From NCBI RefSeq assembly GCF_025685685.1, contig NZ_JAGSYH010000005.1, positions 434,001 to 498,000 of the forward strand: a stretch of 64,000 nucleotides of DNA. The letters are read 5' to 3'. The notes beneath the pieces are model-generated. The model saw only the letters and a list, made by a program, of their open reading frames with translations. It did no database searches and had not been told where the DNA came from. This document shows, in pieces, positions 1 to 64,000 of this stretch. Both the position numbers and the translations under genes were made by a program. Source of the stretch: Acidicapsa dinghuensis. Its GTDB lineage: Bacteria > Acidobacteriota > Terriglobia > Terriglobales > Acidobacteriaceae. How positions within the stretch are numbered: position 1 is the first letter of the stretch; every line of letters starts with the position of its first letter.

Positions 1-1047
1 ACCGTACCGGCCGCTCTGGTTGCCGGTGACCTCTTCGCCATCAGTGGAACACGCTTTCTGCGCGCCTTGGCTCTCGGCTATGACATCGGCACCCGCGTCT
101 TAATGTCGATGGGAGGCATCGAGTATCAGGCGAAGACACACCACGACGCCCACAGCATGGCGAATACTTTTGCCGCAGCGGCTGCGGCGGGTTGTGCAGC
201 GTCTCTCGCGGAGCAGCCAATGCGCTGGCTGCTGGATTTTGCCGCTCAGCAGGACTCTGGCATCGCTGCCTGGCAGCGCGACCAGCAGCACATCGAGAAG
301 GCCTTTGTGTTCGGCGGCGGCCCGGCACGCAACGGAGTAACCGCAGCTCTGCTTATCCATGCTGGAGCCACGGGAATTGACGACACCTTTTCCGGCACTG
401 ATAACTTCTACCTCGCCTTTGCTCCCGCAGCGAATCCTGCTCTGCTGATCGAAGGTCTTGGCGAGCGTTTCGAAATTACCCGGGCCAGTATCAAAAAATG
501 GTCCGTCGGCTCACCGATTCAGGCGCCCCTCGATGCCCTGCAGTCGATTCGCGCGTTGCACCCGTTCCATCCCAATCGCGTCCGGCAGATCATCGTACAT
601 CTTGGAACTATCGAGGCCAGTACTGTAAATAATCGCGAAATGCCGAATATCTCTCTGCAGCAGATGATTGCCGTGATGCTCGTGAAGGGCACCGTCGGCT
701 TTAATGAATCCCACGATCGTACCCTCATTTCCGATCCGGCCATCGTGCGTGCGCGCAACAAGGTGCAGCTCGTGCCTGATGCGGCTTTGCAGAAGCTCTA
801 TCCTCAATTGGTCTCGGTTGTCGAGGTAATCCTTGACGATGGAAGTCATTGGAGTCAGCGCATCGACCACGTGCGCGGAACAGTACTGAATCCAATGTCG
901 ACTAGTGAGGTAGCAGAGAAAGCGCGCGACCTCCTGGAACCCCGCCTGGGCACTCTTCGGACCACGCATCTGATGGAAGCAATCCTTAATCTGGAAAGTT
1001 TGACCGACCTTCGCATGCTGCGACCGCTGCTGCAGCCCCCCGCCTGA
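1..1047 (+). CDS. MmgE/PrpD family protein (C-terminal part, cut by window start)
   Basis: The reading frame is open from the first base and ends at TGA 1045-1047, so the N-terminus lies outside the window. The first residues (PAALVAGDLFAISG, then LALGYDIGTRV) match the helical core of MmgE/PrpD proteins, the family of 2-methylcitrate dehydratase and related cofactor-free dehydratases or isomerases. The segment AKTHHDAHSMANTFAAAAAAG and the later alpha/beta lid domain fit the family. About 348 of the usual ~450 residues are present. Family membership is clear. The substrate cannot be told, because MmgE/PrpD members act on methylcitrate, cis-aconitate and others. The next gene follows after 38 nt on the same strand and may be co-transcribed. 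Confidence 0.85.
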   Translation, partial: TVPAALVAGDLFAISGTRFLRALALGYDIGTRVLMSMGGIEYQAKTHHDAHSMANTFAAAAAAGCAASLAEQPMRWLLDFAAQQDSGIAAWQRDQQHIEKAFVFGGGPARNGVTAALLIHAGATGIDDTFSGTDNFYLAFAPAANPALLIEGLGERFEITRASIKKWSVGSPIQAPLDALQSIRALHPFHPNRVRQIIVHLGTIEASTVNNREMPNISLQQMIAVMLVKGTVGFNESHDRTLISDPAIVRARNKVQLVPDAALQKLYPQLVSVVEVILDDGSHWSQRIDHVRGTVLNPMSTSEVAEKARDLLEPRLGTLRTTHLMEAILNLESLTDLRMLRPLLQPPA

Positions 1048-1085
1048 GCGAATCCACGTTTCTCACCACAACAATGGAGTTAACT

Positions 1086-2108
1086 ATGTCTCGCTGTTTT
1101 ACATCCCTGTTTTCCGCATTGCTGTTCTGCCTTTCGCCTGCCTCGGCTCTCCACGCGCAGTCCGCTGCGCTGGTGCCTGTGCGGAAATATGCCATGCCCT
1201 CGTCGATTGAGGGAAAATTCGACCACCTTGGGATCGATGTTCACGGTCATCGCCTGTTTGCGGCGGCAGAGGCTGCACACCAGGTATTGGTCTTCGACCT
1301 CGATACCGGTAAATATCTCCGCTCCATCGACGGAATTCCTATTCCACATGCCATCTTCGTCCGGCAGGATCTTGACCGTATTTACATTACCGACGGAGGA
1401 GATGGTGCTGTCCGCATCTATGACGGCCGCACCTATCGTCTGCTGAAGAAGATTCCTCTCAAGGTCGATGCAGATTCCATCGGTTACGACCCGCAAACCA
1501 AATATCTCTACATCGACAATGGCGGCGGAGATGCGCATGAGACCTACTCCATGCTGAGCATCATCGATACAACCGCAGGAACCAAAGTCGCCGATATCAA
1601 AATCGACGGCGACACGCTCGAGGCCATGACTCTGGAGGCTGGATCTGAACGCATGTTCGTAAACGACGCGGCGGAAAACAAGGTGGTAGTGCTCAACCGC
1701 AGAACCTCGCAGATTGAGGCCACGTGGCCTGTGACCCTCGGCAAACGCAACGTTGCCATGGCGCTCGATCAAGCGCACAATCGGCTCTTTGTCGCCTGCC
1801 GCGACGGCAAGCTGGTAATTTTCGACACCCAATCCGGGAAGGAATTGCAAGTGCTCCCTATTGGTGGCGGCGTCGACGACGCTGTCTTCGATCCGGCTAC
1901 TGAGCGAGTTTACGTTCAATGCGGCAAAGACGGATCGACATGGATCTATCAGGAAAAAGGAACGAATCAGTTCACCCGCATCGGCCACATCTCCGAAGGC
2001 ACAAACGCCAAAAATTCTTTGCTCGCACCACAGATGAACCGCTATTACGTCATTATTCCGCCAACTTCCGGTCGTGGATTCATTGATGCATTCTCAATCA
2101 CTCGTTGA
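1086..2108 (+). CDS. Secreted YncE-like beta-propeller protein
   Basis: This 340-residue protein has a signal peptide (MSRCFTSLFSALLFCLSPAS, cleavage near ALHAQS) followed by repeated beta-propeller blades with motifs such as HRLFAAAEAAHQVLVFDLDT and NRLFVACRDGKLVIFDTQSG. This is the YncE / 40-residue YVTN type. Such proteins are periplasmic or extracellular and usually bind ligands; the function is not known here. An in-frame ATG lies at 1074, but the ATG at 1086 has GGAG six bases upstream and begins exactly at the signal peptide, so it is preferred. The gene sits 38 nt after the MmgE/PrpD gene on the same strand. Confidence 0.8.
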   Translation: MSRCFTSLFSALLFCLSPASALHAQSAALVPVRKYAMPSSIEGKFDHLGIDVHGHRLFAAAEAAHQVLVFDLDTGKYLRSIDGIPIPHAIFVRQDLDRIYITDGGDGAVRIYDGRTYRLLKKIPLKVDADSIGYDPQTKYLYIDNGGGDAHETYSMLSIIDTTAGTKVADIKIDGDTLEAMTLEAGSERMFVNDAAENKVVVLNRRTSQIEATWPVTLGKRNVAMALDQAHNRLFVACRDGKLVIFDTQSGKELQVLPIGGGVDDAVFDPATERVYVQCGKDGSTWIYQEKGTNQFTRIGHISEGTNAKNSLLAPQMNRYYVIIPPTSGRGFIDAFSITR

Positions 2109-2860
2109 ATGGAATTCCGGTGCTCTGACCATATCCTGAGCATTAAGACGCGGGCTTCAATCCAACGATCTCACAAGACATCAATCAGCGCCTCATCGCC
2201 AATGCTCAAACGGGTCCTTCTTGAGTAGATTCGGACGATCTATGAGATCGAAATTCTTTGATGCTGGAATGACTGAATTCCCTTCCTGATCTCTTTGAAG
2301 TGCTGGCAATCAAAATGCCGCTGCACTTTAGCCTCGTTGTCTTTGTAATGCACTAAAAACTGTTCTCCGACAATTAATCGCTCCGTTGATCTGCCCAAGG
2401 TTTCGCGCTGTATTCTTATTCTTTGGTGGTGGGTCGAGTCTTCTGCGAACTGCTCTCTGGAATTCGCTGCTAACAGGGAAATATACAGAGAAAATCTTGC
2501 AATTCAGCCTCTTGTATTCCCGCAGGTGCGTCCGCAAGTAGCGGACGATGCCGGGCGCGCACCAGATCCCGCAATAGTGTAGTCCCACGCCTCTTTTATG
2601 CTGCCAATTGGTTTGGAAGGATAAACGTTTTTCTGTTACCGGGGAAATTACCGGGAACCCCACTTCAAATCTGCCTGCACTCACACATGAGCGGAACTCA
2701 ACCCAAATTAAATCGTCATTGAAGTAACTCGAGAGTCAGTAGTTCAACTATGACCTAGCTGTTCGCACGCCCGGATTTGAGCCACTCGTCTTGAAAAGTG
2801 TTCAAGTTCAAATTACCGAGGCGAGCCGGCTGAAGATCCATTTGGCGGAAAACTATCATT
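2109..2860. other. Gene-free stretch, 752 nt
   Basis: I see no supportable gene here. The longest open frame (2328-2684, minus strand) has no recognisable motif, an unusual Arg/Lys-rich composition and no ribosome binding site. The stretch separates the plus-strand YncE-like gene from the convergent lacI-type gene. No convincing terminator hairpin was found. Confidence 0.5.
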
Positions 2861-3988
2861 TCAACTGGTATAGGATTCTCGAGACCGGTCACTTCGGGAA
2901 GCCTTCGTTGTTGATGGCTCCATCGCAGAAGATTTCTTCACTGGACCTGTTGACTCCCGGACAACAAGCGTTGGTTCCACGATTATTTCGCTTCGCGAAC
3001 TTTCCGCACTGTGCAAGCGGTCAAGCAAGGCTTGGGTTGCGATCCTACCAATCTCTCCCAACGGTTGATGAATGGTTGTCAGACGCGGCATAACGAAGGC
3101 GGCCGCCTTGATGTCGTCAAAACCAATCACCGAAACATCGCCAGGAACTCGCATCTTGATGTCCTGGAGCGCTCGGATGGCTCCTATCGCTGAAATGTCA
3201 TTGAAAGCAACTAGAGCAGTGAAGGGCTGTCGGGTTGCCTGCAATTGCTGCACGACCGGATAGCCGAGTTCAGGGGAAGAAGTATCGCGGTCGAGCCTAA
3301 CTACCATTTCCGGCTTGATTTCCAAATCCATTTTCGCGGCGACTTCAACAAGGCTTTTCCAGCGCACATCCGAGTCAGAGCTAAACAGCTGTCCGTGCAT
3401 AAAAGCTATTTGCCGATGCCCCAGGGAATACAGGTGAGTCAAAGCCAGCTCTGCCGCGCGACGGTGGTTGAGCACGACGTTGGTTACACCATCGATAGGA
3501 CGATGGCCTGCGACCGCGACTACGGGTACGGAGGTCGCATGCTTGATCGCCGTATCAATCGCTATAATCCCCTGTGCACCGCGGCCTACCAGCATTCGCG
3601 TATAGTCTTCAATCAAGTCCTGACGGTGCCTGTGATGAGCGGTGAAATAAAAGTATCCCGCATTGATGAGTTGGTCACCAATACCACTCATCACTTCGTT
3701 GTGGTACCCGTCGCCAAGTTCGGGGACCAATATTCCAATGGTGTGAGTTCGTTGGCTGCGAAAAGATCTAGCAAGCAGGTTCGGCTCATAATTTAGCTGC
3801 TTGGCCGCTGCTTTAATGCGCTCTCGGGTAGCTTGGGGGATAGAGCGACCTGGCACATTGTTGAGGACGACCGAAACCGTGGCCGGATTTAGACCAAGGT
3901 GTGCCGCCAGCTCTTTCAGATTTACCCTTCTGCGGGCTTCCGACTTTGCGACGGTTTTTTTTTGCTTACCCTTGGGGTCGTCTCTCAT
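2861..3988 (-). CDS. LacI-family transcriptional regulator
   Basis: This 375-residue regulator has an N-terminal LacI helix-turn-helix at about residues 22-42 (VNLKELAAHLGLNPATVSVV), a hinge helix at about 55-78, and a periplasmic-binding-protein-like sensor domain (from THTIGILVPEL to TTIHQPLGEIG). The family represses or activates sugar-use genes, with a sugar or sugar phosphate as effector. A basic 20-residue N-terminal extension and a Ser/Thr/Lys-rich tail of about 35 residues are slightly unusual. The gene lies 90 nt downstream of the GH30-GH55 pair on the same strand. This makes it the likely local regulator of the polysaccharide locus, acting on the shared CG-centred palindrome at 8703-8714 and 15482-15493. 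Confidence 0.9.
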   Translation of the reverse strand: MRDDPKGKQKKTVAKSEARRRVNLKELAAHLGLNPATVSVVLNNVPGRSIPQATRERIKAAAKQLNYEPNLLARSFRSQRTHTIGILVPELGDGYHNEVMSGIGDQLINAGYFYFTAHHRHRQDLIEDYTRMLVGRGAQGIIAIDTAIKHATSVPVVAVAGHRPIDGVTNVVLNHRRAAELALTHLYSLGHRQIAFMHGQLFSSDSDVRWKSLVEVAAKMDLEIKPEMVVRLDRDTSSPELGYPVVQQLQATRQPFTALVAFNDISAIGAIRALQDIKMRVPGDVSVIGFDDIKAAAFVMPRLTTIHQPLGEIGRIATQALLDRLHSAESSRSEIIVEPTLVVRESTGPVKKSSAMEPSTTKASRSDRSRESYTS

Positions 3989-4078
3989 GGACCGATATGG
4001 CGCATCCTATCTCGACTTCTTATTATTGGCTTTCACACAAGAAAAATCTCCATCCAGGATTTCCGGACATGGATACAG

Positions 4079-7000
4079 TTATTGTGACTTTGCTTTAACT
4101 CCTGGTCCTCCGTCGTTCGCCTTAGGATTGCCTGATGACGCGATCTTTATTGAGTAAAGGGATGTGCGCGCCAGAATAAACAATGTTTGCCCGTCCTTAC
4201 CACCAAAAATAAGATCAATAGGCCGTTCAGGTACTTGGATAGTACCAAGGCTCTCGCCTCGTGCGTTGTAGACAAAGATCTGCCCGGCTGCGATATAGAC
4301 GTTTCCAGCCGCATCGGTAGCCACACTTTCACCGCCGCGCTCAGCAAATAACTTCATGCCGTTGATGGTTCCAGACGCATCGACACTCGCGGAATACGTC
4401 TTCTCCTGTGATTCATCCGATACGTAGAAGCGCTTTCCGGGAATGACCTTGCCAAGCCCAAAGGCACGCAGTACATCCGCCATCTTCGTTCCGTAATAGA
4501 GTTGCCCCTCAACAAAGTCTTGTCCCGCAGGAATGATTGTGGTTCCGTCGGGAGAGATGAATTGAGATGGCTTGGCCACGGGCACAGCCTGCGTGAAATC
4601 ATTCTCGTTGCGCCAATGATCTACTGGAAGAACAAAATCAGCACCTGTGTGAATCACGGAAGGAACGGGCTTCATGACAGTCAATTTGCGTTCCGGAGAA
4701 TCGGGGCGAACGCTATAGACGGTCCCACTGCCGCTATAGCAAATCACCATGAGATTGCCTGCGCGATCGAATGCCAGATTTACTGGATCGATGGGATGAT
4801 CGAGAATCGTTTCAAGCTCCCGATTCTGTGGCGACCATCGATATATCCGTTGCCAGTGAGAGTCGACAAAATAGAGGCGCCCCGCACTGTCGACGGCAGC
4901 TCCGGAGATATTGAAGAACCCTCCAGTCAACCTTTCAACTTTTGCGCCTGGGGCTATCGAAGCCGCCTGCTTCACGGATTCAGCGACCACATTCTTGCCA
5001 GAGACGGTTAGCGAACCGATCTCTCGCTGGCGAAGCTCAATCTTGTTTGTCTGATCGTAGACTGAATTATCGAATGAGGCCTTGCAGTCGCTGTAGACAT
5101 GGAGATTCCGGAAGCGAATGTTTCGCGAGGCCGCTATGCGGATCGCGTAGGGGAAGGGCTGATAAGTGCTGACAACGCGGTAGGAATGGTAGTTGGCGAT
5201 CAGGATGTTGTTTGAGTTGTCGATTTCAAGAGGCAACGCAAATGGGCCTTCCCCTCGCTCCTCTTCCGTCTGCAAGGCAAATATCTCCCAGTTAGATACG
5301 TGATCGAGTTTCACTTCGGTGCGCACATGATGCTCGCTCGACAACTCATAGACGTGACCTTCGGTTGTGGTGTTCGAAATATAGAGTCCGGCCTGGGCAA
5401 ACGTATCCGGCGTCCAGATATTGGCGAAGGTTCCGCCGCCTCCATTGGTCACCCAGAGGCTTGGATATTGCCCATCCCATCTTCGGTTGATCTCCGGATC
5501 GGCGGTGTGTGTGTTGTTATAGGGATTGCTTCGCGTTCCGTCTGCATTGTTGGTACCATGGCCGCCGAGAAAACGAACATCATCGACCAAGGAACCTTCT
5601 CCCGCCTGCCACAACGCGCCTATGGCAAGGTTGTTCTGGCCGCCCGTAAAGAGCCCAATACCGGTAACGATATTGCGGCCACCAAGGGGGGCTTCGAGGA
5701 GTGCTTTTGGCTCACCAATACCTTGAAATTTGGGGGAAGCCTCCGCAAGATCGAATTGGGTCGCGCTGGGATGTAATCCGATCAGGACAGTGTCAGGTTT
5801 GAGATGGATCGTGTCGCTAACAAGATATCGGCCCATCGGTATGTAGATTGTCGAATGCTGATCAATGGCCCTTTGAATGGCCTCCGTGTCGTCGGTAACA
5901 CCATCGCCTTTCGCACCCAGCGTGCGCAGGTTAACCCAGGAATTGGGAGACGGCAGAGCTTGGATTGCGGGCCCCTCGCGTGATGGAGTTGCTGTTAGTG
6001 CCGCGGTCTTAAATAAGGTGGTGATCTTTCCGTTGAGACCAATCTCCGGGACGATCAGTCCGTGCGAAAATTCCTCGACGTGGTATGTCTTCGAAGGTCC
6101 ATCGACTTGTTTACCGGTCTCGCGAAAAGAAGCGAAATGAGGCACGTCTATGCACACAATTCCTTGGAGGTTGATCTCAGTGCGTGCATTGTTCTCGTTG
6201 CTAATCGTGAGCGCGGAACCGGAGATGTCTTCAAAGCGCGCATCCTTGATCCACAGTTCGTCGGCGTATCCGGGATCAATCGCCACCACCTGCGGCTCGT
6301 TTTTGAACTCATCTCGGATCATGGTGAGGCCAGCTTCGTGTTCTTTGATCGCTGCTTCGCGCTGATCTTCGAAGGTCGAGTCTAAGAGCGTGAACTGCCA
6401 CCCTGGAGAGGGCTTGCGCGTTATGATGCCGTAGCGGCCGCCATAGAAATGCAGATCTTCTGCCTCGTTGCCTACATCATGCAAAGCTGCCAGGCCAGAG
6501 CCGATGTGAAAGTCCATGTGCGCAAGGTAGCAATGCTGGGCCACATGAAAACGGATGCCAACAGCTGCGGGGTTGCCGTCGTCAATTTCAAAATCGACAT
6601 TGCTCATCGCGGAATAGAATGTACCTGGATTTGCGTCCACAATTGGCGCCGTCGGTGGCACCGTCCCAGGAAACGGCGCACTTGCGCTGGAGTTCGTATT
6701 GCGACGGGCTGACGGAGCAGTTCCAGGGCGCCGGCGATCGTGACCAGGCCGTCCTCCCGTGAAGAAAACCATGTAGCCCATACCCTCACTGAATCCTGGC
6801 GTGTTCCTGCCCAGATAGAGCACCGGCCGTGTCGCACCGTATCCGATTACCCGCACTCCTGGCCATACGTAGATAGTTTTACTAATGCGATAGCGGACCG
6901 AAGGAAGGAAGACGATTCCCTCCCCCGAAGTCTCTTGTACCTGATCGATCGCCTGCTGAATAGCGGCGCTATCATCCGCAACACCATCTCCGACGATGGA

Positions 7001-7183
7001 AAACTTGTCGGGAGTAAGATAGACGGCTTTCTCATCCTGGAGACGAGTCGGATAGAACGATGACGACCCCAGCGCGGGCAACGCGGAGACCAGAACAAGC
7101 CAGCTGGTTGCAGCTCCCAGGTTTTTGTAGAACTTCCCAACGGAGCCATATTTAAAGGACAGCGCAATCGATATGGATTTCAT
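4079..7183 (-). CDS. Secreted GH55-like double beta-helix protein fused to an SMP-30-like propeller
   Basis: This 1034-residue protein has a hydrophobic export segment at about residues 22-40. Two pectate-lyase-3 (GH55-type) right-handed beta-helices follow. The first (about 48-400) starts with IVGDGVADDSAAIQQAIDQ and the second (about 415-740) with TLGAKGDGVTDDTEAIQRAI. Paired helices of this kind are the hallmark of GH55 exo-beta-1,3-glucanases. Residues about 760-1020 form an SMP-30/gluconolactonase-like or NHL-like propeller (AVDSAGRLYFVDSHWQRIYR, ESVATDAAGNVYIAAGQIFV). It likely acts on beta-1,3-glucan in the periplasm or outside the cell, but substrate and catalytic residues are not proven. 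It starts 4 nt after the GH30 stop, so the two genes are almost certainly co-transcribed and probably translationally coupled. Confidence 0.8.
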   Translation of the reverse strand: MKSISIALSFKYGSVGKFYKNLGAATSWLVLVSALPALGSSSFYPTRLQDEKAVYLTPDKFSIVGDGVADDSAAIQQAIDQVQETSGEGIVFLPSVRYRISKTIYVWPGVRVIGYGATRPVLYLGRNTPGFSEGMGYMVFFTGGRPGHDRRRPGTAPSARRNTNSSASAPFPGTVPPTAPIVDANPGTFYSAMSNVDFEIDDGNPAAVGIRFHVAQHCYLAHMDFHIGSGLAALHDVGNEAEDLHFYGGRYGIITRKPSPGWQFTLLDSTFEDQREAAIKEHEAGLTMIRDEFKNEPQVVAIDPGYADELWIKDARFEDISGSALTISNENNARTEINLQGIVCIDVPHFASFRETGKQVDGPSKTYHVEEFSHGLIVPEIGLNGKITTLFKTAALTATPSREGPAIQALPSPNSWVNLRTLGAKGDGVTDDTEAIQRAIDQHSTIYIPMGRYLVSDTIHLKPDTVLIGLHPSATQFDLAEASPKFQGIGEPKALLEAPLGGRNIVTGIGLFTGGQNNLAIGALWQAGEGSLVDDVRFLGGHGTNNADGTRSNPYNNTHTADPEINRRWDGQYPSLWVTNGGGGTFANIWTPDTFAQAGLYISNTTTEGHVYELSSEHHVRTEVKLDHVSNWEIFALQTEEERGEGPFALPLEIDNSNNILIANYHSYRVVSTYQPFPYAIRIAASRNIRFRNLHVYSDCKASFDNSVYDQTNKIELRQREIGSLTVSGKNVVAESVKQAASIAPGAKVERLTGGFFNISGAAVDSAGRLYFVDSHWQRIYRWSPQNRELETILDHPIDPVNLAFDRAGNLMVICYSGSGTVYSVRPDSPERKLTVMKPVPSVIHTGADFVLPVDHWRNENDFTQAVPVAKPSQFISPDGTTIIPAGQDFVEGQLYYGTKMADVLRAFGLGKVIPGKRFYVSDESQEKTYSASVDASGTINGMKLFAERGGESVATDAAGNVYIAAGQIFVYNARGESLGTIQVPERPIDLIFGGKDGQTLFILARTSLYSIKIASSGNPKANDGGPGVKAKSQ

Positions 7184-7187
7184 TTTT

Positions 7188-8597
7188 CTACCAGACGAAG
7201 GTTCCCACAGAACCGGATTTAAGCGTTGAAGTTATGCTCTTGCCATGAAAACTGATGTCGAACATTCGATCGACATTACCGGGATTTGCGACGATCAGGA
7301 CGATTTTGTTTGTTGGAGTTTTGAAAGCAACGTTGGGCAAGGATTCTGATGTGTTGGATTGGATTCTCACTGAACCGGGAGGTACAAACTTCGATGCATG
7401 CGCGATGGTGTAGTACGCGATATTACGGGTGACCCGATTCCCATCGAGCGTAATGGCGCCCTCGCACACTGGGCATCCTCCATTGTTAGTGTGAGGACCA
7501 AACTGCGGATCTGCCGCGAGGTTCCAAAGCAAGACGTTACGGCTCCAGTTGCGCGTTGCTCCAACAAGAACGCGGCTCAACGCAGAGGCTATATCCAGCT
7601 TCGGGTCTTCGTTGTTATCCACTACCATCTGTTCCGTGAAGTAGAGGTTCTTATCCGGATGCGCGTCGTGAACCTGAGTCATCGCATCAATTTTGCCTTC
7701 ATACAGATGAAAGCCCGAGCCATCGACAAATTGTGCAGCGTGAGCATCGTTCAAGATCGTCAGCGGATATTCAGGAACATCGCAGTTGTGATCGTACAAG
7801 ATGATTTTGGTTTTGAGGCCAGCCTTGCGAAAGGCGGGACCCAGATCTTCTCGAATGAAACGGTCTTGATCTGTCGCCTGCATGACCATACTCGGCGTGT
7901 TCTTGCCGTTGAGCGGTTCATTCTGGACGGTGATTGCATCTATGGTTATCCCTTCAGCCTTCATCGCTGAGATGTACTTCACAAAGTAATGGGCGTAGGT
8001 CGCGTAGTACTCCGGTTTGAGATTGCCATCTTTCGGATTGTCGTTACTCTTCATCCAGGACGGCGCTGTCCAGGGCGACCCTAGAATCTTCATTCCAGGA
8101 TTGATCGCCAGGATTTCTTTCAGAACAGGGATAACATCGTCGCGATCCGGACCGAGATTGAATTTGGACAAATTCGGGTCCGTTTTGCTCTCGGGCAGAT
8201 CGTCATATGTAAAAACATGGTCGTTCATGTCGGACGATCCGATACTGACGCGCAGATAACTCACACCTATTTCGCCCTTGCCTCGCCCGAAGAGCTCCTT
8301 GAGGAGCGCGGAGCGGCTTGGCGCATCCATGCGCATCATCAGTTGCGCGCTCCCCCCAGTAAGCGCGAATCCGAAGCCATCCATCGATTGGTAAGTTTGC
8401 TTATCGTCTACGTCGATGACAGGGTTCTTCTGATTGCCCTTCTGGAAGTGAAGCGAGTTCGGCTGATGAGCTAACAAGCTCGATCGGTCAGCGGTAGTCA
8501 ACCACAGTTCAGCTCTTCCCTTGTCTTGTGCAACCAACACGAGGGGCGATACGCTGATGCAAACAAGCAGCGCAAAATGTATGGTCTTCAATTTCAT
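7188..8597 (-). CDS. Glycoside hydrolase family 30 (glucosylceramidase / beta-1,6-glucanase type)
   Basis: This 469-residue protein has a signal peptide (MKLKTIHFALLVCISVSPLV) and a GH30 (beta/alpha)8 domain plus beta side domain. Typical motifs are DGFGFALTGGSAQL, RVSIGSSDMN, GSPWTAPSWMKSN, the acid/base in VQNEP (Glu227) and the nucleophile in YFTEQ (Glu322). GH30 members cleave beta-1,6-glucan, glucosylceramide or related beta-glucosides. With a GH55-like partner, beta-1,6 branches of fungal or laminarin-type glucan are the likely substrate. The frame is open upstream to 8657, but ATG 8597 starts the signal peptide and has an AGG-containing site just upstream. It is the first gene of the GH30-GH55 operon. 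Confidence 0.9.
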   Translation of the reverse strand: MKLKTIHFALLVCISVSPLVLVAQDKGRAELWLTTADRSSLLAHQPNSLHFQKGNQKNPVIDVDDKQTYQSMDGFGFALTGGSAQLMMRMDAPSRSALLKELFGRGKGEIGVSYLRVSIGSSDMNDHVFTYDDLPESKTDPNLSKFNLGPDRDDVIPVLKEILAINPGMKILGSPWTAPSWMKSNDNPKDGNLKPEYYATYAHYFVKYISAMKAEGITIDAITVQNEPLNGKNTPSMVMQATDQDRFIREDLGPAFRKAGLKTKIILYDHNCDVPEYPLTILNDAHAAQFVDGSGFHLYEGKIDAMTQVHDAHPDKNLYFTEQMVVDNNEDPKLDIASALSRVLVGATRNWSRNVLLWNLAADPQFGPHTNNGGCPVCEGAITLDGNRVTRNIAYYTIAHASKFVPPGSVRIQSNTSESLPNVAFKTPTNKIVLIVANPGNVDRMFDISFHGKSITSTLKSGSVGTFVW

Positions 8598-8670
8598 AAA
8601 CACCTGGAGTGATTCCATATGTAACGCGATCGAATCTTCAATCAGCATTAGGCACACCCAGGGATTCTTC

Positions 8671-8714
8671 TGTCAAGTTTATTTAGTAACTTTGACCTTT
8701 AAACAAACGATTGT
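8671..8714 (-). promoter_or_regulatory. Candidate promoter and LacI-type operator for the GH30-GH55 operon
   Basis: On the minus strand a perfect -35 hexamer TTGACA (8676-8671) is followed after about 18 nt by a weak -10-like CCTAAT. It overlaps an imperfect dyad, GTCAAGTT at 8672-8679 against AACTTTGAC at 8688-8696. Just upstream, ACAAACGATTGT (8703-8714) is a 10-of-12 palindrome centred on CG, the form of LacI-family operators. A near-identical box (11 of 12) lies upstream of the TonB receptor gene at 15482-15493. Assignment to the lacI-type gene at 2861-3988 is inference. Confidence 0.5.
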
Positions 8715-8750
8715 CTTTCTATATTGCTTAAACCTTCTACTAGACTTCAC

Positions 8751-10568
8751 TTACTTCTGGTTCAGATGAGTGGCTGGAGCCGAGGAAACCACTCCTGCGC
8801 CCTCCCGAATGGAGTAGAAGCGGTCTACGGATAGATTGGTCAATGTTTCCGTCTTGCCATCGGGCCAGAGAACTTCAGCTTTTTCTACACCCTCATGCTT
8901 GCCCAAACCGAAATGGATGCGAAGGTCATTTTGAGAGAGGTAGCTTCCGCCGCTGATGACTTCACCCAGCTGCACCAGGTCGCCAGCCATTACTCGCACT
9001 CGTGCGTTGAGTGCCAGACGATCGCACTGCACGCCTTCCAATTGGAAGCTGATCCAGTGGTTGTGTGGTCCATCCTCTGGACGAAGAATCATGGGCTGAC
9101 CAACTAAATTCTCTATGACTGCTTCAAGGTGGCCGTCGTTGAAGAGATCTCCTATTGCCATTCCGCGACTCACTTGCGGCGCCTGGATAGCCGACCCGAC
9201 TTGCTTACTGATGTTCTTGAATGTCCCATCGCGCTGGTTCTCGAACAGCAGTTTTGGCTCACGATATTTCGCGTCTTTATGAGCACTGTCTACCTGGGGA
9301 TAGACGTGCCCATTCACAACGAAATAATCCAGCCAGCCGTCGTTATCGAAGTCCACAAAAGCATCGCCCCAACCCACATATCCTTTGGTTCCTCTTGCAA
9401 TGCCTGACGCCAGTGAAGCGTCGATAAAGTTCATATCGCCTTCATTGCGATAGAGGGCCGCATATTCATTGTCGAAATGTGAGATCAGCAGAGACATGCG
9501 CCCCGAATGGAGATAGTCTCCGATTGCGATGCCCATATTGGCCTGTTCGAGACCATCTTCGTTAGCCGCGACGCCGGACGCAAGTCCCACATCGTTGAAT
9601 TTGCCAGAACCTTCGTTGCGATAGAGGTAGTTTGCCTCACCATCGTTAGTCACAAACAGATCGAGTTTTCCATCGTTGTCGAAGTCGCTCCAGACTGCAC
9701 TAAGACCAACACGGTCCTCCGGATCGTCAACACCTGTCTGCCGCGAGACGTCGGTAAAAGTTCCATCGTGGTTGTTGCGATAGAGACTGTCGGAGGAACC
9801 TTTCAGACCGCGCGGGCCACATTGCACATCAACGCCGAGATATTTGCACGTCTTCGCAGATCCGAATGCCGGAAGATCTTTGAGATCGAAGTTGACGTAG
9901 TGGGAAACGAATAGATCGGCCCAGCCATCGCCGTCATAATCTCCAAACGCTGCGCCTGTGGCCCACAAATGATCGCCACCCAGGCCCGCGCTCCTCGTCG
10001 CATCGGTGAATGTGCCATCGCCATTGTTGCGATAGAGGACTATCCCACCAAAACAAGTGACCAGCAGATCGGGCCAGCCGTCGTTGTTGTAATCTCCCAC
10101 TACTGCGCCCATCGCCCAGCACGGACTCGCGACTCCAGCTTTGTCTGTCACGTCAGTAAAGGTACCGTCATGATTATTGTGGTATAGGGCGCTGCGAGCC
10201 TTTTGCCCATGAAGTGCCATCTCAACGCTCTGCGCGTTTGTAAAGTAAATATCGAGCCAGCCGTCGCGGTCGTAGTCTATCAATGCAACTCCGCCGCTCA
10301 TGGACTCCACAATAAACTTCTGCTCTGGGCTTGAAAGGTGATCGAAGTGAATACCCGTCGAGGCCGTAATGTCCACAAGATTCGGATATTTAGTGCTAGT
10401 TGCACTCTCTTGTTTTCCGACCGAAGGAGTCACCTTGGGCTGCTGTGCAGGAGACTGTTGATTGACATCCTGTGCGAGCCCCATAGAAAAGCTGATAGCG
10501 CCCAAAACAGCGGCAGTCCTGCTAATAGCAATTAGTCTTCGGGCTGAAATCAGAGCACGGCAGAACAT
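8751..10568 (-). CDS. Secreted FG-GAP repeat / ASPIC-UnbV (CRTAC1-like) protein
   Basis: This 605-residue protein has an N-terminal export signal (RRLIAISRTAAVLGAISFSMG) and repeated FG-GAP/VCBS blades of the form DYDxDGWxDLFVxN...LYRNNxDGTFTDVT. These are calcium-loop beta-propeller repeats. The C-terminal ~100 residues (about 500-590: HNHWISFQLEGVQCDRLALNARVRV, then GLGKHEGVEKAEVLWPDGK) are an ASPIC/UnbV domain. Such proteins are exported and probably bind carbohydrate or protein; no enzyme activity is established. The gene follows the TPR gene by 30 nt and lies in the glycosidase/TonB locus, so a surface glycan-handling role is inferred. Confidence 0.85.
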   Translation of the reverse strand: MFCRALISARRLIAISRTAAVLGAISFSMGLAQDVNQQSPAQQPKVTPSVGKQESATSTKYPNLVDITASTGIHFDHLSSPEQKFIVESMSGGVALIDYDRDGWLDIYFTNAQSVEMALHGQKARSALYHNNHDGTFTDVTDKAGVASPCWAMGAVVGDYNNDGWPDLLVTCFGGIVLYRNNGDGTFTDATRSAGLGGDHLWATGAAFGDYDGDGWADLFVSHYVNFDLKDLPAFGSAKTCKYLGVDVQCGPRGLKGSSDSLYRNNHDGTFTDVSRQTGVDDPEDRVGLSAVWSDFDNDGKLDLFVTNDGEANYLYRNEGSGKFNDVGLASGVAANEDGLEQANMGIAIGDYLHSGRMSLLISHFDNEYAALYRNEGDMNFIDASLASGIARGTKGYVGWGDAFVDFDNDGWLDYFVVNGHVYPQVDSAHKDAKYREPKLLFENQRDGTFKNISKQVGSAIQAPQVSRGMAIGDLFNDGHLEAVIENLVGQPMILRPEDGPHNHWISFQLEGVQCDRLALNARVRVMAGDLVQLGEVISGGSYLSQNDLRIHFGLGKHEGVEKAEVLWPDGKTETLTNLSVDRFYSIREGAGVVSSAPATHLNQK

Positions 10569-10598
10569 CGCGACTCCGTGGCGAAACTATCGTGGTCA

Positions 10599-11825
10599 CT
10601 ATTTCTCAACGGGATCATCGGCCTGCATTTGTTGCGGCTGAATCTGCATTTCCTTGTAGATAGCGCGCAGCTTCTCTTTCATTGCCTTGTACTTCTTGTA
10701 GAGGACAATCTCACGCTTCGCATCTTCAGTCCGTCCAGCCCCTCGATACAGCATGCCAAGACGGTAATGCGCCGTCGCATTGGTGGGGTCCAATTGGATG
10801 GTCTGTTCCAATAATGCAGTGGCCTTTGCATTTTGATTCATGTCAATGAGCAGTTTCGCCAGCCCTAGCTTGGCATCAGAATCAGATGGCTGCAGCTCGA
10901 CGGCCTTCGAATACTCCTGAAAAGCCTTGGCAGTATCGCCTCTCTGTGCGTCGATCTCGCCCAGTCGCGATTCAGACTTTTCGTCCATGGGATTGACTTC
11001 AAGAGCTGTGCGGTACTCCTGCTCAGCCTCTTTCTTTGCAGAGACGTCATCGGAAGCATTCAGCAGCTCGGCCAATTCGTAGTGAACGCCGGGCAGATGT
11101 GAATCAATGGCAATCGCCTTACGATAATTCGAGATGGCTCCAGCATTATTGCCCAGTCTGGTTTCTTCGTGCGCCATCACCTGATGCATTTGCGCTGAAT
11201 CGGGCGCAATCAAGGAGAGATTTAACATCGACTCTCCTGCTAAATCGGCATAGGTGCGATAGGCGGCGTATTGCACTTCCGGATTTTCCGGATCTGATTT
11301 TTGCAACTGACCGATGATATTCACTGCCTGGTCGAGATCGCCGGTTTGGGTGTAGATGCCAATCAATTCGAGGCCGGCCTGGCTTTTGAACTTCTTGTCT
11401 TCAAGAAGCGGGAACGATGCTTTCAGGTCCTCGCGCGCATGCGGAAAGTCGGCGGTGTGCTCCTCGGCAATCCCCAAAAGTGCCTGGATTCGCGATAAGT
11501 TCGGTTGGAGCTGAACGGCCGCATGAAGTTGCGGTACCGCGTCTTTATATTCGCCGCGAAAAAATAATAGAACTCCGAGATTCGCGCGAGCCTCCACATT
11601 GTTTGGCTCAAGGGCAACGACCTTTTGCAGTTCCGGGATCGCGAGCTCTGGTCTGTGCTCACGGAGGTATTGCTGCGCAGCTTGCGCATGCGACTGAACT
11701 TCAGTTTGAGAGCTGGGCTGCTGGATTGTCTGAGAGGTAACAGTTGAAGTCGAAGTCTGGGAGATGGTAGGAAGTAACTGTATCGGCAGCACGATCAGCA
11801 TTACCAATACAGCCTTGTGGATCAT
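10599..11825 (-). CDS. Exported TPR repeat protein
   Basis: This 408-residue protein starts with a hydrophobic export signal (MIHKAVLVMLIVLPIQLLPT). It carries about eight tetratricopeptide repeats, for example ELQKVVALEPNNVEARANLGVL, EYRTALEVNPMDEKSESRLG and LLEQTIQLDPTNATAHYRLG. TPRs are helical protein-binding scaffolds. In acidobacterial genomes such proteins often sit with ASPIC/UnbV proteins and TonB receptors, and this gene lies exactly between those two. A GTG at 11834 is an alternative start; ATG 11825 begins the signal. It may help assemble or couple a surface glycan complex, but that is inference. Confidence 0.8.
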   Translation of the reverse strand: MIHKAVLVMLIVLPIQLLPTISQTSTSTVTSQTIQQPSSQTEVQSHAQAAQQYLREHRPELAIPELQKVVALEPNNVEARANLGVLLFFRGEYKDAVPQLHAAVQLQPNLSRIQALLGIAEEHTADFPHAREDLKASFPLLEDKKFKSQAGLELIGIYTQTGDLDQAVNIIGQLQKSDPENPEVQYAAYRTYADLAGESMLNLSLIAPDSAQMHQVMAHEETRLGNNAGAISNYRKAIAIDSHLPGVHYELAELLNASDDVSAKKEAEQEYRTALEVNPMDEKSESRLGEIDAQRGDTAKAFQEYSKAVELQPSDSDAKLGLAKLLIDMNQNAKATALLEQTIQLDPTNATAHYRLGMLYRGAGRTEDAKREIVLYKKYKAMKEKLRAIYKEMQIQPQQMQADDPVEK

Positions 11826-11923
11826 AGTAATCACAGAATAACAAAGGACGGAGATCAGGTGGAGAAATCGCGAGGAGGATGCCGTGTTCCTCCCATCCTC
11901 CTCGCGTCAGTAGTTCTCTGCGG

Positions 11924-14900
11924 TCAGAACGATATACGGCCGTAGAGTTGCAGAGCTCTGCCACCCACTGTCGTGCCCGTAATCTGTGCAGACTCACCCT
12001 GGCCTATGGCGTTGTTGCCTGGCTGGCCAAAGCTGGGGTGATTCAAGGCATTGGAAGCATCCGCCCGGATCTGGAATTTGACTCCGCGTTCCGGCAATAG
12101 ATCGAAAGTCTTGCCAAGCGAGAAGCTTACGTTCGAGAGTCCAGGACCGTAAACGATGTTCCGGATGAAATTGCCGTATGTGTATGGCGCAGGGACTGCA
12201 AGAGCGGAAAGGTTGTACCACTCATTAAGACTGCGACCGCCTGGCACGGCATGTACGTCACCGACCAGGTTCGCATACTGGGTATAACTTCCGGACTGAT
12301 TGTTCGATGAATTGTTATTCCCAGTCGTAATCGTGATAGGGTTTCCGCCCTGAACTACAAAGGTACCCGCAATCTGCCACCCGCCGAGCACTTCATCGGC
12401 GACCAGGTTCTTATTCAAGAACATCGCTCCCCTGCCGAACGGCAGCTTATAAATCGCTTGTCCCTTAAACATGTTCCTGATGTCAAAGTTGGAGTTGCTG
12501 TAGTTCTCGGAGGTAGCAAACGCATTTTGATAATTCTGCCAGCCACCGCGGCTGCCCCAGCCGGAAGAATCCTGATCGTCGAGGAAGTGAGACCACGTGT
12601 AGTTCACATTGAACTGCAGTCCATAGCTCATCCGTTTGGTGATTTGAGCCTGCAACGAGTTGTAGTTGGAAACGGCGTTGTTTGGGCTTCCACTGATCTG
12701 CTGGAAGTTCGGGTACGGCACATTCCCAGCGTCATTCGGCCCGAGTTGGCTTTGAGGAACTTGATTAATGTCTACTGGGAAGTTCAAATTCGTGCCGTGG
12801 TTGCCAACGTATGCGATCTCAGCGACGAAGTCCCTGGCAAACTCCCTCTGCACCGCCAAAGACCACTGATAATTTGTCGGAACGGGAGTGTGATATTGAT
12901 CGTAGTTCACGCCCTGTCCGTTATAGGCATCCGGAGTGGTCGGCGCGGTGAGATAGAGAGAGCTGACGCTCCCTAAGTTGTATGCTCCGACACCACAACC
13001 TGGGTCGGCGTTATCCGGCGTGCTGCCGTCTGAGTCGAGTTGTACGAACGGGCAAATACCGTTGGTTACATCGTTCCCGTAGTTGCCGCGGCTGCCAAAG
13101 GCGCCCCCCAGCGAGCCGCCGGCATAGGTGTCCGCACTCCACGTGGACGCATAAATACCGAAGCCACCGCGAAGAACCGTATTCTGGCTGGGCTGCCAGC
13201 TGAAACCTACGCGCGGCAGAAAGATGGCATACTTCGGGGCTTCCAAAGTGTGACGACCATTCGCATGGCTAAAGCCGTACCACATCGCACCAGGTGTGTT
13301 GTTTGCGGGGTTAACTACAGTGGGGTCGAAGGTCGCCTCATTGCCACGCACCTCAGACCAGCCGGTTTCGATTTCATAACGCAGACCGAGATTGATGGTC
13401 AAGTTCGGGCGCATCTTCCAATCATCCTGGGCAAAGACCTGTGGAGTCTTCCATCTTCCTCCGTATTCCGGAGTCACGGATGCACTCCAGGTTTGGGTCT
13501 GCCCGAGTAGAAAGTCTGCGTAGGAAAAACCATCATAGGCGTTGGTATTGCCACCACCTGCCGAGGTGTAAGTCCCGCCATAATTCACGCTGGCGGAGTT
13601 GATATTTCCCCAGGCTGTAGAGTCAGCCCGATTGATCAGGAACTCGCCTCCGAAATGCAGAACGTGCTTGCCTTTGATAAGCGTCACAACATCAGAGGGA
13701 TCAAAAACCATTTCTTTATAGACCGCATTGGTGGAACCACCGGGCCCATAGAAATTGTTGATGCTTATGTTTGGAAAGTTGTCGGCCTTGGCAAAAGCGA
13801 CTCCCAACTTCGACGGCCAGTTCTGGTTAAGCGTCGCCGGTACAAAGAAATTCAACTGGTCCGTGAAGCCTAAACGCGCTTCATTCGTGAGATGAGAGCT
13901 AAAGGTCCACACGTCTGAAACCTGCGCGTTGTCGCGGCTCACATCCGCGCTCTGGCAATCGATGGGGCAAAATCCCTCGCCGTATCCGTATCCAGGGTTA
14001 TCGCTCTCTGTCTCAGAAATAGTGACCCGGTTGGAGCCGGTGACATCATAGTCGAGACGACCAAAAAACTTGGTGAAGGGATTCGTGCTCGGTGTTTGGT
14101 AGGCGTAGTTGTTCTGATAATATCCCTCGCTCGCGTTTCCATTTGTAACCAGCTGTCCAGGAAAGTTCGGCGCAGGCATGATCTTTTGAATAGCCAAAGC
14201 CGCGGGGCTCAGCATATTTGTGGGGATTTTGTTATACGCCTGGCTTCCGTTTCCATATTCAGAGGCGAAGCTCTGGCGGATCACGCAAGGGCATGTGACC
14301 GTGATGGCTCCATTTGTATAGGCGGGACCTGTGTATGTGTGGCTGCCCGTCGCCTGGATGGTCTGCGTAGTTGGATCATAGAGAAGAGGAAGACCTTCCG
14401 CACTGAAATCTCCTGCTTGCATTGCGGCTGTCGGCACGGTTAAGAAGCCGGTGCTTGAACCGCCATTGTCAATGGTTTTGTCATAGTCGAAATAGAAGAA
14501 CATCTTGTGCTTCCATATCGGACCTCCGACCGCCACACCAAAGTTGTTGTAGTGAATAACAGGAACTGTAAAGGGCGCGCCGAAATTGTATGTGGCGGCA
14601 TTCAATGCATTGTTCTGGAAGTAGTCATAGCCGGCACCATGAAACGCATCGGTGCCACTCTTGGTGATCTGGTTGTAGACGATGTCGCCTACGCCGTATT
14701 GAGCTGAGAAGCCAGTGCTACTGACTTTGACTTCCGCGGTGGTTTCAAAGACTGTAACGTCCGCGTTTTGACTCATTGGCAGCGTGGTGGTTGCTCCATC
14801 CGCCAACACGCTCTCGAAAGGAAGATTGCCATTGATCGATGCAATCTGACCCGGGTTCACAGAACTCGATGAATTCTCTGGCGCACCGGAAGCACCGGGT

Positions 14901-15379
14901 AGCAAGACAACGAAGTTCTCCCAATCCGCTCCGCCAACCTGTGGCAGTTCCGCCATGGTCGATGCTTCAAGAGTACCTTCTTGCGCACCAGATTCGGTCG
15001 TCAGCAGCGGAAGATCCTCTCGCACCACGACCTGCTGTTCTGCTGCGCCCACCGTGAGTTGTGCGTTCACGGTATTGATTCCGACACCCAGAGTAATGGG
15101 GCCGCGTACAAAGTCCTTGAACCCTTGCCGGCTGAAAGTGACGACATAATGGTCGGGCACGATCGAACCTGTGTCATACAATCCGGCACCATCGGTGAGA
15201 TACGTAGTGGTGATGTCCTTGTCTACATCGTGCACCGTGACCGTTACCCCAGGAACTACTGCGCCCGATTGATCCGTGGTCGTTCCGCGAAGATCACCGG
15301 AGTTCGTATTCTGGGCAATACACATCCCACTTTCCAAACTCAAAAAGAGGGCCAATATCCATCGCACCTTGTATCTCAT
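11924..15379 (-). CDS. TonB-dependent receptor with carboxypeptidase-regulatory-like domain
   Basis: This 1151-residue outer-membrane receptor has a signal peptide (MRYKVRWILALFLSLESGMC). A carboxypeptidase-regulatory-like domain follows at about 25-110 (GDLRGTTTDQSGAVVPGVTV), then a plug domain and a long Tyr/Asn/Gly-rich beta-barrel ending in a terminal Phe (LYGRISF). This is the Oar/CarboxypepD-reg type typical of Acidobacteria, used for energy-dependent import of large substrates. The frame extends to 15460, but ATG 15379 has GGAGG six bases upstream and begins the signal peptide. No SusD homologue is visible nearby; the TPR and ASPIC/UnbV genes immediately downstream may take that place. 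The likely cargo is glucan oligosaccharide, by context only. Confidence 0.9.
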   Translation of the reverse strand: MRYKVRWILALFLSLESGMCIAQNTNSGDLRGTTTDQSGAVVPGVTVTVHDVDKDITTTYLTDGAGLYDTGSIVPDHYVVTFSRQGFKDFVRGPITLGVGINTVNAQLTVGAAEQQVVVREDLPLLTTESGAQEGTLEASTMAELPQVGGADWENFVVLLPGASGAPENSSSSVNPGQIASINGNLPFESVLADGATTTLPMSQNADVTVFETTAEVKVSSTGFSAQYGVGDIVYNQITKSGTDAFHGAGYDYFQNNALNAATYNFGAPFTVPVIHYNNFGVAVGGPIWKHKMFFYFDYDKTIDNGGSSTGFLTVPTAAMQAGDFSAEGLPLLYDPTTQTIQATGSHTYTGPAYTNGAITVTCPCVIRQSFASEYGNGSQAYNKIPTNMLSPAALAIQKIMPAPNFPGQLVTNGNASEGYYQNNYAYQTPSTNPFTKFFGRLDYDVTGSNRVTISETESDNPGYGYGEGFCPIDCQSADVSRDNAQVSDVWTFSSHLTNEARLGFTDQLNFFVPATLNQNWPSKLGVAFAKADNFPNISINNFYGPGGSTNAVYKEMVFDPSDVVTLIKGKHVLHFGGEFLINRADSTAWGNINSASVNYGGTYTSAGGGNTNAYDGFSYADFLLGQTQTWSASVTPEYGGRWKTPQVFAQDDWKMRPNLTINLGLRYEIETGWSEVRGNEATFDPTVVNPANNTPGAMWYGFSHANGRHTLEAPKYAIFLPRVGFSWQPSQNTVLRGGFGIYASTWSADTYAGGSLGGAFGSRGNYGNDVTNGICPFVQLDSDGSTPDNADPGCGVGAYNLGSVSSLYLTAPTTPDAYNGQGVNYDQYHTPVPTNYQWSLAVQREFARDFVAEIAYVGNHGTNLNFPVDINQVPQSQLGPNDAGNVPYPNFQQISGSPNNAVSNYNSLQAQITKRMSYGLQFNVNYTWSHFLDDQDSSGWGSRGGWQNYQNAFATSENYSNSNFDIRNMFKGQAIYKLPFGRGAMFLNKNLVADEVLGGWQIAGTFVVQGGNPITITTGNNNSSNNQSGSYTQYANLVGDVHAVPGGRSLNEWYNLSALAVPAPYTYGNFIRNIVYGPGLSNVSFSLGKTFDLLPERGVKFQIRADASNALNHPSFGQPGNNAIGQGESAQITGTTVGGRALQLYGRISF

Positions 15380-15481
15380 TGAAAGCCTCCAAAAATTACA
15401 GAACCACCGCATGCATCTCCGCAAAAGAGCAGGCACGGGAGCCTGCCCAGTCAATTTCAACAGCCAGTTGCCTTATAAAAG

Positions 15482-15493
15482 GCAATCGTTTGT
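15482..15493 (-). promoter_or_regulatory. Candidate LacI-type operator upstream of the TonB receptor
   Basis: The plus strand reads GCAATCGTTTGT. This matches the reverse complement of the box at 8703-8714 (ACAATCGTTTGT) at 11 of 12 positions and is centred on CG as LacI-family operators are. It lies about 100 nt upstream of the TonB receptor start. A weaker relative (9 of 12) is at 15674-15685. The shared box would place both transcription units under one regulator. Confidence 0.45.
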
Positions 15494-15701
15494 CTTGGTC
15501 AAAGAAAACTACCGGGTACATGCGCGAACGGATTACATCACGACTTTGTAATGATTGTCAACAAAGTTGCCGCTTCCCGTTTCGTGCCGCAAAGCAGCCT
15601 CGTTCATTCAGAAAAACTGCTGAGTCGTTAGGCTTTAGAGCGCGGTGATGGTTGCGCCGCCTAGCTTCTTTAGTAAAGCGATTGTTCTAGCTATGAATCA
15701 C

Positions 15702-17009
15702 TCATCCAGCATTTACAAGTGGTCTTAATTCGAGATTGAACACATGCTCAATAGCCGCAGTCGCCGAGACATCCTTGTAGAGGGATCCCTCTTTCATGAC
15801 AACGTGCAGATTCTTCTCGCGGACGACCAGATCAAGATCTGCGAGTGGATCGCCGTCTACCAAAAGGAGATCCGCAATGTAGCCTTCCTTCACTTGGCCG
15901 AGTTCGTTGCCCATCCCCATCACCTGGCCACCAATCCGTGTGCCGCATTGAAGAGCTTCGCTCGGTGAGAAGCCGAGCAGGTCGACAAAGTGCTTGAGGT
16001 CGCGGGCATTGTCACCTTGCGGTGACTGGGCAAATCCATAGTCGCCTCCGATGAGGATACGCACCCCTCGCTTGCGCAGCTCGGTGTAGACCGCGGCTGT
16101 GGAATCGATTACGCGCTGCATCTGCCGGCCGCATTCAGAATCGCGATGGAAACCAAACTGCTCCCCTTCATACAGGGTGCTGTAGATGATTCCAATAGCC
16201 GGCCCGACAAAGATGCGATCCTTCACAGACTCCAGCATGTCGATCGCCTCTTCGTCGGCAGACTCGCAGTGATAGATTACGTCGACTCCACAGCGAACCG
16301 CTCGCTTGACAGATTCGGCCGCGCGCGCGTGACAGTTGACCTTCTTGCCAAAATCACGCGCGACATTGACGGCCATTTGCACCTCTTCTTCCCGCATCAC
16401 CGTAAGTCCGCCATGTGCAGCCGGGCTGAGATCGTCGCCTGAGATGTTGACTTTGATGTTGTCTACGCCTTCCCGGCAACACAGGCGCACAGCCTTCTTG
16501 ATTTCTTCGACGCCGTCGGCGATCAAGCCGAAGCTCTCGTAGTACATATGTGCTTTGCGCTCGTCGCCCAACCCGCCGGTCACAGTGATCTCAGGGCTCG
16601 CGGCTCGAATGCGCGGCCCAGGAAACTGACCCGCGTTAACGGCATTCCGAATGACCACGTCCAAACGCAACTTGGACGTAGCTGCGCTATAAGCGCTGGT
16701 AAAACCATGATCGAGCAGCGTCTTGGCGTTGCGCGCTGTGAGAAGCATGTGTTCTTCGGGAGGGATATTGCCCAGGTCGGAATCATTGACCGCTCCACCG
16801 AAAGAAATGTGGGCGTGTCCTTCTACCAGCCCCGGCATCAGAGTCCTGCCAAGAGCCTCGATCACGTGTGCCCCGCTTGTAGGAAGTTGATGAGGTGCTG
16901 AGGCAATCGTTTTAATTCGAGATCCCTCGACAAGCACGTCAGCGGGAAACGCAGTAGAGCCACTGCCATCCCAAACGCTGGCGCCGCGGAATAGAACTGG
17001 CTTTGTCAT
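15702..17009 (-). CDS. Amidohydrolase family protein (imidazolonepropionase-like)
   Basis: This 435-residue metal-dependent hydrolase has the amidohydrolase fold. The HxH motif is in GLVEGHAHISFGG, the likely carboxylated lysine is in GVDNIKVNISG, further metal histidines are in VNCHARA and VIYHCES, and the catalytic aspartate is in IGGDYGF. The C-terminal GYIADLLLVDGDPLADL is typical of the imidazolonepropionase/Xaa-Pro dipeptidase-like subgroup, which hydrolyses cyclic amides or acylated amino acids. No signal peptide is seen, so it should be cytoplasmic. It is the last gene of a three-gene operon, 24 nt after the APC permease, so its substrate is probably what that permease imports. Confidence 0.85.
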   Translation of the reverse strand: MTKPVLFRGASVWDGSGSTAFPADVLVEGSRIKTIASAPHQLPTSGAHVIEALGRTLMPGLVEGHAHISFGGAVNDSDLGNIPPEEHMLLTARNAKTLLDHGFTSAYSAATSKLRLDVVIRNAVNAGQFPGPRIRAASPEITVTGGLGDERKAHMYYESFGLIADGVEEIKKAVRLCCREGVDNIKVNISGDDLSPAAHGGLTVMREEEVQMAVNVARDFGKKVNCHARAAESVKRAVRCGVDVIYHCESADEEAIDMLESVKDRIFVGPAIGIIYSTLYEGEQFGFHRDSECGRQMQRVIDSTAAVYTELRKRGVRILIGGDYGFAQSPQGDNARDLKHFVDLLGFSPSEALQCGTRIGGQVMGMGNELGQVKEGYIADLLLVDGDPLADLDLVVREKNLHVVMKEGSLYKDVSATAAIEHVFNLELRPLVNAG

Positions 17010-17033
17010 GTCTATCTCCTTGCAAGCTGAAAC

Positions 17034-18482
17034 CTATTCACTCAAGTACGACTGATCGGCGACATAGGCGCCGATTCGAGCCGCGAGACCCGGCGAGATT
17101 CGAGAAATCACCATGCCGTAGATTGCGGACAGTACAAGGATCATCAGAGCAATCCATGGGAATACATTGAAAGGCCACGGTTGCCCTGGCTGGATTAATC
17201 CCCAGAGTGGCAAAATCATGATCGACGCTCCCACCACCGGCAGCAGAATATGACGAAAGATATTGAGTTCACTGCGCCGATGGCGGAAGACATAGATCGG
17301 CAAGGCGAGATTCGTAAGCATATAGGTAAGAATGATCGGGATGCCACCAAGCGTACCAGCGAATCCGAAATATTCCATGGGCGCAACGCCGCCGAGCAAG
17401 CCAAAGCCGAGCACAAGTGAAACTGCGATCAGAAGGAACACCCACATCGCACTATGCGGCGTTTGATGTTGGGGGTGAATTTTCCCAAGAAATTCAGGGA
17501 GCAGGCCTTCACGGCCCGAGTTGAATAGAATGCGCGCCTGGGAATTAACCAGACCAATCAGCGAGCCAAGAATGCTGGTGACGCCTGCAATATACGCAAG
17601 CACGAGCAGTCTGGGCGCCGCAGCCTTGAGACCGTCAATAAATGGCAGTTGTGAGCCTCCCAGTGCATGCGCGTCCATTTTGAAACCGGCGGCGGTTGCA
17701 TAGGCTAGGAAGATATAGAAGATGCCGATAGCAAGCGTCCCAGTGAGTAGAGCACGGGGAATATTGCGGCGTGGATTCTCAGTCTCTTCTGCAAGCGAAG
17801 CGGAATTTTCCCATCCAATGAAGAGATACACGGCCAGCGGAAATCCTGTTCCCAAACCTGCGAGCCCGCCTACCAGGTTGGAGTACTGGAAGGGCGCAAC
17901 CGTGAGAAATCTCGGATGGGCAAGCATCATGAGAATGCTCCCGATAACCAGCAGACCGGCTTCGAAATAGAAGAATACTCCTGACCAGAATGTCGAGAGT
18001 GCAACGCCCCTCATAACCAGCCAACCGGTTGCGAAAGAAATCAGTACTGTAACGAAGCTCCAGTGAATCGAGAAACCAAGGAACATTTTGATTGTTTCCG
18101 CAATCCAGACACCGGCGACTGAGACGACGGTAGAAGCAGAGACGATATAGCCGAAGATAAGAAAGACGGAAACCCCAGCGCCGACCGAAGGTCCGAACGC
18201 CTTGCCGGTGAAGGTTACGAAGGATCCAGTAGATGGGGTGAAGCGAGAAAATTCCGCAATCGTGTTAGTCAGAAACAAGATCACAACCATGGCGGTGACA
18301 ATCGTAAGCGGAGCCGCAAGCCCTGCTCCCCGCACAATCACGGCAAAGCCAAAAAAGAAACTCATCGCCGGCGCGATGGTGGCGAGAGTGGACACCACGA
18401 TGTGGCTCGGAGAGAGCGTATTTTGCCGGAGCCGCATCTCTTCGCCCACCTTCGCGTTGATTTCCGCTTCCCTCGCCAACAT
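17034..18482 (-). CDS. APC-superfamily amino acid/polyamine permease
   Basis: This 482-residue integral membrane protein has about 12 hydrophobic segments. The first is in IVVSTLATIAPAMSFFFGFAV, with the characteristic unwound-helix motif near AEFSRFTPSTGSFVTFTGKAFG, and GWENSASLAEETENPRRNIPRA is a strong APC signature. The family exchanges or symports amino acids, amines or related nitrogen compounds. It begins 21 nt after the FAH-family gene, so it is co-transcribed. Substrate specificity is not deducible. A second in-frame ATG 15 codons in (MRLRQN) could be the true start. Confidence 0.88.
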   Translation of the reverse strand: MLAREAEINAKVGEEMRLRQNTLSPSHIVVSTLATIAPAMSFFFGFAVIVRGAGLAAPLTIVTAMVVILFLTNTIAEFSRFTPSTGSFVTFTGKAFGPSVGAGVSVFLIFGYIVSASTVVSVAGVWIAETIKMFLGFSIHWSFVTVLISFATGWLVMRGVALSTFWSGVFFYFEAGLLVIGSILMMLAHPRFLTVAPFQYSNLVGGLAGLGTGFPLAVYLFIGWENSASLAEETENPRRNIPRALLTGTLAIGIFYIFLAYATAAGFKMDAHALGGSQLPFIDGLKAAAPRLLVLAYIAGVTSILGSLIGLVNSQARILFNSGREGLLPEFLGKIHPQHQTPHSAMWVFLLIAVSLVLGFGLLGGVAPMEYFGFAGTLGGIPIILTYMLTNLALPIYVFRHRRSELNIFRHILLPVVGASIMILPLWGLIQPGQPWPFNVFPWIALMILVLSAIYGMVISRISPGLAARIGAYVADQSYLSE

Positions 18483-18503
18483 AGTGTTCCCCGCGATTGG
18501 CGT

Positions 18504-19397
18504 TTACGCAGCGCCCGATTCGAGACACGGCACGACGCTCAATTCGTCCGCGACAGTATTGCGGAGTATCCCCAGGCCTTCGATTTCAACTTCACAAACG
18601 TCACCATGCTTCATGAACAACGGTGGCTTCCGCGCCATGCCAACGCCGGCGGGCGTACCGCTCACGATGATATCGCCTGGCGAAAGTGTGATCACCTCGC
18701 TCAGGATAGAAATCAGTTGTGCCACGCTAAATACCATGTCATTCGTCGAAGCATCCTGAACAATCGCGCCATTGAGACGGGTTTGAATACGTAGTCCTTT
18801 TCCACCTGATGGAATCTCATCCGCGGTAATGAAGTAAGGACCAAAGGCTCCGGTGCCATCGAAGTTTTTGCCTATAGTCCATTGAGGTGATTTCTTTTGA
18901 TAATCGCGTACTGATACATCGTTGAAGATTGAGTAGCCGGCGACATGGTCAAGTGCTCGGCTCTCGGCGATATGCCTGCCCGCTGTACCAATGATTGCGA
19001 CCATTTCACCTTCGTAGTCGAGTTGGGTAGAGACGGCCGGGCGGGTGATGCTGGCCCCGGACCCAATCAGGCTTGAAGCGAAGCGAGTAAATATGGTCGG
19101 GTAATCCGGCACTGTGAATCCGCTTTCGAGCGAATGATCGATGTAGTTCAATCCCACACAGATGATCTTTCCTAGATTCGGAAGAGGCGGCAAAAGCTCG
19201 ACCTTCTCCAGATCGATCAATGGGCCGTTTTCCAGTACAACCTGTGCCGCTTCCAAAGCGCCAGAGCCATTCTGAATGAGAGTGCGAAGCGAACCGGGAT
19301 AGTCCGCCTCTGCACTCAACATGCCATGGAATGCTCCCTCTGAATTGGCGAGAGCCACTCCCTCTTGTCCGCCGTTCCGAAATGCCGCAAATCGCAC
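18504..19397 (-). CDS. Fumarylacetoacetate hydrolase (FAH) family protein
   Basis: This 297-residue protein has the FAH catalytic domain at about residues 70-290. Key elements are KIICVGLNYIDHSLE, PTIFTRFASSLIG, the metal ligands in LDYEGEMVAIIG, SIFNDVSVRDYQ and GDIIVSGTPAGVGM. The family hydrolyses C-C bonds or hydrates/decarboxylates 2-keto acids (2-hydroxyhepta-2,4-dienedioate isomerase type, ureidoglycolate lyase-like). It is the first gene of the operon and is divergent from a GntR-family gene with 180 nt between starts. Together with a permease and an amidohydrolase this suggests catabolism of a cyclic or acylated organic acid; the compound is unknown. Confidence 0.88.
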   Translation of the reverse strand: MRFAAFRNGGQEGVALANSEGAFHGMLSAEADYPGSLRTLIQNGSGALEAAQVVLENGPLIDLEKVELLPPLPNLGKIICVGLNYIDHSLESGFTVPDYPTIFTRFASSLIGSGASITRPAVSTQLDYEGEMVAIIGTAGRHIAESRALDHVAGYSIFNDVSVRDYQKKSPQWTIGKNFDGTGAFGPYFITADEIPSGGKGLRIQTRLNGAIVQDASTNDMVFSVAQLISILSEVITLSPGDIIVSGTPAGVGMARKPPLFMKHGDVCEVEIEGLGILRNTVADELSVVPCLESGAA

Positions 19398-19485
19398 GAA
19401 GACTGCCTTTCACGAGCTTTTGTGATCATCGAAATCCAGCAGCCTTTCTCGCGGGACTTGTTCCATTCAAGATCACGCAGTGATG

Positions 19486-19508
19486 TATATTTGTCAACGA
19501 ATAATATA
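19486..19508. promoter_or_regulatory. Candidate GntR/FCD operator in the divergent promoter region
   Basis: An imperfect palindrome with arms TATATT and AATATA, plus a central TC/GA pair, spans 23 nt in an AT-rich patch between the FAH-family gene (minus) and the gntR-type gene (plus). Dyads of this size are usual for FCD-subfamily GntR repressors. Binding is not shown. Confidence 0.4.
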
Positions 19509-19578
19509 TTTTCTCTTGCGAAATAGTTTTCTATGGTACGTTTGTCTGGATATACACGGTCAAGGGTGGCATGAGGGG

Positions 19579-20373
19579 ATGAATAAAGAGCCGTCTGGAA
19601 ACATGACGCAGGGAGCCTATGAGAGCTTGCGAGCCGACCTGCTCGCCTGTCGGATTCTCCCTGGCAATCGGCTCAAAATCCAGGATCTCTGCACCCGGTT
19701 CTCGGTCAGTTTAGGCGCTGTTCGCGAGGCATTGTCCCGCTTGACGTCCGAAGGACTTGTGATAGCCGAACCGCAGCGTGGCTTTCGCGCAGCTCCTATT
19801 TCGGCAGCTGATCTGACGGACCTGACGATGGTGCGTGTCGAAATTGAAACCCTCTGCCTTAGGCGGGCGATTGCCTTTGGCGATGTGGATTGGGAAGCTC
19901 GCTTAGTCGCAGCAGCACACAGGCTGTCGCGCACCCCCGAGCGCGATACAAACGATCCAGCGCGCTCCAATGAAGACTGGGCTGAAGCGCACTCTGCCTT
20001 TCATCTCGCGCTCGTAGATGGCTGCGAAAGTCCCTGGCTGCTGCACCTGCATGCTCTTCTATATGCCCAGAGCGAACGCTATCGGCGGCTTTCGGTGCCC
20101 TTCGCTGCGAAGGGGCGCAATGTAGACGAGGAACACCAGGCGATCGTGACTGCGACCCTCGCACGAGATGCGGAAAACGCGACGCGGCTGTTGGCGGCAC
20201 ATCTGGAAGCTACGACGCACATCCTGCTGAATGCGACTGTAGATGGCAGGAAGCTTTTGGATGATACGCAAGATAGCGACTCGCTAAACGCAGTTCACGG
20301 TAGAAACCTGCGCCCTTCCATTCAAGCTTCACACCATCGCGCGCGACTGCACGTTTCCACCGAAGCGTGTTAG
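19579..20373 (+). CDS. GntR-family regulator, FadR/FCD subfamily
   Basis: This 264-residue regulator has a winged helix (about 10-75: AYESLRADLLACRILPGNRL, then FSVSLGAVREALSRLTSEGLV). An FCD ligand domain follows at about 88-225, with metal-binding histidines in HSAFHLALVDGC, DEEHQAIV and LAAHLEATTHI. It probably controls the divergent FAH-APC-amidohydrolase operon in response to an organic acid. The frame is open back to 19480, but that part encodes no domain; ATG 19579 follows GAGGGG directly, and ATG 19603 is an alternative. The last ~15 residues run into the integrase relic, so the C-terminal tail may have been changed by the rearrangement there. Confidence 0.85.
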   Translation: MNKEPSGNMTQGAYESLRADLLACRILPGNRLKIQDLCTRFSVSLGAVREALSRLTSEGLVIAEPQRGFRAAPISAADLTDLTMVRVEIETLCLRRAIAFGDVDWEARLVAAAHRLSRTPERDTNDPARSNEDWAEAHSAFHLALVDGCESPWLLHLHALLYAQSERYRRLSVPFAAKGRNVDEEHQAIVTATLARDAENATRLLAAHLEATTHILLNATVDGRKLLDDTQDSDSLNAVHGRNLRPSIQASHHRARLHVSTEAC

Positions 20374-21041
20374 GACTTCGCCGTTGTAGTCATCTATGCC
20401 AACCAGCAGATGGGCAACTCTCTCTCTGATACCCGAGGCATGTTGACTGCCTTAACCGGTTTGAGCAAGTCGGCTGGCTTGATTAGTGCAGCCGGGTTGT
20501 TTTCTGTCAAAGCGTTTGCAATCCCGTACCGAAAAATTTGGGAGCAGTTCTGAAATGCTCGCCGCGCCAAGTCGAGTGCTCCCCGACTTTCCACATTCTT
20601 TACGATTTGGACAATGTGCATGGGCTTGACCGCATCAACGTGAAGATGTCCGATGACGGGCAAAATGTCGACATCCAGCCGGGTGCGTACATGACCGGCG
20701 TGAATCGGATCTTTTCCCACCTTCCAGTGCTCGTACCACTGACTAGCTACATCAGCGGTGCTAAGGGTTGTGCGCCGCTCTTGCTGTTCCTTACCCATCG
20801 GGTCAACGCCTTGAGCTACTTTCTTCTTCGCATCGAGATGAAGAACCCTGGCCTCAGCAAGCGTGATAACCGGGAATGCGCCAAAGGCCATCATCCTTTG
20901 AATCCCATTGATCCTGTACTTGAACCGCCAGAGCTTCGAACCGGATGGTGAGATGACAAGCATCAGCCCGTTGCCATCGGTCAGGGAGTAGCTCTTCTCT
21001 CCTGGCTTAGCCTTGTTTATCTCTACTTGTGTGAGTGCCAT
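20365..21041 (-). pseudogene. Truncated, frameshifted P4-type tyrosine integrase
   Basis: The start at 21041 encodes a DUF4102-type arm-binding domain (about 1-90: INKAKPGEKSYSLTDGNGLM, KLWRFKYRINGIQRMMAFGAF). A core-binding domain follows (about 95-190: ASQWYEHWKVGKDPIHAGHV, RAFQNCSQIFRYGIA). After RVSERELP the frame ends at a TAG near 20394. One base off, the reading continues HLLVGIDDYNGEVLTR, exactly the continuation expected in this family, so a single-base deletion is likely. Similarity then stops at about 20365 and the whole catalytic domain (R..HxxR..Y) is missing. The relic begins 179 nt from the 3' end of tRNA-Glu, the usual attachment position for such integrases. Confidence 0.85.
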
Positions 21042-21219
21042 CTGTGTCCCGTTTGCCGTGGTATACGGCTAGGGGGATATATACCATTCACACACCAATT
21101 TCTATTGGATTTGGCAGGACACGCCAGGATGCCTCAGGACGGATTTCCACCTAAGTGATTGAATTTATAGAGCTGCTTTCTTTGGTACTGGATGCCCTTG
21201 GACGGGCCTGGAAGAGTTC

Positions 21220-21294
21220 TGGTAGCGCTAACGGGAATCGAACCCGTGTTTTAAGATTGAGAATCTCACGTCCTAACCCCTAGACGATAGCGCC
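21220..21294 (-). tRNA. tRNA-Glu (anticodon CTC)
   Basis: The minus strand reads a full cloverleaf. The acceptor GGCGCTA pairs with TAGCGCT (the first pair is a G-U wobble), the D-arm contains GTCTAGGGGTTAGGAC, the anticodon stem TGAGA/TCTTA carries loop TTCTCAA with anticodon CTC, and the T-arm is ACGGG-TTCGATT-CCCGT. CCA is encoded at 21222-21220. The 3' end faces the integrase relic, which fits its past use as an attachment site. No second copy of the tRNA 3' end was found in the window. Confidence 0.93.
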
Positions 21295-21400
21295 ACTTGT
21301 ATGGGGACAGCCCGAGCGCATCTGCGCATCACGGCTACCTATCTAATCTACCAAAGAATCAGCACCCTGCCAAAATCCGGTTGGGCTAATCATCTCTGCG

Positions 21401-22630
21401 TCAACCCGCCACGATACGTTCAAGCACCGCTACTGCATCTGCAACACCGCTCTCCGCACGCATCGTCTCACCCAGCACCCGTGCACGGTTCCGAACCTCC
21501 TCACTAGCGACGAAGTCCAGCGCTCCTGCAAATGCCTTAACGCTGGGCCGTCGGCCATCCACAGCAACAGGTGCTATGCCCGCCAGCCGCAGGTGCTCCG
21601 CCCAGAAGAACTGGTCCCCTGCAAACGGAACCACGATGCTGGGAACCCCCGCACGAGCAGCAGAATGTGAAGTTCCAGAGCCGCCATGATGGATAACAGC
21701 AGTCATGCGCGGAAACAGCCAATCATGAGGCGTGTCGCCAATAACAAAGAAATTGGCCGGAAGCGCCTTCGCATCCACACCGCTCCAGCCGGGATAAAAT
21801 AGCGCGCGCCTCCCAGCCATTGCTTCCACCAGTACATCCAGTAGCCGCGCATTGTCGAAACCGCTCATGCTGCCAAAACCGATGTAGATAGGAGCCTCAC
21901 CCGCAGCAAGAAAGTCCGCTAAGGCACGCGGCGGCATCCATGTAGAGTCCCGCATCAGCCACTGCCCACTCAGGTGAACATTGGCAGGCCAGTCCGCAGG
22001 CTCCCTCAATAAATTGGGCGAGACGCCATACACCATCGGATGCCCCGTCCACACCGCCTTGCGTGGCGGCAGTTGAAACATGGCGCGCGCCGCATTCGTC
22101 TTGTCGCGAAACGCCTTCCACAGCATCGCATTCACAAAACGATGACTCGCGCGATTGAGCGAACGAGGTACCCACCGAGGTGGCAAAAATGGCGAAGGAA
22201 ACAAAGCCGTCGGCGTAATCGGAATCATGCCGGAGCCAATGCACCGAACGTCCAGGTACTCGGCTGCGGAAAAGGCAACAAACGCCGCCAATCCAGCTGC
22301 AATGACCGCGTCACAACCCTCTCCCGCCTCGATGATTGTGCGCAACCAGAATGCGGCATTGTCGTTTGCCATCTTCGCCAGCGCTCGCGTGGTGTCTTTG
22401 AAACCACCACCCTTAGCGACCACGCCGGTGATGGCCTGATCGGAGCCGAACGCACCGCGAATATCACCTGCCAGCACCTCCGTCGGCACCCCAAGCGCCC
22501 GCGCACTGCCTAGCGTGGAGCCATCGGCAAGCAGCCGCGCTTCGTGCCCAGCATCCATCAGGCCTCGGCACAGCGCCGCAAAGGGACGCGCATCACCCTC
22601 CGTGCCATAGGTTGCAACGACAAACTTCAT
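21401..22630 (-). CDS. GT1 family (UGT/sterol glucosyltransferase-like) glycosyltransferase
   Basis: This 409-residue GT-B enzyme has an N-terminal acceptor domain (MKFVVATYGTEGDARPFAAL, the usual G..GD..P start) and a C-terminal nucleotide-sugar domain with the GT1 signature AVIHHGGSGTSHSAARAGVP followed by PFAGDQFFWAEHL. Members glucosylate sterols, macrolides, hopanoids or other small lipophilic acceptors. It overlaps the upstream tetR-type gene by 4 nt (ATGA), so the two form one unit. A role in modifying a toxic or antibiotic-like compound sensed by the TetR protein is possible but unproven. Confidence 0.87.
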   Translation of the reverse strand: MKFVVATYGTEGDARPFAALCRGLMDAGHEARLLADGSTLGSARALGVPTEVLAGDIRGAFGSDQAITGVVAKGGGFKDTTRALAKMANDNAAFWLRTIIEAGEGCDAVIAAGLAAFVAFSAAEYLDVRCIGSGMIPITPTALFPSPFLPPRWVPRSLNRASHRFVNAMLWKAFRDKTNAARAMFQLPPRKAVWTGHPMVYGVSPNLLREPADWPANVHLSGQWLMRDSTWMPPRALADFLAAGEAPIYIGFGSMSGFDNARLLDVLVEAMAGRRALFYPGWSGVDAKALPANFFVIGDTPHDWLFPRMTAVIHHGGSGTSHSAARAGVPSIVVPFAGDQFFWAEHLRLAGIAPVAVDGRRPSVKAFAGALDFVASEEVRNRARVLGETMRAESGVADAVAVLERIVAG

Positions 22631-23277
22631 GAGCCCTTCTTCCTGCTGTTGGAGGATGTTTTGGCAGTTGCCGCACCACGCAGAAACAATTCAACGATCG
22701 CCGCAAACTCTTTGCGCAACCTCAAACGCGGATTGACAAGCCAACGCAGCATCGCGCCAAGATAAAGATGGTGAAACGAGATAGCTAGCCGCGCCAGATC
22801 GAGGTCATCGCGAATCTCTCCCGACCGCTGCCCGCGCCGTATCAGCCATGCAAATGTATCGGCAATATCGCTCAACTGCTCGCTGTCATGCGACGGCGAG
22901 GGGTTTGCGCCGATGCCCAGAAAGCGGAAGCGCAGGTACGGCGCAAGATAATGCGGGTGTTGTTCGCACCACTTGGCCGAATGATTGAGCACATGCATTG
23001 CCCCTTCGGCAAAGCCTGGCCTCGTCTGCAACTGATCGTGCAGCATCTCCAGATTCGCGGCCAATTCTAGGTGTATCCAATGCGCCAGCACCGCTTCCTT
23101 TACCGGAAAATGGTTATACAGCGTACCCTTGGCCACGTCTGCCTCGGCAGCGATCTGCTCCATCGTGACCGCCTCGTAACCGTGCTTCTCAAACAAAGCA
23201 GCCGCGGTGCGGGCCAGACGCTCCAGTGTTTGCAATCGCTTGCGATCGCGTCGGCTTGGTGTCTTCGGTGCAGGCAT
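22627..23277 (-). CDS. TetR-family transcriptional regulator
   Basis: This 216-residue repressor has the TetR helix-turn-helix at about residues 30-62 (VTMEQIAAEADVAKGTLYNHFPVKEAV) and a helical ligand domain after it. The last codons overlap the glycosyltransferase start (ATGA), implying translational coupling. A perfect 10-bp inverted repeat lies 10 bp upstream of the start codon, so it probably represses itself and the glycosyltransferase. The ligand is not known. Confidence 0.88.
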   Translation of the reverse strand: MPAPKTPSRRDRKRLQTLERLARTAAALFEKHGYEAVTMEQIAAEADVAKGTLYNHFPVKEAVLAHWIHLELAANLEMLHDQLQTRPGFAEGAMHVLNHSAKWCEQHPHYLAPYLRFRFLGIGANPSPSHDSEQLSDIADTFAWLIRRGQRSGEIRDDLDLARLAISFHHLYLGAMLRWLVNPRLRLRKEFAAIVELFLRGAATAKTSSNSRKKGS

Positions 23278-23286
23278 GAAAAATCA

Positions 23287-23309
23287 AATATTGAACAACG
23301 TTCAATATT
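23287..23309. promoter_or_regulatory. Perfect palindrome, probable TetR operator
   Basis: AATATTGAAC and GTTCAATATT form a perfect 10-bp inverted repeat separated by AAC, ending 10 bp before the tetR-type start codon at 23277. Size and position are those of a TetR autoregulatory operator. Confidence 0.7.
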
Positions 23310-23411
23310 ATCCATCGTACAACCTTATCTTTCAAGCCTCCAACCCTCAGGAAAGATGGCTGCGAGTTAACTATTGCGTCAGCTATCGAAATGAAATGAA
23401 AAATTTAGTTG

Positions 23412-23432
23412 ATATGGAAACTGTTTCTATGT
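23412..23432. promoter_or_regulatory. Palindrome, probable MarR operator
   Basis: ATATGGAAAC and GTTTCTATGT are inverted copies (8 of 10 positions) around a single T, 12 nt upstream of the marR-type start. MarR proteins bind palindromes of this length in their own promoters. Assignment is by position. Confidence 0.5.
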
Positions 23433-23444
23433 AAATTAAGTTCT

Positions 23445-23918
23445 ATGAGAGACGCAAAAGCATCTTCCCTCCCCGTAAGCGACCTGAAAAAACACGTCGG
23501 ATTCTGGCTGCGCTTTGTCTCCAATCACGTCTCCCATGCGTTCGCTCGCAAGCTCCAGGCAAGCGGCGTAACCGTGGCGGAGTGGCTGGTGATGCGAGAG
23601 ATGCTCGACGAAGAAGAAACCTCGCCTGGGATGCTTGCAGAACGCATCAGCATGACGCGCGGCGGAGTCTCAAAGCTCGTCGACAGGCTGGTCGGCAAAG
23701 GGCTCATCACGCGCACCGGGCGCACTGACGACCGCCGATTTCAATCCATAGCACTTACGCCAAAAGGGCGGCGGCTGGTACCGCAACTCGCAGCACTCGC
23801 AGACCAGAACGACGAAGAGTTTTTCAGTCCGCTCTCCGCCAGAGAACGCGACGCACTGCTGGCCTCAATGAAAAAACTCGTGCAAGCCCATGGTCTGCAG
23901 ACCATGCCAACCGAATAA
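23445..23918 (+). CDS. MarR-family transcriptional regulator
   Basis: This 157-residue winged-helix protein has dimerisation helices at both ends and the MarR DNA-binding core (about 50-100: GMLAERISMTRGGVSKLVDRLVGKGLI). The wing is in RTDDRRFQSIALTPKG. An upstream in-frame TTG (23409) would add residues without homology, so ATG 23445 is preferred, although its ribosome binding site is weak. It is followed after 9 nt by a DUF1398 gene in the same direction, and it is divergent from the tetR-type gene. Confidence 0.88.
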   Translation: MRDAKASSLPVSDLKKHVGFWLRFVSNHVSHAFARKLQASGVTVAEWLVMREMLDEEETSPGMLAERISMTRGGVSKLVDRLVGKGLITRTGRTDDRRFQSIALTPKGRRLVPQLAALADQNDEEFFSPLSARERDALLASMKKLVQAHGLQTMPTE

Positions 23919-23927
23919 GGAGAAGAA

Positions 23928-24323
23928 ATGAACAAGCAGGTTATTCATGAACTGGCAATCGCAACGCAGCAAGGCGAAATGACCTTCCCGCAGGTCGTCA
24001 AAGGACTGCTCGAAGTAGGCGTGGAATCTTATCTCGTTGACTTCGCAACAAAACAGAAAACCCACTACATGTCAGACGGAACCACCCACGCAGTGCCGAT
24101 GATTCTCGACCTCGACCCCATATCGGAGGAATTCAACAGTGCCGATCTCGTAGCCGCCATCCGCGGTGCGCAGGCAGACACAGTGCGGTATCCCGAATTC
24201 GTTAAGTTATCCACCGCAGCGGGCGTCGTCGGCTACTGGGCATTTCTGACGGGCAAGCGGGTGGTCTATTTCGGTCGGAAAGGCGAGCAGTATATCGAGG
24301 AATTTCCAAAGCCCAGAGCATAA
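23928..24323 (+). CDS. DUF1398 family protein
   Basis: This 131-residue cytoplasmic protein matches the DUF1398 family: EMTFPQVVKGLLEVGVESYLVDF, then YWAFLTGKRVVYFGRKGEQYIEEFP near the end. Its function is unknown; homologues often sit beside regulators and have been described as phage envelope-protein-like. AAGGAGAAGAA lies directly upstream as a good ribosome binding site. It starts 9 nt after the marR-type stop, so it is the likely regulated partner. Confidence 0.8.
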   Translation: MNKQVIHELAIATQQGEMTFPQVVKGLLEVGVESYLVDFATKQKTHYMSDGTTHAVPMILDLDPISEEFNSADLVAAIRGAQADTVRYPEFVKLSTAAGVVGYWAFLTGKRVVYFGRKGEQYIEEFPKPRA

Positions 24324-24507
24324 GCAGTCTGCGGAGCGATGGATTCGGTCTATATGATCACGCTGGTCAAACCCGCACAGATGCAGGAGAATGTCTTTCG
24401 CCAGGGCTTGCCGTTTGTCGAAGAGGAACTATAAACGATGAAGCGCATTCTGGAGCGGCAATGAGGCGCAACACAAATCCGCGTCATCGCCTCTGACCTA
24501 AGATGCT

Positions 24508-24783
24508 TTAAATCCCCAGCCGTCGCACTTCGTCGTTGTAGTATTTGCGGTACAGGATGTCCCATTCCTGCGTGCCTTCCTGGATGATCTTCCGCTGTGA
24601 GCTGATCTTCAGGCGAGCCGCCTGGTCGATCTTCGTCTCCTCATTCAGCAGCATTTCCAGCGCCTTGCGGGCCTCCTGGCGAATCGTGTTGCGATCCTCC
24701 ATAAAGTCCACCTGGTCAATCTCCGCCAGTGCATCCGCTACCGTATGGGCCAGCTTGTTCAGCTTGTCGCGTGAGATTCTCAT
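24508..24783 (-). CDS. DUF507 family protein (second of tandem pair)
   Basis: This 91-residue protein starts MRISRDKLNKLAHTVADALAE and is mostly helical and charged, matching DUF507, a family of unknown function widespread in Acidobacteria and Deltaproteobacteria. Its start overlaps the stop of the other DUF507 gene by 4 nt (ATGA at 24783-24780). The two proteins are diverged paralogues with the same N-terminal helix pattern, so a heterodimer is plausible. Confidence 0.8.
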   Translation of the reverse strand: MRISRDKLNKLAHTVADALAEIDQVDFMEDRNTIRQEARKALEMLLNEETKIDQAARLKISSQRKIIQEGTQEWDILYRKYYNDEVRRLGI

Positions 24784-25058
24784 AGCACCGCCTTGTACTT
24801 GCGCGCCAGTTCGCCCTTTACCTTCTTGAACATCTCGGCATACTGCGCGCCCGACTTCAGCATCTCCTGCTGATACGCCTCAAGAATCACGCGTACCTCT
24901 TCGTTGATGCGGTCCTCAAGCGACATCTCTTCGATCATCGCTTGGGTGACACGTTCCTCAACCAGTGCCTGATGTTCAGTCTGGATCATCTTCGCCTGGA
25001 CCAGGTGTTTCACCGTCCGTTGCGCCAGATATCCGATATATTCGCGGGAAAAGATCAT
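24780..25058 (-). CDS. DUF507 family protein (first of tandem pair)
   Basis: This 92-residue helical protein (MIFSREYIGYLAQRTVKHLV, then VEERVTQAMIEEMSLEDRIN) matches DUF507. It lies 71 nt downstream of the 2Fe-2S gene and overlaps the second DUF507 gene by 4 nt. The function is not known. The tight coupling of two copies suggests a two-subunit complex. Confidence 0.8.
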   Translation of the reverse strand: MIFSREYIGYLAQRTVKHLVQAKMIQTEHQALVEERVTQAMIEEMSLEDRINEEVRVILEAYQQEMLKSGAQYAEMFKKVKGELARKYKAVL

Positions 25059-25129
25059 GGATTAAATCCAAAGATAACATACGCAGCAGAGCCTGCAGCC
25101 CCGCTCTTTGCTGCTGCAAATACCTGCTA

Positions 25130-25489
25130 TCAGCTGGCCGGCTGTCGGTGCGGACACTCCTTAGTGTTGACGCACGTCTCCGCCAGCCGCAGCCGCTCTA
25201 CTGGCCGTCCGCCCACCAGATGCTCCGACACAATCTCTTCCGCATCTTCCGGCTTCACAGCCCCATACCAGACAGCCTCTGGATACACCACTACCGTTGG
25301 TCCATGCTCGCACTGGTCCAGGCATCCGGCCTTGTTGATCCGCACCTTACCGCCCAGGTTTGCTGCCTTCGCAAACTGCTGCAGCTGGGTAAACAACTCA
25401 CTCTTGCCATCCGCCGTGCACGAAGGCCGCGGTGCGCCCTCCGGACGTGTGTTATGACACACAAAGACGTGCCGTTCAAGAAGAGCCAA
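25130..25489 (-). CDS. Thioredoxin-like [2Fe-2S] ferredoxin
   Basis: About 119 residues with the thioredoxin-like 2Fe-2S fold. Cluster cysteines are in RHVFVCHNTRPEG and RPSCTADG, and in NKAGCLDQCEHGPTVVVYPE, followed by VWYGAVKPEDAEEIVSEHL. This is the NuoE-like or shethna-type ferredoxin family, an electron carrier. Two further cysteines (ETCVNTKEC) sit in the C-terminal tail. The frame is open to 25798, but that part is antisense to the next gene. A TTG at 25489, about 10 nt after GGAGG, gives the domain its usual N-terminus, though this start is uncertain. It heads the DUF507 operon. Confidence 0.8.
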   Translation of the reverse strand: MALLERHVFVCHNTRPEGAPRPSCTADGKSELFTQLQQFAKAANLGGKVRINKAGCLDQCEHGPTVVVYPEAVWYGAVKPEDAEEIVSEHLVGGRPVERLRLAETCVNTKECPHRQPAS

Positions 25490-25618
25490 AATCGAAAGTC
25501 CTCCGAAACTCAATCCTATCGGCAACAACATAAGCGGTTTCCACAGACTGGTATCACCGCTTTTTCCGTGGTATGACCTTTGCAACCCGCCCGCATCTGC
25601 GACAATAATCAGCGAACT

Positions 25619-26107
25619 ATGAGAACCGATGATCTGGTAGCAGTAAAAGACGACATGGTGGCATTCATCGAGGGACACGGCATGCGCCGTCTCCCCGGTT
25701 TCGTCACCGAAGACATCCCGGCAATCCTCTGGGAAGCCGATGACCACGACGAAGAAAATCCTGATTCTTGGAAAGACTTCGTCGAGATGGCCAAGCACGC
25801 AGGCGCTCCGTTCATCACCATCAGCGATGTCAAACTTGAGCGCGAAGAGATCGAAGAACTCATCGACGAAGCGGGCGATCTTAATTTCCCTGACGAAGAA
25901 ACCTCTGAACTAGCCGAAGCAGAATGGCTGCGTAAATACGCAGGCAAGGTCGGTTACATCCAACTTGGCTTCTTGCATCAAGGCGTCGCCATCCTGCACG
26001 AAACCACCACCGATTGGTACGAGCACTATCAGGAGTTGCTCGAAGGCATCGAGAGCCTTGGCGACATTGTCATCGACGACACAGAAAGCGACAACGAAGA
26101 CCAGTGA
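25619..26107 (+). CDS. Conserved hypothetical acidic protein
   Basis: This 162-residue acidic protein (MRTDDLVAVKDDMVAFIEGH) has no recognised domain. It is rich in Asp/Glu, with long predicted helices (EREEIEELIDEAGDLNFPDEE, then AEAEWLRKYAGKVGYIQLGF), and has no signal or membrane segment. The ATG at 25619 is chosen over a TTG at 25580. Its stop codon overlaps the GTG start of recJ (GTGA), so the two are translated together. The link to RecJ is the only functional hint. Confidence 0.75.
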   Translation: MRTDDLVAVKDDMVAFIEGHGMRRLPGFVTEDIPAILWEADDHDEENPDSWKDFVEMAKHAGAPFITISDVKLEREEIEELIDEAGDLNFPDEETSELAEAEWLRKYAGKVGYIQLGFLHQGVAILHETTTDWYEHYQELLEGIESLGDIVIDDTESDNEDQ

Positions 26108-28014
26108 ACGCTCCCGCAGGTCTTGCATCCGATGCTGTCGACGGTTCCCCATCCGCGCCGGCATCTTCTCCTGAACCGCTCTTCACGCCCCCTCCACAGC
26201 GCTGGGTTTTGGCTCCAGCCGATCTGCGAGCCGCGGATCTCGCATCCACGCTGCGCATACCACAAGTCATCGCGCAGCTTCTTCTTGCTCGTGGCATTGA
26301 CTCCCTCGATGCCGCAGAAGCCTACCTCAATCCGAACATCCATCAGCTTCACGATCCCTTTCTCATGCGCGGCATGGCAGAAGCAGTAGCCCGCATCGAG
26401 AGCGCAATCGCTAACCGCGAAACCATCCTCCTCTACGGCGACTACGATGTCGACGGCACCACCGCCGTCGTCCTGCTCAAGACCGCCATAGAAATGGCCG
26501 GCGGCCCATCGGGAGCAACCTCCGGCTCGTCCGGAGCAGCCGTGCGCTTCCATGTCCCACACCGCCTCCGCGAAGGCTACGGCATGCAATCCGCCGTCCT
26601 CGAAGAAGCCGCGCAAAACGGCGTTCATCTCGTCATCACCGTAGACACCGGCATGCGCGCTTTCGCCGAAGCTGCAACCGCACGCCGCCTCGGCCTCGAC
26701 CTCATAATCACCGACCATCATCTTCCCGAAGCCGGTGAATCCATCCCCGATTGCCTCGCCATCCTTAACCCGAATCAGTCCGGCTGCACCTATCCCGAAA
26801 AATCCCTCTGCGGCGCCGCCATCGCCTTCAAAGTCGCCCAGGCCGTCCTTGAACGCAAAGGTGCTCGCGACAGCGCCAGCACCGGCTCCACGCGCATACA
26901 CGACAAGATCATTCCCTCATTTCTCAAGATGGTCGCCATCGCCACCGTCGCCGACGCCGTCCCGCTCAAAGGCGAAAACCGCGTCCTAGCATTTATCGGA
27001 ATTCAGGAGCTTCACCGCCCTAGCAGCACCGGCCTACGCGCACTCTTCGCCGCCGCTGGCCTCGATCCGGCAACCAAGCCGCTCACCAGCTTCGATCTCG
27101 GTTTCCGTCTCGGCCCGCGCATCAACGCCGCAGGCCGCATGGACATCGCAGCGGAAGTCGTCGAGCTCTTCACCACCCGCGATCACACACGAGCCCACGA
27201 ACTAGCCCTGAAGCTCGAGCGCCTCAATACTGAGCGCCGCGAAGAAGAAGCCCGCATCCTCCGCGACATCGAGCATCGCCTCGCCACCGACGAAGACTGC
27301 GCCACCCGTCGCATGCTCGTCCTCGCCGGCCAAGGCTGGCATCGCGGCATCATCGGCATCCTGGCCTCACGTGTCGTCGAGCGCACCGCCAAGCCAGCCA
27401 TCGTCGTCAGTATCGAAGACGGCGTCGCCTACGGCTCAGGCCGCTCCATCGATGGCTTCCCTCTTCTCGACTCCCTCGAAAGCTGCGCCGAGCTCTTCAC
27501 CCGTTTCGGTGGCCACGCCTTCGCTGTCGGCTTCGCCCTCCCTGCCGAACGCATTCCCGAATTGCAGCAGCGCTTGTATCAATTCGCCGCGCATAAACTC
27601 GCAGGCCAGCCCGTGCAACATATCCTCAAGCTACACGCCGAGCTGCCCATCGAACGCGTCACACCGGCGCTCGGCGCATGGCTGCGCAAACTTGAGCCAC
27701 TCGGTCACGGCAATCCCGAGCCAGTCTTCCTCGCACGCAATCTGCAACTACACGCCCCTCTGCGTTTTCTCAAGGAAAAACACATCCGCCTCGAACTCCT
27801 GCCCACGCAAGACAAGACCCAATCCTCAGCGCTGACAACTTCTCCCATCTCCGTCATCGGCTGGAATCTCGCCCAGCGCGGCCGCGACCTCGCCCTCGAC
27901 ACCGGCACTCGCATCAACCTCGCCTATCGCATCCGCGAAAATCAACATCCGCAATACGGTGGTCTGCAAATTGAAATCGCGGACCTACAGCCAGCGGATA
28001 CATTGCCTTACTGA
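26104..28014 (+). CDS. recJ: Single-stranded-DNA-specific exonuclease RecJ
   Basis: This 636-residue protein has the DHH-family motifs of RecJ: YGDYDVDG (111-118), DTG (181-183) and DHH (204-206). DHHA1-type elements follow, including RINAAGRMDIA, WHRGIIGILASRVVE and the glycine-rich FGGHAFAVGF, and then an OB-like C-terminal domain. It degrades single-stranded DNA 5' to 3' in recombination and mismatch repair. The start is GTG 26104, overlapping the stop of the acidic upstream protein; earlier in-frame codons encode no homology. A short Gly/Ser-rich insert (GGPSGATSGSSG) lies just after the first motif. Confidence 0.93.
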   Translation: MNAPAGLASDAVDGSPSAPASSPEPLFTPPPQRWVLAPADLRAADLASTLRIPQVIAQLLLARGIDSLDAAEAYLNPNIHQLHDPFLMRGMAEAVARIESAIANRETILLYGDYDVDGTTAVVLLKTAIEMAGGPSGATSGSSGAAVRFHVPHRLREGYGMQSAVLEEAAQNGVHLVITVDTGMRAFAEAATARRLGLDLIITDHHLPEAGESIPDCLAILNPNQSGCTYPEKSLCGAAIAFKVAQAVLERKGARDSASTGSTRIHDKIIPSFLKMVAIATVADAVPLKGENRVLAFIGIQELHRPSSTGLRALFAAAGLDPATKPLTSFDLGFRLGPRINAAGRMDIAAEVVELFTTRDHTRAHELALKLERLNTERREEEARILRDIEHRLATDEDCATRRMLVLAGQGWHRGIIGILASRVVERTAKPAIVVSIEDGVAYGSGRSIDGFPLLDSLESCAELFTRFGGHAFAVGFALPAERIPELQQRLYQFAAHKLAGQPVQHILKLHAELPIERVTPALGAWLRKLEPLGHGNPEPVFLARNLQLHAPLRFLKEKHIRLELLPTQDKTQSSALTTSPISVIGWNLAQRGRDLALDTGTRINLAYRIRENQHPQYGGLQIEIADLQPADTLPY

Positions 28015-28034
28015 AGTCATCCCAGCTCAAAACA

Positions 28035-28067
28035 AAACCCCAACACCTCGTCGAGGCATCGGGGTTT
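28035..28067. terminator. Hairpin between convergent recJ and the 28090 gene
   Basis: AAACCCC (28035-28041) pairs with GGGGTTT (28061-28067), with an inner CCTCG/CGAGG stem. It starts 20 nt after the recJ stop and is followed by a short T-containing stretch, so it can serve as a terminator on either strand. Confidence 0.6.
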
Positions 28068-28089
28068 ATGTTCGCTGCTGCCAGCTATG

Positions 28090-28464
28090 CTAGCGGCCGT
28101 TGTAGAAGTGCTGTACGCCTACACGATATCCGCGCTCAAAACCATGCCGATAAGCCTCGCGATCGCGCTCACGAACAGGCGGATGACGGAACTCATCGCG
28201 GTTATTCACATCAGGCCGCCGATGATTCTCATAATCCTTCCGCGCGCCCTCTATGCCATCGTGAAAGCCTCGCCGTGTCACCTCATCCAACTCCGGCGGA
28301 GGAGCATCCCATCCAGGCCCCTGCATCGCATAGCCGTAAGCCGGAGCTCCAGCGGCACCCATCGCATGCGCAGGCATCGCAAAAGCACCCGTCAACATAC
28401 TGGCCGTCGCCAGCGTCGAACCGGCAGCAAAAACACGCATCCAACTAGCATTACACATCTTCAT
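28090..28464 (-). CDS. Small secreted hypothetical protein
   Basis: This 124-residue protein has an export signal at about 8-34 (MRVFAAGSTLATASMLTGAF, cleavage near AHA). The mature part is rich in Arg, His, Tyr and Gly, with spaced RRGFHDGIEGARKDYEN and YRHGFERGYRVGVQHFYNG segments that look like two related helices. I recognise no family beyond similar acidobacterial secreted proteins. AAGGAGG lies just upstream of the start. A terminator separates it from the YXWGXW-protein gene on the same strand. Confidence 0.65.
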   Translation of the reverse strand: MKMCNASWMRVFAAGSTLATASMLTGAFAMPAHAMGAAGAPAYGYAMQGPGWDAPPPELDEVTRRGFHDGIEGARKDYENHRRPDVNNRDEFRHPPVRERDREAYRHGFERGYRVGVQHFYNGR

Positions 28465-28559
28465 TTATTCCTCCTTGCTCATTGAAAAGCACGTTTATCT
28501 CCTGGCAGATCGTTTTCAATCTGAAGCAAATTCTGTATTCAACCTGCAACCAGAAGATG

Positions 28560-28590
28560 AAAAAATCAGCCCGCAGGGTTGGCTGCGGGC
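28560..28590 (-). terminator. Rho-independent terminator after the YXWGXW-repeat gene
   Basis: On the minus strand GCCCGCA and TGCGGGC form a 7-bp GC-rich stem (28590-28569), followed by TGATTTTTT (six T at 28565-28560). It lies 33 nt after the stop of the gene at 28624. Confidence 0.8.
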
Positions 28591-28623
28591 CGATTGAAGA
28601 CGATCAGGACAATTGAGCCACGT

Positions 28624-29568
28624 CTAGCGTCCGCGCGGATGCTCCTCGGACCTTGGCGCTGGATGCGACTGAGGCCGTGGCTGCGACTGCGGGCGCGCTT
28701 CAGGTCGAGCCTCGGTCTGAGGCCGTGCCTGTGTCTGTGGACGATACTGTTGTTCCGGCCGAGCCTGGGTTTGCGGACGATTCTGTGGCTGAGCCTGAGG
28801 GTGGTATTGCGATTGCGCCTGGGGACGATTCTGCGGCTGATTTGCAGGCCTGTTCATCGTCTCCGGACGTGCCCCGCCGTTCAGCGGCCGCGCTGCCGCT
28901 ACTGTTTGCGGGTGTCCCTGGTTAGCAGAGAAGCGCTGCTGCGGATTGTGCGCTGCTGCGTTGAAGTGCTGCTGCTGCATTGCGGTTGGAGCAAGGTGAT
29001 GCTCGCTCATCGCCGCGCGCTCTTCGGGCCTGGGCTGATAACGAACGCCGTTCGGGCCGCCGTTGTACGAAACGTGATTGTTGTTGATGATCGTCGTGTT
29101 GTGCACGATCGTCTCATTCACATAGGTATTGTGGAAGCCGCCGCCCACATGCACAATCGCGGTGTTATAGAAGAAGTGCCCGCCGCGCCATTCGCCGCCG
29201 GCAAAGCCCCATCCCATGTATCCGAAGCCGTAATTCACGCCGCCGTAGTAGCCAACGTGGGCTCCCCAATAGCCGGCATGGAAGAGATACACGCCATTCT
29301 CCCAGCCCCAGTAAGGCGGGGTCCAGAGATAGCCAGGCTGCGGAGCAGCCACCCAGGCGCCAGGCACCCAGTAATAACCATCCGGCCCATACGCCCAGTA
29401 ACCCGGCGTCCACATATAGCCCTCTTCCGGGCACGGTGGCTGCACATATACCGGCATCACCGGCGGCGCAATATTTACGCTGATAAATACGCCAGCAAAC
29501 GAAGAAGCCGGGATAGCGCAAAGTGCGAGGGCCAGCAAAGCAAGCCGCAAAGAGCGAAATACTTTCAT
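28624..29568 (-). CDS. Secreted YXWGXW repeat-containing protein
   Basis: This 314-residue protein has a signal peptide (MKVFRSLRLALLALALCAIP). A Trp/Tyr/Gly-rich domain (about 30-130) follows with repeats such as YMWTPGYWAYGPDGYYWVPG and YLWTPPYWGWENGVYLFHAG, the YXWGXW signature. The remaining ~120 residues are a low-complexity Gln/Arg/Pro tail (QTQARPQTEARPEARP), probably disordered and basic. Proteins with this motif are exported and abundant in Acidobacteria and Proteobacteria, but their role is unknown. The gene ends at a strong terminator. Confidence 0.85.
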   Translation of the reverse strand: MKVFRSLRLALLALALCAIPASSFAGVFISVNIAPPVMPVYVQPPCPEEGYMWTPGYWAYGPDGYYWVPGAWVAAPQPGYLWTPPYWGWENGVYLFHAGYWGAHVGYYGGVNYGFGYMGWGFAGGEWRGGHFFYNTAIVHVGGGFHNTYVNETIVHNTTIINNNHVSYNGGPNGVRYQPRPEERAAMSEHHLAPTAMQQQHFNAAAHNPQQRFSANQGHPQTVAAARPLNGGARPETMNRPANQPQNRPQAQSQYHPQAQPQNRPQTQARPEQQYRPQTQARPQTEARPEARPQSQPRPQSHPAPRSEEHPRGR

Positions 29569-30061
29569 CGAGAACCTCCTGTTTCTAACGGCTGTCTTGC
29601 TCCTGGGACGTACCCATCGCTGACGCCGGTTTGAATATCATTTTGAGCGAAGCCGCAACCGAATCAGCTCCGTTTGGCTTCTAAAACCCTTACCGTAAAA
29701 GGAAGTTGCCTTCCAATCACCAGAAATCCAAAACGCCACGGCCTTTATAGCCCAAACGTCTCCAACTGTAAAAACATTTTCGGTTATTGCCGCCATAAGG
29801 CAAAGATTCCGCGAAGTTTCCATCCGCAAAACGTGCCATTTGGCCAACGTTAAGCTCCGAAAATTTATGCTTCCCTTATGCCCTATTGCGTAAGTTAGTG
29901 GCCAGTTTGCTCAACAAATCCGACCCATCTGAGTAATCAGCAAACGATTCGCAGGCACAATAAAACCCGCTTCTGCCGCCGCAGGCCCACACAAATAACT
30001 GACCTCTGACCCCTGATCTCTGCAGGCTGTTCCCTGGTCCCTAAGAGTGTGCTCCCTGCTC
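29569..30061. other. Gene-free stretch, 493 nt
   Basis: No supportable gene or structured element is seen. Short minus-strand frames at 29638-29847 and 29911-30123 have no motif. The region lies between the start of the YXWGXW gene and the end of ychF, so it holds the YXWGXW promoter, which I could not define. Confidence 0.5.
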
Positions 30062-31168
30062 TTAAGCCTTAAACCGGAAATGGAAAATATCCCCATCCCG
30101 TACCACGTAGTCGCTTCCCTCAAGACGCATCTTCCCTGCTTCCTTCACCGCCGTCTCTGAGCCAGCAGCCACATAGTCCTCGTATGAGATCGTCTCCGCG
30201 CGAATAAATCCCTTCTCAAAATCCGAATGGATCACACCAGCAGCTTCAGGAGCCTTCGCGCCCTTCTCCACCGTCCACGCATGCGCTTCCTTGGGACCAA
30301 CCGTAAAGAATGTCAGCAACCCCAACAGCTCATACCCCGCGCGAATCACCCGCGCCAGTCCCGTCTCCTCAAGCCCCAGCGAAGCCAGAAATTCTTTCTT
30401 CTCCTCAGCCTCGCCAAGCTGCGAAACCTCTGCCTCAATCGCCGCCGAAATCACGACCGACTTCGCACCCTGCGCCGCAGCAAACTCCGCCACCTTTGCC
30501 GAATACGCATTGCCCGTACCCGCCGAGCCCTCTTCGACATTGCACACATACAGCACCGGCTTCGAAGTAATCAGCCCCAACCCCTTCAGCGTCTTCTGCT
30601 GGTCATGCGAAAGATCATGCACGATCACACGCGCCGGCTTGCCCTCGCGCAGCGCTTCGAGTGCCGGCTCCATCACTGCAAGCTGCGCCTTCGACTCCGC
30701 ATCGTTGCCCTTAGCCTTCTTCTGCGCCGCCAGCACCCGCCGCTCCAGGCTGTCGAGATCGGCCAGCATCAGCTCCGTCTCCACAGTCTCCGCATCGCGC
30801 ACCGGATCCACAGATCCCTCCACATGCGTCACATTCCCGTCTTCAAAGCACCGCAGCACATGGGCAATCGCATCCACCTCGCGAATATGCGCCAGAAATT
30901 TGTTCCCAAGACCCTCACCGCGCGACGCCCCACGCACAAGCCCGGCGATATCCACAAACTCAAGCTGCGTCGGAATAATCTTCGCCGAGTTCTCCAGCTT
31001 CGCCAGCACATCCAGCCGCGGATCAGGCACAGCCACCCGCCCCACATTCGGCTCAATCGTGCAAAAAGGATAGTTCGCCGCCTCAGCCGCAGCCGTCTCC
31101 GTCAACGCATTAAACAAAGTAGACTTGCCCACATTCGGCAGCCCAACAATTCCACAGTTAAAACCCAT
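30062..31168 (-). CDS. ychF: Redox-responsive P-loop ATPase/GTPase YchF
   Basis: This 368-residue OBG-family protein has the P-loop GLPNVGKST (9-17), switch II DIAGLVRGASRGEGLGNKFL, and the N-x-x-E motif characteristic of YchF (VCNVEEGS) in place of NKxD. This explains ATP rather than GTP preference. The C-terminal TGS domain (LLTFFTVGPKEAHAWTVEKG, then YEDYVAAG) completes the family architecture. YchF binds ribosomes and modulates translation and the oxidative stress response. It is a single gene with ordinary composition. Confidence 0.95.
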   Translation of the reverse strand: MGFNCGIVGLPNVGKSTLFNALTETAAAEAANYPFCTIEPNVGRVAVPDPRLDVLAKLENSAKIIPTQLEFVDIAGLVRGASRGEGLGNKFLAHIREVDAIAHVLRCFEDGNVTHVEGSVDPVRDAETVETELMLADLDSLERRVLAAQKKAKGNDAESKAQLAVMEPALEALREGKPARVIVHDLSHDQQKTLKGLGLITSKPVLYVCNVEEGSAGTGNAYSAKVAEFAAAQGAKSVVISAAIEAEVSQLGEAEEKKEFLASLGLEETGLARVIRAGYELLGLLTFFTVGPKEAHAWTVEKGAKAPEAAGVIHSDFEKGFIRAETISYEDYVAAGSETAVKEAGKMRLEGSDYVVRDGDIFHFRFKA

Positions 31169-31204
31169 TCCAATTCCTTACCTTCACAAATTAAGCATCG
31201 AGTA

Positions 31205-31277
31205 CGGATACCACAGATGTGGGCACCACATACGAGGGTGCCCCATATCTATCCGCGTACTTCGCGGAGATGTGGGA
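31205..31277. repeat. Inverted pair of REP-like hairpins
   Basis: Two REP-like units face each other in the gap between ychF and the Nramp gene. The minus unit (31227-31205) begins GGTGCCC and contains the CCACA/TGTGG stem. The plus unit (31236-31277) begins GGGTGCCCCAT, contains a CCGCG/CGCGG stem and ends GTGGGA. The same layout (GGGTGCCC, hairpin, TGGG) recurs at 52042-52128, 55302-55337 and 55488-55525. The rest of the 315-nt gap shows nothing else. Confidence 0.6.
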
Positions 31278-31483
31278 ACCACAAATGCCCGTGGCGCCGG
31301 CCGTGTTTCCGCAGCCACTTAGCCCCAGGAATCTATTCCTCTCACCCAGTCCATCATACGTTGCGAAGTAGCATGAGCTTCAGCCTCGGGTCTGGCTCTT
31401 AGCCGGCAGAATGGCTGAATTAATGCTTTCCGAGTGCATCAGACCGGGCAGTCGCCGTGAGCCTGCCTCCTGTACGATGAGCC

Positions 31484-32785
31484 GTGGCCAACGCCAAAAC
31501 AGCACCTGCCCGACCTAAACCCTTGATTCGTTCTCCGCGTGGAATTCAGGGCTTCCTGGATGAGCTCGGTCCCGGCCTCGTAACCGGAGCGGCCGATGAC
31601 GATCCCTCCGGAATATCGACCTACTCCGTTGCCGGCGCGTCATTTGGCTACGCCACCCTCTGGACTGCGCTTCTGACGTTCCCGCTCATGGCCGCTGTAC
31701 AGCTCATGTGCGCGCGGCTAGGCATGGTGACCGGCTGCGGGCTCGCCAGTGTAATACGTACTCGTTATTCCCGCTGGTGCCTCTGGCTTGCGTGCGCGCT
31801 TGTTATTCCCGCCAATATCTTCAACGTGGGTGCCGATCTTGCAGGCATGGCCGACGCCATGGAGATGATGACTCACATCCCTGCGTACATCTGGACCCCG
31901 TTCTTCGCCGCTGTTATTGTGGCTCTTCTACTTTGGACCTCCTATCGCACCATGGCGCTCATCTTCAAGTGGTTGACACTCGTGCTGTTTGCCTATGTCA
32001 TCACCGCTTTTTTGAGCCATCCGGATTGGAAGGCAATCCTGCACTTCACTCTTCTTCCTCATTTTGAATGGACAAAAGAATATATTTCAGTCCTTGTCGC
32101 AATCATGGGAACGACCATCTCGCCTTATCTTTTTTTCTGGCAGGCGGCCCAGGAGGTAGAAGAGGACAGGGATCACGGCAAGGTAACCGTCGCGCAGCGG
32201 AAAGGCTCAACGAACTCCGAACTTCGCGCCGCTAAAAGAGACGTCATCACCGGCATGCTCCTTTCCAACCTCGTGATGTACTTCCTCATCCTCACCACGG
32301 CAGCGACTCTCCATGCTCACGGAGAAAAGAACATTGAAACCGCAAAGCAGGCCGCTGAGGCCTTGCGTCCCCTGGCCGGCCGTGGAGCCTACTGGCTTTT
32401 CACACTTGGCATGATTGGCACAGGCATGCTGGCTGTCCCCGTCTTAGCGGGATCGTGTGCCTATGTTGTAGCGGAAGGAGCAAAGTGGAGATCGGCATCG
32501 CTCAATCTCAAGCCCAGACTTGCTCAGAAATTTTACGCAGTCATCGCAGCGTCAATCTGCATCGGCCTTGTCTTTGATTTTGTCGGCATGAACGCTGTCA
32601 AAATGCTTTTCTGGTCGGCGATTCTCAACGGAATTCTAGCCCCGCCCTTAGTGGTCATCGTCGTTTTGTTGACCAGCGATAAGAAGGTGATGGGCACTCG
32701 CACAAATTCACCCCTGATGAAATGGCTGGGCTGGGCTTGCGCTGTCCTTATGACCGCCGCCGCAGTTGCACTTCTCGTCGTGTGA
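31484..32785 (+). CDS. Nramp-related divalent metal transporter
   Basis: This 433-residue membrane protein has about 11 hydrophobic segments and the Nramp fold. The helix-1 metal site reads DDDPSGISTY (Asp40-Pro-Ser-Gly) instead of the canonical DPGN, and the helix-6 region reads MGTTISPYLFFWQ instead of one with the conserved MPH motif. Loss of the Asn and of the site methionine resembles Nramp-related magnesium transporters rather than Mn/Fe uptake MntH, as far as I recall. The start is GTG 31484, giving MANAKTAPAR. No metal regulator is adjacent. Confidence 0.8.
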   Translation: MANAKTAPARPKPLIRSPRGIQGFLDELGPGLVTGAADDDPSGISTYSVAGASFGYATLWTALLTFPLMAAVQLMCARLGMVTGCGLASVIRTRYSRWCLWLACALVIPANIFNVGADLAGMADAMEMMTHIPAYIWTPFFAAVIVALLLWTSYRTMALIFKWLTLVLFAYVITAFLSHPDWKAILHFTLLPHFEWTKEYISVLVAIMGTTISPYLFFWQAAQEVEEDRDHGKVTVAQRKGSTNSELRAAKRDVITGMLLSNLVMYFLILTTAATLHAHGEKNIETAKQAAEALRPLAGRGAYWLFTLGMIGTGMLAVPVLAGSCAYVVAEGAKWRSASLNLKPRLAQKFYAVIAASICIGLVFDFVGMNAVKMLFWSAILNGILAPPLVVIVVLLTSDKKVMGTRTNSPLMKWLGWACAVLMTAAAVALLVV

Positions 32786-32844
32786 GCCGCCTGATCGATG
32801 AAACACAAACATCTCATCTCCATATCAGCAAAACCCACACTCCC

Positions 32845-34857
32845 TCATTTCACCGGCGTAAACATTCCCAGCGAGCATTGCGCATTTTGCGGCGTATAAG
32901 CAACGTGGCCATTAGCATCTTCATAAACCTTCCGCCCGGCAATCCCCACTGATCCAGATCCCAAAAGACTCCCGTCCGCCTGCAACACAAGCGCGAGAGG
33001 CCCAGTGCTGTTTTGAAATCTGACCATCATTTGCCCCTGCTCTGCGGTAACCGAGTATGCTTCGGAGTTAGCAACCTTGCCGCATCCAACCGTCGCCGAA
33101 TCATCGCGAAACTCAATCTTCATCCCGGTCGCGGAAGCATATGTTCCATTCAGCCGCAACCCAGGCTCCAAACTCGAAGATTTGCTCGCATTGGTCCCCA
33201 GCGCCTGCGTCAACACAGCCGAAATCGCCACATTTTTCCCTGTAGCTGCCAGAGAGCCCACATTGCAACGCTCCGTCTTCGGAACAGTGGGCACACTGTA
33301 GTGAGTTGTGTGTGTCGGCTTCATCGTCGTGGTGCTCGTCTGCTCATCGACCGTAGTCTCCATTCCGTTCTGGTGAACCTGATCGGGGTTGTAGTTCCCA
33401 GCCTCGGCCGAATCGATAGTTCTCTGCGTCGTTGCCGTCTGTGTCTGCATTTCGTAGCCCGTGGACGTACTCGCAACAGTTCCGCCAGCAACAACACGCC
33501 CGCTGATATCCACCGCTCCGGGCCCAACAAGCCGCCCGTCGGCTTGCCATGCAAGTGTGATCGGCCTCGGCGAAACCGGAACATGCACCACCACGCGTGA
33601 ATCGCTCCGCTCCACAGTGTAAGGCAGCGACTGTGCTACTAAATCACCGCACGCAACCATTACGCTATCCTGCGCAAACTGCAATCCAAAGTTTCCCTCT
33701 GAGTAGAGCCCTGTCAGCCGCAGCCCAACAGGCACGAGATTCGGCATCGTAACGCCCGATAGATCGGATAATCCAACCCCCATTGCTTCCTTCATGCACT
33801 CCACATCGCTGCGGCCCGACTCCATGCAGCGCCGCATCGCTACCGAGCCGGGGTCCTGCGGCATCGAGTTCTGCTGCGCCTCAGCTTCGGCCGCGGCCAT
33901 ATCCGCCTGTACCTGCTTCATCGCGGCCTGTCGCTCCTGCTCTATCGCCGCCATGTACCGTGCATCGTTGCCGCCCACACTTTTCGCATACGCCGACTGG
34001 ATTTCCGGCGAAAGAAAGACCGTCCAGACATGAATCCCTTCAAACCCAAATTTCGGATCCGTCCGTGCATAGTGATAGGGATTCGCACCTATCTCAAAGT
34101 GTTCCCCCGGAAACTTCTGTTGAGCCACTTGGGTCAGTTCACCCGCAAGCCTGTTGTAGTCGTCGATCAATCTCTTCTCGTCCAGCAGCAGCCCGCCATT
34201 CGCTCGTTCGCCAGCCAACACAACAAGAATCTCGCTGAGTTGGTAATAGGCCCCCAGCGCGCGAGTGATATTCTTGCGCGGATCGCCCGCAAGCATCGCT
34301 TCAATCACGTGATGCGCGCTCGGAAACTCAGCCGTATATGGCGGGCTGAACGGCGTGCCCGCCGTGCACGCGCTCAGGTGCGGAGCAATCTCGGCGCGCG
34401 GTTTCGGCAATTGCGAAACAAACTTGCCATTCATCTCCGCGCGCACATGACAGTACGCCTGACTTCCCTGCCCCCCGCACTCGAAGACAGTCACCGTCAG
34501 CCCACCGTCACACTTGTATGGCGTATTCAACTTCAGATCAGACGTTTGCTGCTCGCCCGCTGTCGATTTGGGCTCCGGTGGGCCAATCACACACCCCTGC
34601 ATCCTGCCCGTCATCGAACTCCACGTGCTGTTGACCGTCGTTACCAGCCTGCCGTTCTGTTCCTCTTTCCACTGGCACCACTGGTCAGCTCGGTACGGCT
34701 TACACGCAAGAATCGTGTAAGTAATTCCATTCGCGCAACGGTATGGAACATTCAGCTGCGGCGGAGCCTGACCAAACGACGGAACCACCATTCCCGCGCC
34801 AAACAACAACGCCAGCGCAATAACAAGACGTTCAATTCGCTGCATTAGGGCCCTCAC
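32845..34857 (-). CDS. Secreted hypothetical protein with two internally duplicated domains
   Basis: This 670-residue protein has a signal peptide (RIERLVIALALLFGAGMVVP). Two related N-terminal units follow: LNVPYRCANGITYTILACKP, then LNTPYKCDGGLTVTVFECGG, each ending in a WK/VR-E-x-NG-LV strand. A helical middle (about 180-350) contains an Ala/Gln/Glu-rich coiled stretch. Two related C-terminal units are GLRLTGLYSEGNFGLQFAQD and GLRLNGTYASATGMKIEFRD, each closing LxxQADGxLxGxGxVxIxGR. The cysteines are paired within units, which suggests disulfides outside the cytoplasm. I know no function. It is convergent with the Nramp gene, 59 nt apart. Confidence 0.75.
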   Translation of the reverse strand: MRALMQRIERLVIALALLFGAGMVVPSFGQAPPQLNVPYRCANGITYTILACKPYRADQWCQWKEEQNGRLVTTVNSTWSSMTGRMQGCVIGPPEPKSTAGEQQTSDLKLNTPYKCDGGLTVTVFECGGQGSQAYCHVRAEMNGKFVSQLPKPRAEIAPHLSACTAGTPFSPPYTAEFPSAHHVIEAMLAGDPRKNITRALGAYYQLSEILVVLAGERANGGLLLDEKRLIDDYNRLAGELTQVAQQKFPGEHFEIGANPYHYARTDPKFGFEGIHVWTVFLSPEIQSAYAKSVGGNDARYMAAIEQERQAAMKQVQADMAAAEAEAQQNSMPQDPGSVAMRRCMESGRSDVECMKEAMGVGLSDLSGVTMPNLVPVGLRLTGLYSEGNFGLQFAQDSVMVACGDLVAQSLPYTVERSDSRVVVHVPVSPRPITLAWQADGRLVGPGAVDISGRVVAGGTVASTSTGYEMQTQTATTQRTIDSAEAGNYNPDQVHQNGMETTVDEQTSTTTMKPTHTTHYSVPTVPKTERCNVGSLAATGKNVAISAVLTQALGTNASKSSSLEPGLRLNGTYASATGMKIEFRDDSATVGCGKVANSEAYSVTAEQGQMMVRFQNSTGPLALVLQADGSLLGSGSVGIAGRKVYEDANGHVAYTPQNAQCSLGMFTPVK

Positions 34858-35174
34858 AAGCAGTCCGCTGTGCTTCGTCTCACGCAGCGTTCATGCACTT
34901 CGCATTGCGCAAAGTCCGAAGAATACCGGTCACAATCGATAAATTTTCATCCGCAGGCCGGACAGCAATCGCCAGCTATAGCGAAACCGTCCTTCTGCTC
35001 TAGACAAATCTGACGAAACACCGAAGGTTAAAAGAAGATCATTTTGCCCGACCGTTCGACCCAAAAGGGAGGGGACGGGATGAACATGAAATGATCAGGA
35101 AAGTTTTTAATATCAGCAATGCTCATTGAGGCAGTCGTCTGTATGGTGGCATTCGCAGTTGGGACAGGGATCGC
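34858..35174. other. Divergent intergenic region, 317 nt
   Basis: It lies between the starts of the 670-residue secreted protein and the multicopper oxidase and must hold both promoters. No clear operator dyad or small gene was found. Confidence 0.45.
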
Positions 35175-36668
35175 ATGAAGCGAAGGGATTTTGTACGGCT
35201 GGGATGGGCCACCATGATCGCGACAGGTGCAGGCAAACTGCGGACCGCGCTCGGCGAACCGCCAGGCCTCCAGCCGGTTTCGACACCGCCACAGCATGCA
35301 ATGGTTGCCCCATCAGAACCAAACGCTGCCGGGCCCGCGGCGGATTTCAGCCTGCAAATAGCACCGATGCTGGTCGAGCTGGCCCCCCGTGTCGTGCTCA
35401 GCACCATCGGCTACAACAATCAAGTTCCCGGTCCGCTCATGCGAATGCGCGAGGGTCAATCCGTCACCGTTGATGTTACGAACGATACGGACACTCCGGA
35501 ATACGTGCATTGGCATGGCTTGTGCATTCCCTCGGAAGTGGACGGTGCGGAAGAAGAAGGCACGCCTCCTGTCCCTCCGCATGGCCGGCGCCGCTATCAA
35601 TTCGTAGCCAACCCGGCGGGTTCGCGATGGTACCACTCGCACGCTATGGCTATGCTCGATCTGCATCGCGGCGCGTACACCGGCCAGTTCGGGTTTCTCC
35701 TGATCGATTCCGCCAATGACCCCGGACACTACGATCAGGAAGTCTTTCTGGCCCTGCGAGAGTGGGAGCCTTTTCTAACCACGATGGACCCGGATGAGGG
35801 TCCACCCGATCCGAACGACCCGATGCCTGAAAAACCCGCCACGCGAGACCGGCGTACCAACGGGCTCGAAGTCAACTCCGCCCTTTACTCGATCAACGAT
35901 AAGATGCTCGGCGCGGGAGAACCCATCCGTGTGCGGCAGGGCGACCGTGTCCTGATACATCTGCTCAACGCCAGCGCCTCGCAAATTCATAGTGTGGCTT
36001 GTTCCGGCCACCGTTTTCAGGTAATTGCCTTGGACGGCAATCCCGTACCCACGCCTCAGACAGTCGATGTAATTGAAATCGCCCCAGGCGAGCGCGTGGA
36101 CGCAATTGTCGAGATGAATAACCCAGGCGTCTGGATTTTAGGGGCCATGCGCAATGTGGCGCGGCAATCCGGCATGGGCATCGTCGTGGAGTACGCCAAT
36201 CAGCAGCAGCATCCGCAATGGCTTCCGCCGCAGAATGCGCGCTGGGATTACACAATCTTCGGCAAGACCGCGCCCCATCCAGCCTCGCTTCCTGTTCCCG
36301 ACCAGACAATCGATATGATCTTTGAAAAAGTGCCGGGCGGCCTGCATGGAATCAATCACTGGCTCGTCAACGGTAAGGAATATCCGCATGACGGCGAATT
36401 CGTGTTCCGGCAGGGACACCGCCACCGGATCGTGTTTCACAATCGCAGCGACGATTCCCACCCCGTGCACTTCCACCGGCACCTATTCGAACTGGTCGAG
36501 CTCAATGGAAAACCAACTGCCGGCATCCTGAAGGACACGGTGATAGTTCCCATGTATGGACGGGCAACCGTGGACCTGGTGGCAGACCAGCCGGGCCTCA
36601 CGCTGTTTCACTGCCATATCCAACAGCACATGGACTTTGGTTTCAAGGCGCTGTTTCGCTACGCCTGA
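35175..36668 (+). CDS. Multicopper oxidase (laccase-like, Tat-exported)
   Basis: This 497-residue enzyme starts with a twin-arginine-like signal (MKRRDFVRLGWATMIATGAG). Three cupredoxin domains carry all four copper motifs: HWHG (112-115), WYHSHA (152-157), HPVHFHRHLFE near residue 430, and LFHCHIQQHMDFGF near residue 480. The last holds the type-1 Cys and His, with Phe rather than Met at the axial position (DFGF), which often means high redox potential. It oxidises phenols or metal ions with O2. AGGGA sits just before the ATG. No copper-export genes are adjacent. Confidence 0.93.
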   Translation: MKRRDFVRLGWATMIATGAGKLRTALGEPPGLQPVSTPPQHAMVAPSEPNAAGPAADFSLQIAPMLVELAPRVVLSTIGYNNQVPGPLMRMREGQSVTVDVTNDTDTPEYVHWHGLCIPSEVDGAEEEGTPPVPPHGRRRYQFVANPAGSRWYHSHAMAMLDLHRGAYTGQFGFLLIDSANDPGHYDQEVFLALREWEPFLTTMDPDEGPPDPNDPMPEKPATRDRRTNGLEVNSALYSINDKMLGAGEPIRVRQGDRVLIHLLNASASQIHSVACSGHRFQVIALDGNPVPTPQTVDVIEIAPGERVDAIVEMNNPGVWILGAMRNVARQSGMGIVVEYANQQQHPQWLPPQNARWDYTIFGKTAPHPASLPVPDQTIDMIFEKVPGGLHGINHWLVNGKEYPHDGEFVFRQGHRHRIVFHNRSDDSHPVHFHRHLFELVELNGKPTAGILKDTVIVPMYGRATVDLVADQPGLTLFHCHIQQHMDFGFKALFRYA

Positions 36669-36883
36669 GTACTACAACGCATGCAAACCTGGCAGAATAC
36701 CGATTCTGCGAAGCTATCGGCTGTGCATTCGTCTGCTGCACAGCCTGAACCATAGCATCACGGCTTCCAAATCATCTCTGTTACAGCTTTTTAACACGCC
36801 AGATACACACGCGAAATATTAACGGGATAGAAAAAGATGTTTTGGCAACTCCCCCCAATCACAAATCTCAACGGGAGGTCTGC

Positions 36884-38140
36884 ATGAAGATGACACAAGA
36901 CAGGTTCCGAGTGGCGCTGCTCATGGGAGCAGCCGCCTCGGTACTGGCATTTGCAGCTGGAGCAAGTGCACAAAATCAAAACTCCAATGGCAATCCGTGG
37001 CCATACAACAAGGTGCAGCGCTCGCCTGTGCTGGCGGCGGTTGGCGATGTCGCGTGCCAGCCCGGCACCGAGCCGAGTGGTGAGAAGGCGGGTGAAAACT
37101 GCAGCGGAGACACTGCTCAGAACCTCAACCAGTCTCAGGCGGCCACCGCGCAGCAGATTGAGAATATGCAACCTGACCTCGTCGCGATCCTCGGCGATGA
37201 GCAGTACCAGGTAGGAAACTATTCGGACTTTGAAAACTCGTTCGACCTGACCTACGGCGCTTTCAAATTTATCCAGCGGCCTGCGCCAGGCAACCACGAG
37301 TTCTACAACGAGCATGGCGCAATCGGCGTTGCTGGTTACGGCTACTTCTCCTACTACAACGGCTTCCAGCACAACGCCGACGGGAGCATGATGACCACTA
37401 CGGTCTCCAACTCTCTCAACGGCACCTCACCCACTCCTCAACCCGTCCCACGCGCGGATGGACAAGCCGGGCACTTCGAAGAGGTAAACAACGGCCTCAA
37501 CGGAGACGGCGTGGGAGATGGATGGTACTCCTATAACCTCGGCTCGTGGCATCTTATCTCGCTCAATATCGAGTGCGAGACACAGCCTGGCGGTTGTTCG
37601 ACCACGGGTTCCTGGTTTGCCTCAGAACTCGCATGGCTGAAAAAAGATCTCGAGGCCAATCACTCCCAGTGCACACTCGCCTATTGGCACCAGCCCACAT
37701 TTAGCGCTGCCAACAGCATCGCCGTGCCCGAGGGCCCGACCGCTGTAGCCTTCTGGGACCTGCTCTATCAGTACGGAGCCGACCTGGTGCTCAACGGACA
37801 CGACCACCTCTATGCCCGCTATCGGCCGCTTGACCCCAATGGGAACTCCGATCCCAGGAAGGGCATCCGCGAATTCATCATTGGCACGGGCGGCGAAACA
37901 CTCGATACAGTCGTCACAACCGGCACATCCTCCGATCCGGGTGGCCACGCGAACTTCAATGCAGAGAATCTCGAGGCGTCAACCGGAGAATTCTGGGGCG
38001 TGATGAAACTGACGCTCAATCCGAATGGCTACGCGTGGGATTACGAATCGGCATTAAAGGATCCTGCACAAACAACCGGTCCGTCTAAGTACAGCGACAA
38101 GGGCGTCGCCGCCTGCCACGGTCCATCCAACAGGTGGTAA
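36884..38140 (+). CDS. Secreted calcineurin-like metallophosphoesterase
   Basis: This 418-residue protein has a signal peptide (FRVALLMGAAASVLAFAAGASA) and a purple-acid-phosphatase-like metallophosphoesterase domain. The motifs are VGDVACQ, ILGDEQYQ, PGNHEFY, YWHQPTF and LNGHDHLYAR. Together they give the two-metal site of the family: D, GD-x-x-Y, GNH, H and GH-x-H. It probably hydrolyses phosphate esters outside the cytoplasm. ATG 36884 follows GGGAGG by 5 nt; the frame is open upstream to 36842. It ends at a very strong terminator. Confidence 0.9.
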   Translation: MKMTQDRFRVALLMGAAASVLAFAAGASAQNQNSNGNPWPYNKVQRSPVLAAVGDVACQPGTEPSGEKAGENCSGDTAQNLNQSQAATAQQIENMQPDLVAILGDEQYQVGNYSDFENSFDLTYGAFKFIQRPAPGNHEFYNEHGAIGVAGYGYFSYYNGFQHNADGSMMTTTVSNSLNGTSPTPQPVPRADGQAGHFEEVNNGLNGDGVGDGWYSYNLGSWHLISLNIECETQPGGCSTTGSWFASELAWLKKDLEANHSQCTLAYWHQPTFSAANSIAVPEGPTAVAFWDLLYQYGADLVLNGHDHLYARYRPLDPNGNSDPRKGIREFIIGTGGETLDTVVTTGTSSDPGGHANFNAENLEASTGEFWGVMKLTLNPNGYAWDYESALKDPAQTTGPSKYSDKGVAACHGPSNRW

Positions 38141-38188
38141 CTGGATCGTCCTCGCTACCTTCAGCATGACCTTGCTCCAGCACCCGTT

Positions 38189-38226
38189 CCCCCTTCGCGA
38201 TTTCTCGCGAAGGGGGAATTTCTTTT
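38189..38226. terminator. Strong bidirectional terminator
   Basis: CCCCCTTCGCGA and TCGCGAAGGGGG form a perfect 12-bp stem (38189-38200 with 38205-38216) around a TTTC loop, followed by AATTTCTTTT. It lies 48 nt after the metallophosphoesterase stop and before the convergent oxidoreductase gene. Confidence 0.88.
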
Positions 38227-38322
38227 GCCTGTCTCTCGGTTCCCGTCCGCAGCCGTTCCTCAGCCGCACATCAGCGGATGCCTTCCCGCTCACCGATCAA
38301 TTGCTGGAAATCCCCATTGCGT

Positions 38323-39231
38323 TCACGCTAAAAGAAGAACTTTTCCAACGCCGCCCTTCTCCGCTAAAGCATGTGCTTTCGCCGCATCGGCAAGTGGCAT
38401 TTTGCGGTCAACACGAATCTTGAACTTTCCCTTCACGATATCTTCCGCAAGCGCTCGCATCCCCGCTCCGTCGGGATGTGAGCCGAAAACCTCTACTTTC
38501 ACGTTGGGGTAAAGTTCGGCATTTGGCGGAGGCCCAACAACCGAGGCGTATGTTCCTCCCGGTTTGACCTTGGCCATGAGCGAACCGCCTATGTTGCCGC
38601 CAATCGTATCCGCGACAACATCGACGAAGCCAAGCGAGTCCATCTCTTGCGGATCATCAAGCGCAAGAATGGCATCGGCCTCGAGCTCCTCCGCAGCCTC
38701 TCTTTGTGAACTGCGCACGCCCACTATGACATGCGCACCAAGCTTCTTGGCCACCCAGACGGCAGTGCGGCCAACGCTGCCCAGTGCTCCAGTGATAATG
38801 ACGGCCTGTCCATGCTGCACTTTGCCAAACTGAGCGATGAGTTGTTCGCCAGTGTTTAGCACCACCGGAAGTGCGGCAGCTTCCACATGATCAAGGCCGT
38901 CGGGAATCTTCGACATGCCTGCGGGATCACCCAGAAGAAACTCGGCGTAAGTCCTGCCGGCACGGCCGAATACCTTATCGCCTTCGGCATAGCCCTCAAC
39001 GCCCTTGCCGACCGAGCTAACGACGCCAGAGTAGTCGTAACCAAGAATGGTGGGCAGTTCCAGCGGCATGAAATCCTTCATGGCGCCACTACGAAGCTTC
39101 CAGTCGATGGGATTGATTCCCGCTGCAGTGACGCGAATTAGAATCTGACCTTCGCCCGCCCGTGGATCATCCCACTCCTCATACTTCAGTTTGTCCGGTC
39201 CACCGTATTCATGTAGCACAACTGCTTTCAT
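38323..39231 (-). CDS. Zinc-independent MDR oxidoreductase (quinone oxidoreductase-like)
   Basis: This 302-residue medium-chain dehydrogenase/reductase has the GroES-like domain (MKAVVLHEYGGPDKLKYEEW, then RVTAAGINPIDWKLRSG) and a Rossmann fold with VIITGALGSVGRTAVWVAKK. Zinc ligands are absent, as in NADPH:quinone oxidoreductases and enoyl reductases. ATG 39231 has GAGGTG five bases upstream; an in-frame GTG at 39237 is less likely. It stands alone and is convergent with the phosphoesterase. Confidence 0.9.
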   Translation of the reverse strand: MKAVVLHEYGGPDKLKYEEWDDPRAGEGQILIRVTAAGINPIDWKLRSGAMKDFMPLELPTILGYDYSGVVSSVGKGVEGYAEGDKVFGRAGRTYAEFLLGDPAGMSKIPDGLDHVEAAALPVVLNTGEQLIAQFGKVQHGQAVIITGALGSVGRTAVWVAKKLGAHVIVGVRSSQREAAEELEADAILALDDPQEMDSLGFVDVVADTIGGNIGGSLMAKVKPGGTYASVVGPPPNAELYPNVKVEVFGSHPDGAGMRALAEDIVKGKFKIRVDRKMPLADAAKAHALAEKGGVGKVLLLA

Positions 39232-39339
39232 AACCACACCTCATATGCTTTTGCTAACTGTCAGATGCGGATCGACAGCAGAGAGGATGCGCAAAGATGG
39301 ATCGGTTTAACATCCATCCAACCAGGTCAGCGACCGGCT

Positions 39340-40254
39340 TTAACCTCTGCGGCGAGCTTCTTCATCCACTCGCATGGCAGACACCGCATCATACGCTGTC
39401 ACCGCTGCCGCACGCCGGTCCGCAACTACAAACGGCTCTCCAAACCGCATCACCGCCGTGAATCCCTTCACATTCAGCACCCGCATCAAATGCGGCACAA
39501 ACGTCTCATCCCCAAACCAGCAAAGACCGCGCTCCATCACCCCGGGCGCCTTCGGCTCATAAGCAATCGCCGCTGGAGTAATCGGCAGCCCCGCTGCAAC
39601 CGCAGGCTCAAACAGCGGCGAGTGAAACCGCAACACCGTGCTCCCATCCGTGCTCGTCCCCTCCGGAAACAGCAGCAGCGGCACACCCTCGCTCAGCCGC
39701 TCCGCCATCTCCTTCGCAGCCTTGCGCACACTCGCCCTGCTCTGCCGGTCCAGAAAGATCGTCTTTCCGCGCGTCGCTATCGCCCCAAACACCGGCCACC
39801 GCGCAATCTCATCCTTCGACACGAACACAATCGGCATCACCGCCGCCGCAATCACAATATCCAGATAGCTCAGATGGTTCGCCGCAATCAACGTAGTCCC
39901 GCACGGCCGCGCACCCTCCACGCGAGACTTCACGCCCATCCCGCGCAGTACAACCTGCCCGCAAAAGTGCATCCACTCCGCGCGCACCGTCAGCGGCACA
40001 TCCCGTCCGCGCATCTTCCACCAAAACCACAACACTCCAAACCACGCGAAACAAACCCCCAGCGCCGCCATCAGCACTACCACTCGCTTCACCAGCCGAA
40101 ACGTCACCCGCCCAGCAAGTCCCGACGCAGCCCCACGTGCAGAAGCAGACGCAGCCTCCTGCACCCATGCAGCTTCCTGCGCGCACGCCGCATCGTCCAC
40201 CGGCAAAGCCGCGCTCTCTCGCTCGTCAGTATTGATTTGTTCCGCCTCGATCAA
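39340..40254 (-). CDS. 1-acyl-sn-glycerol-3-phosphate acyltransferase-like (PlsC) protein
   Basis: This 304-residue membrane acyltransferase has a transmembrane segment at about 55-80. The acyltransferase motif HX4D is NHLSYLD (His127, Asp132), and the glycerophosphate-binding motif is FPEGTS (196-201). The family makes phosphatidic acid or ornithine-lipid-type products. The first 50 residues are Ala-rich and lack homology, and the TTG start at 40254 is doubtful, so the true start may be further in. It lies 61 nt after the sulfatase gene on the same strand. Confidence 0.85.
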   Translation of the reverse strand: MIEAEQINTDERESAALPVDDAACAQEAAWVQEAASASARGAASGLAGRVTFRLVKRVVVLMAALGVCFAWFGVLWFWWKMRGRDVPLTVRAEWMHFCGQVVLRGMGVKSRVEGARPCGTTLIAANHLSYLDIVIAAAVMPIVFVSKDEIARWPVFGAIATRGKTIFLDRQSRASVRKAAKEMAERLSEGVPLLLFPEGTSTDGSTVLRFHSPLFEPAVAAGLPITPAAIAYEPKAPGVMERGLCWFGDETFVPHLMRVLNVKGFTAVMRFGEPFVVADRRAAAVTAYDAVSAMRVDEEARRRG

Positions 40255-40315
40255 CTCTTCTCGGGGGCTCCACCCTTTTCACCAGCTAGTCCCATGAATT
40301 TACGACGATCCATCG

Positions 40316-41869
40316 TTATGCGCGGCGGGGTAGTTTCGTCCAGACGCCACGCAGCGGATCGACAAAATGAATCATATCGCCAAGCTCTTTCTGCATCCGC
40401 TGTAACTGCTCCATCAATTCACCTTTGAGCTTATCCATCGCTGGATCTCCCGACAGATCATGCATTTCCCACGGATCACGCTCGATATCAAACAACTGAA
40501 TCGTATGCACCTCCGGGTACACAATCAGCTTGTGCGTCTTCGTGCGGATGGCTCTTTGCGTATGGCGATGCCAGGTGAAGACCGCATCGTGTACCGGACG
40601 GTAATCGCCACGTAGCATCGGCGCAATACTTGGAAATTGAACTGTTCCCGGCGTCGGAATGCCCGCCAGATCGCAGGTTGTCGCATACATGCTGTGCTGA
40701 TACACCAGTTCATCAACCTTCACGCCTGTGCGAACTCCCGGGCCTGAAATCAGCAGCGGCATACGGATGCTGCAATCATAAAGATTCTGCTTACCCATCA
40801 GTCCGTGCTCACCCACGGCCAGTCCATGATCCGCGGTGACAACCACGTACGTATTACCAGCTTTGCTAGAACGTTCCAGCGCATCGAGCACGCGGCCGAT
40901 TTCATGATCCATGTGCGAAATAATGGCGTAATACTCGCGGCGGTGCAGTTGCACAGCCTCGTGCGTACGCGGAAACGGCGCAAGTGATTCGTCACGGCCA
41001 AACGTGTCGGAACCAATATTGAATGGGTGCTCAGGCAGGAAATTCGGAGGCACTTCGATGTTGTCCTGCTGATACAGATCGAGAAACTCCTGCGGCGCCT
41101 GGCGGGGATCATGCGGCGCATTAAAACCCATGTAAACAAAGAACGGCGTGCTCCGCTTCGCGGCTTTGTCGGTCAAATAATCAATCACGGCATCTGCGTA
41201 AATGGTGCTCGAGTGCCTGATTTCCCTCGGCAACTTCGCATCCACAATGTCCGACTGGAGCCAATGTCCGTGGAGGGAACGGTCTGCAGGATTCCACGTA
41301 CCACCCGGCCGCGGACGAAAATACGCTTCATTCTCAGACCACGGAACATTCACATGGTCGCCATCATTGTCGCTTGGTTCGTCAGTATAAAAATCGTTGC
41401 CCGGAGCCAGAAATCCCGGTCCAACCGGACCCAGTTCCTTAAAGCTCTTCTGCAAAAGCGTCGGATTCAGATGCCACTTGCCGCAGATAAAGGTGTCATA
41501 TCCAGCGGCGCCCATCGTCTGGCCCCATGTGTGAACGCGATCGATGCCCGTCAGGGCATGAAACGCAGTAAGACCGCTGTTAAGCATCGTGCGGCTAGGC
41601 ACGCAAACAGCACCTGACCATGCACCCTGATGAAAGCAATGCGTAAACGCACAGCCATTTGCGACCAGCTTGTCGAGGTTAGGTGTGTGAATCTCAGGGT
41701 TGTTCAGAGAGTGAATGGTCCTGTACATCATGTCGTCGGCAATGATGAACAGAAAGTTCGGCTTTGAAGACTCCTTCTCGCTCACCGTCCCCTCGGCGCC
41801 TGCGAGAACAGGAACCGCGCCACTGGCAGCTCCTGCGGCCATCCATCCCATAAACTTCCTTCGATCCAC
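40316..41869 (-). CDS. Secreted sulfatase
   Basis: This 517-residue enzyme has a Tat-like signal (MDRRKFMGWMAAGAASGAVP). The type I sulfatase motifs are NFLFIIADDMM (metal-binding Asp pair 45-46), the formylglycine site CVPSR (Cys89) and TADHGLAVGEHGLMGKQ. Cys89 must be oxidised to formylglycine, by an enzyme not in this window. Iduronate-sulfatase-like relatives act on sulfated polysaccharides or choline sulfate. The GTG start follows GGGAGGG. It is unusual for an isolated sulfatase to precede a plsC-like gene. Confidence 0.9.
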   Translation of the reverse strand: MDRRKFMGWMAAGAASGAVPVLAGAEGTVSEKESSKPNFLFIIADDMMYRTIHSLNNPEIHTPNLDKLVANGCAFTHCFHQGAWSGAVCVPSRTMLNSGLTAFHALTGIDRVHTWGQTMGAAGYDTFICGKWHLNPTLLQKSFKELGPVGPGFLAPGNDFYTDEPSDNDGDHVNVPWSENEAYFRPRPGGTWNPADRSLHGHWLQSDIVDAKLPREIRHSSTIYADAVIDYLTDKAAKRSTPFFVYMGFNAPHDPRQAPQEFLDLYQQDNIEVPPNFLPEHPFNIGSDTFGRDESLAPFPRTHEAVQLHRREYYAIISHMDHEIGRVLDALERSSKAGNTYVVVTADHGLAVGEHGLMGKQNLYDCSIRMPLLISGPGVRTGVKVDELVYQHSMYATTCDLAGIPTPGTVQFPSIAPMLRGDYRPVHDAVFTWHRHTQRAIRTKTHKLIVYPEVHTIQLFDIERDPWEMHDLSGDPAMDKLKGELMEQLQRMQKELGDMIHFVDPLRGVWTKLPRRA

Positions 41870-42189
41870 CTTGCCCTCCCTGCTGTTTACGTCGTATTTA
41901 AAAGTAGATTCTTACGGCAAGCTCCATGTTCTCGTTCATAGAAGTCACAAATAAGTTGCGAATCATTCTGGAAGTTTATAGATGGAGCATCCATCAAGAT
42001 CCTCGACAATCACTCAGAGAATCCGAGGTGCAAGACTAATCAGCATATAGGGCATGCGCAACGGATGCGACATACTTTGGGAGCAGAGATTACGAGTTTG
42101 AAAAAATTGACCCGAATCCCGCGTCATTAATCTCGCGCAGGATTGGGCAATCGCACTTTTCAAGAAACCTTCTCGCGATGGAGAACCGG
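41870..42189. other. Gene-free stretch, 320 nt
   Basis: It lies between the MCE-protein stop and the sulfatase start, both genes being on the minus strand. It is AT-richer than its neighbours and should contain the sulfatase promoter. No gene or dyad could be supported. Confidence 0.45.
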
Positions 42190-43266
42190 CTAGAAGACTT
42201 TTACGTGAATTGTCAGGTAAGTCTTGGGGTCCTTGCGAATGGCTGTGACCAATTGGCCGGTATCGTTGAGGGTCTTGCTTAAGTTGTCGTAGAGCGTGCG
42301 GTTCACGAACATCTGGCCAATGGAGCCTTGCCCCTCCTGGATGCCTTTGAGGATTCCGTTGAGGTGGCCGAGGGTTTCTTCGACCTTGTTGGCAAAGGCG
42401 GGATCCTTGGTGAACTTGCCGAGCGATCCTTTGCCCGCGTTGATGTCGCCCAGCAGCTCGTTGGTGTTGGCGAGGGCCTTGTTCAGATTTTTATAGAGTG
42501 TGTCGTCGGTAAGCAGCTTGCCTGCTGTTCCCTGGCCGTTGTCGAGGCGCGTGGTGATGTCGTCGAGCTTGGCTACTGAATCATTCAGCTTGTTGTAGAG
42601 GGCGTCGTCGGTGATGAGCTTGCCAGCCGTTCCCTTGCCCTCGGCAATGTTGGTAGTAATGACCTGAAGCTGGCTGATGGTGTTGGAAATCTTCTTAGCC
42701 ATGGCCGGATCTTTGAGGAACATGGCGGCGGTACCGTCGCCGTTGTTGACGGTATCGAGCAGGACTCCGACCTTGGCGACAACCTTGTTGATGTTCTCGA
42801 TAGAGACCTGGCTGGTACGGACAACGTCCTGAATGCTGGGTGTCTTGGCGACAGGGATCTCTGTGTTGTTGCCGGGCTGCGGGCCGGTGGCGTGGGACGA
42901 CGAGATGTCGACAAAGGCATCGCCGAGGACGCCGGCGGAGGTGATGGATGCGGTCGAGTCGGTATGCAGCGAAGGCAGGAAGTTGGAACCGATGCGGCAC
43001 ACAACCTCGACGGCGTGGGGCTCATGGCTCGGAATGATGCGCACGTGGACCACGTTACCGATGGTGACGCCTTCGAGCGTGACGGGCGCGCCGTCTTTCA
43101 GGCCATTGGCGTTATCGAAGTAGGCGATGAGATTGATCTTCTTGGTGAAGAGGCCGCCTGTGGATCCGGCGAGGATGAAGATCATCACGACGAGAACGGT
43201 CATGGCGATCAGAGCTACTATTCCGACCTTCAGTTGGGACCAACGAAGTTCTTTCTGGCTCGGCAT
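42190..43266 (-). CDS. MlaD/MCE family lipid-transport protein
   Basis: This 358-residue protein has one N-terminal transmembrane helix (about 14-34: VGIVALIAMTVLVVMIFILA) and an MCE domain (about 40-120: INLIAYFDNANGLKDGAPVT, then GVTIGNVV and AGVLGDAFVDI). The rest is helical with four repeats of about 38 residues of the form GxGTAGKLxTDDxLYxxLN. MCE proteins form hexameric rings or tubes that carry phospholipids between membranes. The partner permease and ATPase (MlaE, MlaF) are not in this window unless they lie further off. It follows GTTGGGACCAAC-type sequence only, and its promoter is unclear. Confidence 0.88.
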   Translation of the reverse strand: MPSQKELRWSQLKVGIVALIAMTVLVVMIFILAGSTGGLFTKKINLIAYFDNANGLKDGAPVTLEGVTIGNVVHVRIIPSHEPHAVEVVCRIGSNFLPSLHTDSTASITSAGVLGDAFVDISSSHATGPQPGNNTEIPVAKTPSIQDVVRTSQVSIENINKVVAKVGVLLDTVNNGDGTAAMFLKDPAMAKKISNTISQLQVITTNIAEGKGTAGKLITDDALYNKLNDSVAKLDDITTRLDNGQGTAGKLLTDDTLYKNLNKALANTNELLGDINAGKGSLGKFTKDPAFANKVEETLGHLNGILKGIQEGQGSIGQMFVNRTLYDNLSKTLNDTGQLVTAIRKDPKTYLTIHVKVF

Positions 43267-43432
43267 CGTGCAATCGTCCTCAGTAGTGCTGGGTAATAGG
43301 TGTGCCTTTGTGTATCTCTCGCTGGGTTGAGGATACCAAACGCCTTTGTCGAGTCAGCAATTCGAAAAGCACCAATTTCAGAACAAACGATGCGGCATAT
43401 GTGTCGTTGGTTGCGGACTTTTGCTGCCGAAG

Positions 43433-43819
43433 TCAGAATTCGGGGCCTTCGAGGGAGACGCTGGCCATGGCGAGCGTCCCTGTGTGGGTGAGCGAGAGCG
43501 CGGCATGGGTGACCCGCAGGCGGGCGGCGAAGTCGGCGGCGCGACCGGTAAAGCGAAGTCCGGGACGGCCACCGGGGTGACGGGTGACTTCAATCTCTAA
43601 CCAATTGACTCCATGCTGGATACCGGTGCCAAGCGCTTTGGCGGCCGCCTCTTTTGCAGCGAAGCGGGCGGCGAAACTTTCGGCGGAGTGCTTTTTTCGG
43701 AGGCAGTAGGCCTGCTCGGCGGGAGTAAAGATGCGGTTGAGGAAGCGCTGACCGAAACGCTCCATGGAGCGCTGAATGCGGGGAATCTCGGTAAGGTCAA
43801 TGCCGGTGCCGACAAGCAT
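43433..43819 (-). CDS. acpS: Holo-[acyl-carrier-protein] synthase
   Basis: This 128-residue protein is of normal AcpS length. It has the conserved metal/CoA site residues Asp8 (GTGIDLTEIPRI) and Glu57 (ARFAAKEAAAKALGTG), and the closing ALSLTHTGTLAMASV. It transfers 4'-phosphopantetheine from CoA to the serine of acyl carrier proteins. It lies about 1.5 kb from the ACP-like gene at 45348, whose product lacks that serine. Confidence 0.93.
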   Translation of the reverse strand: MLVGTGIDLTEIPRIQRSMERFGQRFLNRIFTPAEQAYCLRKKHSAESFAARFAAKEAAAKALGTGIQHGVNWLEIEVTRHPGGRPGLRFTGRAADFAARLRVTHAALSLTHTGTLAMASVSLEGPEF

Positions 43820-43994
43820 GTCTGGTTGGAGGGTACAACAGCAGCCGGGGAGCAGGAAACAGCGAACAGTGGCCGCAGGTGAGAATCAGGGGGCTGGGAT
43901 TGGAGTTGTCTTACGACCGGGCGGGATCGGCCCGGATCTGTCGCGGGGTGGGACGGTGGGTGAAGATTGGCGGACGGGGTCCGATGAATGAGAT

Positions 43995-44369
43995 ATGAAT
44001 CCAGCGGCGCTATCCGCGGCAGTGAAGGGACCGGCATCGAGCTGGGCGCTGCAGATGCGCGCATCGGCGATGGCGGAGCCTGGAATGATGGTGCGCACGC
44101 TGACGGGAGCGATTCTGGGCTGCGGCGGCTGGGTGCTGAGCCGAGGAGCGGATGATCAGGGGCTGATCAGCATGCTGTTTGAGTTTGAGCGGCAGCATTG
44201 CGTGGATATGTATGCAATGTTGATTGCGGCGGGGCTCGAGCTAAGCCAGTTGGCGCATCTGCGGTTTACTGAGCTTTGCCAGTGCACACTTAGCCATCAC
44301 GAGGATTGCGGGGCTGAGATTGTGAGTGTGGATCTTGAGGTGCGGTGTTTTGGGAAGGGTGAGGTGTAA
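43995..44369 (+). CDS. Conserved hypothetical protein
   Basis: This 124-residue protein (MRASAMAEPGMMVRTLTGAI near the start, then FEFERQHCVDMYAMLIAAGL and CQCTLSHHEDCGAEI) has no recognised domain. It has a hydrophobic stretch at about 36-48 and several Cys and His residues that could bind a metal. It has coding-like composition and length, but no homologue can be named. Divergent from acpS with 175 nt between the starts. Confidence 0.6.
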   Translation: MNPAALSAAVKGPASSWALQMRASAMAEPGMMVRTLTGAILGCGGWVLSRGADDQGLISMLFEFERQHCVDMYAMLIAAGLELSQLAHLRFTELCQCTLSHHEDCGAEIVSVDLEVRCFGKGEV

Positions 44370-44716
44370 GAGTGGGGTGGCGCCTTCGCGCGAAGTAAAG
44401 CAGATCTTCAGCGAGAATGACGAAGCAATAACAGCAACGACGAAGGTGCGGTGATGCTGGCATGTGCTGGTCCATGCGTGTTCGCCTGAAGCAGCGTATT
44501 CCACGGCGGCTCTGCATCTCGAACAAGAGTTTTACTGAGTTGATTTGGCCGTCTCAAAACTTACCCTTTGTGAGATACGCCGGCGGGCAATGCCGTTTTG
44601 TGCGCCATTTTGGAAGTGTTGGCCATGAAGTAAATGACGGATGGCCGACTATTCTCCCAGTGCTCTAAACTCCATGCGATGATGAGAGGTCGAAACGAAG
44701 TGACCGAGAGAACGGG
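44370..44716. other. Gene-free stretch with one copy of a 31-nt repeat
   Basis: No gene is supported in these 347 nt. Positions 44476-44506 match 46533-46563 at 25 of 31 positions in direct orientation, and all six differences are C/T transitions. The two copies flank the small-gene cluster 44717-46428. Confidence 0.45.
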
Positions 44717-45226
44717 ATGACGATTGACTGGAGAGCACTGGACAAGCAAGTCGGCGGCTGTTGGGGAACAGAGCCAGGGATACGAGTACTGGAACTTATC
44801 GTCGGCGAAGAAAACATTCGTCGTGCTGTTGATCATTGGATCACTTTCGAACCCGGATATGGAGCCGCTGAGCAGGTTCTCTTGATCATGAGGTCAACAG
44901 TCGCGATGGAATACTGCTACGAGATTTACAAAAACGAGCCGAGCACGGAGCGAGCAGGACGAGCGATCTTCCTACTTTCGGAAATGGCTGATTGGCGATT
45001 CATGCGATGGGCTCGTGAACTCGTGGAGGACAGCACCACACGTTGGAATGCTGTAGTCGCGTTGGAACAGGTTCTTGCGAGGCCCTTAGGCGAGGAAGGA
45101 ATCGACTTGGCGAAAGAGCTATTGGCAAAAGCAGAGGAAGACCCGGATCAGAGGTTGCGCGAGCGAGCAGCAGAGATTCACGCGCGGCTCGCTGCGAACC
45201 CATACCTCGAGCATTTAGGTCTGTGA
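44717..45226 (+). CDS. Hypothetical helical-repeat (HEAT-like) protein
   Basis: This 169-residue protein (MTIDWRALDKQVGGCWGTEP) is predicted all-helical, with HEAT-like helix pairs such as AVVALEQVLARPLGEEGIDLAK and LLAKAEEDPDQRLRERAAEI. It has no signal or membrane segment. HEAT-like proteins usually bind other proteins. GAGAACGGG lies directly before the ATG. It belongs to a run of three small plus-strand genes of unknown role. Confidence 0.65.
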   Translation: MTIDWRALDKQVGGCWGTEPGIRVLELIVGEENIRRAVDHWITFEPGYGAAEQVLLIMRSTVAMEYCYEIYKNEPSTERAGRAIFLLSEMADWRFMRWARELVEDSTTRWNAVVALEQVLARPLGEEGIDLAKELLAKAEEDPDQRLRERAAEIHARLAANPYLEHLGL

Positions 45227-45347
45227 ATTTAAGTTCCGAGCGAGTGACCGGCTATCCGGAAGTTATCCTTTTCGAGACCGGAGCAAAGTTTCCAGAACCC
45301 GTTTTAGTGAAGTTGTGACGGACCTTCGCACGAGCTAACCTGTACCG

Positions 45348-45713
45348 ATGGGGCTTGACACCGTAGAGATTGTGCTGCGCACGGAAGAATTGTTTGCCAT
45401 AACTATCGAAGATGACGAAGCGGGTGCTGTCCGCACAGTGGGAGACTTCTATCATCTGATCTGCCGGAAAGTGGGCGTGATGCCGCTTCAATCTCCGGTC
45501 ACTTCGGCAGAGCTTCCCACAATTACGCATAAGGAAGCGAAGTTCCTCTTCCTTTCCACGCATACGCCGCTGCCAGCTCCGGTGGAAGTGCTGCATTGGT
45601 CGCCGCAAAGTGTGTGGGACGTTTTGGTCGCCGTTTTTGTCGATCAACAGGGCTTGAAACGAGAAGAAATTCTCTACAGCGCCAGCATCGCCCAAGATCT
45701 CGGCGTCGACTAA
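45348..45713 (+). CDS. Circularly permuted acyl carrier protein-like protein without the carrier serine
   Basis: This 121-residue protein starts MGLDTVEIVLRTEELFAITI and continues to VGDFYHLI. It matches ACP from just after the phosphopantetheine serine (DS-LDTVELVMALEEEF) to its end. Residues 89-121 (VWDVLVAVFVDQQGLKREEI, ending SIAQDLGVD) match the ACP N-terminal half up to the Asp before that serine, where the protein stops. The order of halves is therefore swapped, joined by a linker of about 45 residues, and the attachment serine is absent. It cannot be loaded by AcpS at the usual place. The function is unknown. Confidence 0.75.
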   Translation: MGLDTVEIVLRTEELFAITIEDDEAGAVRTVGDFYHLICRKVGVMPLQSPVTSAELPTITHKEAKFLFLSTHTPLPAPVEVLHWSPQSVWDVLVAVFVDQQGLKREEILYSASIAQDLGVD

Positions 45714-45999
45714 AACCTAAAGAGAATCGTAGTTGTAAGCGGAGGCCACTTTATGCCGGTTCCAAGATTTACCCTATGCGACACACTTTGGTTTCAATGC
45801 GAGTCCGGATCGTATCCGAGTAGTCGATCACTCGATCAAAGAGCCGTTTCAGTGACGAGAAGCGCGTTTATGAAGACTAATTCCGCAAGTGGTATCGCTT
45901 CGTCGGCTGGGATTGCCCTGAATAGAACCTTCTAAGCGAAGCCCGAAAACTGGATTGACCTCAGCCTTGGCAAGATCAGATACTTGCATTCAGAAAATC

Positions 46000-46428
46000 A
46001 TGAACATCGTGCAGAGGCTTTCTGATTCTTCTCGACTTGGCAGGAAGTCACTGTGGCCGTTCATTGCCTTCGCGCTGTTCGGTATCTTGTTTTTCGCCTA
46101 TCAAGCAGCTGTAGAGAATGATTTAGCGAGTAGACAGAAAACGAGCTTCGGAATCATTGGTCAGTGCGAGGAGCGTGGACGCGGGCACGACAACTACTGT
46201 GACTACACTTTTTCAGTTGGCGATGCACAATATACCGCGGTCAGCAAAGCCGAAAGAGGAGTTGGATTTGGGCAGACAGTCGCTGTCTATTATGACAGCC
46301 AAAATCCTCGATTTAGTGCTCTTGAAGACTTTTCTGAGCAGAGTCGCCACAATTTACGTTTCGTCTACATCCTCGGTTTAGTGCTTGTCGCTGTCGTGGC
46401 CTTTGTTCTTTGGGACAGAGCACCCTAA
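46000..46428 (+). CDS. Small membrane protein, DUF3592-like
   Basis: This 142-residue protein has two transmembrane helices (about 21-40: LWPFIAFALFGILFFAYQAA and about 116-136: FVYILGLVLVAVVAFVLW). They flank a beta-rich domain of about 75 residues with a conserved-looking C-x(12)-C pair (GQCEERGRGHDNYCDYTF) and GQTVAVYYDSQNPRFSAL. That layout resembles DUF3592 proteins. The beta domain would lie outside the cytoplasm, so the cysteines may form a disulfide. ATG 46000 is chosen over a TTG at 45955. Confidence 0.65.
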   Translation: MNIVQRLSDSSRLGRKSLWPFIAFALFGILFFAYQAAVENDLASRQKTSFGIIGQCEERGRGHDNYCDYTFSVGDAQYTAVSKAERGVGFGQTVAVYYDSQNPRFSALEDFSEQSRHNLRFVYILGLVLVAVVAFVLWDRAP

Positions 46429-46444
46429 GGGAATATTCGAAATC

Positions 46445-46490
46445 AGACGAGATTGAGGACGTATATTCACATGCATTCTCAATCTCGTCT
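46445..46490. terminator. Long perfect hairpin between convergent genes
   Basis: AGACGAGATTGAG (46445-46457) and CTCAATCTCGTCT (46478-46490) form a perfect 13-bp stem with a 20-nt loop, 16 nt after the DUF3592-like stop and before the recG end. No T-run follows on either side, so it may be a factor-dependent terminator or an RNA-stabilising hairpin. Confidence 0.45.
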
Positions 46491-46532
46491 GGTTTAAGTA
46501 ACGAGAAACCGGCTTGCGTGCACCAACTCCAG

Positions 46533-46563
46533 GCGCGTTCGTCTGAAGCAGTGCACTTCACGG
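46533..46563 (+). repeat. Second copy of the 31-nt direct repeat
   Basis: It matches 44476-44506 at 25 of 31 positions in the same orientation, with C/T transitions only. It lies just beyond the recG stop, so the pair brackets the three small genes at 44717-46428. Confidence 0.4.
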
Positions 46564-46574
46564 TCGACTGGTGA

Positions 46575-49091
46575 TCAGCCAGCTTCAAGCAGGCCGTAGC
46601 GACGCTGCCAGGCTTGGCGCAGGTGGTTCCAGACACGCTTGCGTTCAGCTTCGGTGATGGAATCGTCGGGTTGGTTTGCAAAGCGGGCGGCTTCCTGTTT
46701 GGCCAGTTCGAGGATCTCGCGGTCACGGACCAGGTTGGCTACGCGGAAAGTAGGGGCTCCGGCCTGGCGGGTACCGAAAAACTCGCCAGGGCCGCGCATG
46801 GTGAGATCGAGCTCGGCCAATTCGAATCCGTTTTGTGTGCGGACCATGGCCTGCAGGCGTTCTTCGGCCTGCGGCGAGACGCGTTCACCAGTCATGAGGA
46901 TGCAGTAGCTTTTGGCGGAGCCGCGTCCGACGCGCCCGCGAAGCTGGTGAAGCTGGGCGAGGCCGAAGCGCTCGGCGTGATCGACGACCATCACCGAAGC
47001 ATTGGGAACATCGACGCCAACTTCGATGACCGTGGTGGAGACGAGGACATCGATCTCCCCGCGCTGAAACCGGCGCATGACGACATCTTTCTCATCGGCG
47101 TCGAGACGGCCATGGAGAAGGCCGACGCGGAGGCCGTGGAAAGCCCCACTACGCAACTGCTCATACATATCGGTAGCGGCGCGGAGCTCCTGTTTCGGAG
47201 ACGGTTTCGTCTCGGGCATTTCTTCCGGCGTGAAGAGGGCGGTTTGTTTCTTCGCAGATTTGCGTGCGCGTTTGGCAGGGACAGGTGGAGCGGCTTGAGC
47301 GGCCTCGGCATCGGCTGCGGCGAAGTCCAGCTCGGGCTGGTCGTCGCGGGGGCCTTCGATGACGGGATAGACGATGTAAGCCTGACGGCCGAGGCCAACC
47401 TGCTTGCAAACGAACTCCCACACCTCCTCCTGACGCTCGCCAGGAACGCTGCGGGTAACGATGGGCGTGCGCCCCGGCGGAAGCTCATCGAGGACGCTGC
47501 CGTCGAGGTCGCCGTAGAGCGTGAGGGCGAGCGTGCGTGGGATGGGCGTAGCGGTCATGACGAGAACGTCTGGCTCAGCCTCACCGGGTTTTTTCATGAG
47601 GCGGAAGCGCTGTAGGACGCCGAAGCGATGCTGCTCGTCGACCACGACGAGGCCGAGACGCGCAAAGTCGACTTTCTCCTCAATGAGGGCATGAGTGCCG
47701 ATAACAAGCTGCGCTTCGCCGGAATAAATGAGGCTGCGGGCATAGCGCTTACGATCGTGCTCAAGTGAGCCGGTAAGCAGAACGATGTTGTAGCGCTTCG
47801 AGGAGCGCGCCAGCAGCTTACGCGCGGCAAGATAATGCTGCGTGGCCAGAATTTCAGTAGGAGCCATGAGCGCGGCCTGATAGCCGTTTTCAATAGCGAC
47901 GAGCATCGCCTGCAGCGCGACGATGGTTTTGCCGGAGCCGACATCACCTTGCAAGAGGCGGCGCATAGGGTGCGGCTGGCGCATGTCGCTGACGATTTCG
48001 CCAAGAGCGCGTTTCTGTGCAGTTGTGGGATGGAACGGCAGAATCTCACGGATGGCTTCGCGAACCTGATCGGTGGTGGCGAAGGCAATGCCCAGCTGCG
48101 CGCGGCCTTTGCGGCGTTTGAGCTCCAGGCCGAGTTCGAGAAAGAAAAGCTCTTCGAAAATAAGGCGGCGTAGCGGCGCGGTGCGCGCTTCCATGAGCGC
48201 AGTCTGCGTCGTGCCTTCCGGAGGAAAGTGTGCGTGGGCGATGGCTTGCTCGCGCGTGGGAAGGCCAAGGCGTTCCAGCATCGACGTCGGCAGGACTTCT
48301 GGGATCAAGGTCGGCGCGCCGGCAGCTCCGCGGAGAGACTCGATGAGGCGGAAGATGACCTTGCGCTGCCAGCGTGAGGCGAGCATGGAGCCACCGAGGG
48401 ATTCATAAACAGGAGTGATGCGGCCCACTTCGAGAAGGAGAGTCTCTTCGTCTTCGCCGGTCCCAGGCAACAGCTCGAACTGTGGCTGGATCATCTTCAT
48501 GTTGCGGCTGGAGCGGGATGGCTCAATGCGGCCAAAAAGTGCAATGGTCTGCCCAGCATGGAAGCGGCCTTGCAGATAAGAGCCGTTGAACCAGATGCAC
48601 TTCATAGCGAGATTGCCCTGCCCTACGGTCATCTCGAAGATGGGCATGCGGCGGGTGCGCAGGAGCGCCGTGCCGCGAATTTCGGCAATGACTGAGGCGG
48701 TCTCTCCGGGTTTGAGTTCATCGAGCGAGCGCGGATGCTGGCGGTCCTCGTAACGGAAAGGCAGATGGTAGAGCAGGTCTTCGGCGACAAGAATACCTTT
48801 TTCTTCGAGGACCTTGGCCACCTTCGGGCCTACGCCGCGAACGTAAGTGACAGGCGTATCGAGCGCGAGAGGCTTGAATGGCTGATGGCCCTGAGCTGCG
48901 GGCGGCGCGACAGGCAGTGGGGGCTGGGGATTGGATTTGCGGCCGGGCACATTGTGGATGCTACATTGCGGCGGGTTGCGCGTGCCACGGTGAAGGGGTT
49001 GAGTCGTTGGGTATGGAAGGCGAACACAGCTTGGGTATGATGGAGGAGAAATCCGCGGAAAAGTTTGAGGAACGTTGATCACGGCCGGCAA
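46575..49091 (-). CDS. recG: ATP-dependent DNA helicase RecG
   Basis: This 838-residue helicase has the RecG wedge/OB domain (about 75-250: VTYVRGVGPKVAKVLEEKGI) and motor domains with GDVGSGKT, VVDEQHRFG, MTATPIPRTL, STTVIEVGVDVPNA and QLRGRVGRG. It remodels stalled forks and Holliday junctions. A charged Ala/Lys/Pro-rich insert of about 55 residues (roughly 585-640, with AKRARKSAKKQTALFTPEEM) lies inside the second motor domain. The Pro-rich first ~70 residues lack homology, so the start at 49091 is uncertain and may be later. Confidence 0.93.
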   Translation of the reverse strand: MPAVINVPQTFPRISPPSYPSCVRLPYPTTQPLHRGTRNPPQCSIHNVPGRKSNPQPPLPVAPPAAQGHQPFKPLALDTPVTYVRGVGPKVAKVLEEKGILVAEDLLYHLPFRYEDRQHPRSLDELKPGETASVIAEIRGTALLRTRRMPIFEMTVGQGNLAMKCIWFNGSYLQGRFHAGQTIALFGRIEPSRSSRNMKMIQPQFELLPGTGEDEETLLLEVGRITPVYESLGGSMLASRWQRKVIFRLIESLRGAAGAPTLIPEVLPTSMLERLGLPTREQAIAHAHFPPEGTTQTALMEARTAPLRRLIFEELFFLELGLELKRRKGRAQLGIAFATTDQVREAIREILPFHPTTAQKRALGEIVSDMRQPHPMRRLLQGDVGSGKTIVALQAMLVAIENGYQAALMAPTEILATQHYLAARKLLARSSKRYNIVLLTGSLEHDRKRYARSLIYSGEAQLVIGTHALIEEKVDFARLGLVVVDEQHRFGVLQRFRLMKKPGEAEPDVLVMTATPIPRTLALTLYGDLDGSVLDELPPGRTPIVTRSVPGERQEEVWEFVCKQVGLGRQAYIVYPVIEGPRDDQPELDFAAADAEAAQAAPPVPAKRARKSAKKQTALFTPEEMPETKPSPKQELRAATDMYEQLRSGAFHGLRVGLLHGRLDADEKDVVMRRFQRGEIDVLVSTTVIEVGVDVPNASVMVVDHAERFGLAQLHQLRGRVGRGSAKSYCILMTGERVSPQAEERLQAMVRTQNGFELAELDLTMRGPGEFFGTRQAGAPTFRVANLVRDREILELAKQEAARFANQPDDSITEAERKRVWNHLRQAWQRRYGLLEAG

Positions 49092-49112
49092 ACCCTAAAG
49101 GCAGGTGCAGAG

Positions 49113-49628
49113 TTGTCCCGAGAGCGAGAATTTGTCTATTTACTGGAACTGGACGCACCGCGTGAACTGGTATGGAAGACGTGGACCGAGGAAGAGCATC
49201 TCAAGCAGTGGTTTGCGCCGGCGGGATTCGCGCTTTCAGTCGCGAAGCTGAATGTCGTGTCGGGCGGAATCTTCCACTACTGCATGCGCGCTGCGAATGG
49301 CGTCGAGATGTGGGGCAAGTGGGTATTTCGCGAGGTAGTTGCGCCCGAGCGAATTGTGCTGGTGAACACGTTCTCGAATAAACACGGGAATCCCACGCGT
49401 CACCCCTATGTGGCAGATTGGCCGCTCGAGATACTGACAACAGCGACATTCGCGGATGTCGACGGGAACACCGTGCTGACGATTGCGTGGCACCCCATCG
49501 ATGCTTCCCCCTCGGAGCAGAAAACCTTTGACAGCATGCACGACGCGATGACCCAAGGATGGAATGGAACGCTGGGACAACTCGAAGCGTACCTGAAAGG
49601 CAGAAACCAGGGACCGGAGACTAACTAG
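49113..49628 (+). CDS. SRPBCC/AHSA1 (Activator of Hsp90 ATPase homologue 1-like) protein
   Basis: This 171-residue protein has the START-like AHSA1 fold: FVYLLELDAPRELVWKTWTE, HLKQWFAPAGF and WPLEILTTATFADVDGNTVL. A C-terminal helix follows (HDAMTQGWNGTLGQLEAYLK). The family binds hydrophobic ligands or proteins, and its functions are varied. TTG 49113 has AGGTG about 8 nt upstream and gives the usual N-terminus; the frame is open to a TTG at 49065. It is divergent from recG with little or no space between. Confidence 0.8.
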   Translation: MSREREFVYLLELDAPRELVWKTWTEEEHLKQWFAPAGFALSVAKLNVVSGGIFHYCMRAANGVEMWGKWVFREVVAPERIVLVNTFSNKHGNPTRHPYVADWPLEILTTATFADVDGNTVLTIAWHPIDASPSEQKTFDSMHDAMTQGWNGTLGQLEAYLKGRNQGPETN

Positions 49629-49729
49629 GGAACAGCTTCCGCTTTCGCGCAAAGACCTGTCGTTGAAGACCTCGGCACGCATTCGTGGCTGGGTTGGCAT
49701 GTTGAGATGTGGTCACGCGCTACGCTGAC

Positions 49730-50107
49730 TCACGTTCCCCGCGCTTTGCTGCGAAATAGCTCGCCTTTTCGCAGCCGCCAGCAGTAGACCCCGAGATTCA
49801 GCGCGCATACAGATACTCCCGCGATGGTTACGACCCAGTCAGGAAGGTTGGGATAGACGATTGCATCCAGATAGTGAAGCAAAAAGCTGCCATGATACGC
49901 AGCCCAGCCCGCGCGCGATTCGAAGTACTTTTCGGCCAACGTAAGAGGACATGGCCACGGGCTCACCTCAACCACGATGCCCCACAACAAAGCCAGAATG
50001 TGAAGCACACTCCACCACGGACGCCCTCGAGTCCAGATCGCTCCAAAGATAACCAGCAAAAGCCACGCCAGATGAAAGCTCAGAACGAGGACCGCAAGCT
50101 CGGCCAT
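49730..50107 (-). CDS. DUF2784 membrane protein
   Basis: This 125-residue protein has three to four hydrophobic helices and the DUF2784 pattern: LSFHLAWLLLVIFGAIWTRGR, then VSPWPCPLTLAEKYFESRAG, HYLDAIVYPNLPDWVVT. Its function is unknown. ATG 50107 is chosen over a TTG three codons upstream because GAGG lies upstream of it. It stands alone between the AHSA1 gene and the IS relic. Confidence 0.8.
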   Translation of the reverse strand: MAELAVLVLSFHLAWLLLVIFGAIWTRGRPWWSVLHILALLWGIVVEVSPWPCPLTLAEKYFESRAGWAAYHGSFLLHYLDAIVYPNLPDWVVTIAGVSVCALNLGVYCWRLRKGELFRSKARGT

Positions 50108-50219
50108 GGCGCGCAACCTCGCCTCATCTTACTGCGTGCTCCTCGTTACTGCGTATCTCTGGCGATCGTGTGAGCGCTGCGAAGCAAAGTTGCCACATCG
50201 ACAGGATGATCGGCCGCGC

Positions 50220-50325
50220 GGTGCTCTTTCAAAAGACTGTCCATTCGATTGAGTCCGAGAAGCCGGTCGTGACGAGCAACCAGAAGCTTCAGATAAATCG
50301 AATGGACATGCCTGAAAATGTCGGC
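50220..50325 (+). mobile_element. Relic of an IS481-family left end
   Basis: About 90 nt align with the left end of the IS481 element at 52129 (roughly four of five bases). The match covers the terminal GTGCTCTTTCA, the inverted repeat TGTCCATTCGATT (50238-50250) with AATCGAATGGACA (50296-50308), and the first transposase codons (ATGGACATGCCTGAAAATG against ATGGACATTCATAAGAATG). Similarity ends near 50325, just before the rclC-like stop. It has the same orientation as the complete element. Confidence 0.75.
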
Positions 50326-50339
50326 CCGAGCCTCCACAG

Positions 50340-50879
50340 TTAGCGTTTGTTTTCGGAAACCGCCTTTTTGCCGAAATAGCTGACCAGGTAAAGACATCCA
50401 CCAAGAGCAATGATGTCCTTGTACAGGAACAGGCCAAGGAAGCTCATATATCTCATTCCCTCAATGCCAGGTACGGAAATAATCGCGCCGGGAGTACTCA
50501 GCAGCATGGTGCTGGTTGTGAAGAAGATAACGACTCCTAGGAGCCCGCCAACAATGCCGGCCCTGGGTCTGAAGTAGCCCGCGATAATCAAGATCGCGGT
50601 AAGCCACTCGGTAGTTCCGATAAGATCCGATCCAATATACGGACCGAATAACTTGAAGTGCCACCAGACGAGAAAGCTGTTCGAAACAAGAGGAATGATG
50701 CCTTCAGCGCCGGGCCGCGTCATCTTGTAAGATCCGGCCCAAAGCAGCATAACGATCATACCGATGCTGATAACCAGAAAGGGTAGATTACGATCACTGA
50801 TCCACTCAGCCAATCCGGTCAGTTTGTTTTTCGCTTGTTGTAAGAGGTTGCTTGTTTGTGCCGACGAGATGTTACTCAT
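50340..50879 (-). CDS. RclC/YkgB-like (DUF417) inner membrane protein
   Basis: This 179-residue protein has four hydrophobic helices: LPFLVISIGMIVMLLWAGSY, TEWLTAILIIAGYF, GIVGGLLGVVIFFTTSTMLL and FLYKDIIALGGCLYLVSYFG. It also has the DUF417 motifs WAGSYKMTRPGAEGIIPLVSNS and LYKDII. In Escherichia coli the family member RclC belongs to the reactive-chlorine resistance regulon controlled by RclR. Here the gene is divergent from an rclR-like AraC gene with 200 nt between the starts, the same regulator-target pairing. Its biochemical role is not known. Confidence 0.83.
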   Translation of the reverse strand: MSNISSAQTSNLLQQAKNKLTGLAEWISDRNLPFLVISIGMIVMLLWAGSYKMTRPGAEGIIPLVSNSFLVWWHFKLFGPYIGSDLIGTTEWLTAILIIAGYFRPRAGIVGGLLGVVIFFTTSTMLLSTPGAIISVPGIEGMRYMSFLGLFLYKDIIALGGCLYLVSYFGKKAVSENKR

Positions 50880-51080
50880 TTCTCACTTCTCCTTATTAAA
50901 GTTGATGTGGTCACGCCTGGGGCAAATCTCGTGTTGGTTAAAACAACGGGAGCAATGCGGGACACGATCCTTTCCAAAATCCTCGACAGCGCATCTTCGC
51001 ACTACGCTGCAAGTCTTTTCAACCATAGGATGGGACTGCTTGTCACAAAGAATATCCATCAGATATCTTTTAGTCTCATA

Positions 51081-51914
51081 ATGGATCGACTCGCGCTCTT
51101 CTTCGAACGGTTCTCTCTTACGGCCCGAATGTTTTATTCCGGGCTGTTGTGCGGCAGCACCGGAGATCAGATAAGCGAACATGCCGGTCATCTTCATGTG
51201 CTCAAGCAAGGCAAGCTCAAGATCACCCGGCCCGACGCTCGTCAGATCGTCATCGATACCCCGAGCATACTGTTCTTTCCCCGCCCTCGCGTTCATCGCC
51301 TTCACGGCCCGCTGCAGGCAGGCGCCGAGCTCGTATGCGCCACAATCGAATTCGGCGCCGGAATGTTAAACCCTCTGATCGCATCCCTGCCCGAACCACT
51401 CGTGCTCCCGCTCACAGCGCTTCCCGAGCTTGAACCGACACTGCAGCTCTTGTTTGCAGAGGCCTTCTCTGAGCTACCAGGCCGTCAGGCTGCCATCGAT
51501 CGATTATTCGAATATCTCTTTGTGCTGCTCATCCGATCGGCAATGAACACGCGCCTGATTGACAGTGGAATCTTAGTGGGACTCAGCGATTCGCGTCTTG
51601 GCAAGGCAATCCAAGGCATGCACGAATCTCCCGAGACCTCATGGTCACTGGAGCAGCTGGCTCAGCTTGCCGGTATGTCCCGAGCGCGCTTTGCCGCTTA
51701 TTTTCGCCAGGTCGTCGGCATGACACCGTTTGACTACCTGACAAGCTGGCGATTAGGAGTCTCCCAAACCATGTTGCGTAAAGGCAACTCACTGAAACTC
51801 ATCGCCGCCGCGGTGGGATACGCGAATGCCACAGCTCTAACGCGAGTCTTCACCCAACGGATAGGCATGTCGCCGTCGGAATGGCTCGCTGGCAGCCGTA
51901 CCCGCCAAACGTGA
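51081..51914 (+). CDS. AraC-family regulator with cupin-type sensor (RclR-like)
   Basis: This 277-residue regulator has an N-terminal cupin-6 domain (about 5-150: GHLHVLKQGKLKITRPDARQ) and a C-terminal AraC double helix-turn-helix (about 170-270: WSLEQLAQLAGMSRARFAAY and LIAAAVGYANATALTRVFTQ). Two cysteines, Cys24 (GLLCG) and Cys86 (ELVCATIEFG), sit where RclR of Escherichia coli has its hypochlorous-acid-sensing pair, as I recall it. It probably activates the divergent rclC-like gene under oxidative chlorine stress. ATG 51081 is chosen because upstream frame (to 50856) covers the promoter. Confidence 0.83.
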   Translation: MDRLALFFERFSLTARMFYSGLLCGSTGDQISEHAGHLHVLKQGKLKITRPDARQIVIDTPSILFFPRPRVHRLHGPLQAGAELVCATIEFGAGMLNPLIASLPEPLVLPLTALPELEPTLQLLFAEAFSELPGRQAAIDRLFEYLFVLLIRSAMNTRLIDSGILVGLSDSRLGKAIQGMHESPETSWSLEQLAQLAGMSRARFAAYFRQVVGMTPFDYLTSWRLGVSQTMLRKGNSLKLIAAAVGYANATALTRVFTQRIGMSPSEWLAGSRTRQT

Positions 51915-52041
51915 CTCTATGTTCCGTCACGCGAACTTCCGCGCCATGAGAAAGATCACAGGAACCGTCTGAAGGCGGATTGAAGAGACTGCGGGGTTCG
52001 TGCTGCGCACGAATGTGGTCTGGTGCTGCGGGCATCCACTA

Positions 52042-52128
52042 TCCCATCCTTTCGACTAAGAACGTAGAACGGATGGGCACCCCGAGAGTCTCGGGAGCTT
52101 CAGCAAAAGAAAGAAGAGGGTGCCCCAC
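52042..52128. repeat. REP-like hairpin pair, the second interrupted by IS481
   Basis: The minus-strand unit 52083-52042 reads GGGTGCCCATCC, a loop, then GGATGGGA, and has the same 42-nt length as the plus unit at 31236. At 52118-52128 a plus-strand GGGTGCCCCAC runs directly into the IS481 left end. Its missing half may be the CCACCCGCC...GTGGAG sequence after the IS right end at 53168. Confidence 0.5.
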
Positions 52129-53167
52129 CTGTGATCTTTCAGGAGGTTGTCCATTCGATTTGGACCGGAGAAGCTGGTTGTGACGAGCAACTAGGAATCT
52201 TCGGAGGATCGAATGGACATTCATAAGAATGCCCGACTGAGCTATCGCAGTCGAGAGGCATTGGTCAGGTTTGTACTGGAGCAGGGAGAGACGCGGAAGG
52301 CGGCTGCAGCCGCCTTCCGCGTGAGTGCGAAGACTGCGGCCAAGTGGGTGATGCGGTTCCAGGTAGCCGGACTGGATGGTCTGGCAGATCGTAGCTCGCG
52401 GCCTCATCGCAGTCCGCGCCGCCTGGCGGGGAGTCTTGTTGATCGGGTTGTCGAGCTGCGCCGGGGGCACATGCCCGGGTACCGGATCGCACGGCAATCG
52501 GGTCTGAGTCCGGCTTCCGTGAGCCGCATCCTGCGCCGGGCGCGGTTGAGCCGATGGCGCGACCTGAACCCGCCGCCTCCCGTGGTTCGCTATGAGCATC
52601 CGCGGCCCGGTGACCTGTTGCATCTCGACATCAAGGGCATGACGCGCTTCTCGGAGGTCTCGCTGCGCGGCGATGGGCGGCTGCGCGGCAAACGCGCTCA
52701 TCCCGGTTTCCTTGCGCTGCATGTGGCCGTCGACGACCACTCGCGTATGGCCTTCACCCGCATGCTGCCAGACCAGAAGGCCGGTACCACCATCGGCTTC
52801 CTCAACGATGCGCTGGGCTTCTTCGCACAACACGGCATCGGCGTGCGCGCTCTGCTGACCGACAACGGATCCAGCTACCGCTCCCAACAGTTCCGCCAGG
52901 CTTGCTGCAAGCTCGCACTAAAACACCACCGCACCAGGCCCTACACGCCCAGAACCAACGGAAAGGCTGAGCGATTTATACAGACCGCGCTCAGAGAGTG
53001 GGCTTACGCAAAACACTGGACTGACTCACAGGACAGGGACTCACATCTGCAGCCATGGACTCACTACTACAACCACGAAAGACCTCATGGTAGCCTCAAC
53101 TACAACCCGCCCATCAGCCGCTCCGAGATACCGCTCGCCGATGGAACAACCTCTTGAGCTTCTACAG
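52129..53167 (+). mobile_element. IS481-family insertion sequence, apparently complete
   Basis: The element is about 1.04 kb. Imperfect terminal inverted repeats begin CTGT at both ends; the inner parts TCAGGAGGTTGT (left, 52139-52150) and TCAAGAGGTTGT (right, read inward) match at 11 of 12 positions. Flanking CCAC at 52125-52128 and 53168-53171 is a possible 4-bp target duplication. One intact transposase gene fills the interior. The right end lies only 9 nt from the stop codon of the ankyrin-like gene. Confidence 0.75.
52213..53157 (+). CDS. IS481-family transposase
   Basis: This 314-residue DDE transposase has an N-terminal helix-turn-helix (about 10-60: RLSYRSREALVRFVLEQGET, AAAFRVSAKTAAKWVMRF) and an rve catalytic core. 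The triad is in LLHLDIKGM (Asp), LLTDNGSSYRS (Asp) and TNGKAERFIQT (Glu). The C-terminal YYNHERPHGSLNYNPP is the usual integrase-core ending. The frame is intact, so the element may be active. The start codon lies inside the right arm of the inverted repeat 52148-52159 / 52208-52219, which could fold in the mRNA and limit translation. Confidence 0.93.
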   Translation: MDIHKNARLSYRSREALVRFVLEQGETRKAAAAAFRVSAKTAAKWVMRFQVAGLDGLADRSSRPHRSPRRLAGSLVDRVVELRRGHMPGYRIARQSGLSPASVSRILRRARLSRWRDLNPPPPVVRYEHPRPGDLLHLDIKGMTRFSEVSLRGDGRLRGKRAHPGFLALHVAVDDHSRMAFTRMLPDQKAGTTIGFLNDALGFFAQHGIGVRALLTDNGSSYRSQQFRQACCKLALKHHRTRPYTPRTNGKAERFIQTALREWAYAKHWTDSQDRDSHLQPWTHYYNHERPHGSLNYNPPISRSEIPLADGTTS

Positions 53168-53175
53168 CCACCCGC

Positions 53176-55251
53176 CTATGGAACGTGGAGCAATCCGCCT
53201 TGTCTTTGCAACGCTTCCTGATATGCCTTGCTGGCCTCAGCATCCTCTTGTGCAAAGTCCGTTTTGACAGCCTTCTGCGTAGCAATGGTGTCCGGGATGT
53301 CCGTAGAAGGCTCATGGCGAAGAATCCAGCCTCCATGGTTCGTAGCGATCATTGCCGATGTCCAGCCTTCGCGCGTTTTGCGATCAGTGAAGACACCTCC
53401 GGCTTGTGAGTATGCAGTAATCTGATCGACGGTACTCTCAGCAGCAGCAATTTCAGATGTCATGCCACTGCTTGAGACGCGTGTGGTGAATCGTCCGCCG
53501 GCCTCGGAGAATGCCTTGATTGTTTCCGGATCGTCGTACGCTGCATAAATTTCCGCGGTAAGACCTGCCTTATCTTCTTGCTCGGTAAAGTGACCGCCGG
53601 CATGGGCAAAAGCACGAATGGCAGCTGGGCCATTTTCGATCACACTCATGGCTGCGGTGTTGCCAAGCGAATTCTGGTGATCCGCAAATCGTCCGCCTGC
53701 AGCGTAAAAAGCTTCGATGGCCGCCGCTCCTCGCTGCTTTCCGTCGATGAACATGTCGCCGAGTCGAAAATGAAGTTCTTGCATTCCGGGGCCAAGATCG
53801 TCAGGCCGCATGGCAACGATCAAAGCGGCTGTGTCGCCAACGTGATTCTGCTGCTCGGTAAAATGGCCGCCAGCCTCCGCAAAGGCAGCAATTGCATCGG
53901 CTCCGCTGTAGGCTGCAGCCATGGCCGCGGTATAGCCCTGTTTGTTTTGCCAATCGGTGAAGTGGCCGCCAGCCCGCGCGAAAGCCTCGATCGCTTCGGC
54001 GCCTGACGAAGCAGCGATGATTGCAGAGGTCAGATCTTGCACATTAGGTGTGTCTGTAAATCTGCCACCTTGGTGTACGAAGGCTTCGATCCCCGGAGCG
54101 CCGATCCTGGTGGCTTCATATTCGTCTTTGGGGAGATCGAAAATGAGTCCGCCCTGGCGCTTCAAGGCTGCCCGATAGGCGATCAGCACTCCAGCACTGT
54201 TCAGCTCCTCCCGCCTCGCCATATCTCCGGCGGTTAGTCCCTGGGGTGTCAGACGATTGGTGAATTTGCCACCGTATTCTGAGAAAGCTTCAACGACTTT
54301 GGCCCCGTGCAATATTGCCGTGGCTTCTGCGGTGAGGCCTTTCCTGTTGGGTCGATCATCGAACTTGCAACCGGCTTTCGCGAAGGATTCAACTGCCGCA
54401 GGACTTCGAAGGGCGCTGTATTCGTCATCCGTGCTGATGTATTCAAGGCCTCCCTGTCTTTCTACCGCCGAGTCATAGGCCTGGAGCACGCTGGCGCCTT
54501 TGCGAGCAGCCAATTGTGCTGCGGATTCTCCGAGAGAATTATTCGAAGTAAATACGTGACCAGCAGCCGCGAAAGCCTGAATGGCAGTTGCCCCTCCATT
54601 AACTGCCATAAGTTCCTGTATGTTGCTAATCGAAGAACGCAGGTCAACGTCTGGGCCGATCGCCCTACGGAATGCGCAAAGCGACGCTGGGTTCTGCATG
54701 AGCAGGACGATCGTGTTCGTACTGACCCTGCCATCCTGAAGGGCGAACCGGCCGCCGGCTTCAGCGAAAGCATCAATCGCTTTCGCACGCTCCCGGTAAT
54801 ACTGCGCGGCACCCGGGTCAGGATGTGGTTTCACCTGCAAGACATAGTCCGCCGCATTGTGTCCTGAACTATCTTTTTCCTCGGTGAACGTTCCGCCGGC
54901 CTTGCGGAATGCAGCAATGACCTCGGGTGAGCTCGCCGCGGCCAGCATGGCCGCGGTCTGTCCACCGCTGTTTTTCTGGCCAATGAATCTTCCGCCCGTT
55001 CTGGCGAACGCCTCGATCCCTGAAACGCCTCCTTCGACGGCTTTCAATTCTGCGGGATCACTGGGGGACTGTGAATGACCTCCAAGCGAAGCAAGAGAAA
55101 GGACTGTAATAAAGGACACCTTGTGAATAAGGTATTTCAACGCATGGGATGGGTCACAATTAGGAACGGCGTCAGACCGCCCTTGCCCTCCAGTCCGGCT
55201 TCGACACAGCAGTGCTACCCATGAAGCAACTACCTTGCGCATGAAAGCCAT
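53176..55251 (-). CDS. Large ankyrin-like repeat protein, probably secreted
   Basis: This protein of up to 691 residues is built of about 15 degenerate units of 32-37 residues with the pattern AIEAFxxAGGxFTxxQNxxGxTAAMxAA. They resemble ankyrin repeats in length and helix layout but have a distinctive AGGxFT turn. A second module, AYxxAxxRQGGLxxxxxxDEYxA, occurs twice in full and a third time ends at the stop (ALQRQGGLLHVP). A signal-like segment (KYLIHKVSFITVLSLASLGG) lies at about 39-58, so the true start may be a TTG at 55140. The stop is 8 nt from the IS481 end, so the C-terminus may be truncated. Confidence 0.7.
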   Translation of the reverse strand: MAFMRKVVASWVALLCRSRTGGQGRSDAVPNCDPSHALKYLIHKVSFITVLSLASLGGHSQSPSDPAELKAVEGGVSGIEAFARTGGRFIGQKNSGGQTAAMLAAASSPEVIAAFRKAGGTFTEEKDSSGHNAADYVLQVKPHPDPGAAQYYRERAKAIDAFAEAGGRFALQDGRVSTNTIVLLMQNPASLCAFRRAIGPDVDLRSSISNIQELMAVNGGATAIQAFAAAGHVFTSNNSLGESAAQLAARKGASVLQAYDSAVERQGGLEYISTDDEYSALRSPAAVESFAKAGCKFDDRPNRKGLTAEATAILHGAKVVEAFSEYGGKFTNRLTPQGLTAGDMARREELNSAGVLIAYRAALKRQGGLIFDLPKDEYEATRIGAPGIEAFVHQGGRFTDTPNVQDLTSAIIAASSGAEAIEAFARAGGHFTDWQNKQGYTAAMAAAYSGADAIAAFAEAGGHFTEQQNHVGDTAALIVAMRPDDLGPGMQELHFRLGDMFIDGKQRGAAAIEAFYAAGGRFADHQNSLGNTAAMSVIENGPAAIRAFAHAGGHFTEQEDKAGLTAEIYAAYDDPETIKAFSEAGGRFTTRVSSSGMTSEIAAAESTVDQITAYSQAGGVFTDRKTREGWTSAMIATNHGGWILRHEPSTDIPDTIATQKAVKTDFAQEDAEASKAYQEALQRQGGLLHVP

Positions 55252-55280
55252 TGTCGCTCATTTGGCGGGTGGCCCAGATT

Positions 55281-55493
55281 TCATGTTTCCTTCACCACCG
55301 AGGGTGCCTCAGGTCTCGCCTTTGAGACCTGGGTTTCGAGGATGCTTCGTTCTCTGCGCATGGCTGTCCACCAGGATTCTATCTCTACGATCCCATCGTT
55401 TCCGGTGCGGTAATGCAGGAAGCTGGACCATTGCCAGTCTTCGGTTTTGACATCAGGCCGCGAGTGACTGGATTTTAGACCTGTCCCGCCCAC
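55281..55493 (-). pseudogene. Remnant of a REP-associated tyrosine transposase (RAYT) C-terminus
   Basis: The frame encodes VKTEDWQWSSFLHYRTGNDG followed by IVEIESWWTAMRRE. This matches the conserved C-terminal end of IS200-like RAYT transposases of Acidobacteria (PEDWxWSSYxHYxTGxxGxVEIES). The catalytic HUH and Tyr parts are absent and no upstream continuation is readable in any frame, so only about 40 codons of the gene survive. It lies between two REP-like hairpins in inverted orientation, the usual setting of such genes. Confidence 0.7.
55302..55337 (+). repeat. REP-like hairpin (plus orientation)
   Basis: GGGTGCC at 55302-55308 is followed by CAGGTCTC and GAGACCTG as an 8-bp stem and then GGGTTTC. 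It shares the GGGTGCC-hairpin-TGGG plan of the other REP-like units and overlaps the 3' end of the RAYT remnant. Confidence 0.6.
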
Positions 55494-55525
55494 TCATCGC
55501 GATGAAACCGCGATGAATGGGGCAC
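55488..55525 (-). repeat. REP-like hairpin (minus orientation)
   Basis: On the minus strand TGCCCCAT (55524-55517) leads into a TCATCGCG/CGCGATGA stem of 8 bp and ends AGTGGG. It is inverted relative to the unit at 55302, and the pair brackets the RAYT remnant. Confidence 0.6.
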
Positions 55526-55590
55526 AGCTGCGTTGGTGGGACGCGGAAGCAGAGAGGTGGATGACTGGGCCACTTGCGTGGGATAAAAGC

Positions 55591-55800
55591 AAATTCCCCA
55601 AAGGGGAATGACAGATAGAAGGGCAAAAGCAAAGACAAAAGCAAATGCAGATGCAACTGCGAAGACAGAAGCAGATCCCCTTCGGGGATGACAAACAAAA
55701 AGGCAAAGACAAGGGCAAAAACAAAGACAAGAGCAACTGCAGATGCAACTACAAAGACAAAAGCAGGTCCTTCGCTCTGCTCAGGAGGACAACGTGGCTG
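55591..55800 (+). repeat. A-rich modular intergenic repeat with short hairpins
   Basis: Short hairpins (TTCCCC-AAA-GGGGAA at 55594, ATCCCC-TTC-GGGGAT at 55675), each followed by ATGACA, alternate with low-complexity tracts of AAAGACAAAAGC type. A 28-nt direct repeat is at 55647-55674 and 55739-55766 (25 of 28 identical, G/A changes only). A degraded hairpin of this kind (GGATCCCCTTCCGGGATGAT) also precedes rsmD near 57007. Open frames across it on either strand are by-products of the composition. It fills most of the 571-nt gap between the ankyrin-like and M50-like genes. Confidence 0.65.
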
Positions 55801-55822
55801 GGACCCAATGCACCGGCGGGGG

Positions 55823-56938
55823 TTAGTTTTCGGAGTCTAGGCGTTCGAGGCGGCGTTGTTCGGATAGTAGGGACATGCTGGTCATTAAGTTTTGGACGCT
55901 GACCATGCCTACTATGTTTTCGCCTTCGGCTACGGGGATGAGACTTAGTCCGCGGCCGGCGTTGATGCGGCGGATGATGGCTCCGAGGGTGTCGTCTGGG
56001 CGGGCTACCTGGAAGGTGCGCGACATAACTCCCTGGATGTAGCCGTTGCCTTCGATGCGGAGCTGTTCGACGATGCGCTGGCGGTTGACGATGCCTACGA
56101 CTTGCCGGTTGCGGACTACGGGGAAGTCTTCCTGGAGCGAGTGGACGCAGCGGTGGAGGGCGTCGGCGAGGGTGTCGCTGGGTGAGAGGGTGGCGTAGTC
56201 GGTGAGCATGACTTCGCGCATCTGGACGGTATCGACGACGGATTGGAAGAAGACGCCCTGATCTTCGATTTGCGCGCCGATGAAGATAAAGAATCCGGCG
56301 GCGGGCAGGATGGGGTCGTGGAGGAAGAATCCGCAGAAGATGGCGGCGAGAGCGACGAGCTGGCCGAGGCCGGAGAGAGCGCGGCTGGCCGCGGAGGGCG
56401 AGTGAGCGCGTGTCCAGTTATTGCGCAGTAGGCGGCCGGCATCGAGCGGATAGGCGGGGAGCAGGTGGAGCAGGCCGAGCGCGGCCTGGAGCCAGATGAG
56501 GCTGCGGACGAGAGTGGTGGGTGAGACAAGAGGCGGGGTGAGGAGCGGGAAACTGCCGGAGGCTCCCATGGCGCCTGCGGCGAGGATTGCGGCAGTGGAG
56601 ATGTTGGCGATGGGGCCTGCGGCGGCGAGTGCGTATTGTGCGCTGCCGGAGCTGGAGCGCTCCTGGCTTTCAGGGTTGGCGTAGGCGAAGAGGCCGCCGA
56701 TGGGCAGGATGAGGATGGTGCGGAGCCGAAGACCGAGCCAGCCGGCGACGAGGAGGCGTCCGATTTCTCGGACGACGACGGCGGCGAAGACGAGCACCCA
56801 GAGGGCGAGTCCCGCGGTGGAACTGACGCCTGCGGCGTTGGCGACGAGCATGAAGACGACGGCCAGCATCACGAAGAAGGTGTGGATGCGGATTTCGACA
56901 CCCATCCAGCGGCCTAACGGGATTGACCAGCCTCGCAT
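55823..56938 (-). CDS. M50-type membrane metalloprotease homologue with CBS pair, HExxH lost
   Basis: This 371-residue protein has site-2-protease-like membrane helices (about 20-240) and two CBS domains (about 250-305 and 310-362: SPSDTLADALHRCVHSLQED, ARPDDTLGAIIRRINAGRGL). The helix that should hold HExxH reads VVVREIGRLLVAG (Arg57-Glu58-Ile-Gly-Arg61), so both zinc histidines are arginine. The second motif reads PAYPLDAGR (Asp166 kept). A zinc protease is therefore unlikely, and the protein may be a regulatory pseudoprotease. ATG 56938 is the start; the open frame further upstream is antisense to rsmD. Confidence 0.83.
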   Translation of the reverse strand: MRGWSIPLGRWMGVEIRIHTFFVMLAVVFMLVANAAGVSSTAGLALWVLVFAAVVVREIGRLLVAGWLGLRLRTILILPIGGLFAYANPESQERSSSGSAQYALAAAGPIANISTAAILAAGAMGASGSFPLLTPPLVSPTTLVRSLIWLQAALGLLHLLPAYPLDAGRLLRNNWTRAHSPSAASRALSGLGQLVALAAIFCGFFLHDPILPAAGFFIFIGAQIEDQGVFFQSVVDTVQMREVMLTDYATLSPSDTLADALHRCVHSLQEDFPVVRNRQVVGIVNRQRIVEQLRIEGNGYIQGVMSRTFQVARPDDTLGAIIRRINAGRGLSLIPVAEGENIVGMVSVQNLMTSMSLLSEQRRLERLDSEN

Positions 56939-57058
56939 ATGAGAATGATTGTATCGGGGTGAGGCGAGTGTGGTTGTGGCTATTGATACGAGGCTGCTGA
57001 GAAGCGGATCCCCTTCCGGGATGATAGACGGGAAAACCAAGACAGGAGCTGGCGGGGA

Positions 57059-57655
57059 ATGCGGGTGATTGGGGGGAAATTCCGGTCGCGGGTGCTGGCT
57101 GCTCAGGCGGGAATGGATACACGGCCGACGAGTGACCGGCTGCGAGAGACGCTGTTTAACGTGCTGACGCAGGGGGCGGTGGATCGTGTGGATGGCGGAG
57201 TGTTTCTGGATCTGTATGCGGGTTCGGGGGCGGTGGGGATTGAGGCGCTGAGCCGGGGCGCGGCGAGTGTGACGTTTGTGGAGCAAGGGGCGGCGGCGCT
57301 GCGGGTGGTGGAGAAGAATCTGGCGGGGCTGGGATTGGATGCTCGCTCGCGGCGAGAGGGTATTCGCATAGAGAAGGCTGCGGTGCTGCGGTTCCTGCGC
57401 GGCGGGTTGGAGCGTGGCGGGGTTGGACCGTTTGGGGTGATGTTTCTCGATCCGCCGTATGATGCGGCTGCCGAGTATGCCGCTGTGCTGGAATTGCTGG
57501 GCGGTGATGGGCGCGAACTGCTGGTCGAGGGAGCGCTGGTAGTGGCGGAGCATCGCGGAAAGGATGATCCGGGCGAGAGCTTTGGGGCATTGCGGCGCGT
57601 GCGTTTGCTGAAGCAGGGAGATGCTGCGTTGAGTTTCTACGAAGTAAGTGGATGA
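57059..57655 (+). CDS. rsmD: 16S rRNA (guanine(966)-N2)-methyltransferase RsmD
   Basis: This 198-residue Rossmann methyltransferase has the RsmD N-terminus (MRVIGGKFRSRVL, TRPTSDRLRETLFNVL), the SAM-binding DLYAGSG (51-57) and the catalytic DPPY (131-134). It methylates G966 of 16S rRNA. Its length is normal. GGCGGGGA lies directly before the ATG. It is divergent from the M50-like gene, 120 nt apart. Confidence 0.93.
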   Translation: MRVIGGKFRSRVLAAQAGMDTRPTSDRLRETLFNVLTQGAVDRVDGGVFLDLYAGSGAVGIEALSRGAASVTFVEQGAAALRVVEKNLAGLGLDARSRREGIRIEKAAVLRFLRGGLERGGVGPFGVMFLDPPYDAAAEYAAVLELLGGDGRELLVEGALVVAEHRGKDDPGESFGALRRVRLLKQGDAALSFYEVSG

Positions 57656-57812
57656 GAAGGCGGTTGGATGTGGCATTCTTTTCCCTATCAGCCGAAATGA
57701 GCTTTTGCTGCCGGTTTTGAGGGCAAGCGTCACGTACGACGTTTCGGATGATTTGTCGTATTGCTGACAGGCACGCCCCGCACGATCTATCCCAGATTTC
57801 CATCGAGGCTCT

Positions 57813-60071
57813 ATGCGCCGATTGCTTTGCTCTGCCGTTGTTTTCGTCTTTGCTGTATTCACGGTTGCTTCTGTTGCGCAGAAGCGCGCTATCACTGAGA
57901 AAGATCTATTCAGCTTCAAGTGGATTGGCGATACGCAGATGTCGCCGGATGGTTCGACGGTGGCGTATGTGCTGGCGACGGTTGCGGCTGATCGCAGCGG
58001 GTATGAGACGCGGATTTGTTTGCTGGACCTGACGAAGCAGGGTGCTGAGCCTGTGGAGCTGACGAGCGGGCCGCATGATACTTCTCCGCGATGGTCGCCG
58101 GATGGGAAGCAGTTGGTGTTTGTGCGCAGTGCGGAGAAGGAAGGGAAGCCTGCGCCGCCGCAGTTGTATCTGCAGCCGATGGAGAAAGGCGCAGCGGATA
58201 CGAATCCGGTGCGGCTGACGGATTTGCCGAAGGGGGTTTCGAATCCTTCGTGGTCGCCGGATGGCAAGGCGATCGTGGTTGTGTCGTCGACGCCGAAGGA
58301 TCAGGAAGAGGCGAAGCTGGAGGCGGCGAAGAAGGCGCGGGCGACGGGCGACGATGCGCATGTGTCGGATGTGCGGATTATTACTCGCAATAACTACAGG
58401 CTGAATGGCGCGGGGTATACGGATGCTTCGGTTGCGCCGCAGTTGTATCTCGTTCATTTGCTCAAGGCGGATGGGACGCAGGATGCTCCGTGGCAGCTGA
58501 CGGGCGGGCGGTTTGGGGTTGAGGAGTATCAATGGTCGCCTAAGTCGGATTGGATTTTTTATACGTCTGTGCAGGAAGAAGAGCCTTACTACGATGCGGA
58601 GGATCACAACACGCTGTATGCGATTGAGGCTCCGACGGGTGCAGAGCATCCGAAGGGACTGGCGGATACGAAGTTTGCGGATGATCTGAAGATCAGTGCG
58701 CGCGGGATTGCGATTTCGCATGACGGAAAGCGAATTGCTTTTCATGCGCAGGAGCATCCTGCAAAGCCGGTGAGCCATAAGCAGACAGATCTGTGGGTGA
58801 TGGATCTGAAGTGGGATGGAGGGAAGCCGAGTGCAGGGGGCGAGCCCAAGAATCTTACGAGCAAGCTGAGCTATGAAATGGGCGGCACGGTTGGTGGAGA
58901 TAATGTTGCGCCGCGCGGAGCGGGACGTGCTGCGCTGAGCTGGAGCCCGGATGATTCGTCGCTGACGGATGTGGTGGCGAAGCGGGGGAGCGCGCTGCTG
59001 GTGACGGTGGATGCGGCTTCTGGCGAAGTGGGCGAACTGACGCAGGAGAAGCAGGCGGTGCTTGGGTTCACCGAGGCGGCGGATGGGTCGAGGCTGGTGG
59101 CGCTGATTTCGAATCCGATCATGATTGGAGAGCTGTATTCAATTACGGGGACCAAGGCGCAGACGCAGTTGACGCACGTGAACGATGCGTTGTTCAGTCA
59201 ACTCGATCTGAAGATGCCGGAAGATCTGCAGGTGGTGCCGACGTCGCATCCGGAGGATATCAAGGGCGAGACGATCGATACGTTTGTGCAGTTGCCGCCT
59301 GATTTTCAGGATGGGACGAAGTATCCGATGATCCTGAACATTCATGGTGGACCGCACTCGGCGTATGGGTGGGTCTTCGATCACGAGATGCTCTGGATGG
59401 CGGCTCGCGGGTATGTGGTGGTGTATCCGAATCCGCGCGGATCGACGAGCTATGGCGAGAACTTCGCGAACATCATTCAGGACAACTATCCCAACGATGA
59501 TTTTCACGACCTGATGGACTCGGTGGACGCGGTGGAGAAGAAGGGATGGGTTGATCCGGAGCGTGAGGGCGTGACGGGCGGCAGTGGCGGCGGATTGATG
59601 ACGGACTGGACGGTGACACAGACGAACCGGTTCAAAGCAGCGGTGGCGCAGCGCGACATTGTGGACTGGGCGGGGTGGTGGTACACGGCGGATATCGGGG
59701 AGTTCCGGCAGTACTGGATGAAGCCTGCGCCGTTCGACAATCTGCAGGCGTATCACGACCGCTCGCCGCTGACATATGTGAACAACATCAAGACGCCGAT
59801 GATGTTCATTCTGGGGGATGCGGACTATCGCACGCCACCGACTTCGGGTGGGGAGATTTTCTTCCGCGCGCTGAAGTACAAGAAGATTCCTACGGTGATG
59901 GTGCGGTTTCCGCGGGAGAGCCATGAGCTTTCGCGATCGGGAGAGCCGTGGCATCGCGTGGAGCGGCTGGAGAACATCATGAACTGGATGGATAAGTTTC
60001 TGATGAATGAGTGCGAGCCGCAGTATGATGTGGCGCCGGTGAAGGATGTGGGGTGCAAGGTACATCCATAG
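57813..60071 (+). CDS. S9-family prolyl oligopeptidase / acylaminoacyl peptidase
   Basis: This 752-residue secreted peptidase has a signal peptide (MRRLLCSAVVFVFAVFTVAS), an N-terminal WD40-like propeller (TSPRWSPDGKQLVFVRS-type blades) and a C-terminal alpha/beta hydrolase. The triad is Ser591 (VTGGSGGG), Asp669 (ILGDADYRTPP) and His704 (RESHELSRSG). It cleaves short peptides, often after proline or at acylated N-termini. GAGG lies 4 nt before the ATG. It is a single gene in this context. Confidence 0.92.
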   Translation: MRRLLCSAVVFVFAVFTVASVAQKRAITEKDLFSFKWIGDTQMSPDGSTVAYVLATVAADRSGYETRICLLDLTKQGAEPVELTSGPHDTSPRWSPDGKQLVFVRSAEKEGKPAPPQLYLQPMEKGAADTNPVRLTDLPKGVSNPSWSPDGKAIVVVSSTPKDQEEAKLEAAKKARATGDDAHVSDVRIITRNNYRLNGAGYTDASVAPQLYLVHLLKADGTQDAPWQLTGGRFGVEEYQWSPKSDWIFYTSVQEEEPYYDAEDHNTLYAIEAPTGAEHPKGLADTKFADDLKISARGIAISHDGKRIAFHAQEHPAKPVSHKQTDLWVMDLKWDGGKPSAGGEPKNLTSKLSYEMGGTVGGDNVAPRGAGRAALSWSPDDSSLTDVVAKRGSALLVTVDAASGEVGELTQEKQAVLGFTEAADGSRLVALISNPIMIGELYSITGTKAQTQLTHVNDALFSQLDLKMPEDLQVVPTSHPEDIKGETIDTFVQLPPDFQDGTKYPMILNIHGGPHSAYGWVFDHEMLWMAARGYVVVYPNPRGSTSYGENFANIIQDNYPNDDFHDLMDSVDAVEKKGWVDPEREGVTGGSGGGLMTDWTVTQTNRFKAAVAQRDIVDWAGWWYTADIGEFRQYWMKPAPFDNLQAYHDRSPLTYVNNIKTPMMFILGDADYRTPPTSGGEIFFRALKYKKIPTVMVRFPRESHELSRSGEPWHRVERLENIMNWMDKFLMNECEPQYDVAPVKDVGCKVHP

Positions 60072-60090
60072 ATTCACCGGCGCATGGTGG

Positions 60091-60516
60091 TCATGGAAAA
60101 ACGGGAGTGGGCTGATTGCTGAGCTGCTTGTTCTCGAGGTTGTGAATGTGGACAAATCCCCAGATGGAAACGCCCGCAACTGCCGCTATTCCGCCGATCA
60201 TGAATATCTTCTGTCCGGTGGTGAAGCCTGTGCGGAGATAGGCAACATCCGAATAGTAAATCTCGGTGGTCTGCGGGTCGTTGTGCAGTTGCAGCGTGAA
60301 GGATCGATCTCCGATGGTGATGATTCTGCCAAAGAGATCGACGCCGTTATTCTCTTGTACGGCGATCCAGTTGCCCTCGCCGCGTTTGAGGATGCGCTTG
60401 TGGACGGTTACAGGATCGAGAGGCTTGGGTGAAGCGATGGAACTGGTTGGAGTGATGAACAACACGGTGAGTGTGGCGGCAACCAAGGAACGCAGAATGC
60501 TTGTGTGGATCTGCAT
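60091..60516 (-). CDS. Hypothetical exported protein with C-terminal membrane helix
   Basis: This 141-residue protein has a signal-like N-terminus (MQIHTSILRSLVAATLTVLF) and a beta-rich middle (RGEGNWIAVQENNGVDLFGR, ITIGDRSFTLQLHNDP) that resembles small Sm-like or YgdI-type acidobacterial proteins. A second hydrophobic helix (about 103-124: IFMIGGIAAVAGVSIWGFVH) follows. I know no function. ATG 60516 has AAGGA six bases upstream; the in-frame ATG at 60537 is weaker. Confidence 0.65.
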   Translation of the reverse strand: MQIHTSILRSLVAATLTVLFITPTSSIASPKPLDPVTVHKRILKRGEGNWIAVQENNGVDLFGRIITIGDRSFTLQLHNDPQTTEIYYSDVAYLRTGFTTGQKIFMIGGIAAVAGVSIWGFVHIHNLENKQLSNQPTPVFP

Positions 60517-60665
60517 AGTCCATCCTTTGCAGAGCACTTAAGGTGCGTGCTCTGCAAAGCGAAGACGCGAGTACCCAAAAATAGACTCGGTTGCAGACAA
60601 ACATCAGGAAACTGTCACGATTGCGACAGGTATGCGGCTTCGATTGACAAGCACTACAGAATTGT

Positions 60666-61367
60666 TTAGTTCATCACACTGGATTTGGTTTTCAGGTATT
60701 TGTCGAAGGGGATTTCGAAGTAAAAGAGCTCTTTGCCATCGGCGTCTTTGATGGTGTGCAGGTTGAGGATGCCGCCTTTGAGCGGGTGCTCGAGTCCGCT
60801 GAGGTCGTAGAAGAGGAAGCCGGCCTGCGTGGTGTGCGGCTCGACGACCAGGGCTTGAAACTCGAGGGCATCGAAGTCCTGCTCGATCTCTTTATTGCTG
60901 GCCTTGGGCTTTAGATGGATCGAGGGAATGGGTCCGGGCATGGGGATCTTGGAGCCTTCGCGTTCTTTGCGGGACATGAGGCGCTCGACGTCTTCGGGCT
61001 CGGCGGCCTGGATGCGGTCTCCGTTGGCGGTGACGAAGATGATGCGGGCATCGCGCAGGGAGATGGGGCGGTCGGAGTTGTTGGTCACGATAAGACGGAT
61101 GGGCAGAACGCCGTGGGAGATGTAGTCGACGCGGAAGAGCTCCATCTTCTCTTTGGTGTCGTAGGGCTCGGCGGCGATGGCGACCTTTTCGTCTTTGTGG
61201 ACCTCGACGGCGGCGAAGTCAGTGGCGGGCTGTACGCGCGGCGGGTTGTGATCGCTGGCAATGGCCGGTGGCGAGAGCAAGGCGGTGAGTAGTGCAAATC
61301 CGGCAACCTGCCTGAGGAACGGTCTGGCGTAGCTGGCGGCGAAAGCGGCAATCCCAGTCTTAAACAT
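60666..61367 (-). CDS. Hypothetical exported protein
   Basis: This 233-residue protein has an export signal (about 20-36: QVAGFALLTALLSPPAIASD) and a beta-sandwich-like domain with LPIRLIVTNNSDRPISLRDA and VVEPHTTQAGFLFYDLSGLE. That pattern is like extracytoplasmic structural or chaperone-type folds. I recognise no named family. ATG 61367 has GAGG six bases upstream and is preferred over ATG 61409. It is divergent from waaA, 90 nt apart. Confidence 0.65.
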   Translation of the reverse strand: MFKTGIAAFAASYARPFLRQVAGFALLTALLSPPAIASDHNPPRVQPATDFAAVEVHKDEKVAIAAEPYDTKEKMELFRVDYISHGVLPIRLIVTNNSDRPISLRDARIIFVTANGDRIQAAEPEDVERLMSRKEREGSKIPMPGPIPSIHLKPKASNKEIEQDFDALEFQALVVEPHTTQAGFLFYDLSGLEHPLKGGILNLHTIKDADGKELFYFEIPFDKYLKTKSSVMN

Positions 61368-61457
61368 GAGAGTCCTCGCGGGGATGCGGGTTGATGCGCT
61401 GGTACTCAACGTTATGATTGCAGAGGTTAGACAGCGGACTCAGCGAATCCGTCACGC

Positions 61458-62726
61458 ATGATTTTATTTCTTTACAACGCAGCTCTCATGCTGGTGCTTC
61501 TGGTTAGCGCTCCGTGGTGGATATGGCGGCTGCTGACGATGGAGAAGTATCGCGAGGGGTTGCCGGAGCGGCTGGGGCGGGTGCGGGAGCTGAAGGGGCG
61601 CAATGGACGTCCGGTGATCTGGGTGCATGCTGTCTCGGTGGGTGAGGTGCTGGCCGTGAGCCGGCTGGTGAAGGCGCTGGACGCGGAGTTTCCGGAATAC
61701 TTTGTCGTGGTTTCGACGACGACGCGGACGGGGCAAGCGGTGGCTCGGGAGCGTTTCGGGAGTGACCGGGTTTTTTATTCTCCGCTGGATGTGCCATGGG
61801 CTGTGCGGGCGCACTTGGATGCTTTGAAGCCGCGGATGCTGGTGTTGGCGGAGAGTGAGTTCTGGCCCAATCTGCTGTTTGGATGCTTTCGGCGCGGGAT
61901 TCCGGTAGCGGTGGTGAATGCGCGGGTTTCGGACCGGTCATGGCCACGGTATAGGCGTTTGCGGGCGCTTTGGCGTCTTATTTTGAAACGGCTGAGCCTG
62001 GTGCTTGCGCAATCGGAACTGGATGCCGAGAGGCTTCGTCAATTGGGTTGCGAAGACGTGCGAGTGGCGGGCAATCTCAAGTTTGACGTGCGTTCGGGCG
62101 CGGACTCTGCAGCGGTGAAGCTGATAGAAGAACTTCGCAGGGATCTGCGTCTGGTGGTGGCTGGGAGCACGCTGGAGGGCGAAGAAGCGGCGCTGCTGGA
62201 AGCGTGGCCGGAGATGCTGAGTGCCGATCCAAAGCTGGCGATGGTGATTGCGCCGCGGCATCCGGAACGATTTGGGGCTGTAGCGGAGTTGCTGGAGCGA
62301 TCAGGCGTGCCCTGGCGGCGGCGGTCGGCGATGGGTGAGGCGATGCTTCAGCCGGGTGAAGTGGTGCTGCTGGATTCGATGGGAGAGCTGGCGACGGTGT
62401 ATTCGATGGCGGCGGTGGCGTTTGTGGGAGGCAGCCTTGTGCCGGCGGGTGGGCATAATCCTCTGGAGCCTGCGCAGTTTGGCGTGCCTGTGGTGATGGG
62501 GGATCATTACGCGAATTTTGTCTCCATTGTGGGCTGGATGGCGGACAAAAAAGCGATTGCTATTGTTCATTCACCTGCATTGGGAATGGAAATGGCTGCG
62601 CTGCTTTCGGATGGTCAGGCTGCTGCGGAGATGGGTGAGCGAGGACGCCAGTTTTTTGAGGAGCAGGCTGGAGCGACTGCGCGGACGGTGGCCGCGCTGC
62701 GTGATGTGTTGGAGGCGCATCGATGA
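61458..62726 (+). CDS. waaA: 3-deoxy-D-manno-octulosonic acid (Kdo) transferase
   Basis: This 422-residue GT30 enzyme has an N-terminal membrane anchor (MILFLYNAALMLVLLVSAPW). Family motifs are GRPVIWVHAVSVGEVLA (catalytic Glu), AESEFWPNLL, ARVSDRSWPRY, VAGNLKFD, VIAPRHPERF and GGSLVPAGGHNPLEPA. It adds Kdo to lipid A precursors at the inner membrane. It overlaps lpxK by 4 nt (ATGA), so the two are made together. Confidence 0.94.
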   Translation: MILFLYNAALMLVLLVSAPWWIWRLLTMEKYREGLPERLGRVRELKGRNGRPVIWVHAVSVGEVLAVSRLVKALDAEFPEYFVVVSTTTRTGQAVARERFGSDRVFYSPLDVPWAVRAHLDALKPRMLVLAESEFWPNLLFGCFRRGIPVAVVNARVSDRSWPRYRRLRALWRLILKRLSLVLAQSELDAERLRQLGCEDVRVAGNLKFDVRSGADSAAVKLIEELRRDLRLVVAGSTLEGEEAALLEAWPEMLSADPKLAMVIAPRHPERFGAVAELLERSGVPWRRRSAMGEAMLQPGEVVLLDSMGELATVYSMAAVAFVGGSLVPAGGHNPLEPAQFGVPVVMGDHYANFVSIVGWMADKKAIAIVHSPALGMEMAALLSDGQAAAEMGERGRQFFEEQAGATARTVAALRDVLEAHR

Positions 62727-63730
62727 GACGGCCATGGGCTATGCCGCTCGTACCGTTGTACGGGGCGGGGCTAGCGTTGCGTGGTCTGAGCTGGAGCACT
62801 GGGCTGGCTCCAGTGCGGAAGCTGGCGTGGCCGGTGGTGAGTGTTGGGAACCTGTCGGCGGGAGGGACGGGCAAGACACCGTTTACGGTTGCGCTGGTGA
62901 GGCTGTTGCAGGAGCGGGGAATTGCCGTGGATGTGCTCTCGCGCGGATATGGGCGGAAAGGCGATGTTACGGAGCGTGTACCTCGGCATGGAAGCGCGGA
63001 GCAATTTGGCGATGAGCCGCTGTTGATTGCGCGTACGACCGAGGCTCCAGTGTATGTGGGGGCTAGCCGGTGGCAGGCTGGACGGCTGGCGGAGCGGGAG
63101 GCGAAAGGCAAGACGGGTGTACATCTGCTGGATGATGGTTTCCAGCATCGTGGATTGGCGCGGCAGGTGGATATTGTGCTGGTGAATTTGGAGGATCTTC
63201 GCGATTTTCTGCTGCCTGCGGGAAATCTGCGGGAGCCGTTTTCCGCACTGGCACGAGCACATGTTCTGGCGGTTCCGGCGCAGGATGATGAAGCAGTGCA
63301 ACTGCTTGAGTCGCGCGGATTTGGCACGGCACGGGGGCAGAAAATCTGGAGATTTCGACGGGAGATGGTTCTACCGCCGATGCCGGAGTCGCTTGTTGCG
63401 TTGCCGTGGGTGGCCTTTTGCGGTATAGGGCGGCCGGAGCAGTTCTTTGCCGGACTGATGGCGGCAGGGTTGAAGCTCGCTGAGACACGGGTTTTTGCCG
63501 ATCATCATCCGTACACGTTTGGGGATATCGAATCGCTGCGACGAAGGGCCGGCACTACGGGGGCGGGTGCGCTGATTACGACGGCGAAGGATCTGTACCG
63601 GATGGGCGATCTGAGTCTTGGATCGGAGGAAGCAGTACCGATTCTGGCTGCGGATTTGAAGATTGTGATCGAAGACCAGAGTGCGGCGATGAGCTGGCTT
63701 CTCAGTGAGTTGGGACATCAGAGCACCTGA
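62723..63730 (+). CDS. lpxK: Tetraacyldisaccharide 4'-kinase LpxK
   Basis: This 335-residue membrane-associated kinase has the LpxK P-loop (SAGGTGKT, 45-52), then LSRGYGRKG, FGDEPLLIA, and LLDDGFQHRGLARQVDIVL. It phosphorylates the lipid A disaccharide at the 4' position. Its start overlaps the waaA stop (ATGA). A heptosyltransferase follows after about 110 nt. Confidence 0.94.
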   Translation: MRRPWAMPLVPLYGAGLALRGLSWSTGLAPVRKLAWPVVSVGNLSAGGTGKTPFTVALVRLLQERGIAVDVLSRGYGRKGDVTERVPRHGSAEQFGDEPLLIARTTEAPVYVGASRWQAGRLAEREAKGKTGVHLLDDGFQHRGLARQVDIVLVNLEDLRDFLLPAGNLREPFSALARAHVLAVPAQDDEAVQLLESRGFGTARGQKIWRFRREMVLPPMPESLVALPWVAFCGIGRPEQFFAGLMAAGLKLAETRVFADHHPYTFGDIESLRRRAGTTGAGALITTAKDLYRMGDLSLGSEEAVPILAADLKIVIEDQSAAMSWLLSELGHQST

Positions 63731-63839
63731 ATCGAACGCCAAATCAGCCCTCGTATGGAAATCCCAAGAGACGGCTGCATCGCGTAGGACGACTGAGGGC
63801 CGAGGAGTTGCGGAGCAAGCGGTGTGAGAAAATTGGAGC

Positions 63840-64000
63840 TTGCGCGGACAGGTTCCATTTCGTCTTTTGGTGGTCAGGCTGGGGGCGATGGGCGATATTC
63901 TGCATGCTTTGCCGGCCGTGACGGCGCTGCGCCGGGCGCATCCGGGATGGCAGATCGATTGGGCTGTTGAGCCGCAGTGGATGCCATTGCTGGCAGTCGA
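63840..64000 (+). CDS. LPS heptosyltransferase I-like, N-terminal fragment (cut by window end)
   Basis: The last 160 nt encode FRLLVVRLGAMGDILHALPA followed by VTALRRAHPGWQIDWAVEPQ, the GT9 heptosyltransferase (WaaC) N-terminus. It adds L-glycero-D-manno-heptose to Kdo. The start is unclear: TTG 63840 is the first possible one after an in-frame stop at 63825, and it has GGAG very close by. It continues the waaA-lpxK cluster. Confidence 0.8.
   Translation, partial: MRGQVPFRLLVVRLGAMGDILHALPAVTALRRAHPGWQIDWAVEPQWMPLLAV

What the first reader, a model, noticed from the sequence alone, without database searches (positions are those of the whole stretch)
55823..56938. M50 site-2-protease homologue with REIGR in place of HExxH
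Both zinc histidines are arginine while the fold, the PLDAGR motif and paired CBS domains are kept. This points to a membrane pseudoprotease with nucleotide-sensing CBS domains, a possible regulator of an active M50 enzyme.
Basis: partly seen in the sequence, partly recalled or inferred. Interest (0 to 1): 0.63.

Follow-up and report, generated by a model that had tools for sequence, protein, structure and literature searches.

The report
Membrane protease made zinc-less by arginines
A bacterial membrane protease was disabled when both of the histidines that hold its zinc became arginines, and a whole lineage of Acidobacteria has since kept the disabled version letter-perfect at that spot, so it very probably does a useful job that is not cutting proteins.

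Summary
Window 56938..55823 (-) encodes a 371-aa M50 site-2-protease homologue with paired CBS domains, REIGR in place of HExxH, and PLDAGR kept. It is not a lone mutant. In 133 distinct orthologues from 19 family genera plus MAGs, both arginines are invariant, with 6 and 5 different Arg codons. The Glu and third-ligand Asp are nearly invariant. The RExxR clade is monophyletic (100/100) and nested among HExxH orthologues at the same divergent-rsmD locus, so the protease was converted in place, not duplicated. R57 and R61 are the only two positions fixed for different residues in the two groups. dN/dS is about 0.1. AlphaFold (pLDDT 92.5) keeps the S2P fold. Other orthologues at this locus lost the site in other ways (QExxR+Asp→Ala, HQLML, HELVQ).

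The window genome has no active M50-CBS paralogue to regulate, and both CBS domains lack the nucleotide-contacting Asp. A new lead is that rsmI (16S rRNA methyltransferase) lies directly downstream in most RExxR loci but almost never in HExxH ones, and not in the window genome itself.

Best reading: a constrained bacterial pseudo-S2P. The Arg/Glu/Asp ion-pair model and the client-binding role are inference.

The parts
55823..56938 (-). RExxR M50-CBS pseudoprotease gene, 371 aa (P0001)
   Evidence: translation; Pfam; AlphaFold pLDDT 92.5
56756..56770 (-). REIGR (residues 57-61) at the HExxH position; both zinc His replaced by Arg
   Evidence: invariant Arg in 133 orthologues; aligned to 3b4r HELGH
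56432..56449 (-). PLDAGR (residues 164-169); Asp166 = third zinc ligand of active homologues, kept
56465..56467 (-). His158, where HExxH orthologues have an almost invariant Asn of the NLLPAxPxDGG motif
   Evidence: N 98% in HExxH-f1; H 90 / N 42 / S 1 in RExxR
56060..56218 (-). CBS domain 1 (residues 241-293), without the ribose-contacting Asp (R288)
55874..56038 (-). CBS domain 2 (about residues 301-355), Asn350 in place of Asp
   Evidence: boundaries approximate
57059..57655 (+). rsmD, 16S rRNA m2G966 methyltransferase, divergent neighbour that marks the orthologous locus
   Evidence: TIGR00095 124 bits over cut-off 117.5; synteny

Best explanation
The gene encodes a site-2-protease fold that no longer binds catalytic zinc and is kept by selection for a non-proteolytic job. 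In the common ancestor of one branch of Acidobacteriaceae, the active M50-CBS enzyme at the rsmD locus was converted in place: both zinc His became Arg, while the catalytic Glu and the third-ligand Asp stayed. Inferred step: the two guanidinium groups sit where zinc sat and ion-pair with Glu58 and Asp166, so the buried site stays electrically neutral (R,R,E,D = 0, as Zn2+,E,D = 0) and the fold holds without metal. Inferred step: the retained cleft and its conserved re-entrant hairpin (LPIGG) still bind a membrane client without cutting it, as a scaffold or sequestering protein, with the CBS pair as a docking or dimerisation unit. Shown: homology, fold, loss of the ligands, single origin of RExxR, in-place orthology, strong constraint. 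Not shown: ion-pairing, client, any biochemical activity.
For: R57 and R61 are invariant in 117/117 distinct proteins, encoded by 6 and 5 Arg codons; E58 116/117; D166 115/117, and R/R stays 133/133 in the larger set. R57 and R61 are the only positions fixed for different residues in the RExxR and rsmD-linked HExxH groups. RExxR is one clade, 100/100, on a 0.67 branch, with motif columns left out of the tree. rsmD is divergent within about 400 bp in 124 RExxR and 49 HExxH copies. Median dN/dS is 0.115 over 568 RExxR pairs of at least 80% identity, max 0.27, against 0.097 in HExxH. 89 of 90 family genomes keep the gene. AlphaFold pLDDT is 92.5 and the best PDB match is mjS2P 3b4r. The active-site Asn is released to His in 90 of 133. 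The sister clade QExxR lost Arg57 and Asp166 together, again net charge 0.
Against: No coordinates were available, so Arg-Glu-Asp contacts were not measured. Charge neutrality is not universal: two g7 proteins keep R,E,R without the Asp (+1), three g9 proteins are REVGH (-1), and the single HQLML and HELVQ proteins are not balanced. Covariation of 57 with 166 rests on one event. No client or phenotype is known. Activity with another metal is not formally excluded.
Confidence: 0.7

Rival explanations
1. Regulator of an active M50 protease in the same cell (iRhom-like): it competes for or presents substrates, or hetero-oligomerises with one of the six active M50s.
For: Six other M50 genes with HExxH occur in the genome; the substrate-side features P79 and G81 are kept; iRhoms and EGY3 are precedents.
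Against: No active M50-CBS copy exists in the own genome; a distant HExxH M50-CBS paralogue is present in only some RExxR genomes (e.g. L201, L202); the gene is the orthologue of the active enzyme rather than a duplicate of it.
Confidence: 0.2
2. A membrane accessory factor of ribosome maturation, acting with RsmI (C1402 2'-O-methyltransferase) in one operon, for instance tethering or tuning it.
For: rsmI is directly downstream on the same strand in 119 RExxR loci (a further 7 have it farther downstream, 5 lack it within the flank) and in 3/3 REVGH loci, against 1 of 82 HExxH and 0 of 2 QExxR with enough flank; many are within 60 bp or overlapping. rsmD is on the other side.
Against: Probably one ancestral rearrangement, so the correlation has few independent events; the window genome itself has rsmI on another contig, C17; rsmI and rsmD are housekeeping genes, so the adjacency may only mean co-transcription.
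Confidence: 0.15
3. Slow decay: an enzyme no longer needed that drifts towards a pseudogene.
For: A few lineages also lost the Asp, the Gly-Arg or the Glu (L166, L193, L278).
Against: dN/dS about 0.1, invariant R57/R61 with many codons, intact ORFs in all the genera.
Confidence: 0.04
4. Sequencing error or lone mutant.
For: None found.
Against: 133 orthologues, many genomes, including the titled strain Occallatibacter savannae AB23 (L018).
Confidence: 0.005

Closest known systems
Methanocaldococcus jannaschii S2P (MJ0392, PDB 3b4r), M50-CBS site-2 proteases
   Same: Same fold and domain order; E 1.3e-16 for P0001 alone, 2.4e-60 for the profile; top Foldseek hit, TMt 0.78
   Different: mjS2P has HELGH and PMDGGR; here REIGR and PLDAGR, and the motif Asn is His
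SpoIVFB (B. subtilis; 8vjl, 8vjm)
   Same: M50 core plus C-terminal CBS; zinc ligands H43, H47, D137 (PMC11486902); structural match
   Different: Active; one CBS domain; linked to sigma-K and sporulation
EGY3, plant chloroplast S2P pseudoprotease
   Same: S2P homologue without HExxH, non-proteolytic, said to stabilise other chloroplast proteins (PMC10978774)
   Different: Plant, plastid; no CBS that I know of (memory); its replacement motif was not compared here; duplicate beside active EGY1/EGY2, not an in-place conversion
iRhoms (rhomboid pseudoproteases)
   Same: Conserved inactive intramembrane protease with a regulatory role (PMC3149277)
   Different: Unrelated serine-protease fold, animals
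A. fulgidus S2P CBS tandem (5g5r, 5g5x)
   Same: Nearest solved CBS pair of a site-2 protease
   Different: Keeps Asp in both CBS motifs and was solved with nucleotide; both Asp are absent here

Membership tests
M50 / site-2 peptidase (as active enzyme) | HExxH zinc motif | tested here: not met
   REIGR; RExxR in all 133 orthologues
M50 / site-2 peptidase (as active enzyme) | Second motif, LDG-type Asp | tested here: met
   PLDAGR, Asp166 in 115/117
M50 / site-2 peptidase (as active enzyme) | Zinc-dependent intramembrane cleavage | not testable with these tools
   Needs biochemistry
M50 homology family (PF02163) | Profile score over the curated cut-off and S2P fold | tested here: met
   39.9 vs 27.2 bits; 3b4r top fold match
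M50-CBS (class III-type) S2P | C-terminal CBS pair | tested here: met
   Two CBS stretches
M50-CBS (class III-type) S2P | Nucleotide-binding CBS motif (T/S-x-x-D) | tested here: not met
   R288 and N350 in place of Asp; binding itself not assayed
Intramembrane pseudoprotease (EGY3/iRhom type, works-like) | Catalytic residues lost yet protein conserved | tested here: met
Intramembrane pseudoprotease (EGY3/iRhom type, works-like) | Demonstrated non-proteolytic function | not testable with these tools
   Needs genetics

The most novel reading that the evidence does not exclude
A pair of arginines replaces the catalytic zinc as the charge-balancing core of an intramembrane protease fold, turning it into a metal-free membrane receptor or scaffold that in most lineages became operon-coupled to the rRNA methyltransferase RsmI.
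Probability: 0.25. Interest if true: 0.75.

Novelty: new variant of a known kind. Interest (0 to 1): 0.55.

Why it matters
My searches of the held library found no bacterial site-2 pseudoprotease; subscription papers are not held. This is a whole-clade case with a before-and-after record: active orthologues at the same locus, one main conversion, a sister clade with a different replacement, a partial reversal (REVGH) and further losses. It makes the question of what a dead intramembrane protease does testable in free-living bacteria, and predicts that the M50-CBS protein had a second, non-proteolytic function before zinc was lost.

Tried and rejected
Lone mutant or sequencing error: rejected. 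Relaxed decay: rejected on dN/dS and codon diversity. RExxR as a duplicated paralogue of an active copy: rejected by rsmD synteny. REVGH as the half-way ancestor: the tree puts it inside RExxR, so the second His looks like a return. A first regular-expression motif search was too loose and was discarded. dN/dS on distant pairs was unreliable because of saturation, so only pairs of at least 80% identity are used. Geometry of the Arg site: the predictor returns no coordinates. A genus search for g196 failed on coordinates, so HQLML and HELVQ each rest on one genome. Literature: no paper on Acidobacteria M50-CBS.

Full report
WHAT IS THERE. The ATG-started ORF at window 56938..55823 (-) encodes 371 aa with Pfam M50 (39.9 bits) and two CBS stretches. 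The zinc motif reads REIGR at residues 57-61 and the second motif PLDAGR at 164-169. A pairwise alignment to M. jannaschii S2P (3b4r) puts REIGR on its HELGH and PLDAGR on its PMDGGR. The AlphaFold model has mean pLDDT 92.5 (97-98 around the motif), and 3b4r is the best PDB fold match. An HExxH orthologue (L158) gives the same architecture.

IT IS A CLADE, NOT A MUTANT. All 15 genomes of the genus and a broad set of relatives carry RExxR. In a first set of 117 distinct proteins both Arg are invariant, encoded by 6 and 5 different codons; E58 is 116/117 and D166 115/117. In the enlarged set it is 133/133. By genus code within the family, 19 genera are RExxR (one of them, g9, with some REVGH members), about 38 are HExxH, and three single genera are QExxR, HQLML and HELVQ. 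Retention is near total: 89 of 90 sampled family genomes have the gene.

IN-PLACE CONVERSION. rsmD (TIGR00095) is divergent, within about 400 bp of the start, in 124 RExxR and 49 HExxH copies of the family, and absent at the more distant HExxH homologues. The dead and active proteins are therefore orthologues at one locus. With motif columns removed, RExxR is one clade (bootstrap 100 / SH-aLRT 100; bootstrap not fully settled), nested among HExxH sequences, with QExxR/PLAAGR as probable sister (96/79) (earlier trees). REVGH (three g9 proteins) lies inside RExxR, so His61 looks like a return. In a comparison of the two groups, R57 and R61 are the only two positions fixed for different residues; the Asn of the NLLPAxPxDGG motif, 98% in HExxH, becomes His in 90 of 133. 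dN/dS for pairs of at least 80% identity is 0.115 (RExxR, 568 pairs) and 0.097 (HExxH, 7 pairs).

THE CBS PAIR. In the CBS motif the Asp of nucleotide binders is R288 and N350. The A. fulgidus S2P CBS tandem, solved with nucleotide (5g5x), has Asp at both. The CBS1 Asp is also mostly missing in the HExxH members of the family, and CBS2 has Asn in most of the class, so this loss is older than the loss of zinc. Nucleotide sensing is therefore not supported, though binding was not assayed.

PARTNERS. The own genome has six other M50 genes with HExxH-type motifs and no CBS, and no other M50-CBS copy. Some RExxR genomes do carry a distant HExxH M50-CBS paralogue (L201, L202). An unexpected association: rsmI (TIGR00096, 258 bits) lies directly downstream on the same strand in 119 RExxR loci and 3/3 REVGH loci, and farther downstream in 7 more; 5 RExxR loci lack it within the flank, among them the window's. 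It is adjacent in 1 of 82 HExxH loci with enough flank and in 0 of 2 QExxR loci. In the window genome rsmI is on contig C17, with an ankyrin-repeat gene and an IS481 transposase downstream instead. This is probably one ancestral rearrangement, so it is a lead and not a proof.

MECHANISM. Arginine is a very poor zinc ligand (general knowledge), so loss of both His ligands should abolish the catalytic site. The retained Glu and Asp with two Arg give net charge 0 (130 RERD and 1 RDRD), and the QExxR sister lost Arg57 and Asp166 together, again 0. I infer an Arg/Glu/Asp ion-pair core in place of zinc, and a cleft that binds clients without cutting. Exceptions are L166 and L193 (+1), REVGH (-1), and the single HQLML (-1) and HELVQ (-2) proteins. 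Several separate losses at the same locus suggest that the ancestral protein already had a non-proteolytic role. The motif changes, orthology and constraint are shown; ion pairs, client and role are inferred.

COMPARISON. It is a homologue of M50-CBS S2P but fails the defining HExxH, so it should not be filed as an M50 peptidase. It works like known intramembrane pseudoproteases: EGY3 (S2P-type, plant; PMC10978774) and iRhoms (PMC3149277). The differences are the bacterial host, the in-place conversion and the strictly conserved Arg pair. In the held library I found no bacterial precedent; subscription papers are not held, so novelty is provisional.

Noticed in passing
L039:7117-8040 and 118 other RExxR loci: rsmI directly downstream and often overlapping the RExxR gene, almost never next to HExxH orthologues; rRNA methyltransferase genes rsmD and rsmI then flank the pseudoprotease.
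   Followed up: partly
L260, L266 (g222); L278 (g196); L279 (g195); L163, L164, L190 (g9); L166, L193 (g7): Other departures at the same locus: QExxR with PLAAGR, HQLML, HELVQ, REVGH, and loss of the LDxG Asp.
   Followed up: partly
L260, L266: In the QExxR sister lineage the gene directly downstream looks like an alanine racemase (alr) instead of rsmI (identified by eye from its sequence).
   Followed up: no
window 55674-55691 and 57007-57024: Palindromic GATCCCCTTCGGGGATGA element on both sides of the gene; 51 copies with up to 2 mismatches in the genome and none for the reversed control pattern: a REP-like repeat.
   Followed up: partly
window 53176-55251 (-): 691-aa ankyrin-type repeat protein (Pfam Ank_2 47.6 bits) with many EAFAxAGGxFT repeats, in the place where rsmI usually lies.
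   Followed up: no
window 50221-50340 and 52131-52251; 52213-53157 (+): IS481 transposase gene and 1.9-kb-spaced direct repeats next to it, suggesting insertion activity that may have split the rsmI linkage.
   Followed up: no
window 60666-61409 (-): 247-aa predicted secreted protein conserved between rsmD and the kdtA/lpxK-like genes in same-genus genomes (L014, L090, L096), without a Pfam or NCBIfam match.
   Followed up: no
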